A stretch of DNA of 64,000 nucleotides from Comamonas testosteroni (lineage in GTDB: Bacteria > Pseudomonadota > Gammaproteobacteria > Burkholderiales > Burkholderiaceae_C): positions 2,824,501 to 2,888,500 of the forward strand of contig NZ_CP129672.1 of NCBI RefSeq assembly GCF_030505195.1. Direction: 5' to 3'. Made by a program: the position numbers and the translations under genes. Under the pieces are notes generated by a model that was given only the letters and a program-made list of their open reading frames with translations, was not told where the DNA came from and made no database searches. Of the stretch, positions 1-64,000 are shown piece by piece (the stretch's first letter is position 1; the number at the start of each line of letters is the position of its first letter).

Positions 1-3416
<3,416 letters not shown>

Positions 3417-3455
3417 GCACTATTAAACAGAGAGCTGCAACCGCTTAAAAACAAA

Positions 3456-3495
3456 GGATTTGCGCTTGGTTCGTTGCTGAAACCAAGGCAAATCC
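3456..3495 (+). promoter_or_regulatory. Hairpin between rpoB and rpoC
   Basis: Arms 3456-3471 and 3481-3495 pair as 8 + 7 base pairs, with one bulged G at 3464 and a 9-nt loop. There is no T-run after it, so it is not an intrinsic terminator. It lies 42 nt before the rpoC start, where it could act as a processing site, stabiliser or attenuator within the rpoBC mRNA. The function is inferred; only the structure is seen. Confidence 0.55.
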
Positions 3496-3537
3496 AGCGG
3501 TGGCTGCAATGATTTTTGACGAAAAGGAAAGAGTTAC

Positions 3538-7761
<4,224 letters not shown>

Positions 7762-7814
7762 GCACGGCTCTGGGCCGCGGCCGGCAACGGCTGCGGTTCG
7801 CTGCTGATGCACCG

Positions 7815-7851
7815 CGCTCCCGCTCTGCCTTGTGCAGACGGGAGCGTTTTT
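7815..7851 (+). terminator. Intrinsic terminator after rpoC
   Basis: A GC-rich stem pairs 7815-7828 with 7834-7846 (one bulge, 5-nt loop) and is followed directly by TTTTTC. It lies 53 bp after the rpoC stop and before rsmB, so it should end the rpoBC transcript. Confidence 0.9.
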
Positions 7852-7967
7852 CATTGATCAAGACACGACTTGTGCAAGTTCGGATCCAGCATGGCGCTTG
7901 TCGATGGACATGCCCGCTGTGCCTTCCTGTCTGCGTCAGTTTTCCAAGTTTTTCAGGTCTGCTCTTC

Positions 7968-9353
7968 ATGACTTCCAAGCCTTCCCAACCCAAGAACGCC
8001 GCTGCTGGTGCTGCCGTGCCCAACGCTCCTGCCCTGTGGCAACAGCTGGATGCAGTGGCCAAGGCCCTGCACGGTATCCTGGGTGGCCAGTCCAGCAAGG
8101 CTGTGCTGGCACAGGTGCCGCAGCGCTTGCGTCCGGGAGTGCAGGCCTTGCTGTTCCAGGTGCTGCGCAATCTGGGGCGTGCCCAGGCGCTGCAAAGGCA
8201 GCTGGCGCCGCGCGCACCGGCGCCCAAGGTCAGTGCCTTGCTGAGCACGGCGCTGGCTCTGGCCTGGGATGAGGCGCAAGCCCCTTACCCGCCCTTCACC
8301 CTGGTCAACCAGGCCGTGGAAGCCGCCAAGAACGGTGCGGCACGCGCGCAGTCCGGCTTCATCAATGCCTGTCTGCGCCGCTTTCTGCGCGAGCGCGATG
8401 CCCTGGTGAGCGCCACCGACAACGATCCCGTGGCCGTCTGGAATCACCCCGCCTGGTGGATTGCCCGGCTCAAGAAAGACCACCCCCAGGATTGGCAGGC
8501 CATTCTGGTTGCCAACAATGCCCAGCCGCCCATGACGCTGCGCGTCAATGCCCAGAAAAGCACTGCAGCCCAGTATCAGACTGCGCTGCAGGCGATGAAC
8601 CTGAAGGCGACAGCTGTCGCCGAGTGTGGTCTGCAGTTGGAGCAGGCCGTGCCCGTGCAGGAGCTGCCGCATTTTGAAGAGGGCTGGGCCTCGGTGCAGG
8701 ATGGTGCGGCGCAGGCTGCGGCCCCACTGCTGCTGGCCGGCTTGTCCCAGCCCCAGGGGCGCCCGCTGCGTGTGCTGGATGCCTGTGCGGCACCCGGCGG
8801 CAAGACCGCTCATCTGCTTGAGCGCGCCGCGCCCGGCAGCATCGAAGTCACGGCCCTGGAGATCGACCCCGAGCGGGCTCGCCGCATCGATGAAACCCTG
8901 TCACGCCTGGGCTTGAAGGCCAAGGTGCTGGTGGCCGATGCGTCCGCGCCAAAGGACTGGTTCGAATCGCAATGCGGCGCTCAGCCCTTCGATGCGATCT
9001 TGCTCGATGCGCCTTGCACGGCATCGGGCATTGTGCGTCGCCAGCCCGATGTGCGCTGGCTGCGCCGTGAGAGCGATGTGGCCCAGCTGGCAGACATACA
9101 GTCCAGGCTGCTCGATACCCTGTGGCCGCTGCTGCAGCCCGGTGGCCGCATGGTCTATTGCACCTGCTCGGTCTTCAAGGCCGAGGGCGATGCACAGATG
9201 CAAGCGTTTCTTGCACGCAACACTACGGCGGCCAGCTTGCCTGCTCCGGGTCATTTAATTCCCGGCAAAGCTGCGAAACACGATTCCGTGGCAGACAATC
9301 CCCTGGGTGACCACGACGGCTTTTTTTACGCTCTGCTGGAAAAATTGCGCTAA
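7968..9353 (+). CDS. rsmB: 16S rRNA m5C967 methyltransferase RsmB
   Basis: This is an S-adenosylmethionine-dependent cytosine-5 methyltransferase of the RsmB/NOP2 family, acting on 16S rRNA. The N-terminal third resembles the NusB-like RNA-binding domain of RsmB. The methyltransferase domain then shows the SAM-binding motif DACAAPGGKTAHLLE, the Cys motif DAPCTASGIVRR and the catalytic-Cys motif YCTCSVFKAEGD. The length is 461 residues (E. coli 429). The frame is open further upstream, but those codons run through the rpoC terminator, so the ATG at 7968 (MTSKPSQ) is preferred. The start of the next gene lies close downstream. Confidence 0.95.
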   Translation: MTSKPSQPKNAAAGAAVPNAPALWQQLDAVAKALHGILGGQSSKAVLAQVPQRLRPGVQALLFQVLRNLGRAQALQRQLAPRAPAPKVSALLSTALALAWDEAQAPYPPFTLVNQAVEAAKNGAARAQSGFINACLRRFLRERDALVSATDNDPVAVWNHPAWWIARLKKDHPQDWQAILVANNAQPPMTLRVNAQKSTAAQYQTALQAMNLKATAVAECGLQLEQAVPVQELPHFEEGWASVQDGAAQAAAPLLLAGLSQPQGRPLRVLDACAAPGGKTAHLLERAAPGSIEVTALEIDPERARRIDETLSRLGLKAKVLVADASAPKDWFESQCGAQPFDAILLDAPCTASGIVRRQPDVRWLRRESDVAQLADIQSRLLDTLWPLLQPGGRMVYCTCSVFKAEGDAQMQAFLARNTTAASLPAPGHLIPGKAAKHDSVADNPLGDHDGFFYALLEKLR

Positions 9354-9378
9354 CGCTGTAGCGGGGGCCTTGTGGCCT

Positions 9379-9966
9379 GTGGCCCGCGCAGTTTCGCTGG
9401 TGCTGGCACTGTCCCTGTTTTTCCTGCTGGCCCGGGCCGATACCGTGCCGCCGGATATCAGCTCCATGCAGCTCACGCGTACGGAAGAGGGTGTGTTTCT
9501 CTCGGCCAATCTGCAGTTCGAGCTGCCCGGCCAGGTGGAAGACGCCCTGCGTCAGGGCATTCCCATGTATTTCATTGCCGAGGCTCAGGTGCAGCGCGAG
9601 CGCTGGTACTGGTCCGATCAGCAATTGGGTGTCGCCACCCGCTATTACCGCATTACGTACCAGCCGCTGACCAAGCGCTGGCGTTTGCATATCTCCAATT
9701 CCGCCTTCACCGGCGGCAGCGGCACCGGACTGGCGCTGGGCCAGTCCTACGAGCAACTAGAGGATGCTATCGCAGCCATTCAACGCATTTACCGCTGGAA
9801 GATTCTGGAGTCCGGCCAGCTGAGCTCCACCTCGGGCGTCTCGGTGCAACTGCGCTTTCGCGTAGATCTGTCGTCCCTGCCCAGACCTTTGCAGATTGGG
9901 GCGCTGGGGCGCTCGGGCTGGAATCTGCAACTGTCGCGCACGCAGACGCTGGAGGCCGCTCCCTGA
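9379..9966 (+). CDS. Exported DUF4390 protein
   Basis: This is a small exported protein of the DUF4390 family, 195 residues from this start; no molecular function is known. Recognisable features are the YFIAEAQVQRERWYW and RITYQPLTKRWRL segments and the late VQLRFRVDLSSLPRPLQI stretch. GTG at 9379 gives a protein that opens directly with a signal peptide (ARAVSLVLALSLFFLLARA). An earlier GTG at 9307 would overlap rsmB by 47 nt and place 24 extra residues ahead of the signal. The stop overlaps the kinase start by one base (TGATG), so the two are translationally linked. The DUF4390 / NtrY-like kinase / regulator order suggests that it works in the same envelope-sensing pathway, which is inference from context. 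Confidence 0.85.
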   Translation: MARAVSLVLALSLFFLLARADTVPPDISSMQLTRTEEGVFLSANLQFELPGQVEDALRQGIPMYFIAEAQVQRERWYWSDQQLGVATRYYRITYQPLTKRWRLHISNSAFTGGSGTGLALGQSYEQLEDAIAAIQRIYRWKILESGQLSSTSGVSVQLRFRVDLSSLPRPLQIGALGRSGWNLQLSRTQTLEAAP

Positions 9967-12287
9967 TGGCGGACATCAAGCTCCCGGATGGCGAAGCCAG
10001 CGGCTCCTCTGCCACACGCTGGTCGCGCGCCACGCGCTTGGCCGTGGGCACGGGCGTGGCGCTGATGGTGGTGGTGGGCGTTTTGCTGCTGTTCCTGCTG
10101 ACCCTGGCCACGAATAACCGGCTGGCCTACGAGCGCAACTACAACTGGCTGTTTGCTGCCAATGTGGTGGTGGCCGGATTGCTGCTGCTGGTGCTGTTCT
10201 GGGGCGGTTTGCGCCTGGCTCTGCGGCTCAGGCGCGGGCGTTTTGGCAGCAAGCTGCTGCTCAAGCTGGCGGGCATCTTCACCTTGGTGGGTTTGCTGCC
10301 GGGCTTGTTGATCTATGTCGTGTCCTACCAGTTTGTTTCGCGCTCGATAGAGAGCTGGTTTGACGTCAAGGTCGAGGGGGCCTTGTCTGCGGGCGTGAGC
10401 CTGGCCAGTGCCACGCTGGACACCGTGGCCAATGACATGGCCAACAACACCCGCACGGCAGGCCTTCAGCTGTCTCAGACTTCGGATGCAGGGGCGGCAC
10501 TAATGCTGGAGCGTATCCGCGATCAGATCGGTGCCTCCGATGTGGTGCTCTGGAATGCATCGGGCAAGGCCATTGCCAGTGCCGGTCAGTCTCAGTTCAG
10601 CCTGGCGCCGGAGCGGCCCAACACCCAGCTGCTGCGAAGCTTGAAGGAGCAGGCCGGCCAGCGTGCCGTGGCCAGCATCGAAGGCCTGGATGATGCCGGC
10701 GATGTGCCTGCCGATCAGGCTGCGGCCAACGCCAAGGTGCGCACACTGGCGCTGGTGCCCAGCTCGGCAGTGAATCTGCTGGAGGAGGCGCGTTATCTGC
10801 AGGCCACGATTCCCCTGCCGCAAGCCCTGGTCAGCAATGCTCTGGCCGTGCAGGAGGCCAATCGCGAGTATCAGGAGCGAGCACTTGCTCGCGGCGGATT
10901 GCAGCGCATGTATATCGGCACTCTGACGCTGGCGCTCTTCCTGGCGGTGTTCGGCGCCGTGGTGCTGGCCGTGGTACTGGGCAACCAGCTGGCCAAGCCG
11001 TTGCTGCTGCTGGCCCAGGGCATGCGCGATGTGGCGCGTGGCGATCTGCGCCCCAAGCCCGCGCTGCAGAGCAAGGACGAGATTGGCGGGCTGACGCGCT
11101 CCTTTGCCGTCATGACCCAGCAACTGGCTGACGCACGCTCCGACGCCAACCGCAATCTGCTGCAGCTCGATGCGGCACGCAGCAATCTGCAGACCATTCT
11201 GGACAACCTCACCTCGGGCGTCATCGTGCTCGATCGAGCCGGACGCATCGTGCTCAGCAACCCTGGCGCGACACGCATTCTGCGTGCGCCCATGGCGGTA
11301 TTCCAGGGCAAGCGCCTGCGCGATGTCTCGGGCTTGCAGGACTTTGCGCGCGTAGTGCAGGAGCAGTTCGAGATCTTCCTGGGCGATGCTTCGGCCCAGC
11401 AGGGGCGGGACCGCTGGCAGCAGGTCTATGAGCTGGATGCCGGCAATGGCAATGGCGATGTGGTGCACAACACCACCAGCCTGGTCATGCGAGGTGCGGA
11501 GCTGCCCGAGGACCAGCGCCTGCTGGTGTTTGACGATATCTCGGAAATCGTCTCGGCCCAGCGTGCACAGGCCTGGGGCGAGGTGGCGCGTCGCGTGGCG
11601 CATGAGATCAAGAATCCGCTGACGCCGATTCAGCTGTCTGCCGAACGTCTGGCCATGAAGCTGACCGACAAGCTGCAGCCTGCGGAGCAGGCGCTGCTGG
11701 CCAAATCCGTGAAGACTATCGTCGATCAGGTGGGGGCCATGAAGCGTCTGGTCGATGAGTTTCGCGAATACGCACGTTTGCCGGCTGCCAATCTGCAAGC
11801 GCTGGATCTGAATGCACTGGTCGCGGAGGTGCTGCAGCTCTATGGTGAAGAGAATGCGTCGGTGCGTGTGGAGGCATCGCTCGACGAGGCCTGTCCGTTG
11901 ATTCAGGGCGATAGCCAGCAATTGCGTCAGGTCATCCACAATCTTTTGCAAAATGCGCAAGATTCCACGGCGCAAAGAGCGCAGGAAACAGGGCAGACTC
12001 CAGGATCCGTCACCATCGAAACCCGCTGGATGGACACGGCCCAGCGTGTGCGCCTGAGCATCAGCGACAGTGGCACAGGTTTTGCTCCCAATATTCTTCA
12101 AAGAGCCTTCGAGCCCTATGTGACCACCAAGACCCGCGGCACCGGCCTGGGTTTGGCGGTGGTCAAAAAAATCGCCGATGAGCATGGCGCAAGAGTGGAC
12201 CTGGGTAATCGAGAGGAAGACGGGGTAGTGCAAGGCGCGAGAGTGTCGCTATCATTTGTACCTAACGACCGTGCAGGGGCGGCTTGA
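9966..12287 (+). CDS. NtrY-like membrane sensor histidine kinase
   Basis: This is a transmembrane sensor kinase of 773 residues. Three membrane helices lie in the first 125 residues, followed by a periplasmic sensing region (about 125-310) and a fourth helix (about 314-337). Then come a HAMP region, a PAS domain (about 405-510), and a HisKA domain with the H-box VARRVAHEIKNPLTPIQLS (phosphoacceptor His546). The HATPase domain shows NLLQNAQDS, DSGTGF and GTGLGLAVVKK. The layout matches NtrY (nitrogen or redox sensing), but the ligand cannot be read from sequence. The gene starts in the stop codon of the DUF4390 gene and is followed at 38 bp by its response regulator. Confidence 0.93.
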   Translation: MADIKLPDGEASGSSATRWSRATRLAVGTGVALMVVVGVLLLFLLTLATNNRLAYERNYNWLFAANVVVAGLLLLVLFWGGLRLALRLRRGRFGSKLLLKLAGIFTLVGLLPGLLIYVVSYQFVSRSIESWFDVKVEGALSAGVSLASATLDTVANDMANNTRTAGLQLSQTSDAGAALMLERIRDQIGASDVVLWNASGKAIASAGQSQFSLAPERPNTQLLRSLKEQAGQRAVASIEGLDDAGDVPADQAAANAKVRTLALVPSSAVNLLEEARYLQATIPLPQALVSNALAVQEANREYQERALARGGLQRMYIGTLTLALFLAVFGAVVLAVVLGNQLAKPLLLLAQGMRDVARGDLRPKPALQSKDEIGGLTRSFAVMTQQLADARSDANRNLLQLDAARSNLQTILDNLTSGVIVLDRAGRIVLSNPGATRILRAPMAVFQGKRLRDVSGLQDFARVVQEQFEIFLGDASAQQGRDRWQQVYELDAGNGNGDVVHNTTSLVMRGAELPEDQRLLVFDDISEIVSAQRAQAWGEVARRVAHEIKNPLTPIQLSAERLAMKLTDKLQPAEQALLAKSVKTIVDQVGAMKRLVDEFREYARLPAANLQALDLNALVAEVLQLYGEENASVRVEASLDEACPLIQGDSQQLRQVIHNLLQNAQDSTAQRAQETGQTPGSVTIETRWMDTAQRVRLSISDSGTGFAPNILQRAFEPYVTTKTRGTGLGLAVVKKIADEHGARVDLGNREEDGVVQGARVSLSFVPNDRAGAA

Positions 12288-12325
12288 TCCGTTTCGCACA
12301 AGGCATAGCAACAGGCTTTAGACAC

Positions 12326-12991
12326 ATGGCAAACATACTAGTGGTCGACGACGAACTGGGGATCCGGGATTTGTTGTCGGAAATCCTCAACGACGAAGGT
12401 CATAGTGTGGACGTGGCGGAGAACGCCACGCAGGCACGCGTATCCAGGGCGACCAACAACTACGATCTGGTGCTGCTGGACATCTGGATGCCGGACACCG
12501 ACGGCGTCACCTTGCTCAAGGAATGGGCTACGGCCGGTCAGCTCACCATGCCAGTCATCATGATGAGCGGTCATGCGACTATCGAAACGGCCGTCGAGGC
12601 AACGCGCATCGGCGCGCTGTCCTTCCTCGAAAAGCCCATCACCATGCAGAAGCTGCTCAAGGCGGTGGAGCAGGGGCTGGCGCGCAGCACGGCCAGCCAG
12701 GGCTCGGAAACTGCGGCGCATGCCAGCAACGGCACGGCTGCATCGGCCGTGGTCAGCATCACGGCCCAGGCGGCGGAAGACAATCTGCCCAATTCGCACC
12801 AGGGCTTCGATCTTGACCGTCCCTTGCGCGAGGCGCGCGACGGCTTTGAAAAAGCCTATTTCGAATTCCACCTGGCACGTGAAGGCGGCTCCATGACGCG
12901 CGTGGCCGAGAAGACCGGCCTTGAGCGCACCCATCTGTACCGCAAGCTGCGCCAGCTGGGCGTGGACCTCGGACGCAATCGCCGCGGATAA
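12326..12991 (+). CDS. Response regulator with Fis-type HTH, no AAA+ domain
   Basis: This is the cognate regulator of the upstream kinase, 221 residues. The receiver domain has the acidic pair VVDDE, the phosphoacceptor Asp52 (LVLLDIWMPD), MMSGHAT and the conserved Lys in FLEKPI. A low-complexity linker leads to a C-terminal Fis/HTH_8 helix-turn-helix (GGSMTRVAEKTGLERTHLYR). The sigma-54-interacting AAA+ domain found in classical NtrX is absent, so it should bind DNA without acting as a sigma-54 activator. ATG 12326 (MANILVVDDE) fits the family; a TTG at 12284 overlapping the kinase gene would add 14 unlikely residues. Confidence 0.92.
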   Translation: MANILVVDDELGIRDLLSEILNDEGHSVDVAENATQARVSRATNNYDLVLLDIWMPDTDGVTLLKEWATAGQLTMPVIMMSGHATIETAVEATRIGALSFLEKPITMQKLLKAVEQGLARSTASQGSETAAHASNGTAASAVVSITAQAAEDNLPNSHQGFDLDRPLREARDGFEKAYFEFHLAREGGSMTRVAEKTGLERTHLYRKLRQLGVDLGRNRRG

Positions 12992-13037
12992 TTTTCAAAA
13001 AAATCGCAGTTTTCGATTTCGGGTCGAAAAGTGTGCC

Positions 13038-13043
13038 TATAAT
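13038..13043 (+). promoter_or_regulatory. -10 box for first tRNA-Phe
   Basis: An exact TATAAT lies 34 bp before the tRNA. The block tgcctataatc, followed by gtggct, recurs before the second copy, which supports a promoter. No good -35 match is visible. A short perfect hairpin (13050-13071) lies in the leader between this box and the tRNA. Confidence 0.6.
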
Positions 13044-13077
13044 CGTGGCTTCGGCACTCAAGGGTGCCGAAAAAAAA

Positions 13078-13153
13078 GGCCCGGTAGCTCAGTCGGTAGA
13101 GCAGAGGATTGAAAATCCTTGTGTCGGCGGTTCGATTCCGTCCCAGGCCACCA
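13078..13153 (+). tRNA. tRNA-Phe (GAA), copy 1
   Basis: This is a 76-nt cloverleaf with anticodon GAA in a 5-bp stem (GAGGA/TCCTT), D-arm GCTCAGTCGGTAGAGC, T-arm GGCGG-TTCGATT-CCGTC and an encoded CCA end. The acceptor stem GGCCCGG/CCAGGCC pairs except for C5 opposite A68. The second copy has the same sequence. Confidence 0.97.
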
Positions 13154-13160
13154 AACATAA

Positions 13161-13192
13161 AGCGCCAGATCAGCAATGATCTGGCGCTTTTC
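13161..13192 (+). terminator. Intrinsic terminator after tRNA-Phe copy 1
   Basis: A perfect 11-bp stem (13161-13171 with 13178-13188) with a 6-nt loop is followed by a T-rich tract. It begins 8 nt after the tRNA. Confidence 0.88.
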
Positions 13193-13273
13193 TCTATCCG
13201 GACCTGTTTTCGCCGATTGCTTGCATCGCTGGATGTGATGCCTGGTCAGAATTCGAGGGTGAAAAAATATGCC

Positions 13274-13279
13274 TATAAT
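13274..13279 (+). promoter_or_regulatory. -10 box for second tRNA-Phe
   Basis: An exact TATAAT sits in the same local context (tgcctataatc then agtggct) as for copy 1, 33 bp before the second tRNA. It indicates that each tRNA has its own promoter rather than sharing one transcript. Confidence 0.6.
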
Positions 13280-13312
13280 CAGTGGCTCAGCAAACAAGCG
13301 CTGAATAGCAAA

Positions 13313-13388
13313 GGCCCGGTAGCTCAGTCGGTAGAGCAGAGGATTGAAAATCCTTGTGTCGGCGGTTCGATTCCGTCCCAGGCCACCA
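13313..13388 (+). tRNA. tRNA-Phe (GAA), copy 2
   Basis: This sequence is identical over all 76 nt to copy 1, including the C5/A68 acceptor mismatch and the encoded CCA. It is separated from copy 1 by 159 bp holding the copy 1 terminator and its own promoter. Confidence 0.97.
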
Positions 13389-13397
13389 GATTCAAAA

Positions 13398-13427
13398 CCC
13401 CAGCACTGGAAGGTGCTGGGGTTTTTT
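13398..13427 (+). terminator. Intrinsic terminator after tRNA-Phe copy 2
   Basis: A 9-bp stem CCCCAGCAC/GTGCTGGGG with a 6-nt loop is followed by TTTTTT. AAAA upstream of the left arm could extend the pairing and make it bidirectional. Confidence 0.9.
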
Positions 13428-13603
13428 GTTGGTCGGTGCAGTGGATGCTGTCATCTCTGGGACCTGCGCTAACCAGAACGAGTGAAGACGGCTTTCTTGC
13501 GGGAAGCGCTTGCTTGAATCCGATTTGCGCAAGCCGTGGTCTGGAGTGACGCGGTATTTGCGCTGCATCAGGCTTTTGATTGTTGCAACTGGTCGTGCTT
13601 CAT

Positions 13604-13626
13604 AAGATATGCAATAAATACATCTT
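13604..13626 (+). promoter_or_regulatory. NsrR-like operator upstream of the globin-nnrS operon
   Basis: This 23-bp palindrome is built as 11-1-11. The right half (aaatacatctt) is the reverse complement of AAGATGTATTT, the NsrR half-site as known in gammaproteobacteria. The left half begins AAGAT and then diverges. The symmetry extends to ATAAGAT...ATCTTAT (13602-13628). It ends 30 bp before the globin ATG. The third gene of this operon encodes an NsrR-like repressor, so autoregulated NO-responsive control is the simplest reading. Confidence 0.7.
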
Positions 13627-13656
13627 ATGTCGCAGCAATGGCTGGAAGGAGTTGCA

Positions 13657-14061
13657 ATGGATACCAAGGAACTGTGCACCGAAGAGGAAGTTTCCATCCT
13701 GGTGCATGCCTTCTATGCGCGTGTGCGCCAGGACGAGGTGCTGGGGCCCATCTTCAACACGCACATCGTCGATTGGGACCATCATCTGTCCAAGCTGACG
13801 GATTTCTGGTCGGCCATTCTGCGGCGCACGGCGCGGTTTTCGGGCGCCCCCATGCCCAAGCATGCAGCGCTGCCGGGGCTCAGCATGGAGCTGTTCGAGC
13901 GTTGGCTGGGTCTGTTCGACGCCACGTTGGCCGAGCAGCCCAACCGAGCCATGGCCGAGCAGGCGGGGCAGGCTGCGCGCCGCATTGCGCAAAGTTTGTG
14001 GATGGGCTACCAGATGAGCCGCGACCCCCAAGCGCTGCCGGAAGGGGTGAACCATGCCTGA
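13657..14061 (+). CDS. Group III truncated haemoglobin
   Basis: This is a haem-binding globin of the truncated group III class, 134 residues, probably binding NO or O2 in the cytoplasm. The pattern around the proximal His (MPKHAALPGLS, His69, then FERWLGLFDATL) and the early HAFYARVRQDEVLGPIF helix fit the class. The ATG at 13657 follows ggaaggagttgca, a good ribosome-binding site; an in-frame ATG at 13627 lies at the edge of the operator palindrome and is less likely. The end overlaps nnrS by 8 nt. The pairing with nnrS and an Rrf2 repressor points to nitric oxide stress. Confidence 0.92.
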   Translation: MDTKELCTEEEVSILVHAFYARVRQDEVLGPIFNTHIVDWDHHLSKLTDFWSAILRRTARFSGAPMPKHAALPGLSMELFERWLGLFDATLAEQPNRAMAEQAGQAARRIAQSLWMGYQMSRDPQALPEGVNHA

Positions 14062-15313
14062 GCTGCTGCAGATCGAGGAGCCGCGCTCTGCTGCCCAGCC
14101 AAAGATGCCAGCACCGCAATGGCGCGCTTTTCTGGAGCTGGGCTTCAGACCCTTGTACATCGCGGGTTGTCTGTGGGCTGCAGTGTCGGTGGCGCTGTGG
14201 GTGTTCGCGCCGAAGTGGCTGGTGGGGCGACTCGGCGGTGTGCTGTGGCATGCACACGAAATGCTCTGGGCCTTTGTGGCGACGATTGCCGTGGGCTTTC
14301 TGCTGACGGCGGCTGCCAACTGGACCGGGCGCAACCCGATGCAGGGCCGAGCGCTGGGTGGCCTGTGTCTGTTGTGGGTGATTGCGCGTGCGGGCTTTCT
14401 GGCAGCAGGCGATACGGCTTTTGTTTTGGCCGTTGTGTGTGAGTTGCTGTTCTTCGGCGTCGCTGCCGTGGCGCTGGGCCGGGTGATCTATATGGCGCGC
14501 AGCCGGCGTAACTACGGCCTGCCGCTGCTGATGCTGGGTCTTGGCGTGACCGATGCGCTGTATCTGTGCACCATCTGGCAGGGCCGCGACTATGCCGCGC
14601 TGATGCAATACCTTTATTCCGGCCTGCTGTGCATGGCCGTGATCGCGCTGCTGGTGGCGCGGCGCGTGATTCCGTTCTTTGCCATGCGGGCGGTGGCGGG
14701 GCTGCAGATTCCCATGCACACGGCCAGCGGTCAGTGGCAACTGGGCGCCGGCGTGCTGGCTGTTGCCTGCCTGCTGCTGGGCTGGACTTCAGGCTTGGTG
14801 GCGGCTTTGACCCTGGCGGGGATGTTGACGCTGTGGCAGGTGCTGGCCTGGAAGCCCTGGGCCGTGCGCCAGGTACCGCTGCTGTGGATTCTGTACCTGG
14901 GCCATGCGGCCCTGGGCGCGGGCCTGTTGGTGGCAGCGGCCCAGGCGGGCGGCTGGGTGCTGCGCCTGGCCTGGCCGGTGCATGTGATAGCCGTGGCCGG
15001 CTTTGCGGTGCTGATCATTGGCATGGTGACGCGTACTGCGTTGGGTCATCTGGGCCGGCCGTTGCGCACCGACTGCGCCATGGTGACCATGTATGGGCTG
15101 GTGCTGGCTGCCGCCATGCTGCGGCTGCTGGCTCTGTGGCCGACGAGTTTGGCACTGGCCGCGCAGCATGCCTCGGCGCTGGTCTGGGTACTGGCGTTTG
15201 CGCTGTATCTGTGGCGCTTTGCGCCATTGCTGATCCGGCCGCGCCTGCAGCAGGCGAGTCAGCCCGTGGTGCAAGTGGCTGCGCGGGCGGCCCGCCCCGG
15301 AAAACCTGTTTGA
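14054..15313 (+). CDS. nnrS: NnrS family haem-copper membrane protein
   Basis: This is a polytopic inner-membrane protein of the NnrS family, 419 residues with about twelve hydrophobic helices. Family members bind haem and copper and protect against nitric oxide and nitrosylated metabolites. Signature segments are FRPLYIAG near the N-terminus, WHAHEMLWAFVA with its His pair, and RRVIPFFAMRAV in the middle. Later parts carry the usual GHLGRPL. The start codon overlaps the globin gene by 8 nt, so the two should be co-translated. Confidence 0.95.
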   Translation: MPELLQIEEPRSAAQPKMPAPQWRAFLELGFRPLYIAGCLWAAVSVALWVFAPKWLVGRLGGVLWHAHEMLWAFVATIAVGFLLTAAANWTGRNPMQGRALGGLCLLWVIARAGFLAAGDTAFVLAVVCELLFFGVAAVALGRVIYMARSRRNYGLPLLMLGLGVTDALYLCTIWQGRDYAALMQYLYSGLLCMAVIALLVARRVIPFFAMRAVAGLQIPMHTASGQWQLGAGVLAVACLLLGWTSGLVAALTLAGMLTLWQVLAWKPWAVRQVPLLWILYLGHAALGAGLLVAAAQAGGWVLRLAWPVHVIAVAGFAVLIIGMVTRTALGHLGRPLRTDCAMVTMYGLVLAAAMLRLLALWPTSLALAAQHASALVWVLAFALYLWRFAPLLIRPRLQQASQPVVQVAARAARPGKPV

Positions 15314-15326
15314 ACGGAGCGGATGG

Positions 15327-15785
15327 ATGCGCCTGACCCTGATGACCGACTATGCGCTGCGTCTGCTCATGCATGTGGCACGGCACCCCGAGCGGTTGTG
15401 CACGATTGCCGAGATTGCGCAGGCGCATTGTATTTCCGAAGCGCACCTGATGAAGGTGACGCACCAACTGGCCCGCCAGGGCTGGATAGAGACCGTGCGC
15501 GGCAAGGGCGGCGGCATGCGCCTGGCCCATGCGCCACAGCAGATCAGCGTGGGCGCCGTGGTGCGAGACATGGAGCCGGACTTTGCGCTGGTGGAATGCC
15601 TGGGTGGCAGCAATCAATGTGCCTTGACGGGCGACTGCCGTTTGACCGGCATGCTGCAAGGTGCACTGAACCGCTTTGTGGAGCATCTGGACGGTTTCAG
15701 CCTGGCGGACCTGATGGTTCAAAAGCCTGCAGGCAGCGTGCCGTCACTGCAGACCATCCGGAGACTCAAAGAGGAACACGCATGA
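15327..15785 (+). CDS. nsrR: Rrf2 family NO-sensing repressor, NsrR-like
   Basis: This is a winged-helix Rrf2-family regulator of 152 residues. The N-terminal TDYALRLLMHVARHP and CTIAEIAQAHCISEAHLMKV helices are typical of NsrR. Three cysteines, C91, C98 and C104 (ECLGGSNQCALTGDCRL), match the iron-sulphur ligands of NsrR (E. coli C91, C96, C102), with slightly wider first spacing. In the family the Fe-S cluster reacts with NO and repression is lifted. The gene is the third member of the NO operon, which carries an NsrR-like palindrome upstream. IscR is less likely because no isc genes are near. Confidence 0.88.
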   Translation: MRLTLMTDYALRLLMHVARHPERLCTIAEIAQAHCISEAHLMKVTHQLARQGWIETVRGKGGGMRLAHAPQQISVGAVVRDMEPDFALVECLGGSNQCALTGDCRLTGMLQGALNRFVEHLDGFSLADLMVQKPAGSVPSLQTIRRLKEEHA

Positions 15786-16222
15786 GCTACGGTCTGTTGA
15801 TCACCGTACACCTGCTGGCGGCCGTGGCTTTTGCCGGCACGGTGTTTTTCGAAGTCGTTCTGCTGGGCGGCGTGCACGGCAAGGTGGCAGCTCAGCACAT
15901 GCGTCCCGTGGAGCAGGCACTGGGCACGCGCGCTACCGCTGTCATGCCCTGGGTGTTGCTGGCGCTGTACTCGGCGGGCGCAGGCCTGGCCTGGCAGCAC
16001 CGCGCGCTGCTGGCGCATCCGCTGGCCAGCAGCATGGGCCTGCTGATGGCGATCAAGATTGCGCTGGCGCTCAGTGTGCTGCTGCATTTCTTCACGGCCA
16101 TGTGGTGGCGTCGCAAAGGGCAGCTCAACGGACGGCGCTCGCATAGGCTGCATCTGAGTGTGTTCTGCCATGTGCTGGCCATCGTGCTGCTGGCCAAGGC
16201 CATGTTCTATCTGCACTGGTGA
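15782..16222 (+). CDS. Small CopD-like membrane protein of the NO operon
   Basis: This is an integral membrane protein of 146 residues with four hydrophobic helices. It begins MSYGLLITVHLLAAVAFAG, with a His in the first helix as in the CopD-type haem or copper membrane family, and another HFFTAMWW motif near residue 100. The substrate and cofactor are not known. The ATG overlaps the stop of the nsrR-like gene (ATGA), so it is the last gene of the NO operon. An 88-bp palindromic repeat begins 12 nt after its stop. Confidence 0.75.
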   Translation: MSYGLLITVHLLAAVAFAGTVFFEVVLLGGVHGKVAAQHMRPVEQALGTRATAVMPWVLLALYSAGAGLAWQHRALLAHPLASSMGLLMAIKIALALSVLLHFFTAMWWRRKGQLNGRRSHRLHLSVFCHVLAIVLLAKAMFYLHW

Positions 16223-16234
16223 ATGAGGAGCAGA

Positions 16235-16322
16235 TTTGATAGCTTTTTGCGCTTTATTAATCTGAATTTCAATATGTTTTTTATTTGAAATCATTGATTG
16301 ATCAGCGATAGCAGCTCTTGAT
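16235..16322. repeat. 88-bp palindromic intergenic repeat, diverged copy
   Basis: The arms 16235-16272 and 16285-16322 are imperfect inverted repeats around a T-rich centre. Each arm matches the half-unit of the clean copy at 30645-30732 (TTTGATAGCT, GCGCTTTATT and ATTTCA are shared with the left arm; AGCTGCTA and GATTTCA with the right). The total length, 88 bp, is identical to that copy. It fills the gap between the NO operon and recC. Confidence 0.7.
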
Positions 16323-16407
16323 GCAGGAGCGGAAGGATTTGCGCAGCTGCGCCCTCGAGTCGCGTTAAGCTCGCCGCTGGCGTGGCAGGCAATACAGGAG
16401 GGCGTGA

Positions 16408-19400
16408 GTGGCAGCGCATTGGCAACCGGGCTTGATCGCCCTGCATGGAAATCGCACCGAAGCGTTGGCCGACACGGTGCTGGCCTGGTTGGCCGCTCAC
16501 CCTCTGGCCGCGCTGGAGCCCGAGATCGTGCTGGTGCAAAGCAACGGCATGGCCGAGTGGTTCAAGATGCGCATGGCCGAGCAGCAGGGCGTGTGCGCCG
16601 CTGCACAGGTTGAATTGCCGGCGCGCTTTGTCTGGCGCAGCTACCGGCAGATTCTGGGAAGGCACGAGGTGCCGCGTGAATCGCCGCTGGACAAGACGCC
16701 CATGATCTGGCGCCTGATGCGTCTGCTGCCGCAATGCCTGGGCGAGCCTGCGTTTGCGCCCATTGCCAACTTTCTGCGCCCCGGCGAGCCGCAGCGCCTG
16801 CTGCAGCTGGCCGAAAAGCTGGCCGACCTGTTCGACCAGTATCAGATCTACCGCGCCGACTGGCTGGCCGCCTGGCAGAAGGGCGAGGATGTGCTGCGTA
16901 CAGAGGGCCGCCCCGATGCGCCCGTTCCCGAAGGGCAGCTCTGGCAGCCCCAGCTGTGGCGCAAGGTGCTGGCCGAACTCGATGAACAGGAGCGTGCCGC
17001 CACCCGTCCGGCCCTGCTGGCCCGGATTCTGGATGCGCTGCAAAGCGGCCAGCCGCCGGTCACCCCGCTGGCGCGCCGCGTGGTGGTGTTCGGCATGAGC
17101 CAGATGCCTCTGTCGCTGATGCAGTTTCTCAGCGGCATTGCCCGGCACAGCCAGGTGCTGATTGCCGTTCCCAACCCCTGCCGCTTTCACTGGGCCGATG
17201 CGATTGACGGGCGCGAGCTGCTGCGACAGCAGCGCCGCCGCCATGCCGACAAGGGCGGCAAGGACCTGGCGCAGATTCCGCTGGCGGCCATGCACGCCCA
17301 TGCCCATCCGCTGCTGGCGGCATGGGGGCGGCAGAGCCGCGACTATGTGCGCCAGCTCGATGCCTTCGACACCACGGGCGACACCGCGGTGCAATGGGGC
17401 TGGCCGCGTGTGGATGTGTATGACGAGGCCGATGCGGTCGAGCTGATCGACGCACCGCTGCTGGCCCAGGTGCAGCAGCGCATTCGCGATCTGGTGCCCA
17501 TGTCGGAGCACCCTGCGGTCGAGATCGCGGCGGCCGACCAGTCCATCGTCTTTCACAAGGCCCATGGCCTGGTGCGCGAGCTTGAAGTGCTGCACGACCA
17601 GCTGCTGCAATGGCTGGCCGAGCCTGTCGCTGCGGGCCGTCCAGCGCCGGCGCCGCGCGAGGTGGTGGTCATGCTGCCGTCGATCGAAGAGGCGGCACCC
17701 GCCATCCGCGCGGTGTTCGGCCAGTACGGCCGCCACGATGCGCGCCATATTCCGTTTGACATTGCCGACGTGGGCGCGCGCGCCAGCAGCCCGCTGGTGA
17801 CCGCGCTGCAATGGCTGCTCAAGCTGCCGCAGCAGCGCTGCCGCCTGAGCGAGTTGTGCGATCTGCTCGATGTGCCCGCCGTGGCGGCGCGCGTGGGTCT
17901 GGCGGCCGACGATCTGCCCCAGCTCACGCACTGGATGGCCGGCGCGGGCATTCGCTGGGGGCTCAACCATGCACAGCGCGCCCAACTGGGCCTGGCGGCC
18001 TGCGGCGACCCCAACAGCGCCTGGTTCGGCCTGCGCCGCATGCTGCTGGGCTATGCCAGCGGGCCGGCCCCGGAGGCCGCTTTCGACGAGGCACAGGCTT
18101 TTGCCGGCATGGAGCCCTATGACGAAGTGGGCGGCCTGACGGCCGAGCTGGCCGGATCGCTGGCCAGCTTGCTGGGGCGCATGCTGCAATGGTGGCAAAC
18201 CGCCGGCGAGGCGGCTGCCCCCCAGGTCTGGGCGCAGCGCTTTCGTGCACTGCTCGATGATTTCTTTGTCGCGCAGGGCGATGAGGACCAGGCCTTGTGC
18301 GCCGCACTCGACACGGCCCTGGTCGGCTGGCAGGCCGCCTGCGAGCAAGCGGGTTTTGAGGCCCTCATTCCGCTGGAAGTGGCCCAGGAGGCCTGGTTGC
18401 AGGCTCTGTCCGAGCCCGCGCTCAACCAGCGCTTTCGCGCCGGTGGCGTGACTTTTTGCACGCTGATGCCGATGCGCGCGATTCCCTTCGACGTGGTGTG
18501 TCTGCTGGGCATGAACGATGGCGACTACCCGCGCCGCGCCACGCGCGTGGACTTCGATCTGATGGCCTTGCCCGGCCAGCATCGTCCCGGCGACCGCGCG
18601 CGCCGCGACGATGACCGTCAACTGATGCTGGATGCCTTGCTGTCGGCACGCAGCAAGCTCTATATCAGCTGGGCCGGTCGCAATGTGCGCGACAACAGCG
18701 AGCAGCCGCCCTCGGTGCTGGTCTCGCAGCTGCGCGACTATCTGCGCCAGGGCTGGCAGGGCGAAGGCAGCGCAGGTCTTTGCGCCAGCGAGCGCGGAGA
18801 TCTGCTGCTGGCCCAGCGTACCCGCCAGCATCCCTTGCAGCCCTTCAGCCGCCGCTATTTCGAGCAGGCTTCGGTGCTGTCGACCTTCGCGCGCGAATGG
18901 TATGGCGCGCATGAACAGCGGGCAGCGCAGGCGCTGCCGGTCGTGGCCGCGTTCGAGCCCGATCCCGAAGTGCCGCTGACGCTGGCGCGCCTGACGGAAT
19001 TTCTGCGCCATCCCGCACGCAGCTTTTTGCGCAACCGCCTGCAGGTGCGCTTTGAACAGGACGAGGAGCTGCTGGAGGACGACGAGCTTTTCAGCGTCGA
19101 TGGCCTGACCGCCTATGGCCTGATTCAGCAGCTGCAGCAAGGCGTGCGCACGCAGCTGGCGCATGATGCGGCGCTGGACGTGGGTCTGCAGGTGCAGCGC
19201 CAGGTGCAGCGCCTGGGGCGTGCCGGCGTGCTGCCGCTGGCAGGTCTTGGCAGGCGCGAGGCCGAGGCCTTGCAGGCCCAGGCCACGCCGTCGCTGCTGG
19301 CCTGGCAGCAGCAGATGCGGCTGTGGCCCCATGCGGCGCCGCGCGAGCGTTTGCTGCTGCACTCCGGCGCGGTCACGCTGGACGACTGGATGGATGGCTT

Positions 19401-19962
19401 GCAGGAGCGCCAAGAGCAGTCTTCGGATGCAGGCTTGGGCCGTTGCTGGTTCGCACTGGAGCCGCGCACGCTGTTGAACAAGAAAGGCGAGCTTCAGGCC
19501 CATAAGCTACTGCCCATTTATGTGCGCTGTCTGGCGCTTTCAAGCACGGGCAGCGACACGCTGATGGGCGTGATCGCACGCGACACCCTGGTCTGGGTGC
19601 AGCCGCTGGAGCCGGAAGTGGCCACGGCGCGCTTGCAGGCCTTGATGCAGCTGTGGCTGGCGGGCCAGAACGAGCCCCTGCCGCTGCCTCTCAAAGCCGC
19701 CATCGCCGCCGGCCTGGACGATCTGAGCGCCGCCGCACAGGCCTACGAGGGCGGCTACATGATGGGCGGCGAATGCGAGGACCCCAGCTGGGCGCGCTGC
19801 TACCCCGACTGGGAGGCGCTGACGGCCGATCTGCGCTTTCACGCTCTGGCCAAGCAGGTCTATGGCCCGCTGCATGACTGGCTGGCCGCGCAGGTGCAGA
19901 CCGAGGATCTGCCCTTGATGCAGTGCGCAGACCAGGACGAACAACCAGGAGAGCCGGCATGA
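16408..19962 (+). CDS. recC: Exodeoxyribonuclease V subunit gamma, RecC
   Basis: This is the RecC subunit of the RecBCD helicase-nuclease for double-strand break repair, 1184 residues (E. coli 1122). The degenerate helicase fold starts with LVQSNGMAEWFKMRMAE, and the middle holds FCTLMPMRAIPFDVVCLLG followed by NDGDYPR, both typical of RecC. RecC recognises Chi and splits the strands. The start is a GTG at 16408, preceded by aggagg at a 5-nt spacing. The stop overlaps the recB ATG by 4 nt. The order recC-recB-recD is compact, so the three subunits should be made together. Confidence 0.95.
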   Translation: MAAHWQPGLIALHGNRTEALADTVLAWLAAHPLAALEPEIVLVQSNGMAEWFKMRMAEQQGVCAAAQVELPARFVWRSYRQILGRHEVPRESPLDKTPMIWRLMRLLPQCLGEPAFAPIANFLRPGEPQRLLQLAEKLADLFDQYQIYRADWLAAWQKGEDVLRTEGRPDAPVPEGQLWQPQLWRKVLAELDEQERAATRPALLARILDALQSGQPPVTPLARRVVVFGMSQMPLSLMQFLSGIARHSQVLIAVPNPCRFHWADAIDGRELLRQQRRRHADKGGKDLAQIPLAAMHAHAHPLLAAWGRQSRDYVRQLDAFDTTGDTAVQWGWPRVDVYDEADAVELIDAPLLAQVQQRIRDLVPMSEHPAVEIAAADQSIVFHKAHGLVRELEVLHDQLLQWLAEPVAAGRPAPAPREVVVMLPSIEEAAPAIRAVFGQYGRHDARHIPFDIADVGARASSPLVTALQWLLKLPQQRCRLSELCDLLDVPAVAARVGLAADDLPQLTHWMAGAGIRWGLNHAQRAQLGLAACGDPNSAWFGLRRMLLGYASGPAPEAAFDEAQAFAGMEPYDEVGGLTAELAGSLASLLGRMLQWWQTAGEAAAPQVWAQRFRALLDDFFVAQGDEDQALCAALDTALVGWQAACEQAGFEALIPLEVAQEAWLQALSEPALNQRFRAGGVTFCTLMPMRAIPFDVVCLLGMNDGDYPRRATRVDFDLMALPGQHRPGDRARRDDDRQLMLDALLSARSKLYISWAGRNVRDNSEQPPSVLVSQLRDYLRQGWQGEGSAGLCASERGDLLLAQRTRQHPLQPFSRRYFEQASVLSTFAREWYGAHEQRAAQALPVVAAFEPDPEVPLTLARLTEFLRHPARSFLRNRLQVRFEQDEELLEDDELFSVDGLTAYGLIQQLQQGVRTQLAHDAALDVGLQVQRQVQRLGRAGVLPLAGLGRREAEALQAQATPSLLAWQQQMRLWPHAAPRERLLLHSGAVTLDDWMDGLQERQEQSSDAGLGRCWFALEPRTLLNKKGELQAHKLLPIYVRCLALSSTGSDTLMGVIARDTLVWVQPLEPEVATARLQALMQLWLAGQNEPLPLPLKAAIAAGLDDLSAAAQAYEGGYMMGGECEDPSWARCYPDWEALTADLRFHALAKQVYGPLHDWLAAQVQTEDLPLMQCADQDEQPGEPA

Positions 19963-22900
19963 GCACGCCCGCCAACCCCATGAAGCCCGGCAGCCAGGCG
20001 CTGCAGCCCCTGCATTTCCCGCTCTGGGGCTCGCGCCTGATCGAAGCCAGCGCGGGCACAGGCAAGACCTGGACGATTGCCGCACTCTATCTGCGGCTGG
20101 TACTGGGCCATGGCGCCGAGAACGGTTTTGCCAGGCCCTTGATGCCGCCCGACATCCTGGTCATGACCTTCACGCGGGCCGCCACGCGCGAGCTGTCGGA
20201 CCGCATTCGTGCACGCCTGATCGAGGCCGTGCAGTGCTTTCGCGGCGAGGCCGAGCCGGCAGCGCACGACCGCTTCTTGCGCGACCTGCGCGATGCCTAT
20301 GCCGAAGGCGTGCAGCGCGACGCCGCTGCCTGGCGGCTGGACATGGCTGCGCAGTGCATGGACGATGCCGCCATCCACACCATAGACGCCTGGTGCCAGC
20401 GCATGCTGCGCGAGCATGCGTTCGACAGCGGCAATCTGTTTGATGAAACGCTGGAGGCCGATGAAAGCCAGCGTCAGACCGAGGCCGCCCAGGATTACTG
20501 GCGTCAGCAGTGCTACCCGCTGTCGGGCGAGGTGCTGGAGGCGGCGCTGCAGGTCTGGCCCGATGTGCAGGCCCTGGTCAAGGATATGCAGTCGCTGCTG
20601 CGGGAAAGCGTGCCCGCTGCGGCAGGCGCCGGGACCTTGGGTGAATGCATTGCGCGGACACAGGCCGAGCGTGCGCAGCAGTTGCAAGCGCTGTCTGCAG
20701 ATTGGCAGGCCAAAGCCGAGCGCATGCAGCGCTGGATCGACGCTGAACTCGATGGCCGCGCAGCACTCTGGGACAAACGCAAGCTGCAGTCACGCTACTA
20801 CCTGGGCTGGTTTGCCCATCTGACGGCCTGGGCGCAGGACCCGCACAACCGGCAACTGGAGCTCAGTGACTCCGCGCGCAAGCGACTCAGTCCCGAGGGC
20901 ATGGCCGAGGCCTTCAAGGGATCGACCATGGACTTGCTGCTGCCTGTCGAGTTTGCCGAGCTGGAGCAGCTGCTTCAGGCCCTTGCGCAGCTGCCGTCCC
21001 TCCATGTGGCGCTGCGCCTGCATGCGGCCGTCCATGTGAGCCAGCGCCTGTTGTGGCTCAAGCGCCAGGCCGGCACCTTTGGCTTTGCCGACATGCTGCA
21101 GCGCCTGGATGCGGCCCTGGCCGGCGACAACGGCCCCGCGCTCCAGGCCGGCATTGCGGCCCAGTACCCGGTGGCGCTGATTGACGAGTTCCAGGACACC
21201 TCGCCGCTGCAATACCGGCTGTTTGACCAGATCTACCGTACGGCAGACAACGGCGCGGACAGCGCGCTGCTGCTGATCGGCGACCCCAAGCAGTCCATCT
21301 ACGGCTTTCGTGGTGCGGACATCTACAGCTATCTGCAGGCCAGGCGGGCGACCGAGGGCCGCCACTATGTGCTGGACACCAACTTCCGCTCCACCGAGGC
21401 GCTGGTCGATGCGGTCAACCAATGGTTTGTGCAGGCTGAAGAGCGCGAAGGCGAGGGCGCGTTCATGTTCCGCGCCGGGCAGAGCAATCCACTGCCGTTC
21501 GAGAGCGTCAAGGCAAATGGCCGCAAGGAGCGGCTGATGCAGGGCAGCCAGCGCATGGCCGCGCTGACCATTGCCTGGGATGGCAGCAGCGATGAGCCGC
21601 TGAGCAATGACGACATCCGCCGCCGTGGGGCGGAGTTCTGCGCCAGCCAGATCGTGCAGTGGCTGATGGACGGTGCCACGGGCTTTGCCGAGACCGGCCA
21701 GCCGCTCAAGCGCCTGCGCCCGGCCGATGTCGCGGTGCTGGTGCGCACGGGCAAGGAGGCCGCTGCCGTGCGCCGCGCGCTGGCGCGGCGCAATGTGGCC
21801 TCGGTCTACCTCTCCGATCAGGACTCGGTCTTCGCCAGCGGCGAGGCCCAAGACCTGCTGCTGTGGCTGCGTGCCGTGGCTGCGCCCCTGGACGGAATTG
21901 CCGTGCGCGCCGGTCTGGCCATGCCCATGATGGGCCTGTCGTTTGACGAGCTGGCCTGGCTGGCCAGCGATGACGAGGCCTTCGATGCGCGCAGCGAGCT
22001 GCTCAAGGAGCTGCACAGCCTCTGGCAGCGCCTGGGCGTGCTGGCCATGCTGCGCCAGACGCTGTACCGCTTTGAATTGCCGGCACGCTGGCTGCAGGAC
22101 ATGGGCGGCGAGCGCCGTCTGACCAACTATCTGCACCTGGCCGAGCTGTTGCAAGGTGCGAGCGCCCAGCTGGAGGGCGAGCAGGCGCTGATCCGCTGGC
22201 TGGCCACCCAGATCGAGAGTCCGGGCGCGGCCGGCGATGCGCAGATCGTGCGGCTGGAATCGGACGCCGATCTGGTCAAGGTCGTCACTGTGCACAAGAG
22301 CAAGGGGCTGGAGTATCCGCTGGTCTGCCTGCCGTTTGGCGGCAGCTTCCGGCCCGTGGACGGCAAGGCGGCCTATCTTTCGCTGCCCGTGCAGATCGAT
22401 GGCGCACCCGCGCGCGAGCTGGTGCTGGACTACGACGATGCGCAGCTGGCGCAGGCCGACAAGGAGCGCCTGCGCGAGGATCTGCGCCTGCTGTATGTGG
22501 CGCTGACCCGAGCGCGCCATGCGCTGTGGATGGGGCTGGCCCCGATGAAGCGCGGCAGCGGCAAAAACTGTGCGAACGAACAGGGGGCGGCGGGCTATCT
22601 GCTGGCCGGAGATGTTTCGCAGGCCGCAGCCGGCTGGCGCGCCAGTATCCAGGCCCTGAGCCAGCGTTGCACGCAGATCGCCGTGGTGGATCTGCCGGCC
22701 GAACTGCCTGTGCCCACGCGCCATGTTCCCGCGCAGGCCTTGCCCGCCCTGGCTGCTGCGCCCGTGTACGAGGCGCAGTTCGACCGCCGCTGGGGCATTG
22801 GCAGCTTTTCGTCGCTGACCCGCGCCATGGCCGCACCCGGCCTGCCGGTCCTGCCGGTGGCCGCACAAAGCCCGGCCGAGGACGAGCGTGCGCTGCAGGC

Positions 22901-23771
22901 CCAGGAGGCGGGTGAAGCTGCGCTGGACCTGGGCGCCATCAACGATGTCATGACCGCCCTGCCCACCTGGGGCAGACTCGCCGCCGGCGCGCGCAGCGAT
23001 GCTGCGGTGTGGCACCGTTTCATGCGCGGCCCGGTGGTGGGCAATTTCCTGCACGACCAGCTGGAATGGCTGGCCGCAGAGGGCTTTGCGCTGCAGCCCG
23101 AGGATGATCCCGACAGCAGTGAGCCCCTGGCGGCCCGCCTGCTGCGCCGTTGCGAGCGCGCAGGCCGCAAGGAACAGGCAGCCGATGTGCTGCAATGGCT
23201 GCGCGCCGTGGTGCACCAGCCGCTGGCGCCGCTCGGTGTCTCGCTGGCGCAACTGGGCCAAGGCGATGCGCTCTTGCCCGAGATGGAGTTCTGGCTGCCG
23301 GCGCGGCGCCTGTCGGCACCGCGCATCGACGCGCTGTGCCGCCAGCACATCCTGCCCGGCCAGCCGCGCCCGGTGCTGCCCGAGCGCGAGCTGCACGGCA
23401 TGCTGATGGGTTTTGCCGACCTGGTGTTTCACCATGGCGGCCGCTACTGGGTGCTGGACTACAAGACCAATCACCTGGGCCAGGACGGCGATGCCTACGC
23501 CCCTCAGGCGCTGGAGCAGGCCATGCTCGCGCACCGTTATGACGTGCAGGCTGCGCTGTATCTGCTGGCTCTGCACCGCCTGCTGCAAAGCCGGCTGGGC
23601 GCGGCTTACGACCCCCGCGAACAGCTGGGTGGCGCGCTCTATTTCTTCCTGCGCGGTCTTGATGGCGAGGCCGCCGGCATGCATGTGCTGAAGCCGCCGC
23701 TGGCGCTGCTGGACGGGCTTGAGGCGCTGCTTGGAAACTGCGAGAAAGAATCGAAGGAGGAGCAGTCATGA
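19959..23771 (+). CDS. recB: Exodeoxyribonuclease V subunit beta, RecB
   Basis: This is the 3'-5' helicase and nuclease subunit of RecBCD, 1270 residues (E. coli 1180). It shows Walker A (EASAGTGKTWTIA), the UvrD-type motif II (LIDEFQDTSPLQY), GDPKQSIYGFRGAD and TVHKSKGLEYPLV. The C-terminal nuclease domain keeps its metal and catalytic residues in GFADLVF followed by YWVLDYKTN. ATG 19959 overlaps the recC stop and follows aggaga; an upstream in-frame ATG at 19923 inside recC is less likely. The stop overlaps the recD ATG by 4 nt. Confidence 0.96.
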   Translation: MSTPANPMKPGSQALQPLHFPLWGSRLIEASAGTGKTWTIAALYLRLVLGHGAENGFARPLMPPDILVMTFTRAATRELSDRIRARLIEAVQCFRGEAEPAAHDRFLRDLRDAYAEGVQRDAAAWRLDMAAQCMDDAAIHTIDAWCQRMLREHAFDSGNLFDETLEADESQRQTEAAQDYWRQQCYPLSGEVLEAALQVWPDVQALVKDMQSLLRESVPAAAGAGTLGECIARTQAERAQQLQALSADWQAKAERMQRWIDAELDGRAALWDKRKLQSRYYLGWFAHLTAWAQDPHNRQLELSDSARKRLSPEGMAEAFKGSTMDLLLPVEFAELEQLLQALAQLPSLHVALRLHAAVHVSQRLLWLKRQAGTFGFADMLQRLDAALAGDNGPALQAGIAAQYPVALIDEFQDTSPLQYRLFDQIYRTADNGADSALLLIGDPKQSIYGFRGADIYSYLQARRATEGRHYVLDTNFRSTEALVDAVNQWFVQAEEREGEGAFMFRAGQSNPLPFESVKANGRKERLMQGSQRMAALTIAWDGSSDEPLSNDDIRRRGAEFCASQIVQWLMDGATGFAETGQPLKRLRPADVAVLVRTGKEAAAVRRALARRNVASVYLSDQDSVFASGEAQDLLLWLRAVAAPLDGIAVRAGLAMPMMGLSFDELAWLASDDEAFDARSELLKELHSLWQRLGVLAMLRQTLYRFELPARWLQDMGGERRLTNYLHLAELLQGASAQLEGEQALIRWLATQIESPGAAGDAQIVRLESDADLVKVVTVHKSKGLEYPLVCLPFGGSFRPVDGKAAYLSLPVQIDGAPARELVLDYDDAQLAQADKERLREDLRLLYVALTRARHALWMGLAPMKRGSGKNCANEQGAAGYLLAGDVSQAAAGWRASIQALSQRCTQIAVVDLPAELPVPTRHVPAQALPALAAAPVYEAQFDRRWGIGSFSSLTRAMAAPGLPVLPVAAQSPAEDERALQAQEAGEAALDLGAINDVMTALPTWGRLAAGARSDAAVWHRFMRGPVVGNFLHDQLEWLAAEGFALQPEDDPDSSEPLAARLLRRCERAGRKEQAADVLQWLRAVVHQPLAPLGVSLAQLGQGDALLPEMEFWLPARRLSAPRIDALCRQHILPGQPRPVLPERELHGMLMGFADLVFHHGGRYWVLDYKTNHLGQDGDAYAPQALEQAMLAHRYDVQAALYLLALHRLLQSRLGAAYDPREQLGGALYFFLRGLDGEAAGMHVLKPPLALLDGLEALLGNCEKESKEEQS

Positions 23772-25858
23772 AGGGCCGCCGCAAAGCCGATCTGCAGACG
23801 CTGGACCTGTTTGCAGCCCCCACGGATGGCGACTCAATGGCACTGAGCACCACGGACTGGCTGGCCGCGCTGGAGCGACTGGCCGATGCGGGTCTGCTGC
23901 GCCGCCTGGATAGCGCCCTGGCGGCCTTTGTCGCTGCGCAGGACGCCGAAGCCGGGCCTGCGCTGCTGGTGGCCACTGCCGTGCTGGCGCAGATGGAAGG
24001 GCGTGGCCATAGCTGCCTGCCCTTGAAGGCGTTGGCTGGCGATCCCAATCAGATTCTTGCCTGGCCCAAGGAGGCCGAGCGCCTGCAGCAATCGCTATGG
24101 GAGCCATTGCCCGGCCGGCTGGCTGACTGGCTGCAGGCCCTGCGCCGCAGCCCCGTGGTGCGTGTCGTGCAGCCGGGAGCGGTAGTGGCAGACCGAGGCC
24201 AGCCGCTGGTGCTGCTGGACGGCGCTGCGCCCTTGCTGTATTTGCGCCGCTACTGGGACTACGAGCGCAGCGTGGCCGCGCATATGGCGCAGCGCACGGC
24301 GGCCGATGCAGCGGCGCTGGACGAGCCCAGGGTGCGCGACTGGCTGGGGCTGCTTTTCAGCTCGCCCGCCGCTGCCGCCAATGCGGTGGACTGGCAAAAG
24401 CTGGCTTGCGCGCTGGCGCTGCGCGGGCACATGTCCGTCATCACCGGCGGGCCGGGCACGGGCAAGACCTATACGGCAGCGCGCCTGCTGGCGCTGCTGT
24501 TTGCCACGGCGCCCGATGCCACGCAGCTGCGCGTGGCGCTGGCTGCGCCAACTGGCAAGGCGGCGGCGCGGCTCAAGCAGTCCATCGACAGCTCGCTGCT
24601 GGAGCTCAAGGAGGCCGTGGGCCGCGAGCTGGATCTGGAAGCGCTGGTCAAGCGCATGGGGGCGGCACGCACCCTGCATTCGCTGCTGGGTGCCAGGCCT
24701 GACACGCGGCGCTTTGCCCACCATGCGGGCAATCCGCTGGATGTGGATGTGCTCATCGTCGATGAGGCCTCCATGATCCACCTTGAGATGATGGCCGCCT
24801 TGCTGCAGGCCCTGCCGCCCACGGCGCGCCTGATTTTGCTGGGCGACAAGGATCAGCTCGCCTCGGTGGAGGCCGGTGCCGTGCTGGGCGATCTGTGCCG
24901 CGATGCGCAGCGGGGCAATTACGCACCGGACACCGCAGCCTATGCCGAGCGCGTGACCGGCCAGCCCCTGCCAGCGCAGTACCTGGCGTCAGCCAGGGCC
25001 TTGCCGCTGGCCCAGCACACCGTCATGCTGCGCGAGAGCCGCCGCTTTGGCGGCCCTATCGGTCAGCTGGCGCAGGCCGTGAATGCCGGCGATGCACCGG
25101 CTGCCATGGCGCTGCTGCGCACGCAGACCCAGGCCGGTCTGCATGCCGAACTCTGGGCGCGCGAAGGCGGTGATGTCGATGCCGTTGTGCGTAGCGCCGT
25201 GCAGGGCCGTGGCGGTATGGCCAGCTATGCTGCCTATGCCGAGGTGCTGGCACAACATGGTCAGGGCAAGGAGCGCGGCTTTGCTACCGAGGCCGAGCAC
25301 CGGCAATGGGTGAGGGACGTGCTCGCCGCCTTCGACCGCTACCGCCTGCTGTGCGCCGTGCGCGATGGCAGTTGGGGTGTGGCGGGTCTGAACCGCGCGG
25401 TGGAGCAGGCCTTGCAGGCCATGGGCGCCATACGCAAGGAGGGCGAGTGGTATATGGGCCGTCCGGTGATGGTCACCCGCAACGATGCGCAGCTGGGCGT
25501 GTTCAATGGCGACATCGGCATGGCCTTGCCCAGCTTTGCCGACCCGGCGCGGCTGCGCGTGTACTTCATGCAGGGCGAGCAACTGCACCATGTCAGCACG
25601 GCGCGCCTGGCCCATGTGGAGACCGCGTTTGCCATGACGGTGCACAAGAGCCAGGGCTCGGAGTTCGAGCACACGGCGCTGGTGCTGGCCGCGCAGGGCG
25701 GCAATGTGCTCAGCCGCGAGCTGGTCTATACCGGCATCACGCGCGCACGCAAGGCGTTCTCGCTGTGGACCGAAGTGCCCGGCCTGCTAGTGTCGGCGAT
25801 GGGCAGTCCCACGCAGCGCAGCAGCGGTTTGCTGGGATTCATGGAACGTGCTCAGTAG
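23768..25858 (+). CDS. recD: Exodeoxyribonuclease V subunit alpha, RecD
   Basis: This is the 5'-3' helicase subunit of RecBCD, 696 residues (E. coli 608). The Walker A motif is GGPGTGKTYTAARLLALL and motif II is LIVDEASMIHLEMMAALL; GDKDQLASVEAGAVLGDLC follows. The C-terminal motifs TVHKSQGSEFEHTALVL and YTGITRARKAF complete a superfamily 1B helicase. The ATG overlaps recB (ATGA) and is preceded by aaggaggagcag. It is the last gene of the recCBD operon. Convergent genes follow after a three-hairpin repeat element. Confidence 0.96.
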   Translation: MKGRRKADLQTLDLFAAPTDGDSMALSTTDWLAALERLADAGLLRRLDSALAAFVAAQDAEAGPALLVATAVLAQMEGRGHSCLPLKALAGDPNQILAWPKEAERLQQSLWEPLPGRLADWLQALRRSPVVRVVQPGAVVADRGQPLVLLDGAAPLLYLRRYWDYERSVAAHMAQRTAADAAALDEPRVRDWLGLLFSSPAAAANAVDWQKLACALALRGHMSVITGGPGTGKTYTAARLLALLFATAPDATQLRVALAAPTGKAAARLKQSIDSSLLELKEAVGRELDLEALVKRMGAARTLHSLLGARPDTRRFAHHAGNPLDVDVLIVDEASMIHLEMMAALLQALPPTARLILLGDKDQLASVEAGAVLGDLCRDAQRGNYAPDTAAYAERVTGQPLPAQYLASARALPLAQHTVMLRESRRFGGPIGQLAQAVNAGDAPAAMALLRTQTQAGLHAELWAREGGDVDAVVRSAVQGRGGMASYAAYAEVLAQHGQGKERGFATEAEHRQWVRDVLAAFDRYRLLCAVRDGSWGVAGLNRAVEQALQAMGAIRKEGEWYMGRPVMVTRNDAQLGVFNGDIGMALPSFADPARLRVYFMQGEQLHHVSTARLAHVETAFAMTVHKSQGSEFEHTALVLAAQGGNVLSRELVYTGITRARKAFSLWTEVPGLLVSAMGSPTQRSSGLLGFMERAQ

Positions 25859-25919
25859 CTTATGGGTGAGGACCTGTCTTGATCGCTGCTGGTGCAGTCC
25901 AGGCGCAGTCCACGCGCGT

Positions 25920-25996
25920 GACGGCCAGCAAGGACCGCCCAGCAGCCAAGTTCGTCTTCCCCCTTCGGGGGCAAGGCGCGAAGCGGCTCAGGGGGA
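25920..25996 (-). repeat. Three-hairpin 3'-end element, copy A
   Basis: Read on the minus strand this starts CCCCCTGAGCCGC one base after the VOC gene stop and contains a CCCCC...GGGGG hairpin. The distal third (25920-25956) is diverged but aligns with the GACACC...GGTGTC hairpin of the copies at 33610 and 63597. It separates recD and the VOC gene, which converge. Confidence 0.65.
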
Positions 25997-26410
25997 TTAG
26001 TGCTCGTAAACCGCGTCCCAGTGGGCAAACCCCTTGACCTCGATCGGGTTGCCGCAGGGGTCGGTGAAGAACATCGTCCACTGCTCTCCGGGCTCGCCTT
26101 CGAAGCGCACTTGCGGCTCCAGGATGAAGGCCGTGCCGGCGGCCTTGAGGCGTTCGGCCAGGGCCAGCCAGTCGGGCTTGAGCAGGATCACGCCCAGGTG
26201 GGGCATGGGCACCATATGGTTGCCGACCTTGCCGGTGTTGCTCACGGCAAAGGGCTGGCCCAGATGCAGGGAGATCTGGTGGCCGAAGAAGTCGAAATCG
26301 ACCCAGGTGTCGGTGCTGCGACCCTCGCGGCAGCCCAGCACGCCGCCGTAGAAGCGGCGGGCCTGGTCGAGATCGGTGACGTGGTAGGCGAGATGAAAAG
26401 CGCTTTGCAT
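25997..26410 (-). CDS. VOC family (glyoxalase/bleomycin-resistance fold) protein
   Basis: This is a single VOC-fold protein of 137 residues. It opens FHLAYHVTDLDQARRFYGGVLGC and ends with FFTDPCGNPIEVKGF, with His in the first strand and Glu near the end where VOC enzymes place metal ligands. The paired beta-alpha-beta-beta-beta units are clear, but the substrate cannot be deduced. It is a monocistronic or two-gene unit with the glutathione S-transferase that starts 73 bp upstream on the same strand. Confidence 0.88.
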   Translation of the reverse strand: MQSAFHLAYHVTDLDQARRFYGGVLGCREGRSTDTWVDFDFFGHQISLHLGQPFAVSNTGKVGNHMVPMPHLGVILLKPDWLALAERLKAAGTAFILEPQVRFEGEPGEQWTMFFTDPCGNPIEVKGFAHWDAVYEH

Positions 26411-26483
26411 GATGGCCTCAAGCGTAGCATCAGCGGGCCCGGTCCTGCCAGGTTAGGCCAGGCTGGACCAGACCCTTAGCGCA

Positions 26484-27143
26484 TCAGCGCGCAGCCTTGG
26501 CCTGCACGCGTGCCATCAGCTCTTCGGTATTGCTCTTGCGGTCGGCGTTGACCTTCTGCACTGTGGGGCGCTCGCTCATGCGCGCCAGATAGTCGCGCAC
26601 CGGCAGCTCGGCCAGCAAGTCGCTGCCGCCCACGATCTTGCAGGCGCTGCTGACCAGGGGCAGGTGCACGATGGCGCTGCAGTCGGCCAGCGTGAAGCTG
26701 TCGCCCGCGATGAACGGGGTATCGAAGCGGGCCAGCTTGGCAAAGGCTGCAATGTTCTTTTTGAGCTGCTCCAGCGTCTTGTCGCGCGCGCCGTCGCTGA
26801 TCTTGCCGCCGAAGAAGGCCTGGGGATAGAGGTTGCGCGCCACCAGCTCCAGGTGCAGATTCAGATAGACGCAGAGCTCACGTACCTTGGCGGCACCAAA
26901 CGGGTCTGCGGGCAACAGCGGCACCTTGTTGGACAGTGTTTCCACATATTCGATGATGGCGTCGGACTCGCTGATGGCACCATGCTGGGTGCGCAGATAC
27001 GGCACTTTGCCCAGCGGTGATTCCTCGGGGTTGGTGCTGCCCAGCCAGGCCAGCTCCTCGGCGAAGGGAATCTGCTTTTCCATCAAGGCCAGCTTGACCT
27101 TGTTGTAGTAGTTGCTGGCCGAAAATCCGCACAAAGTCAGCAT
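26484..27143 (-). CDS. Glutathione S-transferase family protein
   Basis: This is a cytosolic GST-fold protein of 219 residues. The N-terminal thioredoxin-like domain (MLTLCGFSASNYYNKVKLAL, then GKVPYL and the ESDAIIEYVE glutathione-contact segment) is followed by an all-helical domain with the conserved capping-box stretch FTLADCSAIVH. The role is probably conjugation or reduction of small electrophiles; the substrate is unknown. The neighbouring VOC protein on the same strand may share a detoxification role, which is inference only. Confidence 0.9.
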   Translation of the reverse strand: MLTLCGFSASNYYNKVKLALMEKQIPFAEELAWLGSTNPEESPLGKVPYLRTQHGAISESDAIIEYVETLSNKVPLLPADPFGAAKVRELCVYLNLHLELVARNLYPQAFFGGKISDGARDKTLEQLKKNIAAFAKLARFDTPFIAGDSFTLADCSAIVHLPLVSSACKIVGGSDLLAELPVRDYLARMSERPTVQKVNADRKSNTEELMARVQAKAAR

Positions 27144-27258
27144 GCTTGTCTCCTGATCGGTGGTTGTGAATAGGTATACGTGGCCAGTGATCGTAGAGGC
27201 AAGTGGCGCAAGCCCTGCGTCGCCAACCGGATAGCGGGCCGGCTTCTACAATCGCTCC

Positions 27259-27660
27259 ATGCAATGGCGCTCATTCCATCCTCGGCACCGACCGGCAGCT
27301 CTGCTGGCGCGCCGGGTGCTGGGTGCGTGGTTCTGCGTGCTACTGGTCAGCGTGCTCACGCCCTGGGCGCGGGCCACGCCGCCTGCCGGCTGGGAGGCCG
27401 TGTGCACGGCCGGCGGCAGCACCCACTGGGTGCCCAGCCCCGCCAGCGACGATGCCGCCACTGCGCATGGGCTCGACTGCGCGCTGTGCCTGCCGCTGCT
27501 GGCGCCGCCGCCCGCGCAGCGGTCAGATCCGGGCATTCACCGCGCCGTTGTCGATGCCCGGCCTTGGGCCGATGTCGCTCACAGAGCCTTTGTCTCCACC
27601 CTGCCGCCGGTACGTGCGCCGCCCTTTGAAACCCTGAAAAACATGGCTGAAGGCGCTTGA
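27259..27660 (+). CDS. DUF2946 exported Cys-rich protein
   Basis: This is a 133-residue protein with an N-terminal signal or anchor (GAWFCVLLVSVLTPWARA). It has the DUF2946 signature around HGLDCALCLPLLAPP, with the CxxC pair after a His. Members of this family often lie beside copper-handling genes, and here a PCu(A)C copper chaperone follows 141 bp downstream on the same strand. A metal-related role is inferred from these neighbours. It is transcribed divergently from the GST gene. Confidence 0.75.
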   Translation: MQWRSFHPRHRPAALLARRVLGAWFCVLLVSVLTPWARATPPAGWEAVCTAGGSTHWVPSPASDDAATAHGLDCALCLPLLAPPPAQRSDPGIHRAVVDARPWADVAHRAFVSTLPPVRAPPFETLKNMAEGA

Positions 27661-27695
27661 TGCTCAGGCGCTTCAGGTCGCTTTGAGATGGACAC

Positions 27696-27771
27696 GACTT
27701 ACGCAAAACAGGCTCAAGCAAGGGCTTTGTTTCAAGGAAATCATCCTGATGCCCCCTTGTTTGCGTAAGTC
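27696..27771. repeat. 76-bp inverted-repeat element (MITE-like)
   Basis: Perfect 12-bp terminal inverted repeats (GACTTACGCAAA at 27696-27707, TTTGCGTAAGTC at 27760-27771) bound a 76-bp segment without coding capacity. The similarity of the arms continues inward to ACAGG against CAAGG. There is no clear target-site duplication. It lies in the short gap before the copper chaperone gene and would form a hairpin if transcribed. Confidence 0.6.
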
Positions 27772-27801
27772 CAGACTGAATTTTTGAATGGAGATGGTTT
27801 C

Positions 27802-28317
27802 ATGAATATGCGTCGTTTTACCGTGATGGCCCTGGGTTCGCTGGTCGGCTCGCTGCTGGTTTCCGGTGCCGCCTGGGCTCATGCCGATGCTGCCCATGTC
27901 AAGGTTGAAAATGCCTGGGCCCGCGCCAGCGTGGCGGGTCAGCAGGCTTCGGGGGCCTTTATGCGCCTGACGGCCCAGGAGCCGCTCAAGCTCGTCGGTG
28001 TGGAAACCACGGCCGCCGCTGTGGCCGAGGTGCACGAGATGAAGATGGAGGGCGATGTGATGCGCATGCGCGCCATCGAGTCGCTGGATCTGCCCCAGGG
28101 CGTAGCCGTGGATCTCAAGCCCGGCGGCTATCACCTGATGCTGCAGCAGCTCAAGGCACCGCTGGTCAAGGACAGCCAGGTGCCCGTGACCCTGGTGTTC
28201 AAGGATGCCAAGGGCGCCCTCTCGCGCCTGAGCCTGGAACTGCCGGTGCGTGCGACGGCCCCAGCGGCGGCCGGTGCCGGGCACCAGCACATGGGCCATG
28301 GTGCGCATCAGCATTGA
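27802..28317 (+). CDS. Periplasmic copper chaperone PCu(A)C
   Basis: This is a periplasmic Cu(I) chaperone of the PCu(A)C family, 171 residues, which delivers copper to cytochrome oxidase. A signal peptide (LGSLVGSLLVSGAAWA) precedes the domain. The full copper motif H-x10-M-x21-H-x-M is present as H78, M89, H111 and M113. An unusual His/Met tail (HQHMGHGAHQH) could bind more copper. ATG 27802 follows tggagatgg; a TTG at 27784 is less likely. The DUF2946 gene upstream fits a copper-uptake context. Confidence 0.93.
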   Translation: MNMRRFTVMALGSLVGSLLVSGAAWAHADAAHVKVENAWARASVAGQQASGAFMRLTAQEPLKLVGVETTAAAVAEVHEMKMEGDVMRMRAIESLDLPQGVAVDLKPGGYHLMLQQLKAPLVKDSQVPVTLVFKDAKGALSRLSLELPVRATAPAAAGAGHQHMGHGAHQH

Positions 28318-28385
28318 GGCCCTGAGCCAGGGTTGCTGCCTGCTCCCTTGTTTGCAGCAAACATCGCAAGTGCAGTAAGCTAGTT

Positions 28386-28411
28386 CCGCATCCGGCCCTG
28401 ACCGGATGCGG
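28386..28411 (+). promoter_or_regulatory. Perfect 10-bp hairpin in the phaM leader
   Basis: CCGCATCCGG (28386-28395) and CCGGATGCGG (28402-28411) pair perfectly around a 6-nt loop, 33 nt before the phaM ATG. There is no T-run, so it could end the upstream gene only weakly. A role in mRNA control of phaM or in protein binding is conjecture. Confidence 0.5.
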
Positions 28412-28444
28412 ATTCTGGTATCCATCCCTGCAGTGGAGAGCACT

Positions 28445-29314
28445 ATGAGCGGTGACGCATCGGCATTTGGTTTCGGCAAATTCATTCCCGGCTTTGACTT
28501 TCTGCAGGGGCTGGCGCAAAGCGCTGGCGCTGCGGCCAATCCCCTGGGCCGCGTGCCGCAATGGGTGGCTCCCACGGTGAGCGTGGAGGAGGTGGACAAG
28601 CGCATTGCCGAGCTCAAGGCCGTGCAGTTCTGGCTGGAGCAAAACAGCCGCGCCCTGGCTGCCACGATCCAGGCGCTGGAAGTGCAGCGCATGACGCTGT
28701 CCACGCTCAAGGACATGAATGTCAGCATGAGCGAGCTGGCCAAGTCCTTTCCTTTCCCCGGTGCAGCGCAGGCAGAGCCCGCTGCGACCGGCAATACCGG
28801 CTGGCCCATGGACAGCGCCTCGGCCAGGGCGGCAGCCCCAGAGCCATCAGCGGCGCCAGTGTCGGAGCCCGAGGCAGAGCCCGCCGCGAGCGAGGCGGAT
28901 GCCAAGGCCCAGGCCGAGCGGCCTTCCCAGGCTGCCTTGAGCCAGGCCATGCAATGGTGGGGAGCGCTGACCCAGCAGTTCCAGCAGATTGCGGCCAAGG
29001 CCATGGCAGAGCCTGTTCCCCCCGAGACCTTGGCCGCTGCCCAGCGCGCGACCGAGATGGCCAGCGGTTTTGCCAAGTCCACCATGGAAAAGGTGATGGC
29101 CCAGGCAGGCGGCCTTGGCGCTGCTGCAGCAGCAAAAAGTGCGGCACAGAGCGCTGCGGCAGCCGAGCCCAGGCCTGCACGCAAGGCGGCGGTCAAGACC
29201 GGTCAGCCAAAAACGGCAGCCAGCAAGACGGCAGCCGCTAAAAAAACGGCTTCCAAGCAGCCTGCCGCCAAAAAGACGGCAGCCAAAACCTCTGCTACCT
29301 CGCGCAAGCCCTGA
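28445..29314 (+). CDS. phaM: PhaM family PHB granule-associated protein
   Basis: This is a PhaM-like polyhydroxybutyrate granule protein of 289 residues. The N-terminal FGFGKFIPGFDFLQGLAQ and the PTVSVEEVDKRIAELKAVQFWLEQN helix are the PhaM signature. A long Ala/Glu-rich linker leads to a Lys/Ala tail (AAKKTA repeats) like histone H1, which in Ralstonia PhaM ties granules to the nucleoid and activates PHB synthase. ATG 28445 gives MSGDASAF; an earlier in-frame ATG at 28406 falls inside the leader hairpin. No other pha gene is in the window. Confidence 0.9.
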   Translation: MSGDASAFGFGKFIPGFDFLQGLAQSAGAAANPLGRVPQWVAPTVSVEEVDKRIAELKAVQFWLEQNSRALAATIQALEVQRMTLSTLKDMNVSMSELAKSFPFPGAAQAEPAATGNTGWPMDSASARAAAPEPSAAPVSEPEAEPAASEADAKAQAERPSQAALSQAMQWWGALTQQFQQIAAKAMAEPVPPETLAAAQRATEMASGFAKSTMEKVMAQAGGLGAAAAAKSAAQSAAAAEPRPARKAAVKTGQPKTAASKTAAAKKTASKQPAAKKTAAKTSATSRKP

Positions 29315-29386
29315 GCAAACCCTTCCCGCTAAGGTGGAAAATCGTGGTTGCAAGGCATCCACGCTCCAGCAAGAACAGGAGGGCTT

Positions 29387-30637
29387 ATGTCACTGTTTCC
29401 CGTCGCTCATGCCGCTCATGAAGACTGGCGCACTGCGGCAGAGCAAGTCGTGCTGCAACTGCGCGAGCAACTGCTGCGCCAGTCGCTGCAGCCGCATCGC
29501 CTGGGGCTGATCTATATCGCCCAGGGCCTGGTGCCCCATTCGCAGCAACTGCTGGCGCTGCTGGCGCGCGAGCTGCCCCAGGTCACGGATTGGGTGGGCA
29601 GCTCCGGCCATGCCGTGCTGGCCATGGAGCATGAGTATTCCGAAAGTTCCTCGCTGGCGGTGATGCTGCTTGACCTGCCCGCCGCCCATTACCGCGTCTA
29701 CTCCGGTGTCGCGCCGCTGGCGCAAAGCGGCGCCGAAGCCGGATTTGAAGCGCATTCGGCCCTGGTGCACTCCAGCATCGACCAGCCCGATCTGGCAGAG
29801 CTGCTGCTGGAGCTGTCCGAGCGCATCAGCTCGGGAAATCTGTTCGGGGCGCTCAGCAGCGAGCAGGGCGTGCAGTTCGCCTGCCGCGCCGAAGATCTGC
29901 CCCGCTTGCGTGCCCAGGCCAGCGTCGGCATCTTTCATGCCGGCTTTTCGGGGGTGGCCTTCGATGCCGACGTGGCCTGCATCTCCAGGCTGGCGCAGGG
30001 CTGTGCCCCCTTGGGCGGGGGACTTGCGATTACCGATGCCAGAGGCCCGGTGGTGCTGGAGCTGGAAGGCGAGCCCGCCTTGCCCCGCTTGCTGCAGATG
30101 CTGGATGTGGAAGCCAGCCCCAGCGCTGGTGGCGGCTGGCAGGCGGCGTTGTCGCAGCTGCGCAAGACCCAGGCCGCGATTGCCCCGCTGGGCCGGGGCC
30201 TGGAGCGCGGCGCGCTGACCGACGAGGCCCAGGTGCTGCATATCGTGGGGCTGGATCCGGTACGTCAGGGCGTTGCGCTGTCGTCGCCCGTGGAGGCCGA
30301 ACATACGGTGATCTTCTGCCAGCGCCAGAGCAGCGCGGCACGCCATGAGCTGATGCAGATGGGCGCGGCCCTCAAAGATGCGCTGCAGCCGGACTTTGCC
30401 GATGCCGGCCCCGAAACCATCGCCGAAGCGGCCGTGCCGCAGCATATACGCGGTGCCATCTATGTGAGCAGCAAGGGGCGTGGCAGCGAGCTGTTTGGCG
30501 GCGCCGATGCCGAGCTCAAGCTGCTGCGCCATGCGCTGGGGCCGGTGCCTCTGATCGGCCTGGTGGCCGAGACTCAGCTGATGGATGCGCATGTGCATCA
30601 GCTGGCCGGCGTGCTGACGGTGTTTACCGGCAAATAG
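29387..30637 (+). CDS. FIST domain protein
   Basis: This is a stand-alone FIST-domain protein of 416 residues with N-terminal FIST and C-terminal FIST_C regions; the domain is proposed to sense small ligands such as amino acids. Visible segments include LGLIYIAQGLVPHSQQLL, GSSGHAVLA and the late GAIYVSSKGRGSELFGG, typical of FIST_C. ATG 29387 follows aggagggctt, so the upstream in-frame codons are excluded. No kinase or cyclase domain is attached, so the output partner is unknown. Confidence 0.85.
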   Translation: MSLFPVAHAAHEDWRTAAEQVVLQLREQLLRQSLQPHRLGLIYIAQGLVPHSQQLLALLARELPQVTDWVGSSGHAVLAMEHEYSESSSLAVMLLDLPAAHYRVYSGVAPLAQSGAEAGFEAHSALVHSSIDQPDLAELLLELSERISSGNLFGALSSEQGVQFACRAEDLPRLRAQASVGIFHAGFSGVAFDADVACISRLAQGCAPLGGGLAITDARGPVVLELEGEPALPRLLQMLDVEASPSAGGGWQAALSQLRKTQAAIAPLGRGLERGALTDEAQVLHIVGLDPVRQGVALSSPVEAEHTVIFCQRQSSAARHELMQMGAALKDALQPDFADAGPETIAEAAVPQHIRGAIYVSSKGRGSELFGGADAELKLLRHALGPVPLIGLVAETQLMDAHVHQLAGVLTVFTGK

Positions 30638-30644
30638 CTTTAAA

Positions 30645-30732
30645 TTTGATAGCTGCTAGCGCTTTATTTAAAAGGATTTCAGAATCAATTGATGCTGAAA
30701 TCCTTAGCTGGAAAGCGCAAGCAGCTATCAAA
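30645..30732. repeat. 88-bp near-perfect palindromic repeat
   Basis: Arms 30645-30682 and 30695-30732 are 38 bp each. The outer 21 bp match except for one base, the next 6 differ, and the inner 11 match fully. The 12-nt centre itself contains ATCAATTGAT. It begins 8 nt after the FIST stop. The same half-unit occurs at 16235, 46266 and 54433, so it is a dispersed family. Confidence 0.85.
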
Positions 30733-30769
30733 AATATGGGCAGCCCCGAAACCGGCGCAGCCCCACAAA

Positions 30770-30884
30770 GACATGGCAAGCAAGCGCCGCCGCGCAGCGA
30801 AGCGGTCGTCCCCCTCCCGTAGCGCGCAGCGCGCAGAGAAAAGAGGAGGCGGCGGGGCCGCCCCGGCAAAGCCGCTCAGGGGGT
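30770..30884 (-). repeat. Three-hairpin 3'-end element, copy B
   Basis: Here the element includes the stop codon of the CMD gene: the TGA (plus strand 30876-30878) lies inside its CCCCCTGA end. The GTCCCCCTCCC segment and a GACATGG start align with the other copies, although the middle is longer and GC-rich. Confidence 0.6.
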
Positions 30885-32030
30885 TGAATACAGCTCCACG
30901 CCCAGATTCAGCATCAGGCGGTTCGCCCAGCCAAATAGTGCGGCCGAGTGCAGCATGTCCAGAATTTCCAGATCGGACAGACCGGCGTCGCGCAGCGGCT
31001 GCAGATTCTGCTTGCCAAAGCTGCCCGGCGTACGTGTCAGTGCCAGGGAGGCCTGGATGATGGCGCGCTCGCGGGCATTGGTGCCGGCGGTGTCGGGCTC
31101 GTCAAACAGCTGGGCCATCACATCGTTGCGCTTGGCCAGCTGCTCGAAGCGCTGTGCGTGCACCGATGCGCAGTACACGCAGCCGTTGGAGCGAGAAACG
31201 GCAGTTGCCGCCACTTCGCGCTCGGCGCGGGACAGGCCACCGGGCGCATACATGATGGCGTTGAAGGCCTGGGAGCGCTCCAGCAGCACCTGGGGCTGGC
31301 GGGCCAGCAGCAGGTAGAAGTCCATGCTCTTGGCCTTGGGGTGGCTGACCTCCAGCACCTGCTGCTGCTCGGGCGTGGCGGTGTCGGGGTCCAGCACCTG
31401 CAGCCAGGCCTTCCAGTCCAGCGTCTCGCTGGTAAAGCCGTTGCGGCGCAGCGGCTCGCCGGGCGGCGGCAGGTTGGCAGGGTGTACAAAGGGCGCAGCA
31501 TCGGCAGGCTGGGCGGCAGGCGCCTCGGTCACGCCGCCCAGCTCGCCCATGGCCTTCACACCCGCCAGCAGGCGGGCTTGGTAGGCCACAAAGCCGATCA
31601 GCTGGGCCAGCAGCACGGTGTCGTTGAGCGACAGACCGGCGGCAGGAATGGCCAGCAGCGCAGCCTGATCGCTCTGGGCTGGGTTCAGGGCCAGGGTGCG
31701 CACAAAGTGCAGCATGGCATCGAGGCGTGCATTGCCGGTCTGCGCTCCGGGCTGATCGAGGAGGGAGCGCAGCTCGGGCGTGATGGCATCACCCAGGGCC
31801 TGGGCGCGTGCACGGTATTCGGCTTCCAGCACGTTCACGCCGCTGACGCGGGCCTGCTCGGCGGCCAGCACCAGGCGCTCGGCCTGGGTCAGATCGCTGT
31901 CCAGCTGATTGCCCAGCAGCAGGTCTTCGCAGGCCTGGGTGGCCAGAGCGACTTTCTCGCGCTCGTGGCGGGTGGTGAATGTGGGGCTGCCCTGTTCGAG
32001 GCCGGCCAGTCGGTCGATGGTGTCTGTCAT
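30876..32030 (-). CDS. Fused CMD/AhpD-like alkylhydroperoxidase
   Basis: This is a 384-residue protein of two carboxymuconolactone-decarboxylase-like halves, resembling the Avi_7170 and Avi_7169 families joined in one chain. The C-terminal half holds an AhpD-type redox site (NGCVYCASVHAQRFEQL; CxxC near residues 283-286, then His). The N-terminal half lacks a CxxC. The likely reaction is peroxide reduction through the cysteine pair. The gene lies 15 nt after the FAD/NAD(P) oxidoreductase, so the two form one operon. Its stop codon is inside the three-hairpin repeat. Confidence 0.83.
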   Translation of the reverse strand: MTDTIDRLAGLEQGSPTFTTRHEREKVALATQACEDLLLGNQLDSDLTQAERLVLAAEQARVSGVNVLEAEYRARAQALGDAITPELRSLLDQPGAQTGNARLDAMLHFVRTLALNPAQSDQAALLAIPAAGLSLNDTVLLAQLIGFVAYQARLLAGVKAMGELGGVTEAPAAQPADAAPFVHPANLPPPGEPLRRNGFTSETLDWKAWLQVLDPDTATPEQQQVLEVSHPKAKSMDFYLLLARQPQVLLERSQAFNAIMYAPGGLSRAEREVAATAVSRSNGCVYCASVHAQRFEQLAKRNDVMAQLFDEPDTAGTNARERAIIQASLALTRTPGSFGKQNLQPLRDAGLSDLEILDMLHSAALFGWANRLMLNLGVELYSTP

Positions 32031-32045
32031 GCGAAGTCTCTTGAT

Positions 32046-33509
32046 TTAGGGTTGCAGCTGCCGGATGCGCACAGCGCTGTCGGCGGCGGTCCATTCCGTG
32101 CCGTCCAGTTCGGGCTCGGCATAGGCCTTGAGCTTGGCAAAGTGCTGCTCGATATCGTTCAGGTAGAACAGCGAGGCCAGACCTTGCGCGAGTTTGCGCG
32201 CTCCGTCGCTGATGGCGGGAATATCGCCCGACACCGTGCCGTGCGAGAGTGCAGCGGGATAGCAGAAGCAGTGAATCCGGTCGAGACCGGGAAGGTCGCC
32301 CTGAAACTCGAACAGCGGCCCCAGATCGGGCGATGCCGACAGCTCGGCATCTTCATCGCCGGCCTCGGGCGTGAAGCGGCTGTTCCACAGCTTCACATGC
32401 GGCGCAATGTCGGCAAACTCGGGACGCAGGCTCCAGTCGATGGCAAAGCCTGTGGAGACGATGAGAAAGTCCAGCACGAACACGCCGGCCGAGGTCTGCA
32501 CCTGCAGCTTGTCGCCCGCTTTCTCCACCGCCTGCACGGCGCAGCCCAGGTTGAAGAAGGCGTTGTCATGGCGCGAGACGCGCAGCGTGCTGCCATGCGG
32601 CGGCGGCACCTGCTGGGCGTTGATGTAGTGGCGGATGCGCCATTTCCAGGCATCGGGCAGCAGGTACTGGCCATGCGTCAGGCCGGGCACGCCCGAGCCC
32701 TTGGACTTGTTGACCAGTGGCAGCTGCTGGCGGCGGATCAGCATGTCCACGCTGGCTGCGCCGTGTTCGAGAGCCGTCGCGGCGCTGTCCATGGCCGACG
32801 CTCCGGCGCCCACCACGCCCACATGCTTGCCCGCCAGCGTGGCGTAGTCCATGGCGTCGGAGGAATGGGCCCAGAACTTCCTGTCCACGCCCCGCATGAA
32901 GGCGGGAACCGTGGCACCGCCCAGACCGTCGCGGCCCGTGGCCAGCACCAGGCGGCGGGTTTGCCAGGTGGCGGTCACGCCATTGGCCTTGACATCGACT
33001 TCCACCACGCCATCGGCCTGCGGGCGCACGGCAATGACTTCATGGCCGTTGCGCACATCGGCGTTGGTCACGCGGCGGTACCAGCGCAGATAGTCCATCC
33101 ACTGCAGGCGCGGGATCTTGTCCAGCGCCGTCCAGGCATCCAGACCGAACTGGGCGATGAACCAGGCGCGAAAGGACAGGGCTGCCACACCCATGGCGGG
33201 GCCGGTCAGCTCCTTGGGCGAGCGCAGGGTTTCCATGCGCGCCGTGGTGGCCCATGGGCCTTCGAAGTCCGGCGCGGACCTGTCCAGCAGCACAGGCTTG
33301 ATGCCGACCTGCTGCAGCGCCATGCTCAGCGCGAGGCCGGCCTGGCCGGCGCCGATGACGAGCACGTCATGCACCGGCAGTCCCTTGCGCGTGGAGGCAG
33401 GAATCCAGGCCTTGGCAGGCCAGCCCAGAGTGACGAAGTCGTCACGCAGGCGCTCTTCCAGCGCTGCCAGCCCCGTGGCGGCGGCTGTCGTAGAAGGTGA
33501 AATTGACAT
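32046..33509 (-). CDS. FAD/NAD(P)-binding oxidoreductase, flavin monooxygenase-like
   Basis: This is a 487-residue flavoprotein with two Rossmann motifs, VLVIGAGQAGLALSM for FAD (about residues 49-63) and GVVGAGASAMDSA for NAD(P). The layout resembles single-component flavin monooxygenases. The substrate is unknown. It is the first gene of a two-gene operon with the CMD-type peroxidase, which might remove a peroxide by-product. No transporter or regulator is directly attached, although a Bug-type binding protein lies 200 bp upstream on the same strand. Confidence 0.85.
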   Translation of the reverse strand: MSISPSTTAAATGLAALEERLRDDFVTLGWPAKAWIPASTRKGLPVHDVLVIGAGQAGLALSMALQQVGIKPVLLDRSAPDFEGPWATTARMETLRSPKELTGPAMGVAALSFRAWFIAQFGLDAWTALDKIPRLQWMDYLRWYRRVTNADVRNGHEVIAVRPQADGVVEVDVKANGVTATWQTRRLVLATGRDGLGGATVPAFMRGVDRKFWAHSSDAMDYATLAGKHVGVVGAGASAMDSAATALEHGAASVDMLIRRQQLPLVNKSKGSGVPGLTHGQYLLPDAWKWRIRHYINAQQVPPPHGSTLRVSRHDNAFFNLGCAVQAVEKAGDKLQVQTSAGVFVLDFLIVSTGFAIDWSLRPEFADIAPHVKLWNSRFTPEAGDEDAELSASPDLGPLFEFQGDLPGLDRIHCFCYPAALSHGTVSGDIPAISDGARKLAQGLASLFYLNDIEQHFAKLKAYAEPELDGTEWTAADSAVRIRQLQP

Positions 33510-33609
33510 AGCTAAAACCCAAAAGCGTCTGAGGCTTGAGCCGCAGACGCATCAAACAAACACCGATAACTTAACACTGCTTGAACTCGAAGCAGGACCA
33601 AGAGAGAGA

Positions 33610-33707
33610 GACACCGAGGACGGGCCGCCCTGCACCGAGGGTGTCGTTCCTCTGCCTTGGCGCGCAGCGCGTAGACAGAGGGGGGAGCGGCAGGGCCGCT
33701 CAGGGGG
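33610..33707 (-). repeat. Three-hairpin 3'-end element, copy C
   Basis: The CCCCCTGAGCGGC end lies 2 nt after the stop of the Bug-protein gene on the minus strand. The distal hairpin GACACC (33610-33615) with GGTGTC (33640-33645) is intact. The middle has the inverted GC-rich arms. Confidence 0.75.
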
Positions 33708-33709
33708 TG

Positions 33710-34720
33710 TTAGTCAATACTTATCTTGGCATCCTTGACCACCTTGGCCCACTTGATGCGGTCTTCATGCACGGTTTTCTTGAACTGCTCGGGGGTCTCT
33801 TCGCGGATGGTGTTGCCCTGGGAGACAAAGCGCTCGCGCACCTCGGGCTGCTTGAGCACGTCGTTGACGGCCAGATTGAGCTTCTTGATGATGACCGGGT
33901 CCGTGCCCTTGGGCGCGAAGATGCCGAACCAGATGGAGCTGTTGAAGCCCTTGGTGCCGGGCAGGCCGCTGGCAGCAATGGTGGGCACTTCCTTGACGGC
34001 TTCCACGGGCTTGGACGTGGTCACGCCCAGCAGGCGCACCTTGCCGGCCTTGTAGTGGCTCAGCACGGTCTGCACCTGGTTCATGATGCAGCAGGTCTCG
34101 CCGCGCAGCACCGAGGTGATGGCTTCGGGGCCGCCCTTGTAGGGCACGTGCACCATGTCCAGGCCCAGGCGCGAGTTGAACTCGGCAAACGCCATGTGGG
34201 TGCCGGCGCCGTTGCCGGTGGAGGCGTAGTTGTACTTGCCGGGGTGGGCCTTGACCTCGTCCACGAACTCCTTGAGGTTCTTGACGTTGATCACATTGGG
34301 ATTGATGGTCAGCACATTGGCCACGTCCACCAGCGGAGCGACGGGCACGAAGTCGGCCTCCACGTCGAACGGCAGTTTCTTGTACAGCGCGGCATTGCTG
34401 CCATGGGTGGCGGCGGTGCCGAAGTAGATGGTGTAGCCATCGGGCTTGGCACGGGCCACGAACTCGCTGCCGATATTGCCGGCGGCGCCGCTCTTGTAGT
34501 CGATGATGACGGGCTGGCCCAGAATCTTGCCCAGGGGCTCTTGCGCCACGCGGCCGATCACATCCACACCCGATCCGGCGTTAAAGCCCATGATCATGGT
34601 GATGGGCTGGTGCGGATAGCTGGCGGCGCCGGGGTCGGCCGCCTGGCTGGCCAGGGGAAACAGGGCGGTGGCCGCTGCTGTGGCAACAAGACCGGAGATG
34701 AAACGGGGCAGCAAACGCAT
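33710..34720 (-). CDS. Bug-type tripartite tricarboxylate solute-binding protein
   Basis: This is an exported solute-binding receptor of the Bug/TctC family, 336 residues. It has a signal peptide (LVATAAATALFPLASQA) and then the typical YPHQPITMIMGFNAGSGVD start, GKILGQPVIIDYKSGAAGN, and the closing EQFKKTVHEDRIKWAKVVKDA. Members bind carboxylates such as citrate or aromatic acids. No TctA/TctB membrane genes are beside it, so it is an orphan receptor, as is common in this group. The gene ends next to a repeat element. Confidence 0.93.
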   Translation of the reverse strand: MRLLPRFISGLVATAAATALFPLASQAADPGAASYPHQPITMIMGFNAGSGVDVIGRVAQEPLGKILGQPVIIDYKSGAAGNIGSEFVARAKPDGYTIYFGTAATHGSNAALYKKLPFDVEADFVPVAPLVDVANVLTINPNVINVKNLKEFVDEVKAHPGKYNYASTGNGAGTHMAFAEFNSRLGLDMVHVPYKGGPEAITSVLRGETCCIMNQVQTVLSHYKAGKVRLLGVTTSKPVEAVKEVPTIAASGLPGTKGFNSSIWFGIFAPKGTDPVIIKKLNLAVNDVLKQPEVRERFVSQGNTIREETPEQFKKTVHEDRIKWAKVVKDAKISID

Positions 34721-34770
34721 GATGGGACTTGTCCAGAGGAACCTTGAATGCTGTGAATTGTGTCCGTAAT

Positions 34771-34806
34771 TTAATGCTTTGCTTCTATATGCTTATGCAG
34801 CATTAA
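34771..34806. promoter_or_regulatory. TTAATGCT inverted repeat upstream of the Bug gene
   Basis: TTAATGCT (34771-34778) and AGCATTAA (34799-34806) form perfect 8-bp arms 20 bp apart, 51-86 bp before the Bug-protein ATG. A third TTAATGC occurs at 34818. It could be an operator for an unlinked regulator. No such regulator is visible here, so confidence is low. Confidence 0.35.
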
Positions 34807-34823
34807 GCTCGTGGGGTTAATGC

Positions 34824-34856
34824 AAAAAAGCCCAGTTCTCTTGCGAGACATGGGCT
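34824..34856 (-). terminator. Intrinsic terminator after the YXWGXW gene
   Basis: On the minus strand AGCCCA...TGGGCT with an inner TCTC/GAGA stem is followed by TTTTTT. It lies 72 bp after the YXWGXW gene stop and before the Bug gene on the same strand. Confidence 0.85.
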
Positions 34857-34928
34857 GAAATCCGCTGGAAAGTGATGACTCGGAGGGCCAGCGGAGGGAG
34901 CGATCAGGACCTCAATCGTCTAAGTGGT

Positions 34929-35333
34929 TTAGCGACGATAGGGGTTGTGGGGGTTGCGGTCATGGCGGTTGGGTACGCCGTCACCATCCCTGTCCCAGCG
35001 GCTGGCGCGGTAGTCCCAGCGCTTGCCGTGCTGTACCCAGACGGGCTGGCGGTACACATAGCCGGGGCGGTTCTGCACCCAGTGGCCGGCGCGCCAGACA
35101 TGGCGGTGGCCGCGCGGCTCCCAGTAACCAGGAGCCCAGACATAGCCACGGCGCGGAGCGGGTACGGCTTCATAGCGGACTGGGGGCGGTGCGTTGAACT
35201 GCACGTTCACATAGGTGCCCTGGCCGGCACCCGCCCAGTAAGCGCTTTGGGCCTGTGCACTACCGGCAAAGCCCAGCAAGGCGAGTGCGCCTGCGGCAGC
35301 GACGGTATGGATGGTGTTGCGGATTGTCAGCAT
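34929..35333 (-). CDS. Exported YXWGXW-type repeat protein
   Basis: This is a small exported protein of 134 residues from this start, with a signal peptide (VAAAGALALLGFAGSAQA). Its aromatic repeats resemble the YXWGXW family (RRGYVWAPGYWEPRGHRHVW, then AGHWV). A C-terminal DRDGDGVPNRHDRNPHNP stretch resembles a thrombospondin-3 or EF-hand-like calcium loop. The ATG at 35333 follows AAGGAGG at 5 nt; an ATG 15 bp upstream lacks such a site. The function is unknown; an envelope location is likely. Confidence 0.88.
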   Translation of the reverse strand: MLTIRNTIHTVAAAGALALLGFAGSAQAQSAYWAGAGQGTYVNVQFNAPPPVRYEAVPAPRRGYVWAPGYWEPRGHRHVWRAGHWVQNRPGYVYRQPVWVQHGKRWDYRASRWDRDGDGVPNRHDRNPHNPYRR

Positions 35334-35532
35334 ATACGCCTCCTTCATGGGTAGCGGGTTGCCGGTGGTCCAGGCATCCCTTGGGCTCCATGTTGGAAGG
35401 CCAGCGTCAACCGTGGGTTGCCGCTGTGCGAAGTCTTGCAATCTTGTGTGTCTGCTTGGTGAAGAATGTATAAAACAGGCGGTTGATGCAGATGCAGCAA
35501 GCGCATTTAGCTACATATTTGGGAGTGACGGT

Positions 35533-36264
35533 CTACCTGCGCAAGGCCGCAAAGGCAGGCAGCTCCCATTTGCGCATGCCCAGCACCAGGGTGTAGCCCT
35601 CGATCTTGTTGGGGCCCAGGCGCTGATCCTGAAGATGCTGCTGCGAAAAGTCCTGACCGATGCGCTGAATGCGCTCCACGAAGCTGGGCGCAAGGCTGGG
35701 GGCGACGGAGCCATGCACCAGCAGCATGGTCTCGTCCTCGCCGGCAAAAGTGCCACCAAAGTAGTCCAGCACGGCGTTCTCGCGGAAGAAGTCCATCACC
35801 GGGCCGTTGGTCTGCCAGCGGAAGGTCTTGGCCAGGCGCAGCTTGTAGCGGTTGCCGGGACGCAGCTCGATGATGCCGATGCGGTCCAGCTGCGCCAGAT
35901 AGCCGATGCCCTCGGGCTCGCTGATGCGGTAGGTGGCGACGATCTGCTCCAGCGTCCACTGGCTGAGCACGCAGATGGCCGTGAGCAGCAGCTTGCGGTC
36001 GGCAACCACGGCAACCTCCTGCTCGCGCGTGATCTGCTGCAGCAGCGGCCGGCTGTCGGCCACATTGCGCGCGAGGTCGGCAAAGTCCAGGTGCAGGGCG
36101 CGGCAGATCTCGTCGATGCGCGACAGCGGCATGTCGCCCTTGGCCAGCATGCGCTTGACGCTGGATTCGGCCATGTCTATGGCCTGGGCCAGGTCGGCAT
36201 AGGTCATCTGCGCGGCCTTGAGTTCTTTCTTGATGGCGGTGACGAGATCGGCGGTCGTGCTCAT
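35533..36264 (-). CDS. XRE-family transcriptional regulator with long C-terminal domain
   Basis: This is a 243-residue DNA-binding protein with an N-terminal Cro/C1-type helix-turn-helix (MTYADLAQAIDMAESSVKRM). About 170 residues of unassigned ligand or interaction domain follow. ATG 36264 (MSTTADLVTAIKKE) is used; earlier in-frame codons would put about 40 unlikely residues before the domain. It is transcribed divergently from the ceramidase-like gene, with a 111-bp shared region, so it may regulate that gene or itself. The target is not visible. Confidence 0.88.
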   Translation of the reverse strand: MSTTADLVTAIKKELKAAQMTYADLAQAIDMAESSVKRMLAKGDMPLSRIDEICRALHLDFADLARNVADSRPLLQQITREQEVAVVADRKLLLTAICVLSQWTLEQIVATYRISEPEGIGYLAQLDRIGIIELRPGNRYKLRLAKTFRWQTNGPVMDFFRENAVLDYFGGTFAGEDETMLLVHGSVAPSLAPSFVERIQRIGQDFSQQHLQDQRLGPNKIEGYTLVLGMRKWELPAFAALRR

Positions 36265-36375
36265 GGTATCGGTTGGTAGTACTGGCAGTGCAGCGATATG
36301 GCGCAAGTTTAGAAGATCGATGCCGTTGAAGCGGCGGATTTTCATACTGCGCGGCAAACACACACAGGAAGCACC

Positions 36376-37176
36376 ATGCAACTGCACAACTCACCGATCG
36401 CGGCCGTGGAAATGGCGAGCCCCGAGACCTCGGGCACGCTGGAGCAGCGCTTTGCCTTGTTTGGGGGCATGGCCTTGCTGTTCACGCTGGCGCTGCTGAT
36501 GCCCGGCATGGCCCAGCCCGAGCACTATCACGCCTTTGCCGACCGGCGCGGCTGGCTGGGCCTGCCGCATGCGGCCGATGTGTTGAGCAATCTGGGGTTT
36601 GTGCTGGCCGGGTTGGCGGGCGGGCTTGCTCTGTGGCGTGCCGACTATCAGAAGCTCAATGGCACGGCGCGTGCCTTGTGCGCTCTGTTCTTTGCGGGCC
36701 TGCTGTGCTCGGGGGCGGGCTCGGCCTGGTACCACTGGGCGCCGCAGGACTCGAGCCTGGTCTGGGACCGGCTGGGCATGAGCCTGGCTTTCGCCGGCTT
36801 GCTGGGTCTGGCGGTGCAGACGCGCATTGACGACATCAGCGCCCGCATCACTGCCGCGATATTGCTGGTGGCGGCGCCCGTCAGCGTGGCAGTCTGGGCG
36901 CAGACCAGCAACGTGCTGCCCTGGGTGCTGGTGCAGGGCGGCGGCATGCTCATTCTCCTGTGGCTGGCTTTTGCGACGCCGCATCGTCATGCGCTGCCCG
37001 TAGGGCTGGGCTGGGTGATCGGTCTGTACCTCGTGGCCAAGCTGCTGGAGTTGTCGGACGGCGATGTATTTGATGTGACCGCGCACGCAATCTCCGGCCA
37101 CAGTCTCAAGCACTGGGTGGCCGCCGCCGCAGCATGGCCTGTGCTGCGTGCCTTGCAGCAGTGGCGCGAGTCGTAA
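36376..37176 (+). CDS. Ceramidase-like membrane hydrolase (CREST family)
   Basis: This is a polytopic membrane protein of 266 residues with about seven hydrophobic helices. The motif set of the alkaline ceramidase/CREST group is visible: SAWYHWAPQDSSLVWDRLGM (Ser/His and Asp) in the middle and HAISGHSLKH near the C-terminus, which supply the expected zinc ligands. In eukaryotes these enzymes cleave amides of sphingolipids; the bacterial substrate is unknown. It faces an XRE regulator across a short shared promoter region. Confidence 0.8.
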   Translation: MQLHNSPIAAVEMASPETSGTLEQRFALFGGMALLFTLALLMPGMAQPEHYHAFADRRGWLGLPHAADVLSNLGFVLAGLAGGLALWRADYQKLNGTARALCALFFAGLLCSGAGSAWYHWAPQDSSLVWDRLGMSLAFAGLLGLAVQTRIDDISARITAAILLVAAPVSVAVWAQTSNVLPWVLVQGGGMLILLWLAFATPHRHALPVGLGWVIGLYLVAKLLELSDGDVFDVTAHAISGHSLKHWVAAAAAWPVLRALQQWRES

Positions 37177-37281
37177 TATTCATAGCGGCTGGCGCATGTT
37201 CATCAAGCGCCAGCGGCATAAAACCTACAAAAAAATCCGGGCAAGTTGGCACAATGCCAGCAGCGCCACAGGGAGAGATCC

Positions 37282-39234
37282 ATGAATTCCACGCCGACCG
37301 TGCATACGGCCGCCGCTGCACAGCAGCATGCCCACCCTAACCAGTTTGCCCTGTTGGGCCAGCGCCGCTTTGCGCCGTTCTTTTGGACGCAGTTTGCCGG
37401 CGCGGGCAATGACAATCTCTTCAAGTTCGCCTTCACGGTGATGGTCACCTATCAGCTCAGCGTCTCGTGGCTGCCGCCTTCCATGGCGGGCCTGGTGATA
37501 GGTGCGCTGTTCACCCTGCCTTATCTGCTGTTTTCGGCCACTTCGGGCCAGCTGACCGACAAGTGGGACAAGACCCGCATGTTCCGTCTGGTCAAGAACC
37601 TCGAGATCGCCATCATGCTGATCGCGGCCTGGGGCTTCATCCAGGCCAATGTGCCGGTGCTGTTGCTGTGCGTGTTCCTCATGGGGCTGCACTCCACGCT
37701 GTTCGGCCCCGTCAAGTTTGCCTACCTGCCCCAGGTGCTCAACGACAGGGAGCTCACGGGCGGCAACGGCATGGTGGAGATGGGCACGTTTGTCGCCATC
37801 TTGCTGGGGCAGGTCGCCGGCGGCCTGCTGATCGCCGTGCCCGAGGTCGGTCATATGCAGGTGGCCATGGCCTGCGTGGCCGTCGCGGTCGTGGGCCGCA
37901 TCTGCGCACAGTTCATTCCCCATGCGCCGGCCACCGATCCGGGCCTGGTGATCAACTGGAACCCGTTCACCGAAACCTGGCGCAACCTCCAGCTGGCGCG
38001 TCAGCAGCCCGTGGTGTTCCGCTCGCTGCTGGGCATCAGCTGGATGTGGTTCTTCGGCGCGGTGTTTCTCTCGCAGTTTCCCAGCTTTGCCAAGGAGGTG
38101 CTGCATGGCGACGAGCATGTGGCATCGCTGCTGCTGGTGATCTTCTCGGTGGGCATAGGCATTGGCTCGCTGCTGTGCGAGGTGTTCAGCCGTCGACAGG
38201 TGGAGATTGGCCTGGTGCCGCTGGGCGCGATCGGCATGAGCGTGTTCGCGATTGATCTGTTCTTCGCCACGCGTTCCCTGCCGCCCTCAGAGCTGATGGG
38301 CGTGAGCGCCTTTTTTGGAGAGCCCAGGCACTGGCGCGTGATGCTGGACCTGGGCCTGCTGGCGCTGTCGGCGGGCATCTACAGCGTGCCCATGTATGCG
38401 CTGATCCAGATGCGCAGCCAGCCCACGCACCGCGCGCGCATCATCGCGGCCAACAACATCCTGAACGCGCTGTTCATGATCGCTTCGGCCGTGCTGGCCG
38501 GTGCCCTGCTGGCCGCAGGCTGCAGCATTCCCCAGGTGTTTCTGATCACCGGCATCGCCAACGCCATCGTGGCGCTCTATGTGTTCCTGCTGGTGCCCGA
38601 ATATCTGCTGCGGTTTGTGGCCTGGGTCATCACCCACTTTGTCTACCGCTTCAAGGTGCGTGGCGACGAGCATATTCCGCGCGATGGCGCGGCCGTGCTG
38701 GTCTGCAACCATGTGAGCTTTGTCGATGCCATCTTGCTCATGGCGGCCAGCCCGCGCCCCATCCACTTCGTGATGGATCACCGCATCTTTCAGACACCGG
38801 TGCTGGGCTGGTTGTTCAAGCTGGCCAAGGCGATTCCGATTGCATCCCACAAGGATGACCCAGCCACCTATGAGGCCGCGTTCGCACGTGCTGCCGAGGT
38901 GCTGCGCGAGGGCGATCTGCTGGCCATCTTCCCCGAGGGCGGCATCACCTCTGACGGCCAGCTGCAGCCGTTCAAGGGCGGCATCATGAAGATTCTCGAC
39001 CACGCGCGAGACGACGGCCTGCAGGTTCCCGTCATTCCCATGGCGCTGACCAATCTCTGGGGCTCCTACTTCAGCCGCATCGAGCTGCGCGGCGGCAGGA
39101 ATGTGGCCATGGTCAAGCCGCTGCGCCGCGGCCTGTTCAACCGTGTGGGGCTGGAGGTGGGCGAGCCTGTGGCGGCGGCTGCGGTCACGCCAGCCCTGCT
39201 GCAGCACAACGTGGCGGAACTGCTTAGGCGTTGA
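37282..39234 (+). CDS. MFS transporter fused to a PlsC-type acyltransferase
   Basis: This is a 650-residue fusion. Residues 1 to about 420 form an MFS transporter resembling LplT (FFWTQFAGAGNDNLFKFAF start), which flips lysophospholipids. Residues about 440-640 form a PlsC acyltransferase with NHVSFVD (N476-D482) and FPEGG (550-554). Together they suggest import and re-acylation of lysophospholipids. The acyl-ACP synthetase domain of E. coli Aas is absent. The ATG follows agggagagatcc; an earlier in-frame ATG at 37246 has no such site. The stop is 10 bp from the convergent DUF3047 gene. Confidence 0.88.
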   Translation: MNSTPTVHTAAAAQQHAHPNQFALLGQRRFAPFFWTQFAGAGNDNLFKFAFTVMVTYQLSVSWLPPSMAGLVIGALFTLPYLLFSATSGQLTDKWDKTRMFRLVKNLEIAIMLIAAWGFIQANVPVLLLCVFLMGLHSTLFGPVKFAYLPQVLNDRELTGGNGMVEMGTFVAILLGQVAGGLLIAVPEVGHMQVAMACVAVAVVGRICAQFIPHAPATDPGLVINWNPFTETWRNLQLARQQPVVFRSLLGISWMWFFGAVFLSQFPSFAKEVLHGDEHVASLLLVIFSVGIGIGSLLCEVFSRRQVEIGLVPLGAIGMSVFAIDLFFATRSLPPSELMGVSAFFGEPRHWRVMLDLGLLALSAGIYSVPMYALIQMRSQPTHRARIIAANNILNALFMIASAVLAGALLAAGCSIPQVFLITGIANAIVALYVFLLVPEYLLRFVAWVITHFVYRFKVRGDEHIPRDGAAVLVCNHVSFVDAILLMAASPRPIHFVMDHRIFQTPVLGWLFKLAKAIPIASHKDDPATYEAAFARAAEVLREGDLLAIFPEGGITSDGQLQPFKGGIMKILDHARDDGLQVPVIPMALTNLWGSYFSRIELRGGRNVAMVKPLRRGLFNRVGLEVGEPVAAAAVTPALLQHNVAELLRR

Positions 39235-39244
39235 GGTTGGATGA

Positions 39245-40018
39245 TCAGGGAGTGAGCCGGATATCACCCATGTAGGCAAGTCCTTCTCCATGGGTGTTGT
39301 CCGAGTCCGCCGAGACGGTGACGCCGATGATGGTGGGCATGGCCTGGGACTCGTCGCCAAAGGCGTGCAGATAGTCGGACGTCAGATTGCGCTGCTCCGT
39401 TACCCACTGGCCTTTGTGCGTGCTGCCGCTTTGCAGCACGATATAGCGCATGCGATGCGTGAACGCGTTGTGCATGACCGCCCCTGCGGGCTGCTTGTTG
39501 TCCCAGACATAGCACAGCGTCTCGGCCGGAATGTCCTCTCCAGTGCTGATTCTGCCCAGACGCAGCTTTGCCCGTTCGCCAAAGCTCAGCTGCGATTTGT
39601 CAAAGTCGAAGGACACGCAGAGCTTGAGCGCCGCATCGTCACCGGCTCTGGTTTTGATATCGGCCTTGTCGATCAGCTGATCCACGCGCCAGCGCCACTG
39701 CAGCTGCAGATCGGGCGCGCCAGCCAGGTGCAGGGCGTGCACCATATTGCCGTAGGCGTCCTGCGTGCTCACGCGCAGCACATGACCGCCATCCTGCTCC
39801 ACCACATTGAATGCCGTCGGATTCTTGTTGGGCAGGGTGGCAAAGTGCCAGGGCCCGCCCAGCGGGCCCGGCGGCATCTGCGAAAAAGCGGGGATGCAGC
39901 TGCCCTGCGCCAGTGCCGAGACAGCTAGCGCGGACATGGCCGTGGCGAGCGCTGTCGCATGCCGGCTTTGCCGGCGTGAAGGTCTGTGCAGGGTGAAGGT
40001 CTGAGAGTGAAGCCGCAT
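39245..40018 (-). CDS. Exported DUF3047 protein
   Basis: This is a 257-residue exported protein of the DUF3047 family; no molecular function is known. A basic N-terminus and signal (ALATAMSALAVSALAQ) are followed by family segments such as LQWRWRVD, CYVWDNKQPAG, GQWVTEQRNLTSDYLHAFG and SADSDNTHGEGLAYMGDI. It is convergent with the MFS-PlsC gene, and about 230 bp separate it from the divergent unit on the other side. A role linked to the envelope is likely from export only. Confidence 0.88.
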   Translation of the reverse strand: MRLHSQTFTLHRPSRRQSRHATALATAMSALAVSALAQGSCIPAFSQMPPGPLGGPWHFATLPNKNPTAFNVVEQDGGHVLRVSTQDAYGNMVHALHLAGAPDLQLQWRWRVDQLIDKADIKTRAGDDAALKLCVSFDFDKSQLSFGERAKLRLGRISTGEDIPAETLCYVWDNKQPAGAVMHNAFTHRMRYIVLQSGSTHKGQWVTEQRNLTSDYLHAFGDESQAMPTIIGVTVSADSDNTHGEGLAYMGDIRLTP

Positions 40019-40248
40019 GGATTGCCTGATGATTTTTGAAAGTTGTGGGCGTGGGAGTGGGGCAAGATGTGCAAGCTGCAGCTGGATTGAGGGCTGGCAG
40101 CGGGCGGGAAGTATCGCTTTGCGATACTGCGAGACCTGCCGCTTGCTGATTTTGACAAAAAACAGGGCCGAAGTTTCGGGCGCATGGATGATTCGTTCGT
40201 CGCCGCATGCAAATCGCGGTCCATTTCAAAAACCACCGGGAGCCATTT

Positions 40249-40713
40249 GTGATCAACGTCCTGACCTTTATCCGTCCTCTTCGCAACAGCCTGTGCGCCC
40301 TGGGCGCGGCCTGTGCCTTGCTGGGCGGCAGTGCGGTCCACGCCCAGAGCGAAGCCTCTTTGGTGCTGTCGGCCCTGCCTGTGGCATCGGTGGTTGCAGT
40401 GGCATCGGGTGGCGCTTCGGAGGAAGTCGTGGCAATACCCCTGTTTCTGTCGGCGGCAGGTGCATCCGTGATCGTTGAGGCGGTGGAGGGCAGTGCCACA
40501 GGCGTGACCTATGTGCTCAAGAATGTGGCTGATGGCACTTCGGCCGTGGTCAAGGTCTCCGGCCAGGCCGCAGGTGCCCTGTCGGTCGGTGTGGGCACGG
40601 TGGTGGAGACCAGCGCCACGGCGGCCGGCGTGATTCTGTCCACTGCAGGCAAGGTGCTGGCCTTCATCCCCAATGAAATCGGCAAGGCGCTGATGCACAA
40701 CGAGCGTCTGTAA
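40249..40713 (+). CDS. Exported protein of unknown function
   Basis: I do not recognise this family. From the GTG at 40249, which follows gggag at a 6-nt spacing, it is 154 residues with a signal peptide (LRNSLCALGAACALLGGSAVHAQ). The mature part is poor in charge and rich in Ala, Val and Ser, with no cysteines, suggesting a small periplasmic or membrane-associated protein. An upstream ATG at 40207 would add 14 residues ahead of the signal. It is the first of three co-directional genes, 21 bp before the DUF2145 gene. Confidence 0.75.
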   Translation: MINVLTFIRPLRNSLCALGAACALLGGSAVHAQSEASLVLSALPVASVVAVASGGASEEVVAIPLFLSAAGASVIVEAVEGSATGVTYVLKNVADGTSAVVKVSGQAAGALSVGVGTVVETSATAAGVILSTAGKVLAFIPNEIGKALMHNERL

Positions 40714-40734
40714 TTCAAGAAGCTGGAGGCTCGC

Positions 40735-41592
40735 ATGATCAAGAAACCGACAAGCGTTGTACACGCCATGGCGCCCGCTCAACGCACTGGCATGCCCATT
40801 CCCGGCCCTGTGGTGCTGGCGCTGGGCGCCGCGCTGATTGCCTGGGCAGGCTCGGCAGAGGCTGGCCGCAGCTGTGAGGCCCGTCCGCTGACTGCCGATG
40901 TCATGGCCAAGGGGCTGAATCTGGCCGCGCGCACCGCCAAGGCACTGGATGCCGAGTTTCAGAAGAACGGCACCCAGGTCGTACTGCTGGCTCGGCAAGG
41001 GCAGGACTTGAGCAAATACGATCTCAAGTACTCGCACTATGGCTGGGCTTATAGAACACCCGCCGGCCCCTGGCGCGTGGCGCACAAGCTCAACGAGTGC
41101 GGCACTGCATCCGGCCATATCTACCGCCAGGGCCTGGGCGAGTTCTTTCTTGACGATATGTGGCGCTACGAAGCCGCCATTCAGATCCCGACGCCGGCGG
41201 TGCAGCAGGCCCTGCTCAAGTTCTTGAGCGCTCCCACGGTGCTGCGCCTGCAAAACGAGCCCTACAGCATGGTCAGCTATGTCTGGAGCAGCAAATACCA
41301 GCAGTCGAACCAATGGGCGACCGAGACGCTGGCCGCTGCCATGGAGCCGGCAACGATTCAGAACCGCGCACAGGCTCAGGCCTGGCTGCAGTCCAAGGGC
41401 TATGAGCCCAGCGCGCTCATCATTCGGGCGTTCTCGCGAATGGGCGGGCGCATGACGGCTGCCAATATCGCGTTTGACGATCATCCGAATGAAAAGCGCT
41501 TTGCCAGCCGCATAGAGACGGTGACCGTGGACTCCGTGGTCCAGTGGCTGCAGCGCACGCAAATGGCATCGGCCGTGCGTACTGTGCAGTGA
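40735..41592 (+). CDS. DUF2145 protein
   Basis: This is a 285-residue exported protein of the DUF2145 family. Characteristic segments are RQGQDLSKYDLKYSHYGWAY, VAHKLNECGT, IYRQGLGEFFLDDMWRYEA and SSKYQQSNQWATETLA; the SHYGWAY, CGT and QSNQW blocks recall papain-like permuted peptidases, but this is a weak inference. A hydrophobic segment (VVLALGAALIAWAGSAEA) near residue 25 is the signal peptide. ATG 40735 is preceded by ggagg. It follows the unknown exported gene by 21 bp. Confidence 0.85.
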   Translation: MIKKPTSVVHAMAPAQRTGMPIPGPVVLALGAALIAWAGSAEAGRSCEARPLTADVMAKGLNLAARTAKALDAEFQKNGTQVVLLARQGQDLSKYDLKYSHYGWAYRTPAGPWRVAHKLNECGTASGHIYRQGLGEFFLDDMWRYEAAIQIPTPAVQQALLKFLSAPTVLRLQNEPYSMVSYVWSSKYQQSNQWATETLAAAMEPATIQNRAQAQAWLQSKGYEPSALIIRAFSRMGGRMTAANIAFDDHPNEKRFASRIETVTVDSVVQWLQRTQMASAVRTVQ

Positions 41593-41662
41593 ATTTGAGT
41601 CTTGTTAGCTTCAAGGCCTTGCTAAGTATGCGCATGGCGCTACGTTTTTGGAGTAATTGAAA

Positions 41663-42763
41663 ATGAGCAAGTCTCTGCGTTTGCCTGAGAAATGGTTTCG
41701 CCGCGGCCTCTGGCTGGTGGCGCTGGTGTTTGCCTTCTTCCTGATCGGTCTGGGTGGACTGGTGGTGGGCAATCTGCCGCAGCCTAATCGCTCGCTGGAG
41801 GTGGAGTCCTTTATTCCGCAGGCCGATGCACAGCGTGTGCAGGCCGAAATCGACCAGGCCCGGAAGACGGCCGGCGTGACCCAGAAGGCTTTGGACAGGG
41901 CTCAGCTCAAGTTCGATGCCGAGCGCGCGCGCTATCAGTCGGCGCGCGACACCTTTGACAACTGGGTCGCGACCCGCCGGGCGACGGAGCGCCCCGAGCA
42001 GGACGCCGAGCTGGTCGCGCGCAGCAAGGCGCTTGATGCGCTCAAGCAGGCCGAGGACATGGCCCGCCAGGAGCGCGAGAAAGAGGCACAGACCCATCTG
42101 GAGGCCAATCAGGCCGTCTCCAACGCCGAGGCGGAGCTGAGCAGTCTGCGCGAGCAGGCCTATCCCCAATATGAAGCCGCCATGCGTGCCAGCGAACTGC
42201 GCGTGTTTCTGTTCCGCCTGGCCATCACCCTGCCCCTGCTGGGTGTGGCGGGCTGGCTGTTTGCCAAGAAGCGCAAGAGCACCTGGTGGCCCTTTGTCTG
42301 GGGCTTCATCTTTTTTGCGCTGTTCGCCTTCTTTGTCGAGCTGGTGCCTTACCTGCCCGACTACGGCGGCTATGTGCGCTACATCGTGGGCATTTTGGTG
42401 ACGGTGCTGCTGGGTCGATATGCCATTTTGGCGCTCAACCGCTATCTGGAAAAGCAGAAGCTGCAGGAGTCCTTGCCCGAAGAGCAGCGCCGTGAGGAGC
42501 TGAGCTATGACGTGGCGCTGGAGCGTCTGTCCAAGAATGTGTGCCCGGGCTGCGAGCGTCCAGTGGATCTCAAGAACACCGAGATCGACTTCTGCCCCCA
42601 TTGCGGTATCGGCCTGTTCGACCATTGTGGCAGCTGCAATACCCGCAAGAGCGCGTTCTCACGCTTTTGTCATAGCTGTGGCGCTGCAGCCAGCAAGACG
42701 CTGCCGCGTCCCGACACGGCGGTGGCGGCACCGCTCGCATCCGGCTCTGGCGAGCTCGGATGA
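41663..42763 (+). CDS. Membrane protein with coiled coil and C-terminal zinc ribbons
   Basis: This protein of 366 residues has a membrane helix at about 16-40, a coiled-coil stretch rich in Arg, Ala and Glu (about 55-165), three more membrane helices (about 185-265) and a C-terminal pair of zinc ribbons (CPGCERPVD, CPHCG, CGSCNTRK, CHSCG; about residues 294-345). ATG 41663 is used; a TTG at 41657 is in frame just before it. It closes the three-gene unit with the DUF2145 gene. The function is unknown; the ribbons suggest a cytoplasmic protein contact. Confidence 0.82.
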   Translation: MSKSLRLPEKWFRRGLWLVALVFAFFLIGLGGLVVGNLPQPNRSLEVESFIPQADAQRVQAEIDQARKTAGVTQKALDRAQLKFDAERARYQSARDTFDNWVATRRATERPEQDAELVARSKALDALKQAEDMARQEREKEAQTHLEANQAVSNAEAELSSLREQAYPQYEAAMRASELRVFLFRLAITLPLLGVAGWLFAKKRKSTWWPFVWGFIFFALFAFFVELVPYLPDYGGYVRYIVGILVTVLLGRYAILALNRYLEKQKLQESLPEEQRREELSYDVALERLSKNVCPGCERPVDLKNTEIDFCPHCGIGLFDHCGSCNTRKSAFSRFCHSCGAAASKTLPRPDTAVAAPLASGSGELG

Positions 42764-42811
42764 CCGTGGGCCGGGCTACCGGCTGGTCGGGGGCGCAGTG
42801 GCGTGTCGCAC

Positions 42812-44233
42812 TCAGCGAAGCTGCGCCGCGACGCAATCGCGCCCGGCGGCCTTGGCCTCATACAAAGCCTGGTCTGCCTGCTGCAGCAGCAGGTCCAGGC
42901 TTTGATGCGCTTGCAGTCGGCTGGTATGGACCAGGCCTATGCTGACCGTGGCGCTCATCATCTTGTCATCCATGCACACGCGCAGCTCCCGGATGGCGCG
43001 ATTGATGCGCTTGGCGATCTCCTGGGCAGCGGTTGCGTCCACCTTGGGTAGAGCCACGGCGAACTCCTCGCCTCCCATGCGGCCCACGATGTCCTGAGCG
43101 CGCAGCACCTGGGTCAACGTCTGGCTGAAGCTGCGCAGCAATTGGTCGCCTCCCGCATGGCCGAAGCTGTCGTTGATCTGTTTGAAATGGTCGAGATCCA
43201 GCATCAGAATGGCGAAGGGCTGGCCATCCTGGCGGCAACGCTCCAGTATTCTTTGCCCCTGCTTCATGAAGGCACCGCGTGCCAGCATATCGGTCAGAAA
43301 GTCGTGGTTGACGGCATGACTGAGCTTTTGCATCAGCTCGTTGCGCGCCATATGCGATCCTGCCACCGCAAGTGGGCCCAGCACCAGCATGCATAGCCCC
43401 ACGCGCAATGACAAAGTCTCCAGAAAATGTGCGGGTGTGAATTCAAGCGTGCCCAGCGAAATGAAAATGATGCTGCTCAGGCAATGTGTTGCCGTGATCA
43501 GAGTCAGACTGAAGATGCGATAGCTCAGCGCGCACCATATGAGAGCCGGCAGCGAGAACGCCAGCGAGCCGGGACCTTTGATCCAGTAGCTGATGGCTTC
43601 CAGCGCAATGACAGACAGCAAAGGCAGGATGCGGCGCAAGGGGGAGGGCTCGCCCAGATGCCCAACTGGCTGCTTGCGTGTCGGCCAGGCCAGGACAATG
43701 GGCAAAAACATCATGTAGTTCAGCCATTCGCTGCTCAGCCACATGGAAAAGGCCTGCCAGTGCGGCGTCCCGAAAACGGCGCTCAGCACCGGCGCTCCCA
43801 GCAGTGCGGCCGTCAGTGCGCCCAGGCCGCTGCCCACAAACAGCAGCAGCGCGGAGGACTGGCGTTGCATGAACAAAGTGGCATGGCGCTGCCTGTGCAT
43901 CAGCGCCCAGGCCGCGCCCACACCGGCCATATTGGCGAGGCTCAGCAGGATTGCCACATCGAGCCGGCTGCCTGTGAGCAGATCGGCTGCGATATAGGCT
44001 GCCGAAATCGCCAGCACCGAGCTCGGGCGCAGCCAGTCAGGGCGGTGCAGCAAAAGGCCCAGCAGCAGTGCGTTTGCGGGCCAGATCGCCGAGAGAAATC
44101 CAGTGGGGCGCCCCAGTATGCCCAGCAAGGCGGCGAGAAACACCAGGCTCCCAAGCCCGAGCGCCGCTGCCCATGTCCTGGGGGCAGCGGTCTGCAGCAG
44201 CGGCGTTGGCTTGGATGCGGAGGCTTCGGTCAT
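42812..44233 (-). CDS. MASE1-type membrane diguanylate cyclase
   Basis: This is a 473-residue diguanylate cyclase that makes cyclic di-GMP from GTP. The N-terminal part has about eight membrane helices resembling a MASE1 sensor. The catalytic GGDEF-type domain carries GGEEF at residue 387. The inhibitory RxxD site (RAQD, 378-381) lies five residues before it, so product inhibition is expected. No EAL domain is attached. The ligand sensed by the membrane part is unknown. It converges with the zinc-ribbon gene. Confidence 0.94.
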   Translation of the reverse strand: MTEASASKPTPLLQTAAPRTWAAALGLGSLVFLAALLGILGRPTGFLSAIWPANALLLGLLLHRPDWLRPSSVLAISAAYIAADLLTGSRLDVAILLSLANMAGVGAAWALMHRQRHATLFMQRQSSALLLFVGSGLGALTAALLGAPVLSAVFGTPHWQAFSMWLSSEWLNYMMFLPIVLAWPTRKQPVGHLGEPSPLRRILPLLSVIALEAISYWIKGPGSLAFSLPALIWCALSYRIFSLTLITATHCLSSIIFISLGTLEFTPAHFLETLSLRVGLCMLVLGPLAVAGSHMARNELMQKLSHAVNHDFLTDMLARGAFMKQGQRILERCRQDGQPFAILMLDLDHFKQINDSFGHAGGDQLLRSFSQTLTQVLRAQDIVGRMGGEEFAVALPKVDATAAQEIAKRINRAIRELRVCMDDKMMSATVSIGLVHTSRLQAHQSLDLLLQQADQALYEAKAAGRDCVAAQLR

Positions 44234-44436
44234 GAGAGAGGGGCCGCGAGCGTTTCGTGGAGCTTTCTTCAGTGGCTCTTTGGGAATTCGATCTCAATCG
44301 CCAAAAGTGCCTGTTGTTGCCGTCAAATGTTGTGGTTTTAACAAAAACATACAGAAAAGTGATTGCCGAAGCAGCGAAATTGACGATGTTTTTCATTTGC
44401 CGGACTCCAGGCATACGGGATGTCAACCGCCGAATG

Positions 44437-44465
44437 AAAAAAGCCAGAGACTCGCTCTGGCTTTT
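44437..44465 (-). terminator. Intrinsic terminator after tgt
   Basis: An 11-bp stem (44439-44449 with 44455-44465) with a 5-nt loop pairs AAAAGCCAGAG with CTCTGGCTTTT. On the minus strand it is followed by T residues and lies 33 bp after the tgt stop. Confidence 0.88.
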
Positions 44466-44497
44466 GGGAGGTTCTGCTGCGGCAGACGATGGGTGGC

Positions 44498-45676
<1,179 letters not shown>

Positions 45677-45791
45677 CTATTTTCCCAGATGCCCGCAAGC
45701 ACTGCTGCAATAGCCGGTGCTTGCCCCAGATTCGCAACCCGTCTTTGCAGCCTGCGCCTACACTGGTGCGCAAGACGAACAGGAGGTTGCC

Positions 45792-46265
45792 ATGCTCAAG
45801 ATCATGATTGCGGTGGATGGATCGGATGTCGCACTTGAGGCCGTACGTCACGGCATCAAGCTTTTACAGAGCGGACTGGATGCTCACTTTGTGATAGCTC
45901 ATGTGCAGAAGGAGGCCACGCTGCTGGAGCTTGCAACCACAGATTCAGACCTGATTGCCAACGCCAGCATCGAAGCCGGCATGGATCTGGTGGCGCCTGC
46001 ACAGGATCTTCTCAAGGAGGCCGGGGCCTCCTATGAAGTGGAGATCAGCCTGGGCGAAGAGGCCAATACCCTGATCGATATTGCCGAGAGCAATGAATGC
46101 GACCAGATCATCATCGGTGCCACGGGCCAGAGCGGCCTGGGCAGCATTCTGATCGGCTCGGTCTCACGCGAGGTGGCCAGACACAGTCGGCTGCCGGTGA
46201 CGATTGTGAAAATGCCCGAGGTGACCGAGGCGGATGACAGCTCCGCTGAAGAGGCTGAATCCTGA
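45792..46265 (+). CDS. Universal stress protein, UspA family
   Basis: This is a 157-residue UspA-fold protein. The start MLKIMIAVDGSDVALEAVRH and the ATP-binding pattern G-2x-G-9x-G-S (GATGQSGLGSILIGSVS, then LPVTIVKMP) are of the nucleotide-binding type. It probably helps general stress survival. ATG 45792 follows aggaggttgc; in-frame codons from 45717 are excluded. It is divergent from tgt across 121 bp. A diverged half of the 88-bp repeat begins directly after its stop. Confidence 0.93.
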   Translation: MLKIMIAVDGSDVALEAVRHGIKLLQSGLDAHFVIAHVQKEATLLELATTDSDLIANASIEAGMDLVAPAQDLLKEAGASYEVEISLGEEANTLIDIAESNECDQIIIGATGQSGLGSILIGSVSREVARHSRLPVTIVKMPEVTEADDSSAEEAES

Positions 46266-46300
46266 TTTGATGGCGCTCTGCGCTTGATTAATAAGAGCTG
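46266..46300. repeat. Half-copy of the 88-bp repeat
   Basis: TTTGAT, GCGCTT and ATTAATAAG in the right order and spacing match the left arm of the elements at 16235 and 30645. It starts at the usp stop codon. No right arm follows. Confidence 0.5.
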
Positions 46301-46319
46301 GCGGAGATTGGAGTGGAAA

Positions 46320-46805
46320 TCAGGCAGCCTGGCGCTGCTGGCCGGACTCACGTCTTTGCCAGCTGTTGCGGCTGCCTGCACGATGGGCTGCAAATTTGCC
46401 ATGTGGCATGTTTGCCAGACGCGTCAGCATCCAGCGGCAATAGCCTTGCACGCTCAGGCATTTGTTGATTTCTTCTTCGGGCAGCGGGCCGGAGACCACG
46501 ACCAGCCGGTTTGCGCCTTCCCAGTCTCCTGCCATGCGCAGACGGCGCTGCGCGCCCATGGCCCAGGAGTGAATGCGGGTGGGGTGACCATGCTGGTGCA
46601 CGCGACCGGTGATCCGGTCAAACGCGATGGCGACCAGCTCGGTCTTGAGGCGATAGGGGCGCTCTCCCGTGATGGCGTTGGGCGCATCACGCATGTCGTA
46701 GAGATAGTAGAACCCGGACTTGAGCCGATATCGCAGATGCAGTAAATCCATGAACCATGCCCCCAAGCCTGTGTCACGCAGGATTGCGTGCAGGGCATTC
46801 TCCAT
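46320..46805 (-). CDS. Hypothetical basic protein next to MarR
   Basis: I do not recognise this family. From ATG 46805 it is 161 residues (MENALHAILRDTGLGAWFMD) without a signal peptide. A core with GERPYRLKTELVAIAFDRITGRV is followed by a basic C-terminus rich in Arg and Gln. An in-frame GTG at 46844 would overlap the MarR stop by 8 nt, and neither start has a clear ribosome-binding site. It lies just downstream of the MarR gene on the same strand. The frame is long and the composition protein-like, but support is moderate. Confidence 0.55.
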   Translation of the reverse strand: MENALHAILRDTGLGAWFMDLLHLRYRLKSGFYYLYDMRDAPNAITGERPYRLKTELVAIAFDRITGRVHQHGHPTRIHSWAMGAQRRLRMAGDWEGANRLVVVSGPLPEEEINKCLSVQGYCRWMLTRLANMPHGKFAAHRAGSRNSWQRRESGQQRQAA

Positions 46806-46836
46806 GAAATTGTCACAAAACGGTGTTTTTTCGGGC

Positions 46837-47361
46837 TCAGGCACTATCTGGCGAGCTCAGCACCTGCCTGAGCTTGCCCAGTTGCTCGTACAGATCACTG
46901 GCGTTTTTGCTGCCCAGTGGAGTCAGCAACTGCTCAAGCCATAGCTCATGCGCGGCAGCCATGGCCTTGAACTGCTTTTTGCCCGTGCGGGTCAGGCGCA
47001 CGATCATGGAGCGGCGGTCTTCCTCGTCAGCCACGCGCTCCACCCAGCCTTCGGCCACCAGTTGATCGGTCAGTCCGGTCACATTGCCGCCGGTCACCAT
47101 CAGATATTCCGACAGGGTCTTCATGCGCAGACCTTTGGGAAAGCGGCTGAGCTGTGCCAGGTAGTCAAAACGAGGCAATGTCGTGCTGAATTCTGTGCGT
47201 AGCTGGCTGCGAATGACTTGCTCGATCTGTGTGCTGCAGGTCAGAAGGCGCAGCCACAGGCGCACGGCCTGATGGTCGGAGTGGGACAGGCCCGCCTCGC
47301 GTCCCGGGGCTTCGGGCATGTCGATGGAAAAATCCGGATTGTGTTGGGCCATGGTTGGCAT
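46837..47361 (-). CDS. MarR family regulator of the anthranilate operon
   Basis: This is a MarR-type winged-helix regulator, 174 residues from ATG 47361. The helix-turn-helix and wing run LRMKTLSEYLMVTGGNVTGL, DQLVAEGWVERV and then DEEDRRSMIVRLTRTG, which is the MarR wing. The frame is open further to 47421, which would extend into the promoter region, so that start is less likely. It diverges from the aminobenzoyl-CoA monooxygenase gene. MarR proteins in such positions usually respond to an aromatic CoA ester or acid; anthraniloyl-CoA is a reasonable guess. Confidence 0.85.
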   Translation of the reverse strand: MPTMAQHNPDFSIDMPEAPGREAGLSHSDHQAVRLWLRLLTCSTQIEQVIRSQLRTEFSTTLPRFDYLAQLSRFPKGLRMKTLSEYLMVTGGNVTGLTDQLVAEGWVERVADEEDRRSMIVRLTRTGKKQFKAMAAAHELWLEQLLTPLGSKNASDLYEQLGKLRQVLSSPDSA

Positions 47362-47477
47362 GGTGCGCAAACTAGAGTGCTTTGGGTTCAGGGTTTGGCC
47401 GGATTTTAGTGAAAATTTCATGCATTAATAATTTAGGTATAAAGTAATTTTTGAAAAGCCAGGAACGGATCACTGTC

Positions 47478-49802
47478 ATGAAAATTGTCTGCATAGGTGG
47501 TGGCCCCGCCGGCTTGTACTTCGCTTTGCTGATGAAGCAGATGAGCCCTGCGCATGAGGTGACGGTGGTGGAGCGCAACAAGCCCTACGACACCTTTGGC
47601 TGGGGCGTGGTTTTCTCCGATGCCACCATGGACAATATGCGCGACTGGGACCCGGTGACAGCCGCGCAGATCGAGCAGGCTTTCAACCATTGGGACGATA
47701 TCGAGTTGCTATTCAAAGGGCGCAAGATTCGCTCCGGCGGGCATGGTTTTGTGGGGATTGGCCGCAAGCATCTGCTCAATATCCTGCAAGCGCGTTGCGA
47801 ACAGCTGGGTGTGAACCTGGTGTTCGAGACCGATGCGCAAAGCGACGAGGACTATCCGGATGCCGACCTGGTGATTGCCTGCGATGGCGTGAACTCGCGC
47901 ATCCGCAGCAAATACGCCGACATCTTCAAGCCCAATATCGTCACCCGCCCCAATCGCTATATCTGGCTGGGCACGAACAAGGTCTACGAGGCATTCACCT
48001 TTGACTTCGTGCGCACGCCGCATGGCTGGTTTCAGGCGCATATCTACAAGTTCGACGACAAGACCTCAACCTTCATCGTGGAGACCACGGAGGAATGCTG
48101 GAAAGCCAGCGGCCTCGACACCGCCGATCAAGAGCAGTCCATTGCCTTCTGTGAAAAGCTGTTCGCGGACAATCTTCAGGGCGAGAAACTGATGACCAAT
48201 GCCCGCCATCTGCGCGGCTCGGCTTGGATCAATTTTCAGCGCGTGGTCTGTGACCAGTGGTGGTTGAAAAACCCCAAGGGCAGCCATGTGGTGCTGATGG
48301 GCGATGCCGTGCATACGGCACATTTCGCGATTGGCTCAGGAACCAAGCTGGCGATCGAGGATGCGATCGAGCTGGCACGCCAGTTCAAGCAGCGGGGTGA
48401 TGCGGCTGGGCATATTCCCGAGGTGCTGGCGGCCTATCAGGAAGCGCGTCGCGTTGAGACGCTGCGCATTCAGAACGCAGCCTGGAATGCGATGGAGTGG
48501 TTCGAGGTCTGCGGCCAGCGCTATTGCGACCAGCTGGAGCCCGAGCAGTTCATGTACTCCATGCTCACGCGCAGTCAGCGCATCAGCCATGAGAACCTGC
48601 GCCTGCGTGATGCGCAGTGGCTTGGCGGCTATGAGAAATGGCTGGCCGAAAGAGAGGGGGTCGCGGTCGCTGCCAAGGCGCCGCCGCCCATGTTTCTGCC
48701 CTATACCCTGCGCGGCCTCACGCTGAAGAACCGTATCGTGGTCTCACCCATGGCGCAGTACTCTGCGGTTGATGGCGTGCCTGGTGAGTTTCACCTCGTT
48801 CACCTGGGTGCGCGTGCGCTCGGTGGTGCAGGTCTGGTGTTCGCCGAGATGGCATGTGTCAGCCCCGAGGGGCGCATCACGCCCGGCTGCCCGGGTACTT
48901 ATAGTGCTGGGCAAAAGCAGGCCTGGAAACGCATCAGCGACTGGATTCACGCCAACACCGATGCCAAGTTCGCCATGCAGATCGGCCATGCGGGTGCCAA
49001 GGCCTCGACGCGGCTGGCCTGGGAAGGTACGGATCTGCCGCTGGAGCAGGGCAACTGGCCCATCATGGCCGCGTCGGAGCAGCAATATCTGCAGGGAGTG
49101 AGCCAGATCTCCAGGGCCATGACACGCGCCGACATGGATGAGGTGCTGCAGCAGTTTGTGCATGCTGCGCACATGGCGGCCGACATCGGCGTGGACTGGC
49201 TGGAGCTGCACTGCGCGCACGGCTATCTGCTATCCAGCTTTATCTCGCCGCTGACCAACCAGCGCAGTGATGAATACGGCGGCAGCCTGGAAAACCGTCT
49301 GCGCTTCCCGCTGGAAGTGTTCAAGGCCATGCGTGCCGTTTGGCCTCAGGACAGGCCCATGTCCGTGCGCATTTCTGCCCATGACTGGGTGCCGGGCGGC
49401 ATCACGCCCGAAGATGCGGTGCAGATTGCCAAGGCCTTCAAGGCTGCGGGTGCCGACCTGATCGACTGCTCGTCGGGGCAGGTCAGCAAGCTCGAAAAGC
49501 CGGTGTTCGGCCGCATGTATCAAACCCCGTTTGCCGACCGCATCCGACAGGAGGCTGGCATTGCCACCATGGCTGTGGGAGCGATCAGCGAGGCCGATCA
49601 TGCCAACAGCATCATTGCCGCAGGGCGTGCCGATCTGTGCGCGATTGCCAGACCGCATCTGGCCAATCCGGCCTGGACGCTGACCGAGGCCGCCAAGATT
49701 GGCTACACGCCTATCGTCTGGCCCAAACAATACTTCCAGGGCAAGCGCCAGATGGAAGCCCTGTTCGAGCGCGAGAAAGCGCAGCAAGCCGCAGCCAAAT
49801 GA
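47478..49802 (+). CDS. abmA: 2-Aminobenzoyl-CoA monooxygenase/reductase, two-domain flavoprotein
   Basis: This is a 774-residue fusion. The N-terminal FAD monooxygenase half opens [20 protein letters not shown] and has the second flavin motif [19 protein letters not shown]. From about residue 403 an old-yellow-enzyme-like half begins ([19 protein letters not shown]), with [20 protein letters not shown] carrying the catalytic HxxH-like pair. The architecture is that of ACMR of Azoarcus evansii, which hydroxylates and reduces 2-aminobenzoyl-CoA with O2 and NADH. A salicylyl-CoA 5-hydroxylase reading is possible, but the CoA ligase and Rid protein in the operon favour aminobenzoate. ATG 47478 is used because the FAD motif starts at once. 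Confidence 0.88.
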
Positions 49803-49938
49803 AACACTCCCCGAGTCGGCTCGCGCCTTCCCCCGCTCTCAACCCGCGAAGACGCAGCCCACACTGCGGGGCGGTCCCTTTTCTGCTGCCGCGGGCTGGA
49901 GTGCGCCAGTTTTGTGGGCCAGCTGTCTGGAGAGTTCA

Positions 49939-50709
49939 ATGACAGGCGATCTGAACGATCAACATGCGCTGGTGACGGGCGCGGGCCAAGGCATTGGCGA
50001 GGCGATTGCACGCCAGTTGCTGGAGCAGGGCGCTCGCGTCACGGTGCTGGGGCGTCGCGCCGAGCCGCTGCAGAAACTGGTGCAAGAGCACCCCGTTCAA
50101 TGCAAGATGGTGCTGGCCGATGTGGCGGATGAATCACAGGTGAAAACGGCGTTTGAAAAGGCAGCGGCTGCGCAAGGTGCTATCAATATCCTGATCAACA
50201 ACGCAGGTCAGGCCGGCAGTTCACCGTTCATGAAAATGGATGCCGCGCATTGGCAGCAGATGCTGGCAGTCAATCTCAGCGGCACCATGTACTGCATTCA
50301 GCAAGTGCTGCCGGCCATGTTGGCATCAGGCCGGGGTCGCATCGTCAATATGGCCAGCACGGCAGGACTGGTGGGCTATGCCTATGTCGCGGCCTATGTA
50401 GCGGCCAAGCATGGCGTGGTGGGCCTGACGCGAGCCCTGGCGCTGGAGTACGCCAAGACCGGGATCACCGTCAACGCCGTCTGCCCCGGCTATACCGAAA
50501 CCGAGATTGTCAAAACCAGCATTGACCGCGTTGTAGCCAAGACCGGCCGCACACCAGAGCAGGCAATGGCTGAGTTCGTCAAATCCAACCCCCAAGGCCG
50601 CCTGGTACAGCCGCACGAGGTGGCTGACGCCGTGCTGTGGCTATGTGGTCGAGGCGCATCAAGTATTACCGGGCAAGCCATAGCCGTCGCTGGTGGCGAA
50701 GTCATGTGA
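49939..50709 (+). CDS. SDR family dehydrogenase of the anthranilate pathway
   Basis: This is a short-chain dehydrogenase of 256 residues. The NAD(P) motif TGAGQGIG is at residues 13-20, NNAG at 87-90, and the catalytic set Ser140, Tyr153, Lys157 (YVAAK) is complete. It probably oxidises a 3-hydroxyacyl-CoA intermediate after ring opening or reduces a ring carbonyl. ATG 49939 follows ctggagag; in-frame codons back to 49699 lie in the preceding gene and spacer. A 136-bp spacer, longer than elsewhere in the operon, separates it from the monooxygenase gene. Confidence 0.88.
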   Translation: MTGDLNDQHALVTGAGQGIGEAIARQLLEQGARVTVLGRRAEPLQKLVQEHPVQCKMVLADVADESQVKTAFEKAAAAQGAINILINNAGQAGSSPFMKMDAAHWQQMLAVNLSGTMYCIQQVLPAMLASGRGRIVNMASTAGLVGYAYVAAYVAAKHGVVGLTRALALEYAKTGITVNAVCPGYTETEIVKTSIDRVVAKTGRTPEQAMAEFVKSNPQGRLVQPHEVADAVLWLCGRGASSITGQAIAVAGGEVM

Positions 50710-50730
50710 CCCGGATTTTTGGAGACAGAC

Positions 50731-51585
50731 ATGAGTGAATATGCAATCGATCCAGCGCTGCAAGCTGGCAATCACAAGCTGCTGGCGGGCTATAGGGCCA
50801 CGCATTTCCAGTGGCAGGTGACAGATGGCGTGGGAACCATCACTCTCAATCGTCCGGAGCGCAAGAATCCGCTGACGTTTGATTCCTACGCCGAGCTGCG
50901 CGACCTGTTTCATCAGCTCAAGTGGGCGCAGGATGTGAAGGCCGTGGTGCTGGTCGGCGCGGGCGGCAACTTCTGCTCGGGTGGTGATGTGCATGAAATC
51001 ATCGGTCCGCTGGTCGCGCTCAAGGCTCCCGAGCTGCTGATGTTCACCCGCATGACGGGCGAGCTGGTCAAGACCATGCGGGCCTGTCCGCAGCCCATCA
51101 TTGCGGCAGTCGATGGGGTGTGCGCGGGTGCTGGGGCCATCATGGCCATGGCCTCGGACATGCGCCTTGGCACTGCGCGCAGCAAGACTGCGTTCCTGTT
51201 CAACCGCGTGGGGCTGGCGGGCTGCGATATGGGAGCCTGCGCCATGCTGCCGCGCATCATTGGCCAGGGCCGTGCGAGTGAGTTGCTCTATACGGGACGC
51301 AGCCTGGGCGGCGAGGAGGGCGAACGCTGGGGCTTCTTCAACCGTCTGTGTGAGCCCGAGAGCTTGCCGGCCGATGCGCAGAAGCTGGCCGCCGATCTGG
51401 CCGCCGGGCCCAGCTTTGCCAACGGCATCACGAAGACCATGCTGCACCAGGAATGGGCCATGACGATTGAGCAGGCGATTGAAGCCGAAGCGCAGGCCCA
51501 GGCGCTGTGCATGCTGACCGAGGATTTCTCGCGTGCCTATCACGCGTTCGTCGCCAAGCAAAAACCGGTCTTTCAAGGAAACTGA
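50731..51585 (+). CDS. Crotonase-fold protein (enoyl-CoA hydratase or ring-opening hydrolase)
   Basis: This is a 284-residue crotonase with the N-terminal [14 protein letters not shown], the FCSGGDVHE loop that binds CoA, and [16 protein letters not shown] as the oxyanion hole. The two Glu residues of true enoyl-CoA hydratases are not at their places; instead Asp166 sits in [18 protein letters not shown], as in MenB and BadI. A hydrolytic ring-opening role is therefore possible, by analogy to BadI. ATG 50731 follows ttggagacagac. The next gene starts 1 nt after its stop. Confidence 0.87.
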
Positions 51586-51586
51586 C

Positions 51587-52750
51587 ATGGCAGACACCAG
51601 CTATCTGAAGTGGCCTTTTTTCGAGCCCCATCACGCACGTCTGACACAGTCGCTGGATGCCTGGGCAAGGCAGAGCATTGCACATGCGCATGGCCCCGAT
51701 GTGGATGCCGAATGCCGCAAACTGGTCAAGTCCCTGGGCGAGGCTGGCTGGCTGCGTCATGCGGTTGCGGGCACGGCCTATGGCGGTGCCGCAGAGCATA
51801 TTGATACAAGAGCCATCTGCCTGATCCGGGAGACTCTGGCGCGTCATAGCGGGCTGGCCGACTTTGCGTTTGCCATGCAGGGTCTGGGCTCGGGGGCGAT
51901 TTCTCTGGCGGGCAGCGAGGAGCAGAAAAAACGCTATCTGAGCCTGGTGGCCAGGGGCGATGCGATCTCGGCCTTTGCGCTGTCCGAGCCCGACGCCGGC
52001 TCGGACGTGGCGGCCATGGCCTGCGAGGCCAGGCTGGAAGGTGATCACTATGTGATCAACGGCGAAAAGACCTGGATTTCCAACGGCGGCATCGCCGACT
52101 TCTATGTCGTTTTTGTGCGTACCGGCGAGGCTGCCGGCTCGCACGGCCTGTCCGCGCTGATTGTGGACGCCGACACATCGGGCTTCGAAGTGGCCGAGCG
52201 CATCGACGTCATCGCACCGCACCCGCTGGCGCGTTTGAAGTTTTCGAACTGCCGCGTACCTGCCGCTCAGCGCGTTGGCGTGGCGGGCGAGGGCTTCAAG
52301 GTGGCGATGCGCACGCTCGATGTGTTCCGCACCTCGGTGGCCGCCGCATCGCTGGGCTTTGCGCGTCGTGCCATGGATGAGGCCTTGCAGCGCGCGACCA
52401 GCCGCAAGATGTTCGGCGGCGTGCTGGCCGATTTCCAGCTCACCCAGGCCAAGCTGGCGCAGATGGCCACGCAGATCGACAGCGCGGCGCTGCTGACCTA
52501 TCGCGCAGCTTGGTTGCGCGACCAAGGCGAGAACGTGACACGGGAAGCCGCCATGGCCAAGATGACGGCGACCGAAAACGCCCAGCAGGTGATCGATGCC
52601 GCCGTGCAGATCTGGGGCGGCCTGGGCGTGGTCAGCGAGCAGCCCGTGGAGCGCCTTTACCGGGAGATTCGCGCCCTGCGCATCTACGAAGGCGCGACCG
52701 AGGTGCAGCAGCTCATCATCGGTCGTGACCTCATCAAAAACCATGGCTGA
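51587..52750 (+). CDS. Acyl-CoA dehydrogenase
   Basis: This is a 387-residue FAD-dependent acyl-CoA dehydrogenase. The family segments [18 protein letters not shown] and [20 protein letters not shown] are clear, and the catalytic Glu lies in the C-terminal [19 protein letters not shown]. It probably desaturates a pathway intermediate, as in beta-oxidation of the opened ring. It starts 1 nt after the crotonase stop, so the two are translationally coupled. Electrons would go to the ETF system, which is not in this window. Confidence 0.93.
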
Positions 52751-52805
52751 AAGCGCTCACCCCAAAAAGAACATCAGCCTGTTTTGGCCAAAAGGAGTGT
52801 GAGTC

Positions 52806-54416
52806 ATGTCGTACACCGCGCATATCGATACCTTTGCTGCCGACAACCTGCCGCCACCCGAGCAGCAGCCCGAGTTCATTTTCGAGCTGCCCGAGCTGCG
52901 GTTCCCCGAGCGCCTGAACTGTGCCGTGGAGCTGCTGGATAGACATGTGAGCGAGGGGCGCGGTGATCGCCTGTGCATTCAGGCCGAAGGCCTGCGCTGG
53001 AGTTATGCGGATCTGCAGCTCAAGGCCAATCGCATCGCCAATGTGCTGACGCAGGAGCTGGGATTGCAGCCCGGCAATCGCGTGTTGCTGTGCGCACCCA
53101 ACAACCCCATGATGGTGGCCTGCTGGTTTGGCGTCATCAAGGCCGGGGGCATTGCCGTGGCCGCCATGCCGCTGCTGCGGGCCAAGGAGCTGTCCACCAT
53201 CATCGACATAGCGCAAGTCAGCCATGCGTTGTGCGATGCGGCGCTGCGCACCGAGGTACAGGGCGCACAGGAAAAAACCAGCACGCTCAAGGCCGTGCGC
53301 TATTTCAACAGTGTGCAAGCCGATGCACTGGAGCGCCTGATGGAGCAGGCGGGCGATGACTTCCAGGCCGTGGAAACCGCCGCGACCGATACTTGCCTGC
53401 TGGGCTTCACCTCGGGCACCACGGGCGTGCCCAAGGCCACCATGCATTTTCATCGTGATGTGATGGCGGTCTGCGCCTGCTGGCCCGTGCATACGCTGCG
53501 TGCCAATGCCGACGATGTGTTCATAGGCAGCCCGCCGCTGGCATTCACCTTCGGGCTGGGTGGGCAGGTTCTGTTTCCGATGTCCATCGGTGCCAGCATG
53601 GCCTTGCTGGAGAAAGCCGGCCCCGTGCAACTGGTCGATGGCATTGAGCGATTTGGTGCCAGTGTGGTGTTCACGGCGCCTACGTCCTACCGTGTGATGG
53701 CCCAGCAGGGCGAGCGCATCCGCCGCACCCGGTTGCGCAAATGCGTGTCGGCGGGCGAGGCCTTGACCGCCTCCACACGAGCGCTGTGGAAGGAGGCGAC
53801 CGGTATTGAGATCATTGACGGTATCGGCTCCACCGAGATGCTGCACATCTTCATCTCGCACCGCGAAGAGGAGGCTCGTCCCGGTGCCACCGGCAAGGCC
53901 GTGCCCGGCTATCGTGCCAAGGTGGTGGATGATGCGGGGCTCGAGGTACCGCCCGGCACCGTGGGCAGACTGGCCGTGCAGGGACCCACGGGATGCCGCT
54001 ATCTCAACGACAGCCGTCAGGCCAAGTATGTGAGCCGGGGCTGGAATCTGACGGGCGATGCCTATCTGATGGATGTCGATGGCTATTTCGTTTATCAGGC
54101 ACGCACCGACGACATGATCATCTCGGCCGGATACAACATCGCCGCGCCTGAAGTCGAAGAAGCCCTGATGCAGCACGGTTCTGTGGCGGAATGCGCGGTG
54201 ATTGGCGTGGCTGACAGCGAGCGAGGCCAGATCGTCAAGGCTTTTGTGGTGCTGCGTGCCGGCCATGTGGCCAGCGATGCCATGGTCATGGAGCTGCAGG
54301 ACTTTGTGAAGAGCCAGGTCGCACCCTACAAATATCCACGGGCCGTACAGTTCGTCGATCAACTGCCACGCACGGCCACGGGCAAGTTGCAGCGCTTTCG
54401 CCTGCATCAAACCTGA
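52806..54416 (+). CDS. abmG: 2-Aminobenzoate-CoA ligase (benzoate-CoA ligase family)
   Basis: This is a 536-residue AMP-forming CoA ligase. The P-loop GFTSGTTGVPKATMHFHRD starts near residue 200; GIGSTEMLHIFISHREEE, the GDAYLMDVDGYFVYQARTDD stretch and the C-terminal catalytic Lys in PRTATGKLQRF complete the family signature. Among aryl ligases it is closest in style to benzoate- and 2-aminobenzoate-CoA ligases. It would start the pathway by forming anthraniloyl-CoA from anthranilate, ATP and CoA. ATG 52806 follows aaaggagtgtgag. Confidence 0.87.
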   Translation: MSYTAHIDTFAADNLPPPEQQPEFIFELPELRFPERLNCAVELLDRHVSEGRGDRLCIQAEGLRWSYADLQLKANRIANVLTQELGLQPGNRVLLCAPNNPMMVACWFGVIKAGGIAVAAMPLLRAKELSTIIDIAQVSHALCDAALRTEVQGAQEKTSTLKAVRYFNSVQADALERLMEQAGDDFQAVETAATDTCLLGFTSGTTGVPKATMHFHRDVMAVCACWPVHTLRANADDVFIGSPPLAFTFGLGGQVLFPMSIGASMALLEKAGPVQLVDGIERFGASVVFTAPTSYRVMAQQGERIRRTRLRKCVSAGEALTASTRALWKEATGIEIIDGIGSTEMLHIFISHREEEARPGATGKAVPGYRAKVVDDAGLEVPPGTVGRLAVQGPTGCRYLNDSRQAKYVSRGWNLTGDAYLMDVDGYFVYQARTDDMIISAGYNIAAPEVEEALMQHGSVAECAVIGVADSERGQIVKAFVVLRAGHVASDAMVMELQDFVKSQVAPYKYPRAVQFVDQLPRTATGKLQRFRLHQT

Positions 54417-54432
54417 TTGCTATGTTTTTAAA

Positions 54433-54470
54433 AAAGCTGCACGCGCTGATTGAAAAGCGCTGCAGGCAGA
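54433..54470. repeat. Diverged half-copy of the 88-bp repeat
   Basis: AGCTGC, GCGCT and ATTGAAAAG recur in the order and spacing of one arm of the 30645 element. It lies between the ligase and thioesterase genes inside the operon, 17 bp after the ligase stop. The match is weaker than at the two full copies. Confidence 0.4.
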
Positions 54471-54494
54471 TTTTGCTGAAGGAGCTGTTTGGGT

Positions 54495-54956
54495 ATGAAT
54501 GAAGTGGCAATGGCTTCAAAACGCTTTGTGACGCAGTCGCCGATTCGTTTTGCGCACTGCGATCCGGCGGGCATCATCTTCTTTCCGCAGTATCTGGTGC
54601 TGTTCAACGGGCTGGTCGAAGACTGGTTCAACCACGCACTTGGCCTGAGCTATGCGGACATGGTGCACAAGGACAAGGTGGGTCTGCCCATCGTGCACCT
54701 GGAGTGCGATTTTCGCGCCATCACCCGCATGGGTGAAACTGTGGCGCTGGGCCTGTCGGCTGCCAAACTGGGCAATCGTTCGCTGACACTCGATGTGGAC
54801 TGCACAGGCCCTGACGGACAGCTGCGTGTGAGGGCGCAGAAAGTGCTGGTCTTCACCAGTCTTCAAACCCATCAGGCCATCACTGCGCCGCAACATATCC
54901 GCCACGCAATCGAGCGTTGGCAAAGTTCATCCAATCCAACAGAAAACAGGAGTTGA
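54495..54956 (+). CDS. 4-Hydroxybenzoyl-CoA thioesterase-like hotdog protein
   Basis: This is a 153-residue hotdog-fold acyl-CoA thioesterase. The active-site motif is HCDPAGIIFFPQYLVLFNGL, with the catalytic Asp, as in 4-hydroxybenzoyl-CoA thioesterases. It may release CoA from dead-end aromatic CoA esters, protecting the CoA pool, or hydrolyse a pathway product. ATG 54495 is used (MNEVAM), with aaggag about 10 nt upstream. It ends 2 nt before the Rid gene start. Confidence 0.88.
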   Translation: MNEVAMASKRFVTQSPIRFAHCDPAGIIFFPQYLVLFNGLVEDWFNHALGLSYADMVHKDKVGLPIVHLECDFRAITRMGETVALGLSAAKLGNRSLTLDVDCTGPDGQLRVRAQKVLVFTSLQTHQAITAPQHIRHAIERWQSSSNPTENRS

Positions 54957-54958
54957 AC

Positions 54959-55351
54959 ATGCAAGTACTGCTGCCTCCGGGCTGGCCTCGGCCCAAGGGA
55001 TATGCGAATGGCGTAGCCGTCAGCGGCCGCCAGATCTATGTGGCCGGCATGATTGGCTGGGACGCCGAGGGCCGGTTTCATACCGACGACCTCGCGGCGC
55101 AGGCCAGACAGGCTCTGCACAATATCGTCGAGGTGCTGCAGGCCGGTGGAGCCAGGCCCGAACATATCGTGCGCATGACCTGGTACATCACCGACAAGAA
55201 GGAATATCTGGCACAGCAGGCCGAGATCGGCAAGGCCTATCGCGAGCTGATTGGTTCATTCAACGTGGCCATGACGGCCGTGCAGGTGGCGGCCTTGATC
55301 GAGGACCGGGCCAAGGTGGAGATCGAGGTGACGGCAGTCGTGCCCGACTGA
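54959..55351 (+). CDS. RidA/YjgF family protein lacking the RidA arginine
   Basis: This is a 130-residue Rid-superfamily protein (FHTDDLAAQARQALHNIVEVLQ is typical). RidA enzymes hydrolyse enamines/imines to ketones and ammonia. In an alignment by eye the RidA catalytic Arg105 is Met105 here (NVAMTAVQVAAL), so it belongs to a non-RidA Rid subgroup. In this operon an imine-releasing deaminase step after ring opening is a good fit. ATG 54959 follows acaggagttgaac. It ends the anthranilate operon. Confidence 0.86.
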   Translation: MQVLLPPGWPRPKGYANGVAVSGRQIYVAGMIGWDAEGRFHTDDLAAQARQALHNIVEVLQAGGARPEHIVRMTWYITDKKEYLAQQAEIGKAYRELIGSFNVAMTAVQVAALIEDRAKVEIEVTAVVPD

Positions 55352-55373
55352 TTGGCAATCTGCACACGCATAG

Positions 55374-55403
55374 CCGCTGGGCCTTGGGCGCAGTGGTTTT
55401 TTT
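55374..55403 (+). terminator. Probable terminator after the anthranilate operon
   Basis: CCGCTG (55374-55379) can pair with CAGTGG (55391-55396), with one G-U pair, and is followed by seven T residues. It begins 23 bp after the Rid gene stop. The stem is short, so the call is moderate. Confidence 0.5.
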
Positions 55404-55531
55404 ACGGCTGCTGCCTTTGCAGTTTTACCGTGGTGCAGCGCGGTTTGCATAGGGGCGGCAGAGGCTGAGCTATCCTCAGGCCCAAGGAGCTGCCCTCCAG
55501 CCGTTGCAAACCCGCTGTTTTGTGAGATGCC

Positions 55532-56203
55532 ATGAAACCGATATTTGACCCGTACCGACGCCATGTCCTTCAAGGCATGCGTGCCGCAGCATTGCTGACG
55601 GGTGGCGCCATGCTGCTAAGTGCCTGTGGCAAGAAGACACCCAAGGCCGCTGCCGTTCCTGCCGGTGCTACCGTGCTGGCGCTTGGAGACTCCTTGACGC
55701 AAGGTGTTGGCGCCAATGCAGATGCCGGCTACCCCAGCCTGCTGGCCGAGCGCACGGGCTGGAAGGTGGTGAATGCCGGTGTTTCGGGCGAGACCAGCAA
55801 ACAGATTGCGGACCGTCTGCCGGGGCTGCTCGATGAGCACAGGCCATCGTTGGCAATTCTGTGCGCGGGTGGCAACGACTGGCTGCAGCGCAGGAGCGAG
55901 CAAGTTGTGCAAGGCGAGATCACGCGCATGCTGCAGCTGTGCAAAGCAAGGGCGACGCCCGTGCTGCTGGTGGCCGTGCCGGAGCTGAGCCTGGGTGCCG
56001 CGCTGACGGGGCGCATGAAGGATCACTCCATCTACCAAACCTTGGCCAAGGAAAACCGGGTGGCATTGCTGCCCGATGCCTGGAGCGAGGTGCTGGGCAA
56101 TAGTGCCTTGCGCGCCGATCAGGTGCATGCCAATGCCGCAGGCTATGCGCGGTTCACCGAACTACTGATGGCTCAAGCCCGGGCTTCTGGTTTTCTGGCG
56201 TAA
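55532..56203 (+). CDS. Lipoprotein SGNH-type esterase, TesA-like
   Basis: This is a 223-residue SGNH hydrolase resembling TesA (arylesterase, lysophospholipase, acyl-CoA thioesterase activities in the family). Catalytic blocks are GDSLTQG (Ser), GGND and DQVHANAAGY (Asp/His). The N-terminus has a twin Arg and a lipobox LLSACG, so it is probably a lipoprotein anchored in the periplasm. It stands alone, downstream of the anthranilate operon and convergent with pldA. Confidence 0.92.
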   Translation: MKPIFDPYRRHVLQGMRAAALLTGGAMLLSACGKKTPKAAAVPAGATVLALGDSLTQGVGANADAGYPSLLAERTGWKVVNAGVSGETSKQIADRLPGLLDEHRPSLAILCAGGNDWLQRRSEQVVQGEITRMLQLCKARATPVLLVAVPELSLGAALTGRMKDHSIYQTLAKENRVALLPDAWSEVLGNSALRADQVHANAAGYARFTELLMAQARASGFLA

Positions 56204-56241
56204 ATCACGGCTCGGCCCAGCGGCCGAGGGCCAAGCCGGCT

Positions 56242-57456
56242 TCAGAAGTCCAGCAGGCTCAGGCCCACGCTGAGTACCGTGCGCTTGTTGTTGTAGTCGA
56301 TCAGGCTGTCGCCATAGCCGCTGAACAGCTGAACATGCAGGCGCAGATTGCTCTTGCCGCCGTTCCAGCCTTCGCCCAGAGTGCGCAGCCACTCGATGCG
56401 ACCGGAGCCCTTGCCCTTGCCCAGCGAGCCACGTGCGGTCAGGCCCAGGTAGTTCTGCTCGTTGACGTTCCAGCCCAGCTTGACTTCACCGCGACCGATG
56501 TAGTCCTGGATATGGGGGTTGTCGTCCTCAAGCGCACTTTCCTTCATGCGCTGCCAGGCTTTCAGATGCAGCTGCCAGCGGTTGCCCAGCTCGGCCCCGG
56601 TCATCAGATACCAGCGGTTCCAGCTGCGCGAAAGCGGGTTGCTCTGGCCGTTCGACTGGTGCGCTATGCCTATGCCCGAGTAGCGCCAGCGCCAGCCTAG
56701 CGGCAGTTGGGCGTCCGTCGGGTAGACGTAGAACACCTCGGGCTCGTGGTCGGTGGTGCGGAAAGGGCGCGAAATATCGCCGTTGAACAGCTGCCAGTAG
56801 GACTGCTGGGTATAGCCGAACCACAGCGAATCCTTGCCCTTCGAGGTGGGGCCGGTCAGCAGGCCGGAGGCAATCTTGGTGCGGGCCGAGAGCTGCAGGC
56901 GCATCTCGTGCTTCTGGTAGGGCTGCTCGGTTGCCAGGCCTCGGCTGGGTGAATAGGGCTGCTGATTGACCTCGTCGCCCACCACCACGGAGACCGACAT
57001 GGGGCGATAGCCGCGGAAGTTGAAGGTGCCGCAGTCCGTACCGGGCTCCAGCTCGAAGTAGCGCGAGACCTCGGTGTAGCGCGGATCGCGGCAGCCGCCG
57101 TTGGTGGGCGAGAGGCCCAGGCCTCTATCGGCGCTGGCGACAGTCGCCGCAGCCGCACTGGCGGGCGCGGCGTCGTTGGCCGAGGCGGTCGCGGCAGTGA
57201 GAGCAGGCGCAGCTTGTGCGCTGGCTGCAGGCGCACTCCAACCGGTGGCCTGTGGCGCAACCGCCGGGCCTTGCTTGAGTGCCCAGGCATCAAAGCAGGC
57301 CAGGCGATCATTGTTGCTGGTGGTGGCAGAGCATTGCTGCCAGCTTTCGGGGGGCGGCAGTTCCGCGCTGCTGGCGGTGGCCGGGTTCAGGCCGCCGACC
57401 AGTGTCAAGCCTATGCTCAGGGTCAGGGGGGACTGGGTGAAGAAGCGAATACTCAT
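56242..57456 (-). CDS. pldA: Outer-membrane phospholipase A
   Basis: This is an outer-membrane phospholipase A1 of the PldA family, 404 residues from ATG 57456. A signal peptide is followed by a roughly 100-residue linker rich in Ala and a 12-stranded-barrel-like region. The catalytic stretch is IAHQSNGQSNPLSRSWNRWY, which carries the His, Ser and Asn of OMPLA. The barrel ends in the aromatic-terminated LLDF. A TTG at 57468 is the only earlier in-frame start and has no ribosome-binding site. It hydrolyses outer-membrane phospholipids when the asymmetry is lost. Confidence 0.92.
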   Translation of the reverse strand: MSIRFFTQSPLTLSIGLTLVGGLNPATASSAELPPPESWQQCSATTSNNDRLACFDAWALKQGPAVAPQATGWSAPAASAQAAPALTAATASANDAAPASAAAATVASADRGLGLSPTNGGCRDPRYTEVSRYFELEPGTDCGTFNFRGYRPMSVSVVVGDEVNQQPYSPSRGLATEQPYQKHEMRLQLSARTKIASGLLTGPTSKGKDSLWFGYTQQSYWQLFNGDISRPFRTTDHEPEVFYVYPTDAQLPLGWRWRYSGIGIAHQSNGQSNPLSRSWNRWYLMTGAELGNRWQLHLKAWQRMKESALEDDNPHIQDYIGRGEVKLGWNVNEQNYLGLTARGSLGKGKGSGRIEWLRTLGEGWNGGKSNLRLHVQLFSGYGDSLIDYNNKRTVLSVGLSLLDF

Positions 57457-57497
57457 GGGATCAATCAATGCACAGGCAGTACAAGGCCCGACCCTGC

Positions 57498-57926
57498 TCA
57501 GGGTTGGGCCTTGCGCATGATGAACGCGCGGGGTGGATCATTTTCCCCCTCCTGGTAACTGCCGTGAATTTCTGTACCGCAGCTGCCCTCGACCACCTCA
57601 CCCAGCCAGGTGGAGGTGATGCGTGAGCCGTCTGCGCTTTCCTCAAGCGTGACCGTGCCTTCGTTCACATCGCCGACCATGGGGTGGCTGCTGCCCGGGC
57701 GGCTGATGCTGCCTTTGACATTGCCTTCCCATTCGGGGTGCGGGCCCAGCACCATGCGGGCGGTTTCCTCACTGCCGGCGACGGAGCCCGTCCATACGCC
57801 TTGCAGCTGCTTGTCGCTCATCTGCCAGTCTTGCGTGCAAGTGCTGGCGGGCTTGGCGTCGAACTGCGCGCAAGCATTGATGGAAAAAGCGCTGGCAGCT
57901 ATGAATATCAAGGTTCTCAAAGTCAT
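57498..57926 (-). CDS. Small exported protein of unknown function
   Basis: I do not recognise this family. It has 142 residues with an N-terminal signal (LRTLIFIAASAFSINACAQF) that might include a weak lipobox at INAC. The mature part has two more cysteines and a beta-rich pattern (GVWTGSVAG, SRITSTWLGEVVEGSCGTEI). It lies 9 bp downstream of the Rep-like helicase gene and upstream of pldA on the same strand, so the three may be one transcript. No function is proposed. Confidence 0.78.
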   Translation of the reverse strand: MTLRTLIFIAASAFSINACAQFDAKPASTCTQDWQMSDKQLQGVWTGSVAGSEETARMVLGPHPEWEGNVKGSISRPGSSHPMVGDVNEGTVTLEESADGSRITSTWLGEVVEGSCGTEIHGSYQEGENDPPRAFIMRKAQP

Positions 57927-57935
57927 TTCGGGTCT

Positions 57936-60008
57936 TCAGTTGGTGGCGCCCGGCGCCGCCTGATTCTTGCGTGCCGCAAATTCTTCGCGCAGCTTGCGCA
58001 GCTTCTCGCGCGGGTCTTCCTTGGCCGTGGCTGCATCGAGGCCCATCTCCTTGATGAAGCGGCTGGGCTGGCAGGCCACCATTTCGCGGCCTTTCTTGCG
58101 GCGCTTGGTCCAGCTCACGGCCAGCGTGCGCTGGGCACGGGTGATGCCCACATACATCAGGCGGCGTTCTTCCTGCAGCCGCGCTGCCGTTTCATCGCTG
58201 ACCTTTTGCTGCTTGCCGTCGTCGTCGTCGAGCTTGAACGGCAGCATGCCCTCGGTCACTCCGACCTGCATGACATGGGGCCATTCCAGACCCTTGGAGG
58301 CATGGAGGGTGGAGAGCACGACCATGTCCTGCTCCTTCTCGCGCTCGCTGATGGTGGACAGCAGGGCAATGTTCTGCGAGACCTCCAGCAGGCTCTTGAC
58401 CTCGGTCTGGGTGCCGGCGCCTGCAGCATCTTCTATCTGGCCGCCGGCGCGCTGGGCCATCCAGTCGCAGAACTCCAGCACATTGCTCCAGCGCGCGGCG
58501 GCGACGGACTCGCTGTCTTCGCTGTCATACAGATACTGTTCGTAGCCAATTTCCTTGAGCCAGTCGATCAGAAAGCTGCGTGAGGCTTCAAAGCCCAGGG
58601 TGTGGCGGGCGCGGTATTCCAGGTCGTTGATGTAGCGTCCGAATTCCAGCAGGCTGTCGAAGGCCTTGCGTGGCAGCGCCTCCGGGAGCATCGCATTGAA
58701 CAGCGAGCCGAACATGCTGAGCTTGTGCGCAGCGGAGAATTCCCCGAGCTTGCCCAGCGTGGTGTGACCAATGCCGCGCTTGGGGGTGCCGATGGAGCGC
58801 AGAAACGCCGGGTCGTCGTCGTTGTTGATCCAGAGACGGAACCAGGCGCACAGGTCCTTGATCTCGGCGCGGTCGAAAAAGCTGGTGCCGCCCGAGACCT
58901 TGTAGGGGATGTTGGCCTTGCGCAGCGCCTTCTCGAAGGGCTTGGCCTGGTGGTTGGCGCGGTAGAGGATGGCGAAGTCCTTCCACGCGGGCTGCGGGTT
59001 CATATTGGCACGCAGGCTCTGGATGCGGGCCACGGCGCGCTCGGCCTCGTGCTCTTCGGTGTCGCAGTCGACGATGCGTACGGGTTCACCCTCGCCGAGT
59101 TCCGAAAACAGTGTCTTGGGAAACAGCTTGGGGTTGGGGCCGATCACATTGTTGGCGGCGCGCAAGATGGCGCTGGTGGAGCGGTAGTTCTGCTCCAGCT
59201 TGATGACCTTGAGCTGCGGAAAGTCCACGGGCAGCTTCCTGAGGTTGTCCAGCGTGGCGCCGCGCCAGCCGTAGATCGACTGGTCGTCGTCGCCCACGGC
59301 CGTGAAGTGGGCGCGCTCACCCACCAGGAATTTCAGCAGCTCGTACTGCGTGGCATTGGTGTCCTGGTATTCGTCCACCAGTACATGGCCCAGCAGGCGT
59401 TGCCATTTCTCGCGCACCTCGGGGTGGCCGCGCAGCAGACGCATGGGCATGCCGATCAGGTCGTCGAAGTCCACGCTCTGGTAGGCGGTCAGGCGCTCCT
59501 CATAGCGCTGCATGATGAGCGCGGTGCTGCGTTCGTTGTCGTCCTGCGCCATGGCCAGGGCCTTGCGACTGTCCCAGCCCTGATTCTTCCAGCCGCTGAT
59601 GGTCCACTGCCACTGGCGTGCCGTCGCCACATCGGTGGTGCCGCCTGCGCAGTCCTTGAGGATGCCGGTGACGTCATCGGTGTCCAGAATGCTGAACTGA
59701 GGCTTGAGACCGAGAATGTGGCCGTCCTCGCGCACCATGCGCACGCCCAGCGAGTGGAAGGTGCAGATCAGCACCTCCTTGGCCTGGCGGCCTATCAGAC
59801 CTGCGGCGCGTTCGCGCATTTCGGCGGCGGCCTTGTTGGTAAAAGTGATAGCGGCAATGCGCCGTGGCGCCAGACCGGTTTCGATCAGACGGCCGATCTT
59901 GTGCGTAATCACACGGGTCTTGCCCGAGCCGGCACCTGCCAAAACAAGGCATGGACCTTCGGTGTAATGCACGGCCTGGAGCTGAGCGAGGTTGAGACCA
60001 GCAGACAT
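57936..60008 (-). CDS. rep: UvrD/Rep-type ATP-dependent DNA helicase
   Basis: This is a superfamily 1A 3'-5' helicase of 690 residues, in length and motif order like Rep. Visible motifs are LVLAGAGSGKTRVITHKI (Walker A), AAITFTNKAAAEMRER (Ia), LVDEYQDTNATQYELLKFL (II), FTAVGDDDQSIYGWRGA (III) and VVLSTLHASKGLEWPHV plus VGITRAQRTLAVSW later. It helps replication forks pass blocks. ATG 60008 (MSAGLNLAQLQAVHY) fits Rep; an upstream in-frame start at 60050 would add 14 residues. The C-terminus is Lys/Arg/Glu rich. Confidence 0.94.
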   Translation of the reverse strand: MSAGLNLAQLQAVHYTEGPCLVLAGAGSGKTRVITHKIGRLIETGLAPRRIAAITFTNKAAAEMRERAAGLIGRQAKEVLICTFHSLGVRMVREDGHILGLKPQFSILDTDDVTGILKDCAGGTTDVATARQWQWTISGWKNQGWDSRKALAMAQDDNERSTALIMQRYEERLTAYQSVDFDDLIGMPMRLLRGHPEVREKWQRLLGHVLVDEYQDTNATQYELLKFLVGERAHFTAVGDDDQSIYGWRGATLDNLRKLPVDFPQLKVIKLEQNYRSTSAILRAANNVIGPNPKLFPKTLFSELGEGEPVRIVDCDTEEHEAERAVARIQSLRANMNPQPAWKDFAILYRANHQAKPFEKALRKANIPYKVSGGTSFFDRAEIKDLCAWFRLWINNDDDPAFLRSIGTPKRGIGHTTLGKLGEFSAAHKLSMFGSLFNAMLPEALPRKAFDSLLEFGRYINDLEYRARHTLGFEASRSFLIDWLKEIGYEQYLYDSEDSESVAAARWSNVLEFCDWMAQRAGGQIEDAAGAGTQTEVKSLLEVSQNIALLSTISEREKEQDMVVLSTLHASKGLEWPHVMQVGVTEGMLPFKLDDDDGKQQKVSDETAARLQEERRLMYVGITRAQRTLAVSWTKRRKKGREMVACQPSRFIKEMGLDAATAKEDPREKLRKLREEFAARKNQAAPGATN

Positions 60009-60198
60009 GAAGCAGAGTGACCCATCATCAAAAACAAGGACTGGGAGCATACCGCTTCGCTGTAAAGAGCCCTGATGACAGCGCTCACAACTGACAAAAA
60101 TCAGGGACTCAGCGAGCCCTTCACCTACACGTGCGCTCTGCTGTTACTTGAATAATTGTTGTAATAAGGTGTTAGTTGTGTAGCGTGAAGATTGCATC

Positions 60199-61026
60199 GT
60201 GTCCGGCCTTGATCCCGACAGCGCCAGCGAATTGTCGATGGTTGAGGGATCCATCGTCTTTTCCTCAACAGTCAGGGTGCTGTGCATGGCGAGAACCATC
60301 GGTGAAGTGAGCTTGGCCGCAGAACTTTGGACGCCTGCCTTGCAGCAGCGCTTTGAAGCGCTGTTCGCCGTCGCAGCGCGCAAGTCGCTTTCCGCCTGGC
60401 GTCAGGTTCCGCGTCATGCGGCCGAAGTGCTGGTGATCGAAGGGCTGGATAGCCTGCTGGCCAGGGCCGAGGCGAGAGCCCCTTGCGTGGTCTATCTCGG
60501 CGGCGAGCCTGCCATGCAGCCGCTGGGGCGTTCTTCCCAGGGCTGGGTAATACATCTTGATGTGGACTTCACGTTGTCAGACCTGATCGACATGCTCGAC
60601 CGGGCCGCGGTTTTCCTCATGGACTGGAGGGCTGGACACCGCAGCAGCGCAGGCCTGAGCCTGCAGCGCGCCTTGGAGGAGCTTCAGCAGCAGGGGGCTG
60701 GCTGCCTGCATCGCTTTCAGATCAAGTCCTGGATCGCCTTGCCCGGCGGCGCCAACAGCGCGCAGAACATGCGCGTGCTGGCGCTGCTGTCGCGCGGGCC
60801 CATCGATGCCAGATCGCTGGCCGAACATGCCGGTATCGAGATGCGGCAACTCTGGGCACTGTTGTCGCTGCCCCAGCTCCAGTCCGTGCTGAGCTGCAGC
60901 CAGTCTGGCAGCGAGGAGCCCGCCGCCGCTGCAAAGCCGAGCGTCGCCAGGCAGCCGGCCGCTGCCGCGCCGCTGCAATGGATCAGCAAGCTGACGGGCT
61001 GGATTACCCGTGGAGGACGTACATGA
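60199..61026 (+). CDS. Unknown protein heading the GTPase/roadblock module
   Basis: I do not recognise this family. It has 275 residues from GTG 60199; ATGs at 60238 and 60286 are possible starts and none has a strong ribosome-binding site. The middle has a VIHLDVDFTLSDLIDMLDRA segment, and the region about residues 180-235 (MRVLALLSRGPIDARSLAEH, then GIEMRQLWALLSLP) reads like a winged helix-turn-helix. The C-terminus is Ala/Gln/Pro rich. Its stop overlaps the GTPase ATG by 4 nt, so it is likely a working partner of the GTPase. Confidence 0.8.
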   Translation: MSGLDPDSASELSMVEGSIVFSSTVRVLCMARTIGEVSLAAELWTPALQQRFEALFAVAARKSLSAWRQVPRHAAEVLVIEGLDSLLARAEARAPCVVYLGGEPAMQPLGRSSQGWVIHLDVDFTLSDLIDMLDRAAVFLMDWRAGHRSSAGLSLQRALEELQQQGAGCLHRFQIKSWIALPGGANSAQNMRVLALLSRGPIDARSLAEHAGIEMRQLWALLSLPQLQSVLSCSQSGSEEPAAAAKPSVARQPAAAAPLQWISKLTGWITRGGRT

Positions 61027-61589
61027 CATCTTTCATGCCCATGCAGCCTGGTCAGGGCATGCTGCGGGTGAGTCTGCTGGGGCCCATGGGCATAGGCAAG
61101 ACCACGGCTCTGCGCAGCCTGTGCGGGGAACTCATGGCGGGCAGCGATGTGCGCAACCTGGACAAGGCGGCGCACCACAAGGAGTTCACCACGGTCGGAG
61201 CGGAGTTTGGCGAGATTGACCTGGGCTCTGGAGAGCGACTGCAACTGGTAGGCAGCCCTGGTCAGGATCGTTTTGATTTCGTGCGCCGCTGGGTGCTCTC
61301 TGCATCGGTGGGCGCGTTGCTGATGGTGGACGTCAACGATGCGGGCGCGGTGGACTACGCCTGCGAGATGCTGACGGGGATCGCAGAGCTGGACCGGGCA
61401 CCTTTGATGGTCATTCTCAGTTGCCGTCCCGCCAGCGGAGCAAGGCTGGAGGCATTCAGCTCCGCCCTGGTTGCCAAAGGCCATGACCTCACCCCGCTTG
61501 TTGAGGCCGATCCACGTGATCGCCAGCAGATGCTGGATGCCCTGAGCGTGCTTGCATCGCTGTTGTCCTTGCAAAGTCAAACTCTATGA
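61023..61589 (+). CDS. MglA/conservon-type small Ras-like GTPase
   Basis: This is a small P-loop protein of 188 residues resembling bacterial MglA/Cvn-type GTPases. G1 is GPMGIGKT (residues 20-27, Lys26, Thr27). The switch I Thr lies in EFTTVGAEFGEI. G3 is LVGSPGQDRF (77-84), with Gly-Ser-Pro-Gly-Gln in place of Asp-x-x-Gly, as in the bacterial FGTPGQ group. G4 is not recognisable: where an N/TKxD is expected there is VILSCRP (130-136). Two roadblock proteins follow, the usual regulators of such GTPases. ATG 61023 overlaps the previous stop. Confidence 0.85.
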   Translation: MTSFMPMQPGQGMLRVSLLGPMGIGKTTALRSLCGELMAGSDVRNLDKAAHHKEFTTVGAEFGEIDLGSGERLQLVGSPGQDRFDFVRRWVLSASVGALLMVDVNDAGAVDYACEMLTGIAELDRAPLMVILSCRPASGARLEAFSSALVAKGHDLTPLVEADPRDRQQMLDALSVLASLLSLQSQTL

Positions 61590-61987
61590 AGGCCCATACC
61601 TCCCTCGTGATTCCGCGACATGTCGTGGAGGCCGGTCAGGAAATCCTGGCGCGCGTGGTCGCCCCGGTGGCGGGCGTCCACATCGCCTTGCTCTGCACCC
61701 CTGACGGCTTCGAGATTTCAGCGCTGCGCATTCGCAGCGAACTGCCGACCGAACGACTGTCGGCCATGGCGGGCTCGCTCATGGCCATGGCCAAGGCCGT
61801 GGCCAATGAGATCGGACACAAGGATTGCAAGCGCCTGACCTTCGAGACGGAGTCGGGCACGGTGGTATTCCAGGCGGTGAACGGCTCCTTCCCGGCCGTG
61901 CTCTGCCTGGTGGTGGATCAGAACGCCTTGCTGGGTCGCGCGCTGTGGGCGGCCGGTGAGGTCGCCACAGGGTACCTGCCCTCTTGA
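61586..61987 (+). CDS. Roadblock/LC7 domain protein 1
   Basis: This is a 133-residue roadblock/LC7-fold protein: VVAPVAGVHIALLCTPDGFE opens the first strands and the rest shows TERLSAMAGSLMAMAKAVAN, FETESGTVVFQAVNG and VLCLVVDQNALLGRALWAA. Proteins of this fold (MglB type) act on MglA-like GTPases as GTPase-activating or tethering partners. It starts in the stop codon of the GTPase gene (ATGA), so the two are made together. No membrane or signal part is present. Confidence 0.85.
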   Translation: MKAHTSLVIPRHVVEAGQEILARVVAPVAGVHIALLCTPDGFEISALRIRSELPTERLSAMAGSLMAMAKAVANEIGHKDCKRLTFETESGTVVFQAVNGSFPAVLCLVVDQNALLGRALWAAGEVATGYLPS

Positions 61988-62072
61988 TCACAGGTTCACT
62001 GGAGTTCTGAGTCTGAGTGGGTGCGCCTCTGGCGCGCGAGTTCCTTGTCTTGCTTTTTCAAAAGGTGGATTT

Positions 62073-62432
62073 ATGGCCTCTATCCAGGATTCTCTGAACG
62101 CTTTGATGACCACAGACGGTGCCGTCTGTGGCGCTCTCGTGGACAGCGCCAGCGGCATGCTGATGGGCAGCGTAGGCGGCGGCGTGGACATGGAGCTGGC
62201 TGCGGCCGGCAACACCGAGGTCGTGCGTGCCAAGATCAAGACCATGCGCATGCTCAATCTCAACGACCAGATCGACGACATACTGATCACTCTGGGCAAG
62301 CAATATCACATCATCCGTCCCGTGGCCGCCAATGATGGCGTGTTCTTCTATCTGGTGCTGGACAAGGCTCGTGCCAACCTGGCGCTGGCGCGCCGCAAGA
62401 CTGCCGATGTGGAAAAGGAACTCAAGCTCTGA
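62073..62432 (+). CDS. Roadblock/LC7 domain protein 2
   Basis: This is a second roadblock/LC7 protein, 119 residues. It reads MASIQDSLNALMTTDGAVCG, ALVDSASGMLMGSVGGG, RMLNLNDQIDDILITLGKQ and later GVFFYLVLDKARANLALARR, a complete alpha-beta-beta-alpha roadblock core. It differs clearly from the first roadblock protein, so a heterodimer or distinct roles are possible. It lies 85 bp after that gene, with aaaggtgg before ATG 62073, and is closed by a terminator, so it ends the module. Confidence 0.88.
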   Translation: MASIQDSLNALMTTDGAVCGALVDSASGMLMGSVGGGVDMELAAAGNTEVVRAKIKTMRMLNLNDQIDDILITLGKQYHIIRPVAANDGVFFYLVLDKARANLALARRKTADVEKELKL

Positions 62433-62458
62433 CGCGCTGTCCTCGTATCTGTCACAGC

Positions 62459-62484
62459 AGCCTGCCTTGCGCAGGCTTTGTTTT
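62459..62484 (+). terminator. Terminator after the GTPase/roadblock module
   Basis: AGCCTGC (62459-62465) and GCAGGCT (62471-62477) form a 7-bp stem with a 5-nt loop, followed by TTGTTTT. It is 26 bp after the second roadblock gene. Confidence 0.78.
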
Positions 62485-62559
62485 GGGGTAGGTCTGCACT
62501 GAAAAATTTTCATAGAAGGCCGCGAGAGGGTTGGAGCCGGTCGCTGTCACAATTTGTGC

Positions 62560-63510
62560 GTGTTGTCCGTTTTACTCATCACCTTCCCCTTCTTTGCATT
62601 GGTGGCTTGCGGCTTTGCCGCCACATGGCGCGCCGTCCTTCCCCAGGCGGCCATTCCTGGCCTCAATGCCTTTGTGCTGTACTTCGCGCTGCCTTGCATG
62701 CTATACCGCTTTGGCGCGCAGACGCCGATTCATCAGCTGCTCGATATCCATGTCACCCTGGTCTATCTGTTCTGTGCGGCGCTGATGGTGGGCGTGACCG
62801 TGTTGCTGACACGCAGACGCCTGGGCTGGAACGATGCCGCATTCGGCGCTTTGGTGGCCGCGTTTCCCAACACAGGCTTCATGGGCGTGCCCATGCTGGC
62901 GGCGCTGCTCGGCGCTCAGAGCGCGGGGCCGGTGATCGTGACCATGACCATCGACATGGTCATCACCACCTCGGCCTGCATTGCGCTGTCGCGGCTTGAT
63001 CTGGCGGGAGGGCAGGGGATCTGGTTGGCGGTACGCAATTCGCTCAAGGGCATGGCGTCCAATCCCATGCCCTGGTCGATTCTTCTGGGCGGTCTGGCGT
63101 CGGCCATGGGCTGGGTGTTGCCCGGCCCGGTGGACAAGACCGTGGCCATGCTGGCCGCAGCGGCTTCGCCGGTGGCCTTGTTCACCATCGGTGCGGTGCT
63201 GGCGCGCTCGCAGATGAACAGCCATGAGCGCGTGGCGGCGCGCGACTATGTGCCGATTGCGCTGGCCAAGCTGCTCGTCCATCCGCTGCTGGTCTGGACT
63301 GTCGGGTTGGCGGCGATCTCCATGGGCTTGGGGCTTCAGCACGAAACCCTGGTGGTGCTGGTGCTGCTGGCGGCCCTGCCTTCGGCCAGCAATGTGTCGC
63401 TGCTGACCGAGCGCTACGGCGCCCACAGCGGCCGCGTGGCGCGCATCATCCTGGTATCGACCAGCCTGGCCTTCCTCAGTTTCTCCGCCGCGGTGGCGCT
63501 GATGACCTGA
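62560..63510 (+). CDS. AEC (auxin efflux carrier) family permease
   Basis: This is an inner-membrane transporter of the AEC family, 316 residues with about ten helices. The start LSVLLITFPFFALVACGF and the segments NAFVLYFALPCML, AFPNTGFMGVPML and the closing LPSASNVSLLTERYG are characteristic. Substrates in this family are often dicarboxylates such as malate, but it cannot be fixed here. GTG 62560 is chosen; a TTG at 62554 is also in frame and gives 318 residues. Neither has a strong ribosome-binding site. A terminator follows. Confidence 0.9.
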   Translation: MLSVLLITFPFFALVACGFAATWRAVLPQAAIPGLNAFVLYFALPCMLYRFGAQTPIHQLLDIHVTLVYLFCAALMVGVTVLLTRRRLGWNDAAFGALVAAFPNTGFMGVPMLAALLGAQSAGPVIVTMTIDMVITTSACIALSRLDLAGGQGIWLAVRNSLKGMASNPMPWSILLGGLASAMGWVLPGPVDKTVAMLAAAASPVALFTIGAVLARSQMNSHERVAARDYVPIALAKLLVHPLLVWTVGLAAISMGLGLQHETLVVLVLLAALPSASNVSLLTERYGAHSGRVARIILVSTSLAFLSFSAAVALMT

Positions 63511-63521
63511 TCAAAAACAAG

Positions 63522-63561
63522 AGCGGCTTGCGCACACCCTGTATACGCAAGCCGCTGTTTT
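63522..63561 (+). terminator. Intrinsic terminator after the AEC permease gene
   Basis: AGCGGCTTGCG (63522-63532) and CGCAAGCCGCT (63546-63556) form a perfect 11-bp stem with a 13-nt loop, followed by GTTTT. A-rich sequence ahead of it may let it also serve the opposite strand. Confidence 0.85.
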
Positions 63562-63596
63562 AATCGAGACCTTAACCAAGCATGTCCTCGCAAAGA

Positions 63597-63680
63597 GACA
63601 CCGAGGAAGGGCCGTCCCGCACCGAGGGTGTCGTCCCCCTCCCGAAGAGAGAGGGGGAAGGCGCGAAGCGCCTCAGGGGG
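63597..63680 (-). repeat. Three-hairpin 3'-end element, copy D
   Basis: This is the cleanest copy. Hairpin 1: GGCGC/GCGCC (63660-63672). Hairpin 2: CCCCCTC/GAGGGGG (63635-63641 with 63651-63657). Hairpin 3: GACACC/GGTGTC (63597-63602 with 63627-63632). The CCCCCTGA end lies 5 nt after the L-asparaginase stop on the minus strand. Confidence 0.85.
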
Positions 63681-63685
63681 AGTGC

Positions 63686-64000
<315 letters not shown>

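Follow-up and report, generated by a model that had tools for sequence, protein, structure and literature searches.

The operon g1-g4 in the window (the whole 64,000-nt stretch of Comamonas testosteroni DNA that was analysed) is a Group 3 MglA/MglB system of the beta- and gamma-proteobacteria. The placement was shown by sequence, predicted fold, gene order and tree, and no difference of kind was found. The Group 3 class was established in 2014 by genome comparison (Wuichet and Sogaard-Andersen, PMC4316618). It combines a protein with receiver-like and winged-helix domains, a small GTPase, and one or two roadblock proteins, and the first protein was proposed as a route to transcription. The combination of genes, which the original prediction took to be unusual and to have an unrecognised first protein, is therefore an already described layout. 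In this study, we tentatively believe, at somewhat less than an even chance, that the operon is a GTPase switch in which g1 may act as a membrane-associated GEF or effector, and not as a plain gene regulator.

The four-gene layout and its two 4-nt overlaps were as originally predicted, with the same ORFs, strand and order (Table 1). Genes g3 and g4 do not overlap and are separated by a gap of 85 nt (61988-62072). The neighbours, named by eye from the ORF list, are a helicase-like gene on the opposite strand and a transporter-like gene; the operon has no histidine kinase, as had been stated. The start of g1 was previously placed at GTG 60199, giving 275 aa. This GTG has a counterpart in the relatives L004 and L005 and is absent from the other seven scanned (L006-L012), whereas an ATG matching ATG 60286 (MA[RK]T...) is present in L004-L010. 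Judged from the alignment, GTG 60199 is not conserved and the equivalent of ATG 60286 is the start for most of the relatives aligned, and this part of the prediction was revised. The long 275-aa form is present in some database records of close relatives.

Table 1. Coordinates of the operon and its features in the window
Feature	Coordinates	Strand	Remarks
Operon g1-g4	60286-62432	+	Four genes
g1, pseudo-receiver and winged-helix protein with basic amphipathic C-terminal helix	60286..61026	+	246 aa from ATG 60286
Receiver-like domain of g1	60298..60639	+	About residues 34-147 (275-aa frame)
Codon at the phospho-acceptor position of g1	60439..60441	+	GAA, Glu, residue 81 (275-aa frame)
Winged-helix domain of g1	60709..60903	+	About residues 171-235 (275-aa frame)
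Basic amphipathic C-terminal helix of g1	60973..61020	+	Residues 259-274, behind a low-confidence linker
ATGA overlap	61023..61026	+	g2 ATG within g1 TGA
g2, small Ras-like GTPase of MglA Group 3	61023..61589	+	188 aa; GPMGIGKT, TTVG, GSPGQ, degenerate G4, DPR as G5
ATGA overlap	61586..61589	+	g3 ATG within g2 TGA
g3, roadblock/LC7 (MglB-type) protein	61586..61987	+	133 aa; Asp-Gly pair D40 G41
g4, second roadblock protein	62073..62432	+	119 aa; highly conserved; no Pfam Robl_LC7 match
Intrinsic-terminator-like hairpin	62459..62477	+	7-bp stem, then TTGTTTT; terminator scan

The closing terminator was sustained in part. The hairpin is present. Because the scan gave five terminator-like sites for the region where 2.1 would be expected, and shuffled versions of the stretch fold just as well (z -0.04), the hairpin is graded as a plausible terminator, not a strong one. 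The scan of the region found no sigma-70-like promoter. Inspection by eye of nine aligned sequences upstream of g1, with L012 left out for having no start of the searched form, showed no striking shared palindrome. Autoregulation by g1 need not be expected.

The identification of g2 as a Ras-like GTPase was confirmed by its motifs. The P-loop fits GxxxxGK[TS]. In the G2 region, Thr replaces the arginine finger, and T56 and T57 are invariant in 20 aligned GTPases. The G3 motif has Ser for the Thr of Group 3 GTPGQ, with G77, P79, G80 and Q81 invariant in the 20, and G5 reads DPR for DAR, with D163 and R165 equally invariant. The G4 motif [NT]KxD is missing, and LSCRPAS stands in its place. In the tree, which was built without the Group 1, 4 and 5 sequences of the authors of PMC4316618, 20 beta- and gamma-proteobacterial GTPases (a Neisseria fragment among them) share one side of a branch with support of 99/96. 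Seven CvnD and two Deinococcus/Thermus sequences lie across it. By motifs and supported clade, g2 is assigned to the Group 3 MglA GTPases, and the MglA/MglB-like module of the original prediction thus becomes a Group 3 module. One difference from the described group is that the Burkholderiales GTPases form a subclade whose branch is long, at 1.86 changes per column. The g2 profile matched 46 of 232 beta- and gamma-proteobacterial genomes at E <= 0.001 (five of the 46 weaker than 1e-20). Group 3-like GTPases are thus widespread in these classes.

Both predicted roadblock proteins were upheld, on different evidence. Pfam matched Robl_LC7 in g3 (1.2e-6), and profile matches of g3 include solved roadblock structures; all 17 aligned sequences share its Asp-Gly pair, a feature on record for the MglB proteins of Groups 2-5. 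The AlphaFold model of g4 (pLDDT 90) has a TM score of 0.83 to Myxococcus MglB, and g4 is assigned as a roadblock on this modelled fold. At the turn matching the Asp-Gly of g3, g4 has Ser-Gly. Profile comparison found no relation between g3 and g4 (probability 2.4%), and their kinship would lie in the shared fold alone, as suggested by the solved roadblocks matched by g3 and the model of g4. A second, uncoupled g4 lies elsewhere in the genome.

The gene-neighbourhood survey, which had been suggested as a check, showed that the order is kept in relatives. Of 188 loci, the best 80 were surveyed together with L003. Acinetobacter is strongly represented in this set, some genomes contribute more than one locus, and L010 and L018 belong to one record. 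Since the complete order g1-g2-g3-g4 was present in 30 of these 81 loci, the linkage of the four genes exceeds chance. A match to the g1 profile, built in three iterations at E 1e-4 with drift possible, lay directly before the GTPase gene in 40 of the 81. Six of 52 g1-profile matches had no GTPase within 1.5 kb downstream (script criterion), three of them being Acinetobacter genes between g3 and g4. Acinetobacter deviates in layout: either a gene of the g1 type sits between g3 and g4, or g4 is absent from the fetched stretch. Within the same set, 24 Burkholderiales loci have all four genes in order, as full-length ORFs except in the Comamonas locus L010, where the GTPase is split over two ORFs, and in L017, where g1 is cut by the contig end.

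The earlier description of g1 was right about the winged-helix domain and overlooked both its receiver-like N-terminus and its basic amphipathic tail. The receiver assignment is based on VIA-align (50 rows, largely but not wholly receiver domains), a list that barely tested the winged-helix part. Foldseek gave no significant match (best E 0.017), and the FrzS receiver was among the weak ones. A phosphorylatable receiver has a conserved Asp after strand 3 and a Lys after strand 5. In the g1 family, the acceptor position is Asp in 44, Glu in 9 and Ala in 2 of 55 sequences, including the Glu copy of the window. With strand positions taken from the predicted model, no conserved Lys was found after strand 5 in the 55 aligned sequences. 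The domain is judged from the alignment to be degenerate and departs from the phosphorylatable pattern.

The charge of the winged helix points in two directions. The mean net charge of the recognition helix was -0.71 in the g1 family (55 sequences), compared with -1.07 in DUF742 (69), +1.60 in IclR (15) and +0.11 in MarR (18). The IclR and MarR controls were 15 of 22 IclR and 18 of 41 MarR_2 genome matches taken from the list tops, with a few places in both. The aligned sequences thus suggest a recognition helix that is not basic, as in the conservon DUF742 proteins. Taken over all 58 columns of the winged helix, the mean net charge was +1.11 in g1, +1.06 in MarR, +1.67 in IclR and -2.17 in DUF742, and here g1 resembles the DNA-binding controls, unlike DUF742. 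Across 22 family members, Pfam matched DprA_WH in seven, MarR_2 in six, IclR in five and DUF742 in one (E 0.026). The last match and a profile P of 6e-5 had first suggested specific homology of g1 to DUF742/CvnC. In the profile comparison of the winged helix, P was 4e-7 for MarR, 5.9e-6 for DUF742 and 9.1e-5 for IclR; because MarR matches better, the likeness to DUF742 was rejected as specific evidence of homology, and it is retained solely as a possible analogy of fold and position. DUF742 structures were missing from the structure-match lists of g1, which excludes nothing.

A basic amphipathic C-terminus was counted in 62 of 73 ORFs upstream of GTPases and in 53 of 658 control ORFs, some of which may be spurious. 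The count excluded 19 of 92 GTPases without an ORF of at least 150 aa just upstream, its criterion was set after the tails had been looked at, and the relatives are not independent, many being Acinetobacter. In the model of g1, this helix scores low in confidence (pLDDT about 50-66). The main text of PMC4316618 nowhere uses the word 'amphipathic'.

The operon shares with Group 3 (PMC4316618, and the Snodgrassella study, PMC11112851) the beta/gamma host, MglA with its GTPase motifs, and one more mglB, uncoupled, in the same genome. Here g1 is the coupled protein with a receiver-like N-terminus and a winged-helix C-terminus, and g3 and g4, by Robl_LC7 match and modelled fold, are the one or two coupled MglB homologs. 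To this picture our data add the degenerate receiver site, the non-basic recognition helix and the amphipathic tail of g1, and the uncoupled second g4. Conservons (AGPS, CvnA-D, Group 2) are likewise four-gene operons with a roadblock, a winged-helix protein (DUF742) and a GTPase. In all seven annotated examples (the unannotated region L093 is not among them), the GTPase gene has the DUF742 gene immediately before it, just as g1 precedes g2. Conservons have a CvnA-type histidine kinase, however, which the g1-g4 operon lacks. DUF742 (CvnC) had no match in the genome at E <= 0.001, and the CvnD GTPases and g2 belong to separate clades. The likeness of the winged helices is not specific. The Thermus/Deinococcus plasmid pairs have a possible, weakly scoring C-terminal HTH protein directly before the GTPase, followed by a roadblock; in Thermus, DUF4388 takes the place of the receiver-like domain of g1, and the GTPase clade of these pairs is separate from that of g2.

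In the GTPase-switch reading that we prefer, g2 would be the GTP/GDP switch of the operon. With its Asp-Gly pair kept, g3 is most likely the GTPase-activating partner; g4, with its Ser-Gly turn, most probably has no catalytic role and either pairs with g3 or serves g2 as a scaffold, and the uncoupled second g4 could compete for its place. The degenerate receiver domain of g1 would take protein-protein and not phosphoryl input. Its winged helix may contact other proteins, either in the manner of a GEF, like CvnC/MfpC of conservons, or as an effector, and its tail may dock the protein on the membrane. The conservon DUF742 protein MfpC is described as a GEF in two papers (PMC13343842, PMC13015309); a 2022 paper still treats this as an open question (PMC9769811). 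Counted in favour of g1 as a GTPase partner were the g1-g2 overlap, the gene position shared with conservons, the acceptor Asp replaced in the copy of the window, the lack of a conserved Lys after strand 5, the charge of the recognition helix and the tail. Counted against it were the MarR-closest profile, the DNA-binding-like charge of the whole domain, the DNA-binding Pfam types, the Asp in 44 of 55 sequences, the low-confidence tail model, the post hoc tail criterion and the deviating Acinetobacter layout. In the literature searched, phenotype data on a Group 3-like system came from the Snodgrassella study alone. It takes up mgl operons of Group 3 type and reports that orphan mglB alleles altered the colony edge and gut competition (PMC11112851). 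From Snodgrassella only, we infer that the output is probably a behaviour on surfaces, type IV pilus activity being one example.

Several points that count against a GTPase partner favour the 2014 proposal, in which g1 would bind DNA as a response regulator, with its binding to promoters gated by the GTPase, whose state g3 and g4 would set. We regard this as a serious possibility, though a doubtful one. The receiver-like and winged-helix architecture is that of response regulators, and PMC4316618 proposed a DNA-binding role for the first protein. Of the families compared, MarR comes nearest to the winged helix, whose overall net charge is like that of MarR and IclR; relatives match DNA-binding families and mostly keep the acceptor Asp. 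However, the recognition helix is non-basic, the receiver site is degenerate with Glu in the copy of the window, and no striking palindrome was noticed upstream of g1 in the nine sequences aligned, although autoregulation is not required. The conserved tail also argues against this role, as a basic amphipathic tail would be unusual for a transcription factor.

It is improbable that the operon is a cell-polarity module with polar oscillation, working exactly as MglA/MglB/RomR do in Myxococcus. The pairing of a GTPase with the roadblock fold is consistent with it, as are the receiver-like partner, a part that RomR and FrzS play for MglA (PMC4316618), and the weak match to the FrzS receiver. With Myxococcus MglA/MglB/MglC the operon shares the MglB fold of g4, more than one roadblock and receiver-type partners. 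However, the intrinsic arginine finger in G2 and the TVPGQ of Group 1 (Myxococcus, Bdellovibrio) are missing from g2, which has TT and GSPGQ. We give still less credence to genes kept together around a degenerate switch, whose GTPase has lost the guanine-specifying G4 and no longer cycles. The LSCRPAS segment, the long Burkholderiales branch and the split GTPase of L010 fit such decay, but g2 keeps G1, G2, G3 and DxR intact, and the ORFs of the ordered Burkholderiales loci are full-length apart from the two exceptions above. Moreover, the G4 Lys is usually missing in Groups 2 and 3, and CvnD9 still has GTPase activity (PMC4316618).

A narrower form of the GTPase-switch reading, drawn by analogy with conservons and in our view rather unlikely, is that the first protein of Group 3 is a membrane-docked, receiver-gated GEF whose winged helix acts on the GTPase and not on DNA. 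If this were true, Groups 2 and 3 would share one layout of input domain, winged-helix GEF, GTPase and roadblock GAP, and the published transcription-pathway reading of Group 3 would be wrong. Were g1 a winged-helix GEF with such a tail, Group 3 would be linked to the actinobacterial G-protein systems, and there would be a concrete, testable answer to how the GTPase gets switched on.

The four genes encode a receiver-like and winged-helix protein (g1), a small Ras-like GTPase (g2) and two roadblock proteins (g3 and g4), and the genome holding them (G000) is 6.08 Mb. ATGA overlaps join g1 to g2 and g2 to g3, a gap of 85 nt separates g3 from g4, and a terminator-like hairpin lies 3' of g4, in agreement with the two 4-nt overlaps and the terminator of the original prediction. 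Its start for g1, GTG 60199, had to be moved. In the upstream alignment, this codon had counterparts in the related loci L004 and L005 and none in L006-L012. ATG 60286, preceded by a GGGTG stretch, was matched by an ATG in L004-L010, and g1 is thus 246 aa long. The longer form is annotated in some database records of close relatives. The GTPase is 98% identical to its counterpart in Comamonas testosteroni JL40.

Coordinates of the operon, the g1 tail and related genes elsewhere
Feature	Position	Strand	Remark
Operon g1-g2-g3-g4	window 60286-62432	+	ORF analysis
Basic amphipathic C-terminal helix of g1	window 60973-61020	+	modelled, low confidence
g2 GTPase	window, ATG 61023	+	188 aa
Second g4-type roadblock gene	G000:C1:2991027-2991377 = L147:8028-8387	+	g4-profile match
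Uncoupled g4-type gene of relative G257	L148:7210-7569	-	apart from operon
Second g1-like ORFs, Solimonas	L036:11698-12279; L038:11826-12407; L044:11865-12254	-	

The GTPase carries the motifs GPMGIGKT, TTVG, GSPGQDRFDF and DPR, and motif inspection of the aligned GTPases found no [NT]KxD in g2. PMC4316618 gives as traits of Group 3, the beta/gamma-proteobacterial MglA/MglB class, a Thr replacing the arginine finger, GTPGQ, a G4 Lys that is often missing, and DAR in G5. These traits are present in g2, with two letters different: Ser stands in place of Thr in G3, and Pro in place of Ala in G5. A tree of 29 GTPases had a branch (support 99/96) that separated 20 beta/gamma-proteobacterial sequences, one of them a Neisseria fragment, from seven CvnD and two Deinococcus/Thermus GTPases. 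The Burkholderiales-type GTPases, g2 included, formed a subclade (100/100) on a long branch. We are nearly certain that the g2 system belongs to Group 3. The genes g1-g4 form a genuine, conserved operon whose kind is already published; only the member is new, and it is not the unusual version of the module first proposed.

The two roadblocks do differ, as predicted. Robl_LC7 (Pfam) matched g3 above the cut-off, and the g3 profile matched solved roadblocks, one named CvnB5. The g4 sequence itself matched no Pfam roadblock model, and Robl_LC7 matched two of 31 members of its family (best 2.3e-4). The AlphaFold model of g4 (pLDDT 90) matched MglB (6izw_C; TM 0.83, 1.7 A) and also Ragulator subunits. 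The Asp-Gly pair of g3, invariant in 17 aligned sequences, is pointed out in MglB proteins of Groups 2-5 in PMC4316618. At the turn judged equivalent by eye from the strands, g4 carries Ser-Gly (S27 G28, invariant in 31 aligned g4 sequences). From these pairs and the MglB fold of g4, we infer that g3 would act as the GAP-like partner and that g4 would have a structural or modulating role.

A second g4-type gene is present in G000, and g2 is the sole GTPase match of its kind in a profile search of this genome. This orphan and that of G257 are 88% identical, each 67-68% identical to g4, and group together with support 99/95. Both are flanked on one side by a gene that by eye resembles malate synthase G, and on the other by a convergent histidine kinase/response regulator pair (Pfam domains scanned in L148, kin located in L147 by tblastn). 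PMC11112851 describes in Snodgrassella an uncoupled mglB that is more closely related to one of the two coupled mglB genes; the uncoupled roadblock of G000 is likewise nearer one coupled roadblock. Two partial g4-profile matches 5-8 kb past the four-gene operon of G244 (L159:11213-11557 and 13765-14166) are possibly duplicated or decayed roadblock genes.

The gene order is conserved in relatives. Among 81 loci surveyed (the best 80 of 188 candidates, plus L003), all four genes stood in order in 30, g4 lay within 3 kb of the GTPase in 45 and was not found there in 36, and a g1-profile match lay just 5' of the GTPase in 40. In a class-wide draw of 232 genomes, the g4 profile matched in 14 (two weakly, near 1e-4) and the g2 profile in 46 (five weaker than 1e-20). 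Of the 14 genomes with a g4 match, 12 have a GTPase no more than about 1.1 kb from a g4; in G271 the GTPase and g4 are on different contigs, and the g2-profile search found no GTPase in G191 despite a g4 match. Close g1 relatives were rare within the family (2/60 genomes, its own included, single-sequence search). In Acinetobacter the module is rearranged or reduced, and at some loci a g1-type gene separates g3 from g4. The Solimonas loci have a second g1-like ORF 4-5 kb from the operon and no GTPase adjacent to it. In Comamonas testosteroni NFYY023 (L010), the GTPase is split over two ORFs, the other three genes are apparently whole, and the record carries a second operon (L018). One Neisseria gonorrhoeae record has a Group 3-like GTPase in two ORFs (L162:2669-3533), with only a short g1-like ORF 5' of it. 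On an Acinetobacter wuhouensis plasmid typed conjugative (L163), a GTPase match lies at the record start, near IS elements.

For g1, we tentatively favor a partner of the GTPase, at slightly under even probability; three results lean this way, none decisively. A DUF742 (CvnC) gene is immediately 5' of the GTPase gene in 7/7 annotated conservons fetched, so that a winged-helix gene directly precedes the GTPase gene there as in the window, and one DUF742 protein, the only one scanned, was also recognized as a winged helix of the IclR type. The DUF742 protein MfpC is reported as a GEF in PMC13343842 and PMC13015309; a 2022 paper (PMC9769811) still left this open. Control of transcription, suggested by the 2014 authors in PMC4316618, seems somewhat less likely for g1. 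The recognition helix of the g1 family is not basic (mean net charge -0.71, n=55), like that of DUF742 (-1.07, n=69), unlike IclR (+1.60, n=15) and less clearly unlike MarR (+0.11, n=18), the IclR and MarR domains being taken from G000 itself. The whole winged helix, however, speaks for transcription: its mean net charge (+1.11) is like that of MarR (+1.06) and IclR (+1.67), not DUF742 (-2.17), and profile comparison placed MarR (P 4e-7) ahead of DUF742 (5.9e-6) and IclR (9.1e-5). A specific likeness of g1 to DUF742 was rejected because MarR scored before it.

The third result leaning towards a GTPase partner is the basic amphipathic helix at the C-terminus of g1, which is modelled with low confidence. 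The mean moment of g1 tails was 0.61, compared with 0.38 (sd 0.09) in shuffled tails. By a criterion chosen post hoc, and among relatives that are not independent, such a tail occurred in 62/73 ORFs just upstream of a GTPase (37/43 profile-confirmed g1, 25/30 remaining ORFs) versus 53/658 other ORFs. Examples are GFFGKLRKKLGL in Acinetobacter and LFDRLWRRWLK in Lysobacter. Tails of this kind before Group 3-like GTPases are spread over beta/gamma-proteobacteria.

The composition, predicted folds, motifs, gene order and second g4 are established. As in its kin, g2 would cycle between GTP and GDP, and g3 would speed hydrolysis. Judging from its anatomy, g1 may be seated at the membrane through its tail, with its pseudo-receiver binding an upstream partner. 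Its winged helix might be a GEF on the GTPase, which we consider unlikely, or an effector reading the GTPase state, and g4 and the orphan copy might compete within the roadblock complex. By analogy with Snodgrassella, our guess for the output would be type IV pili or surface behaviour. The part of this operon worth following further is its first protein, g1.
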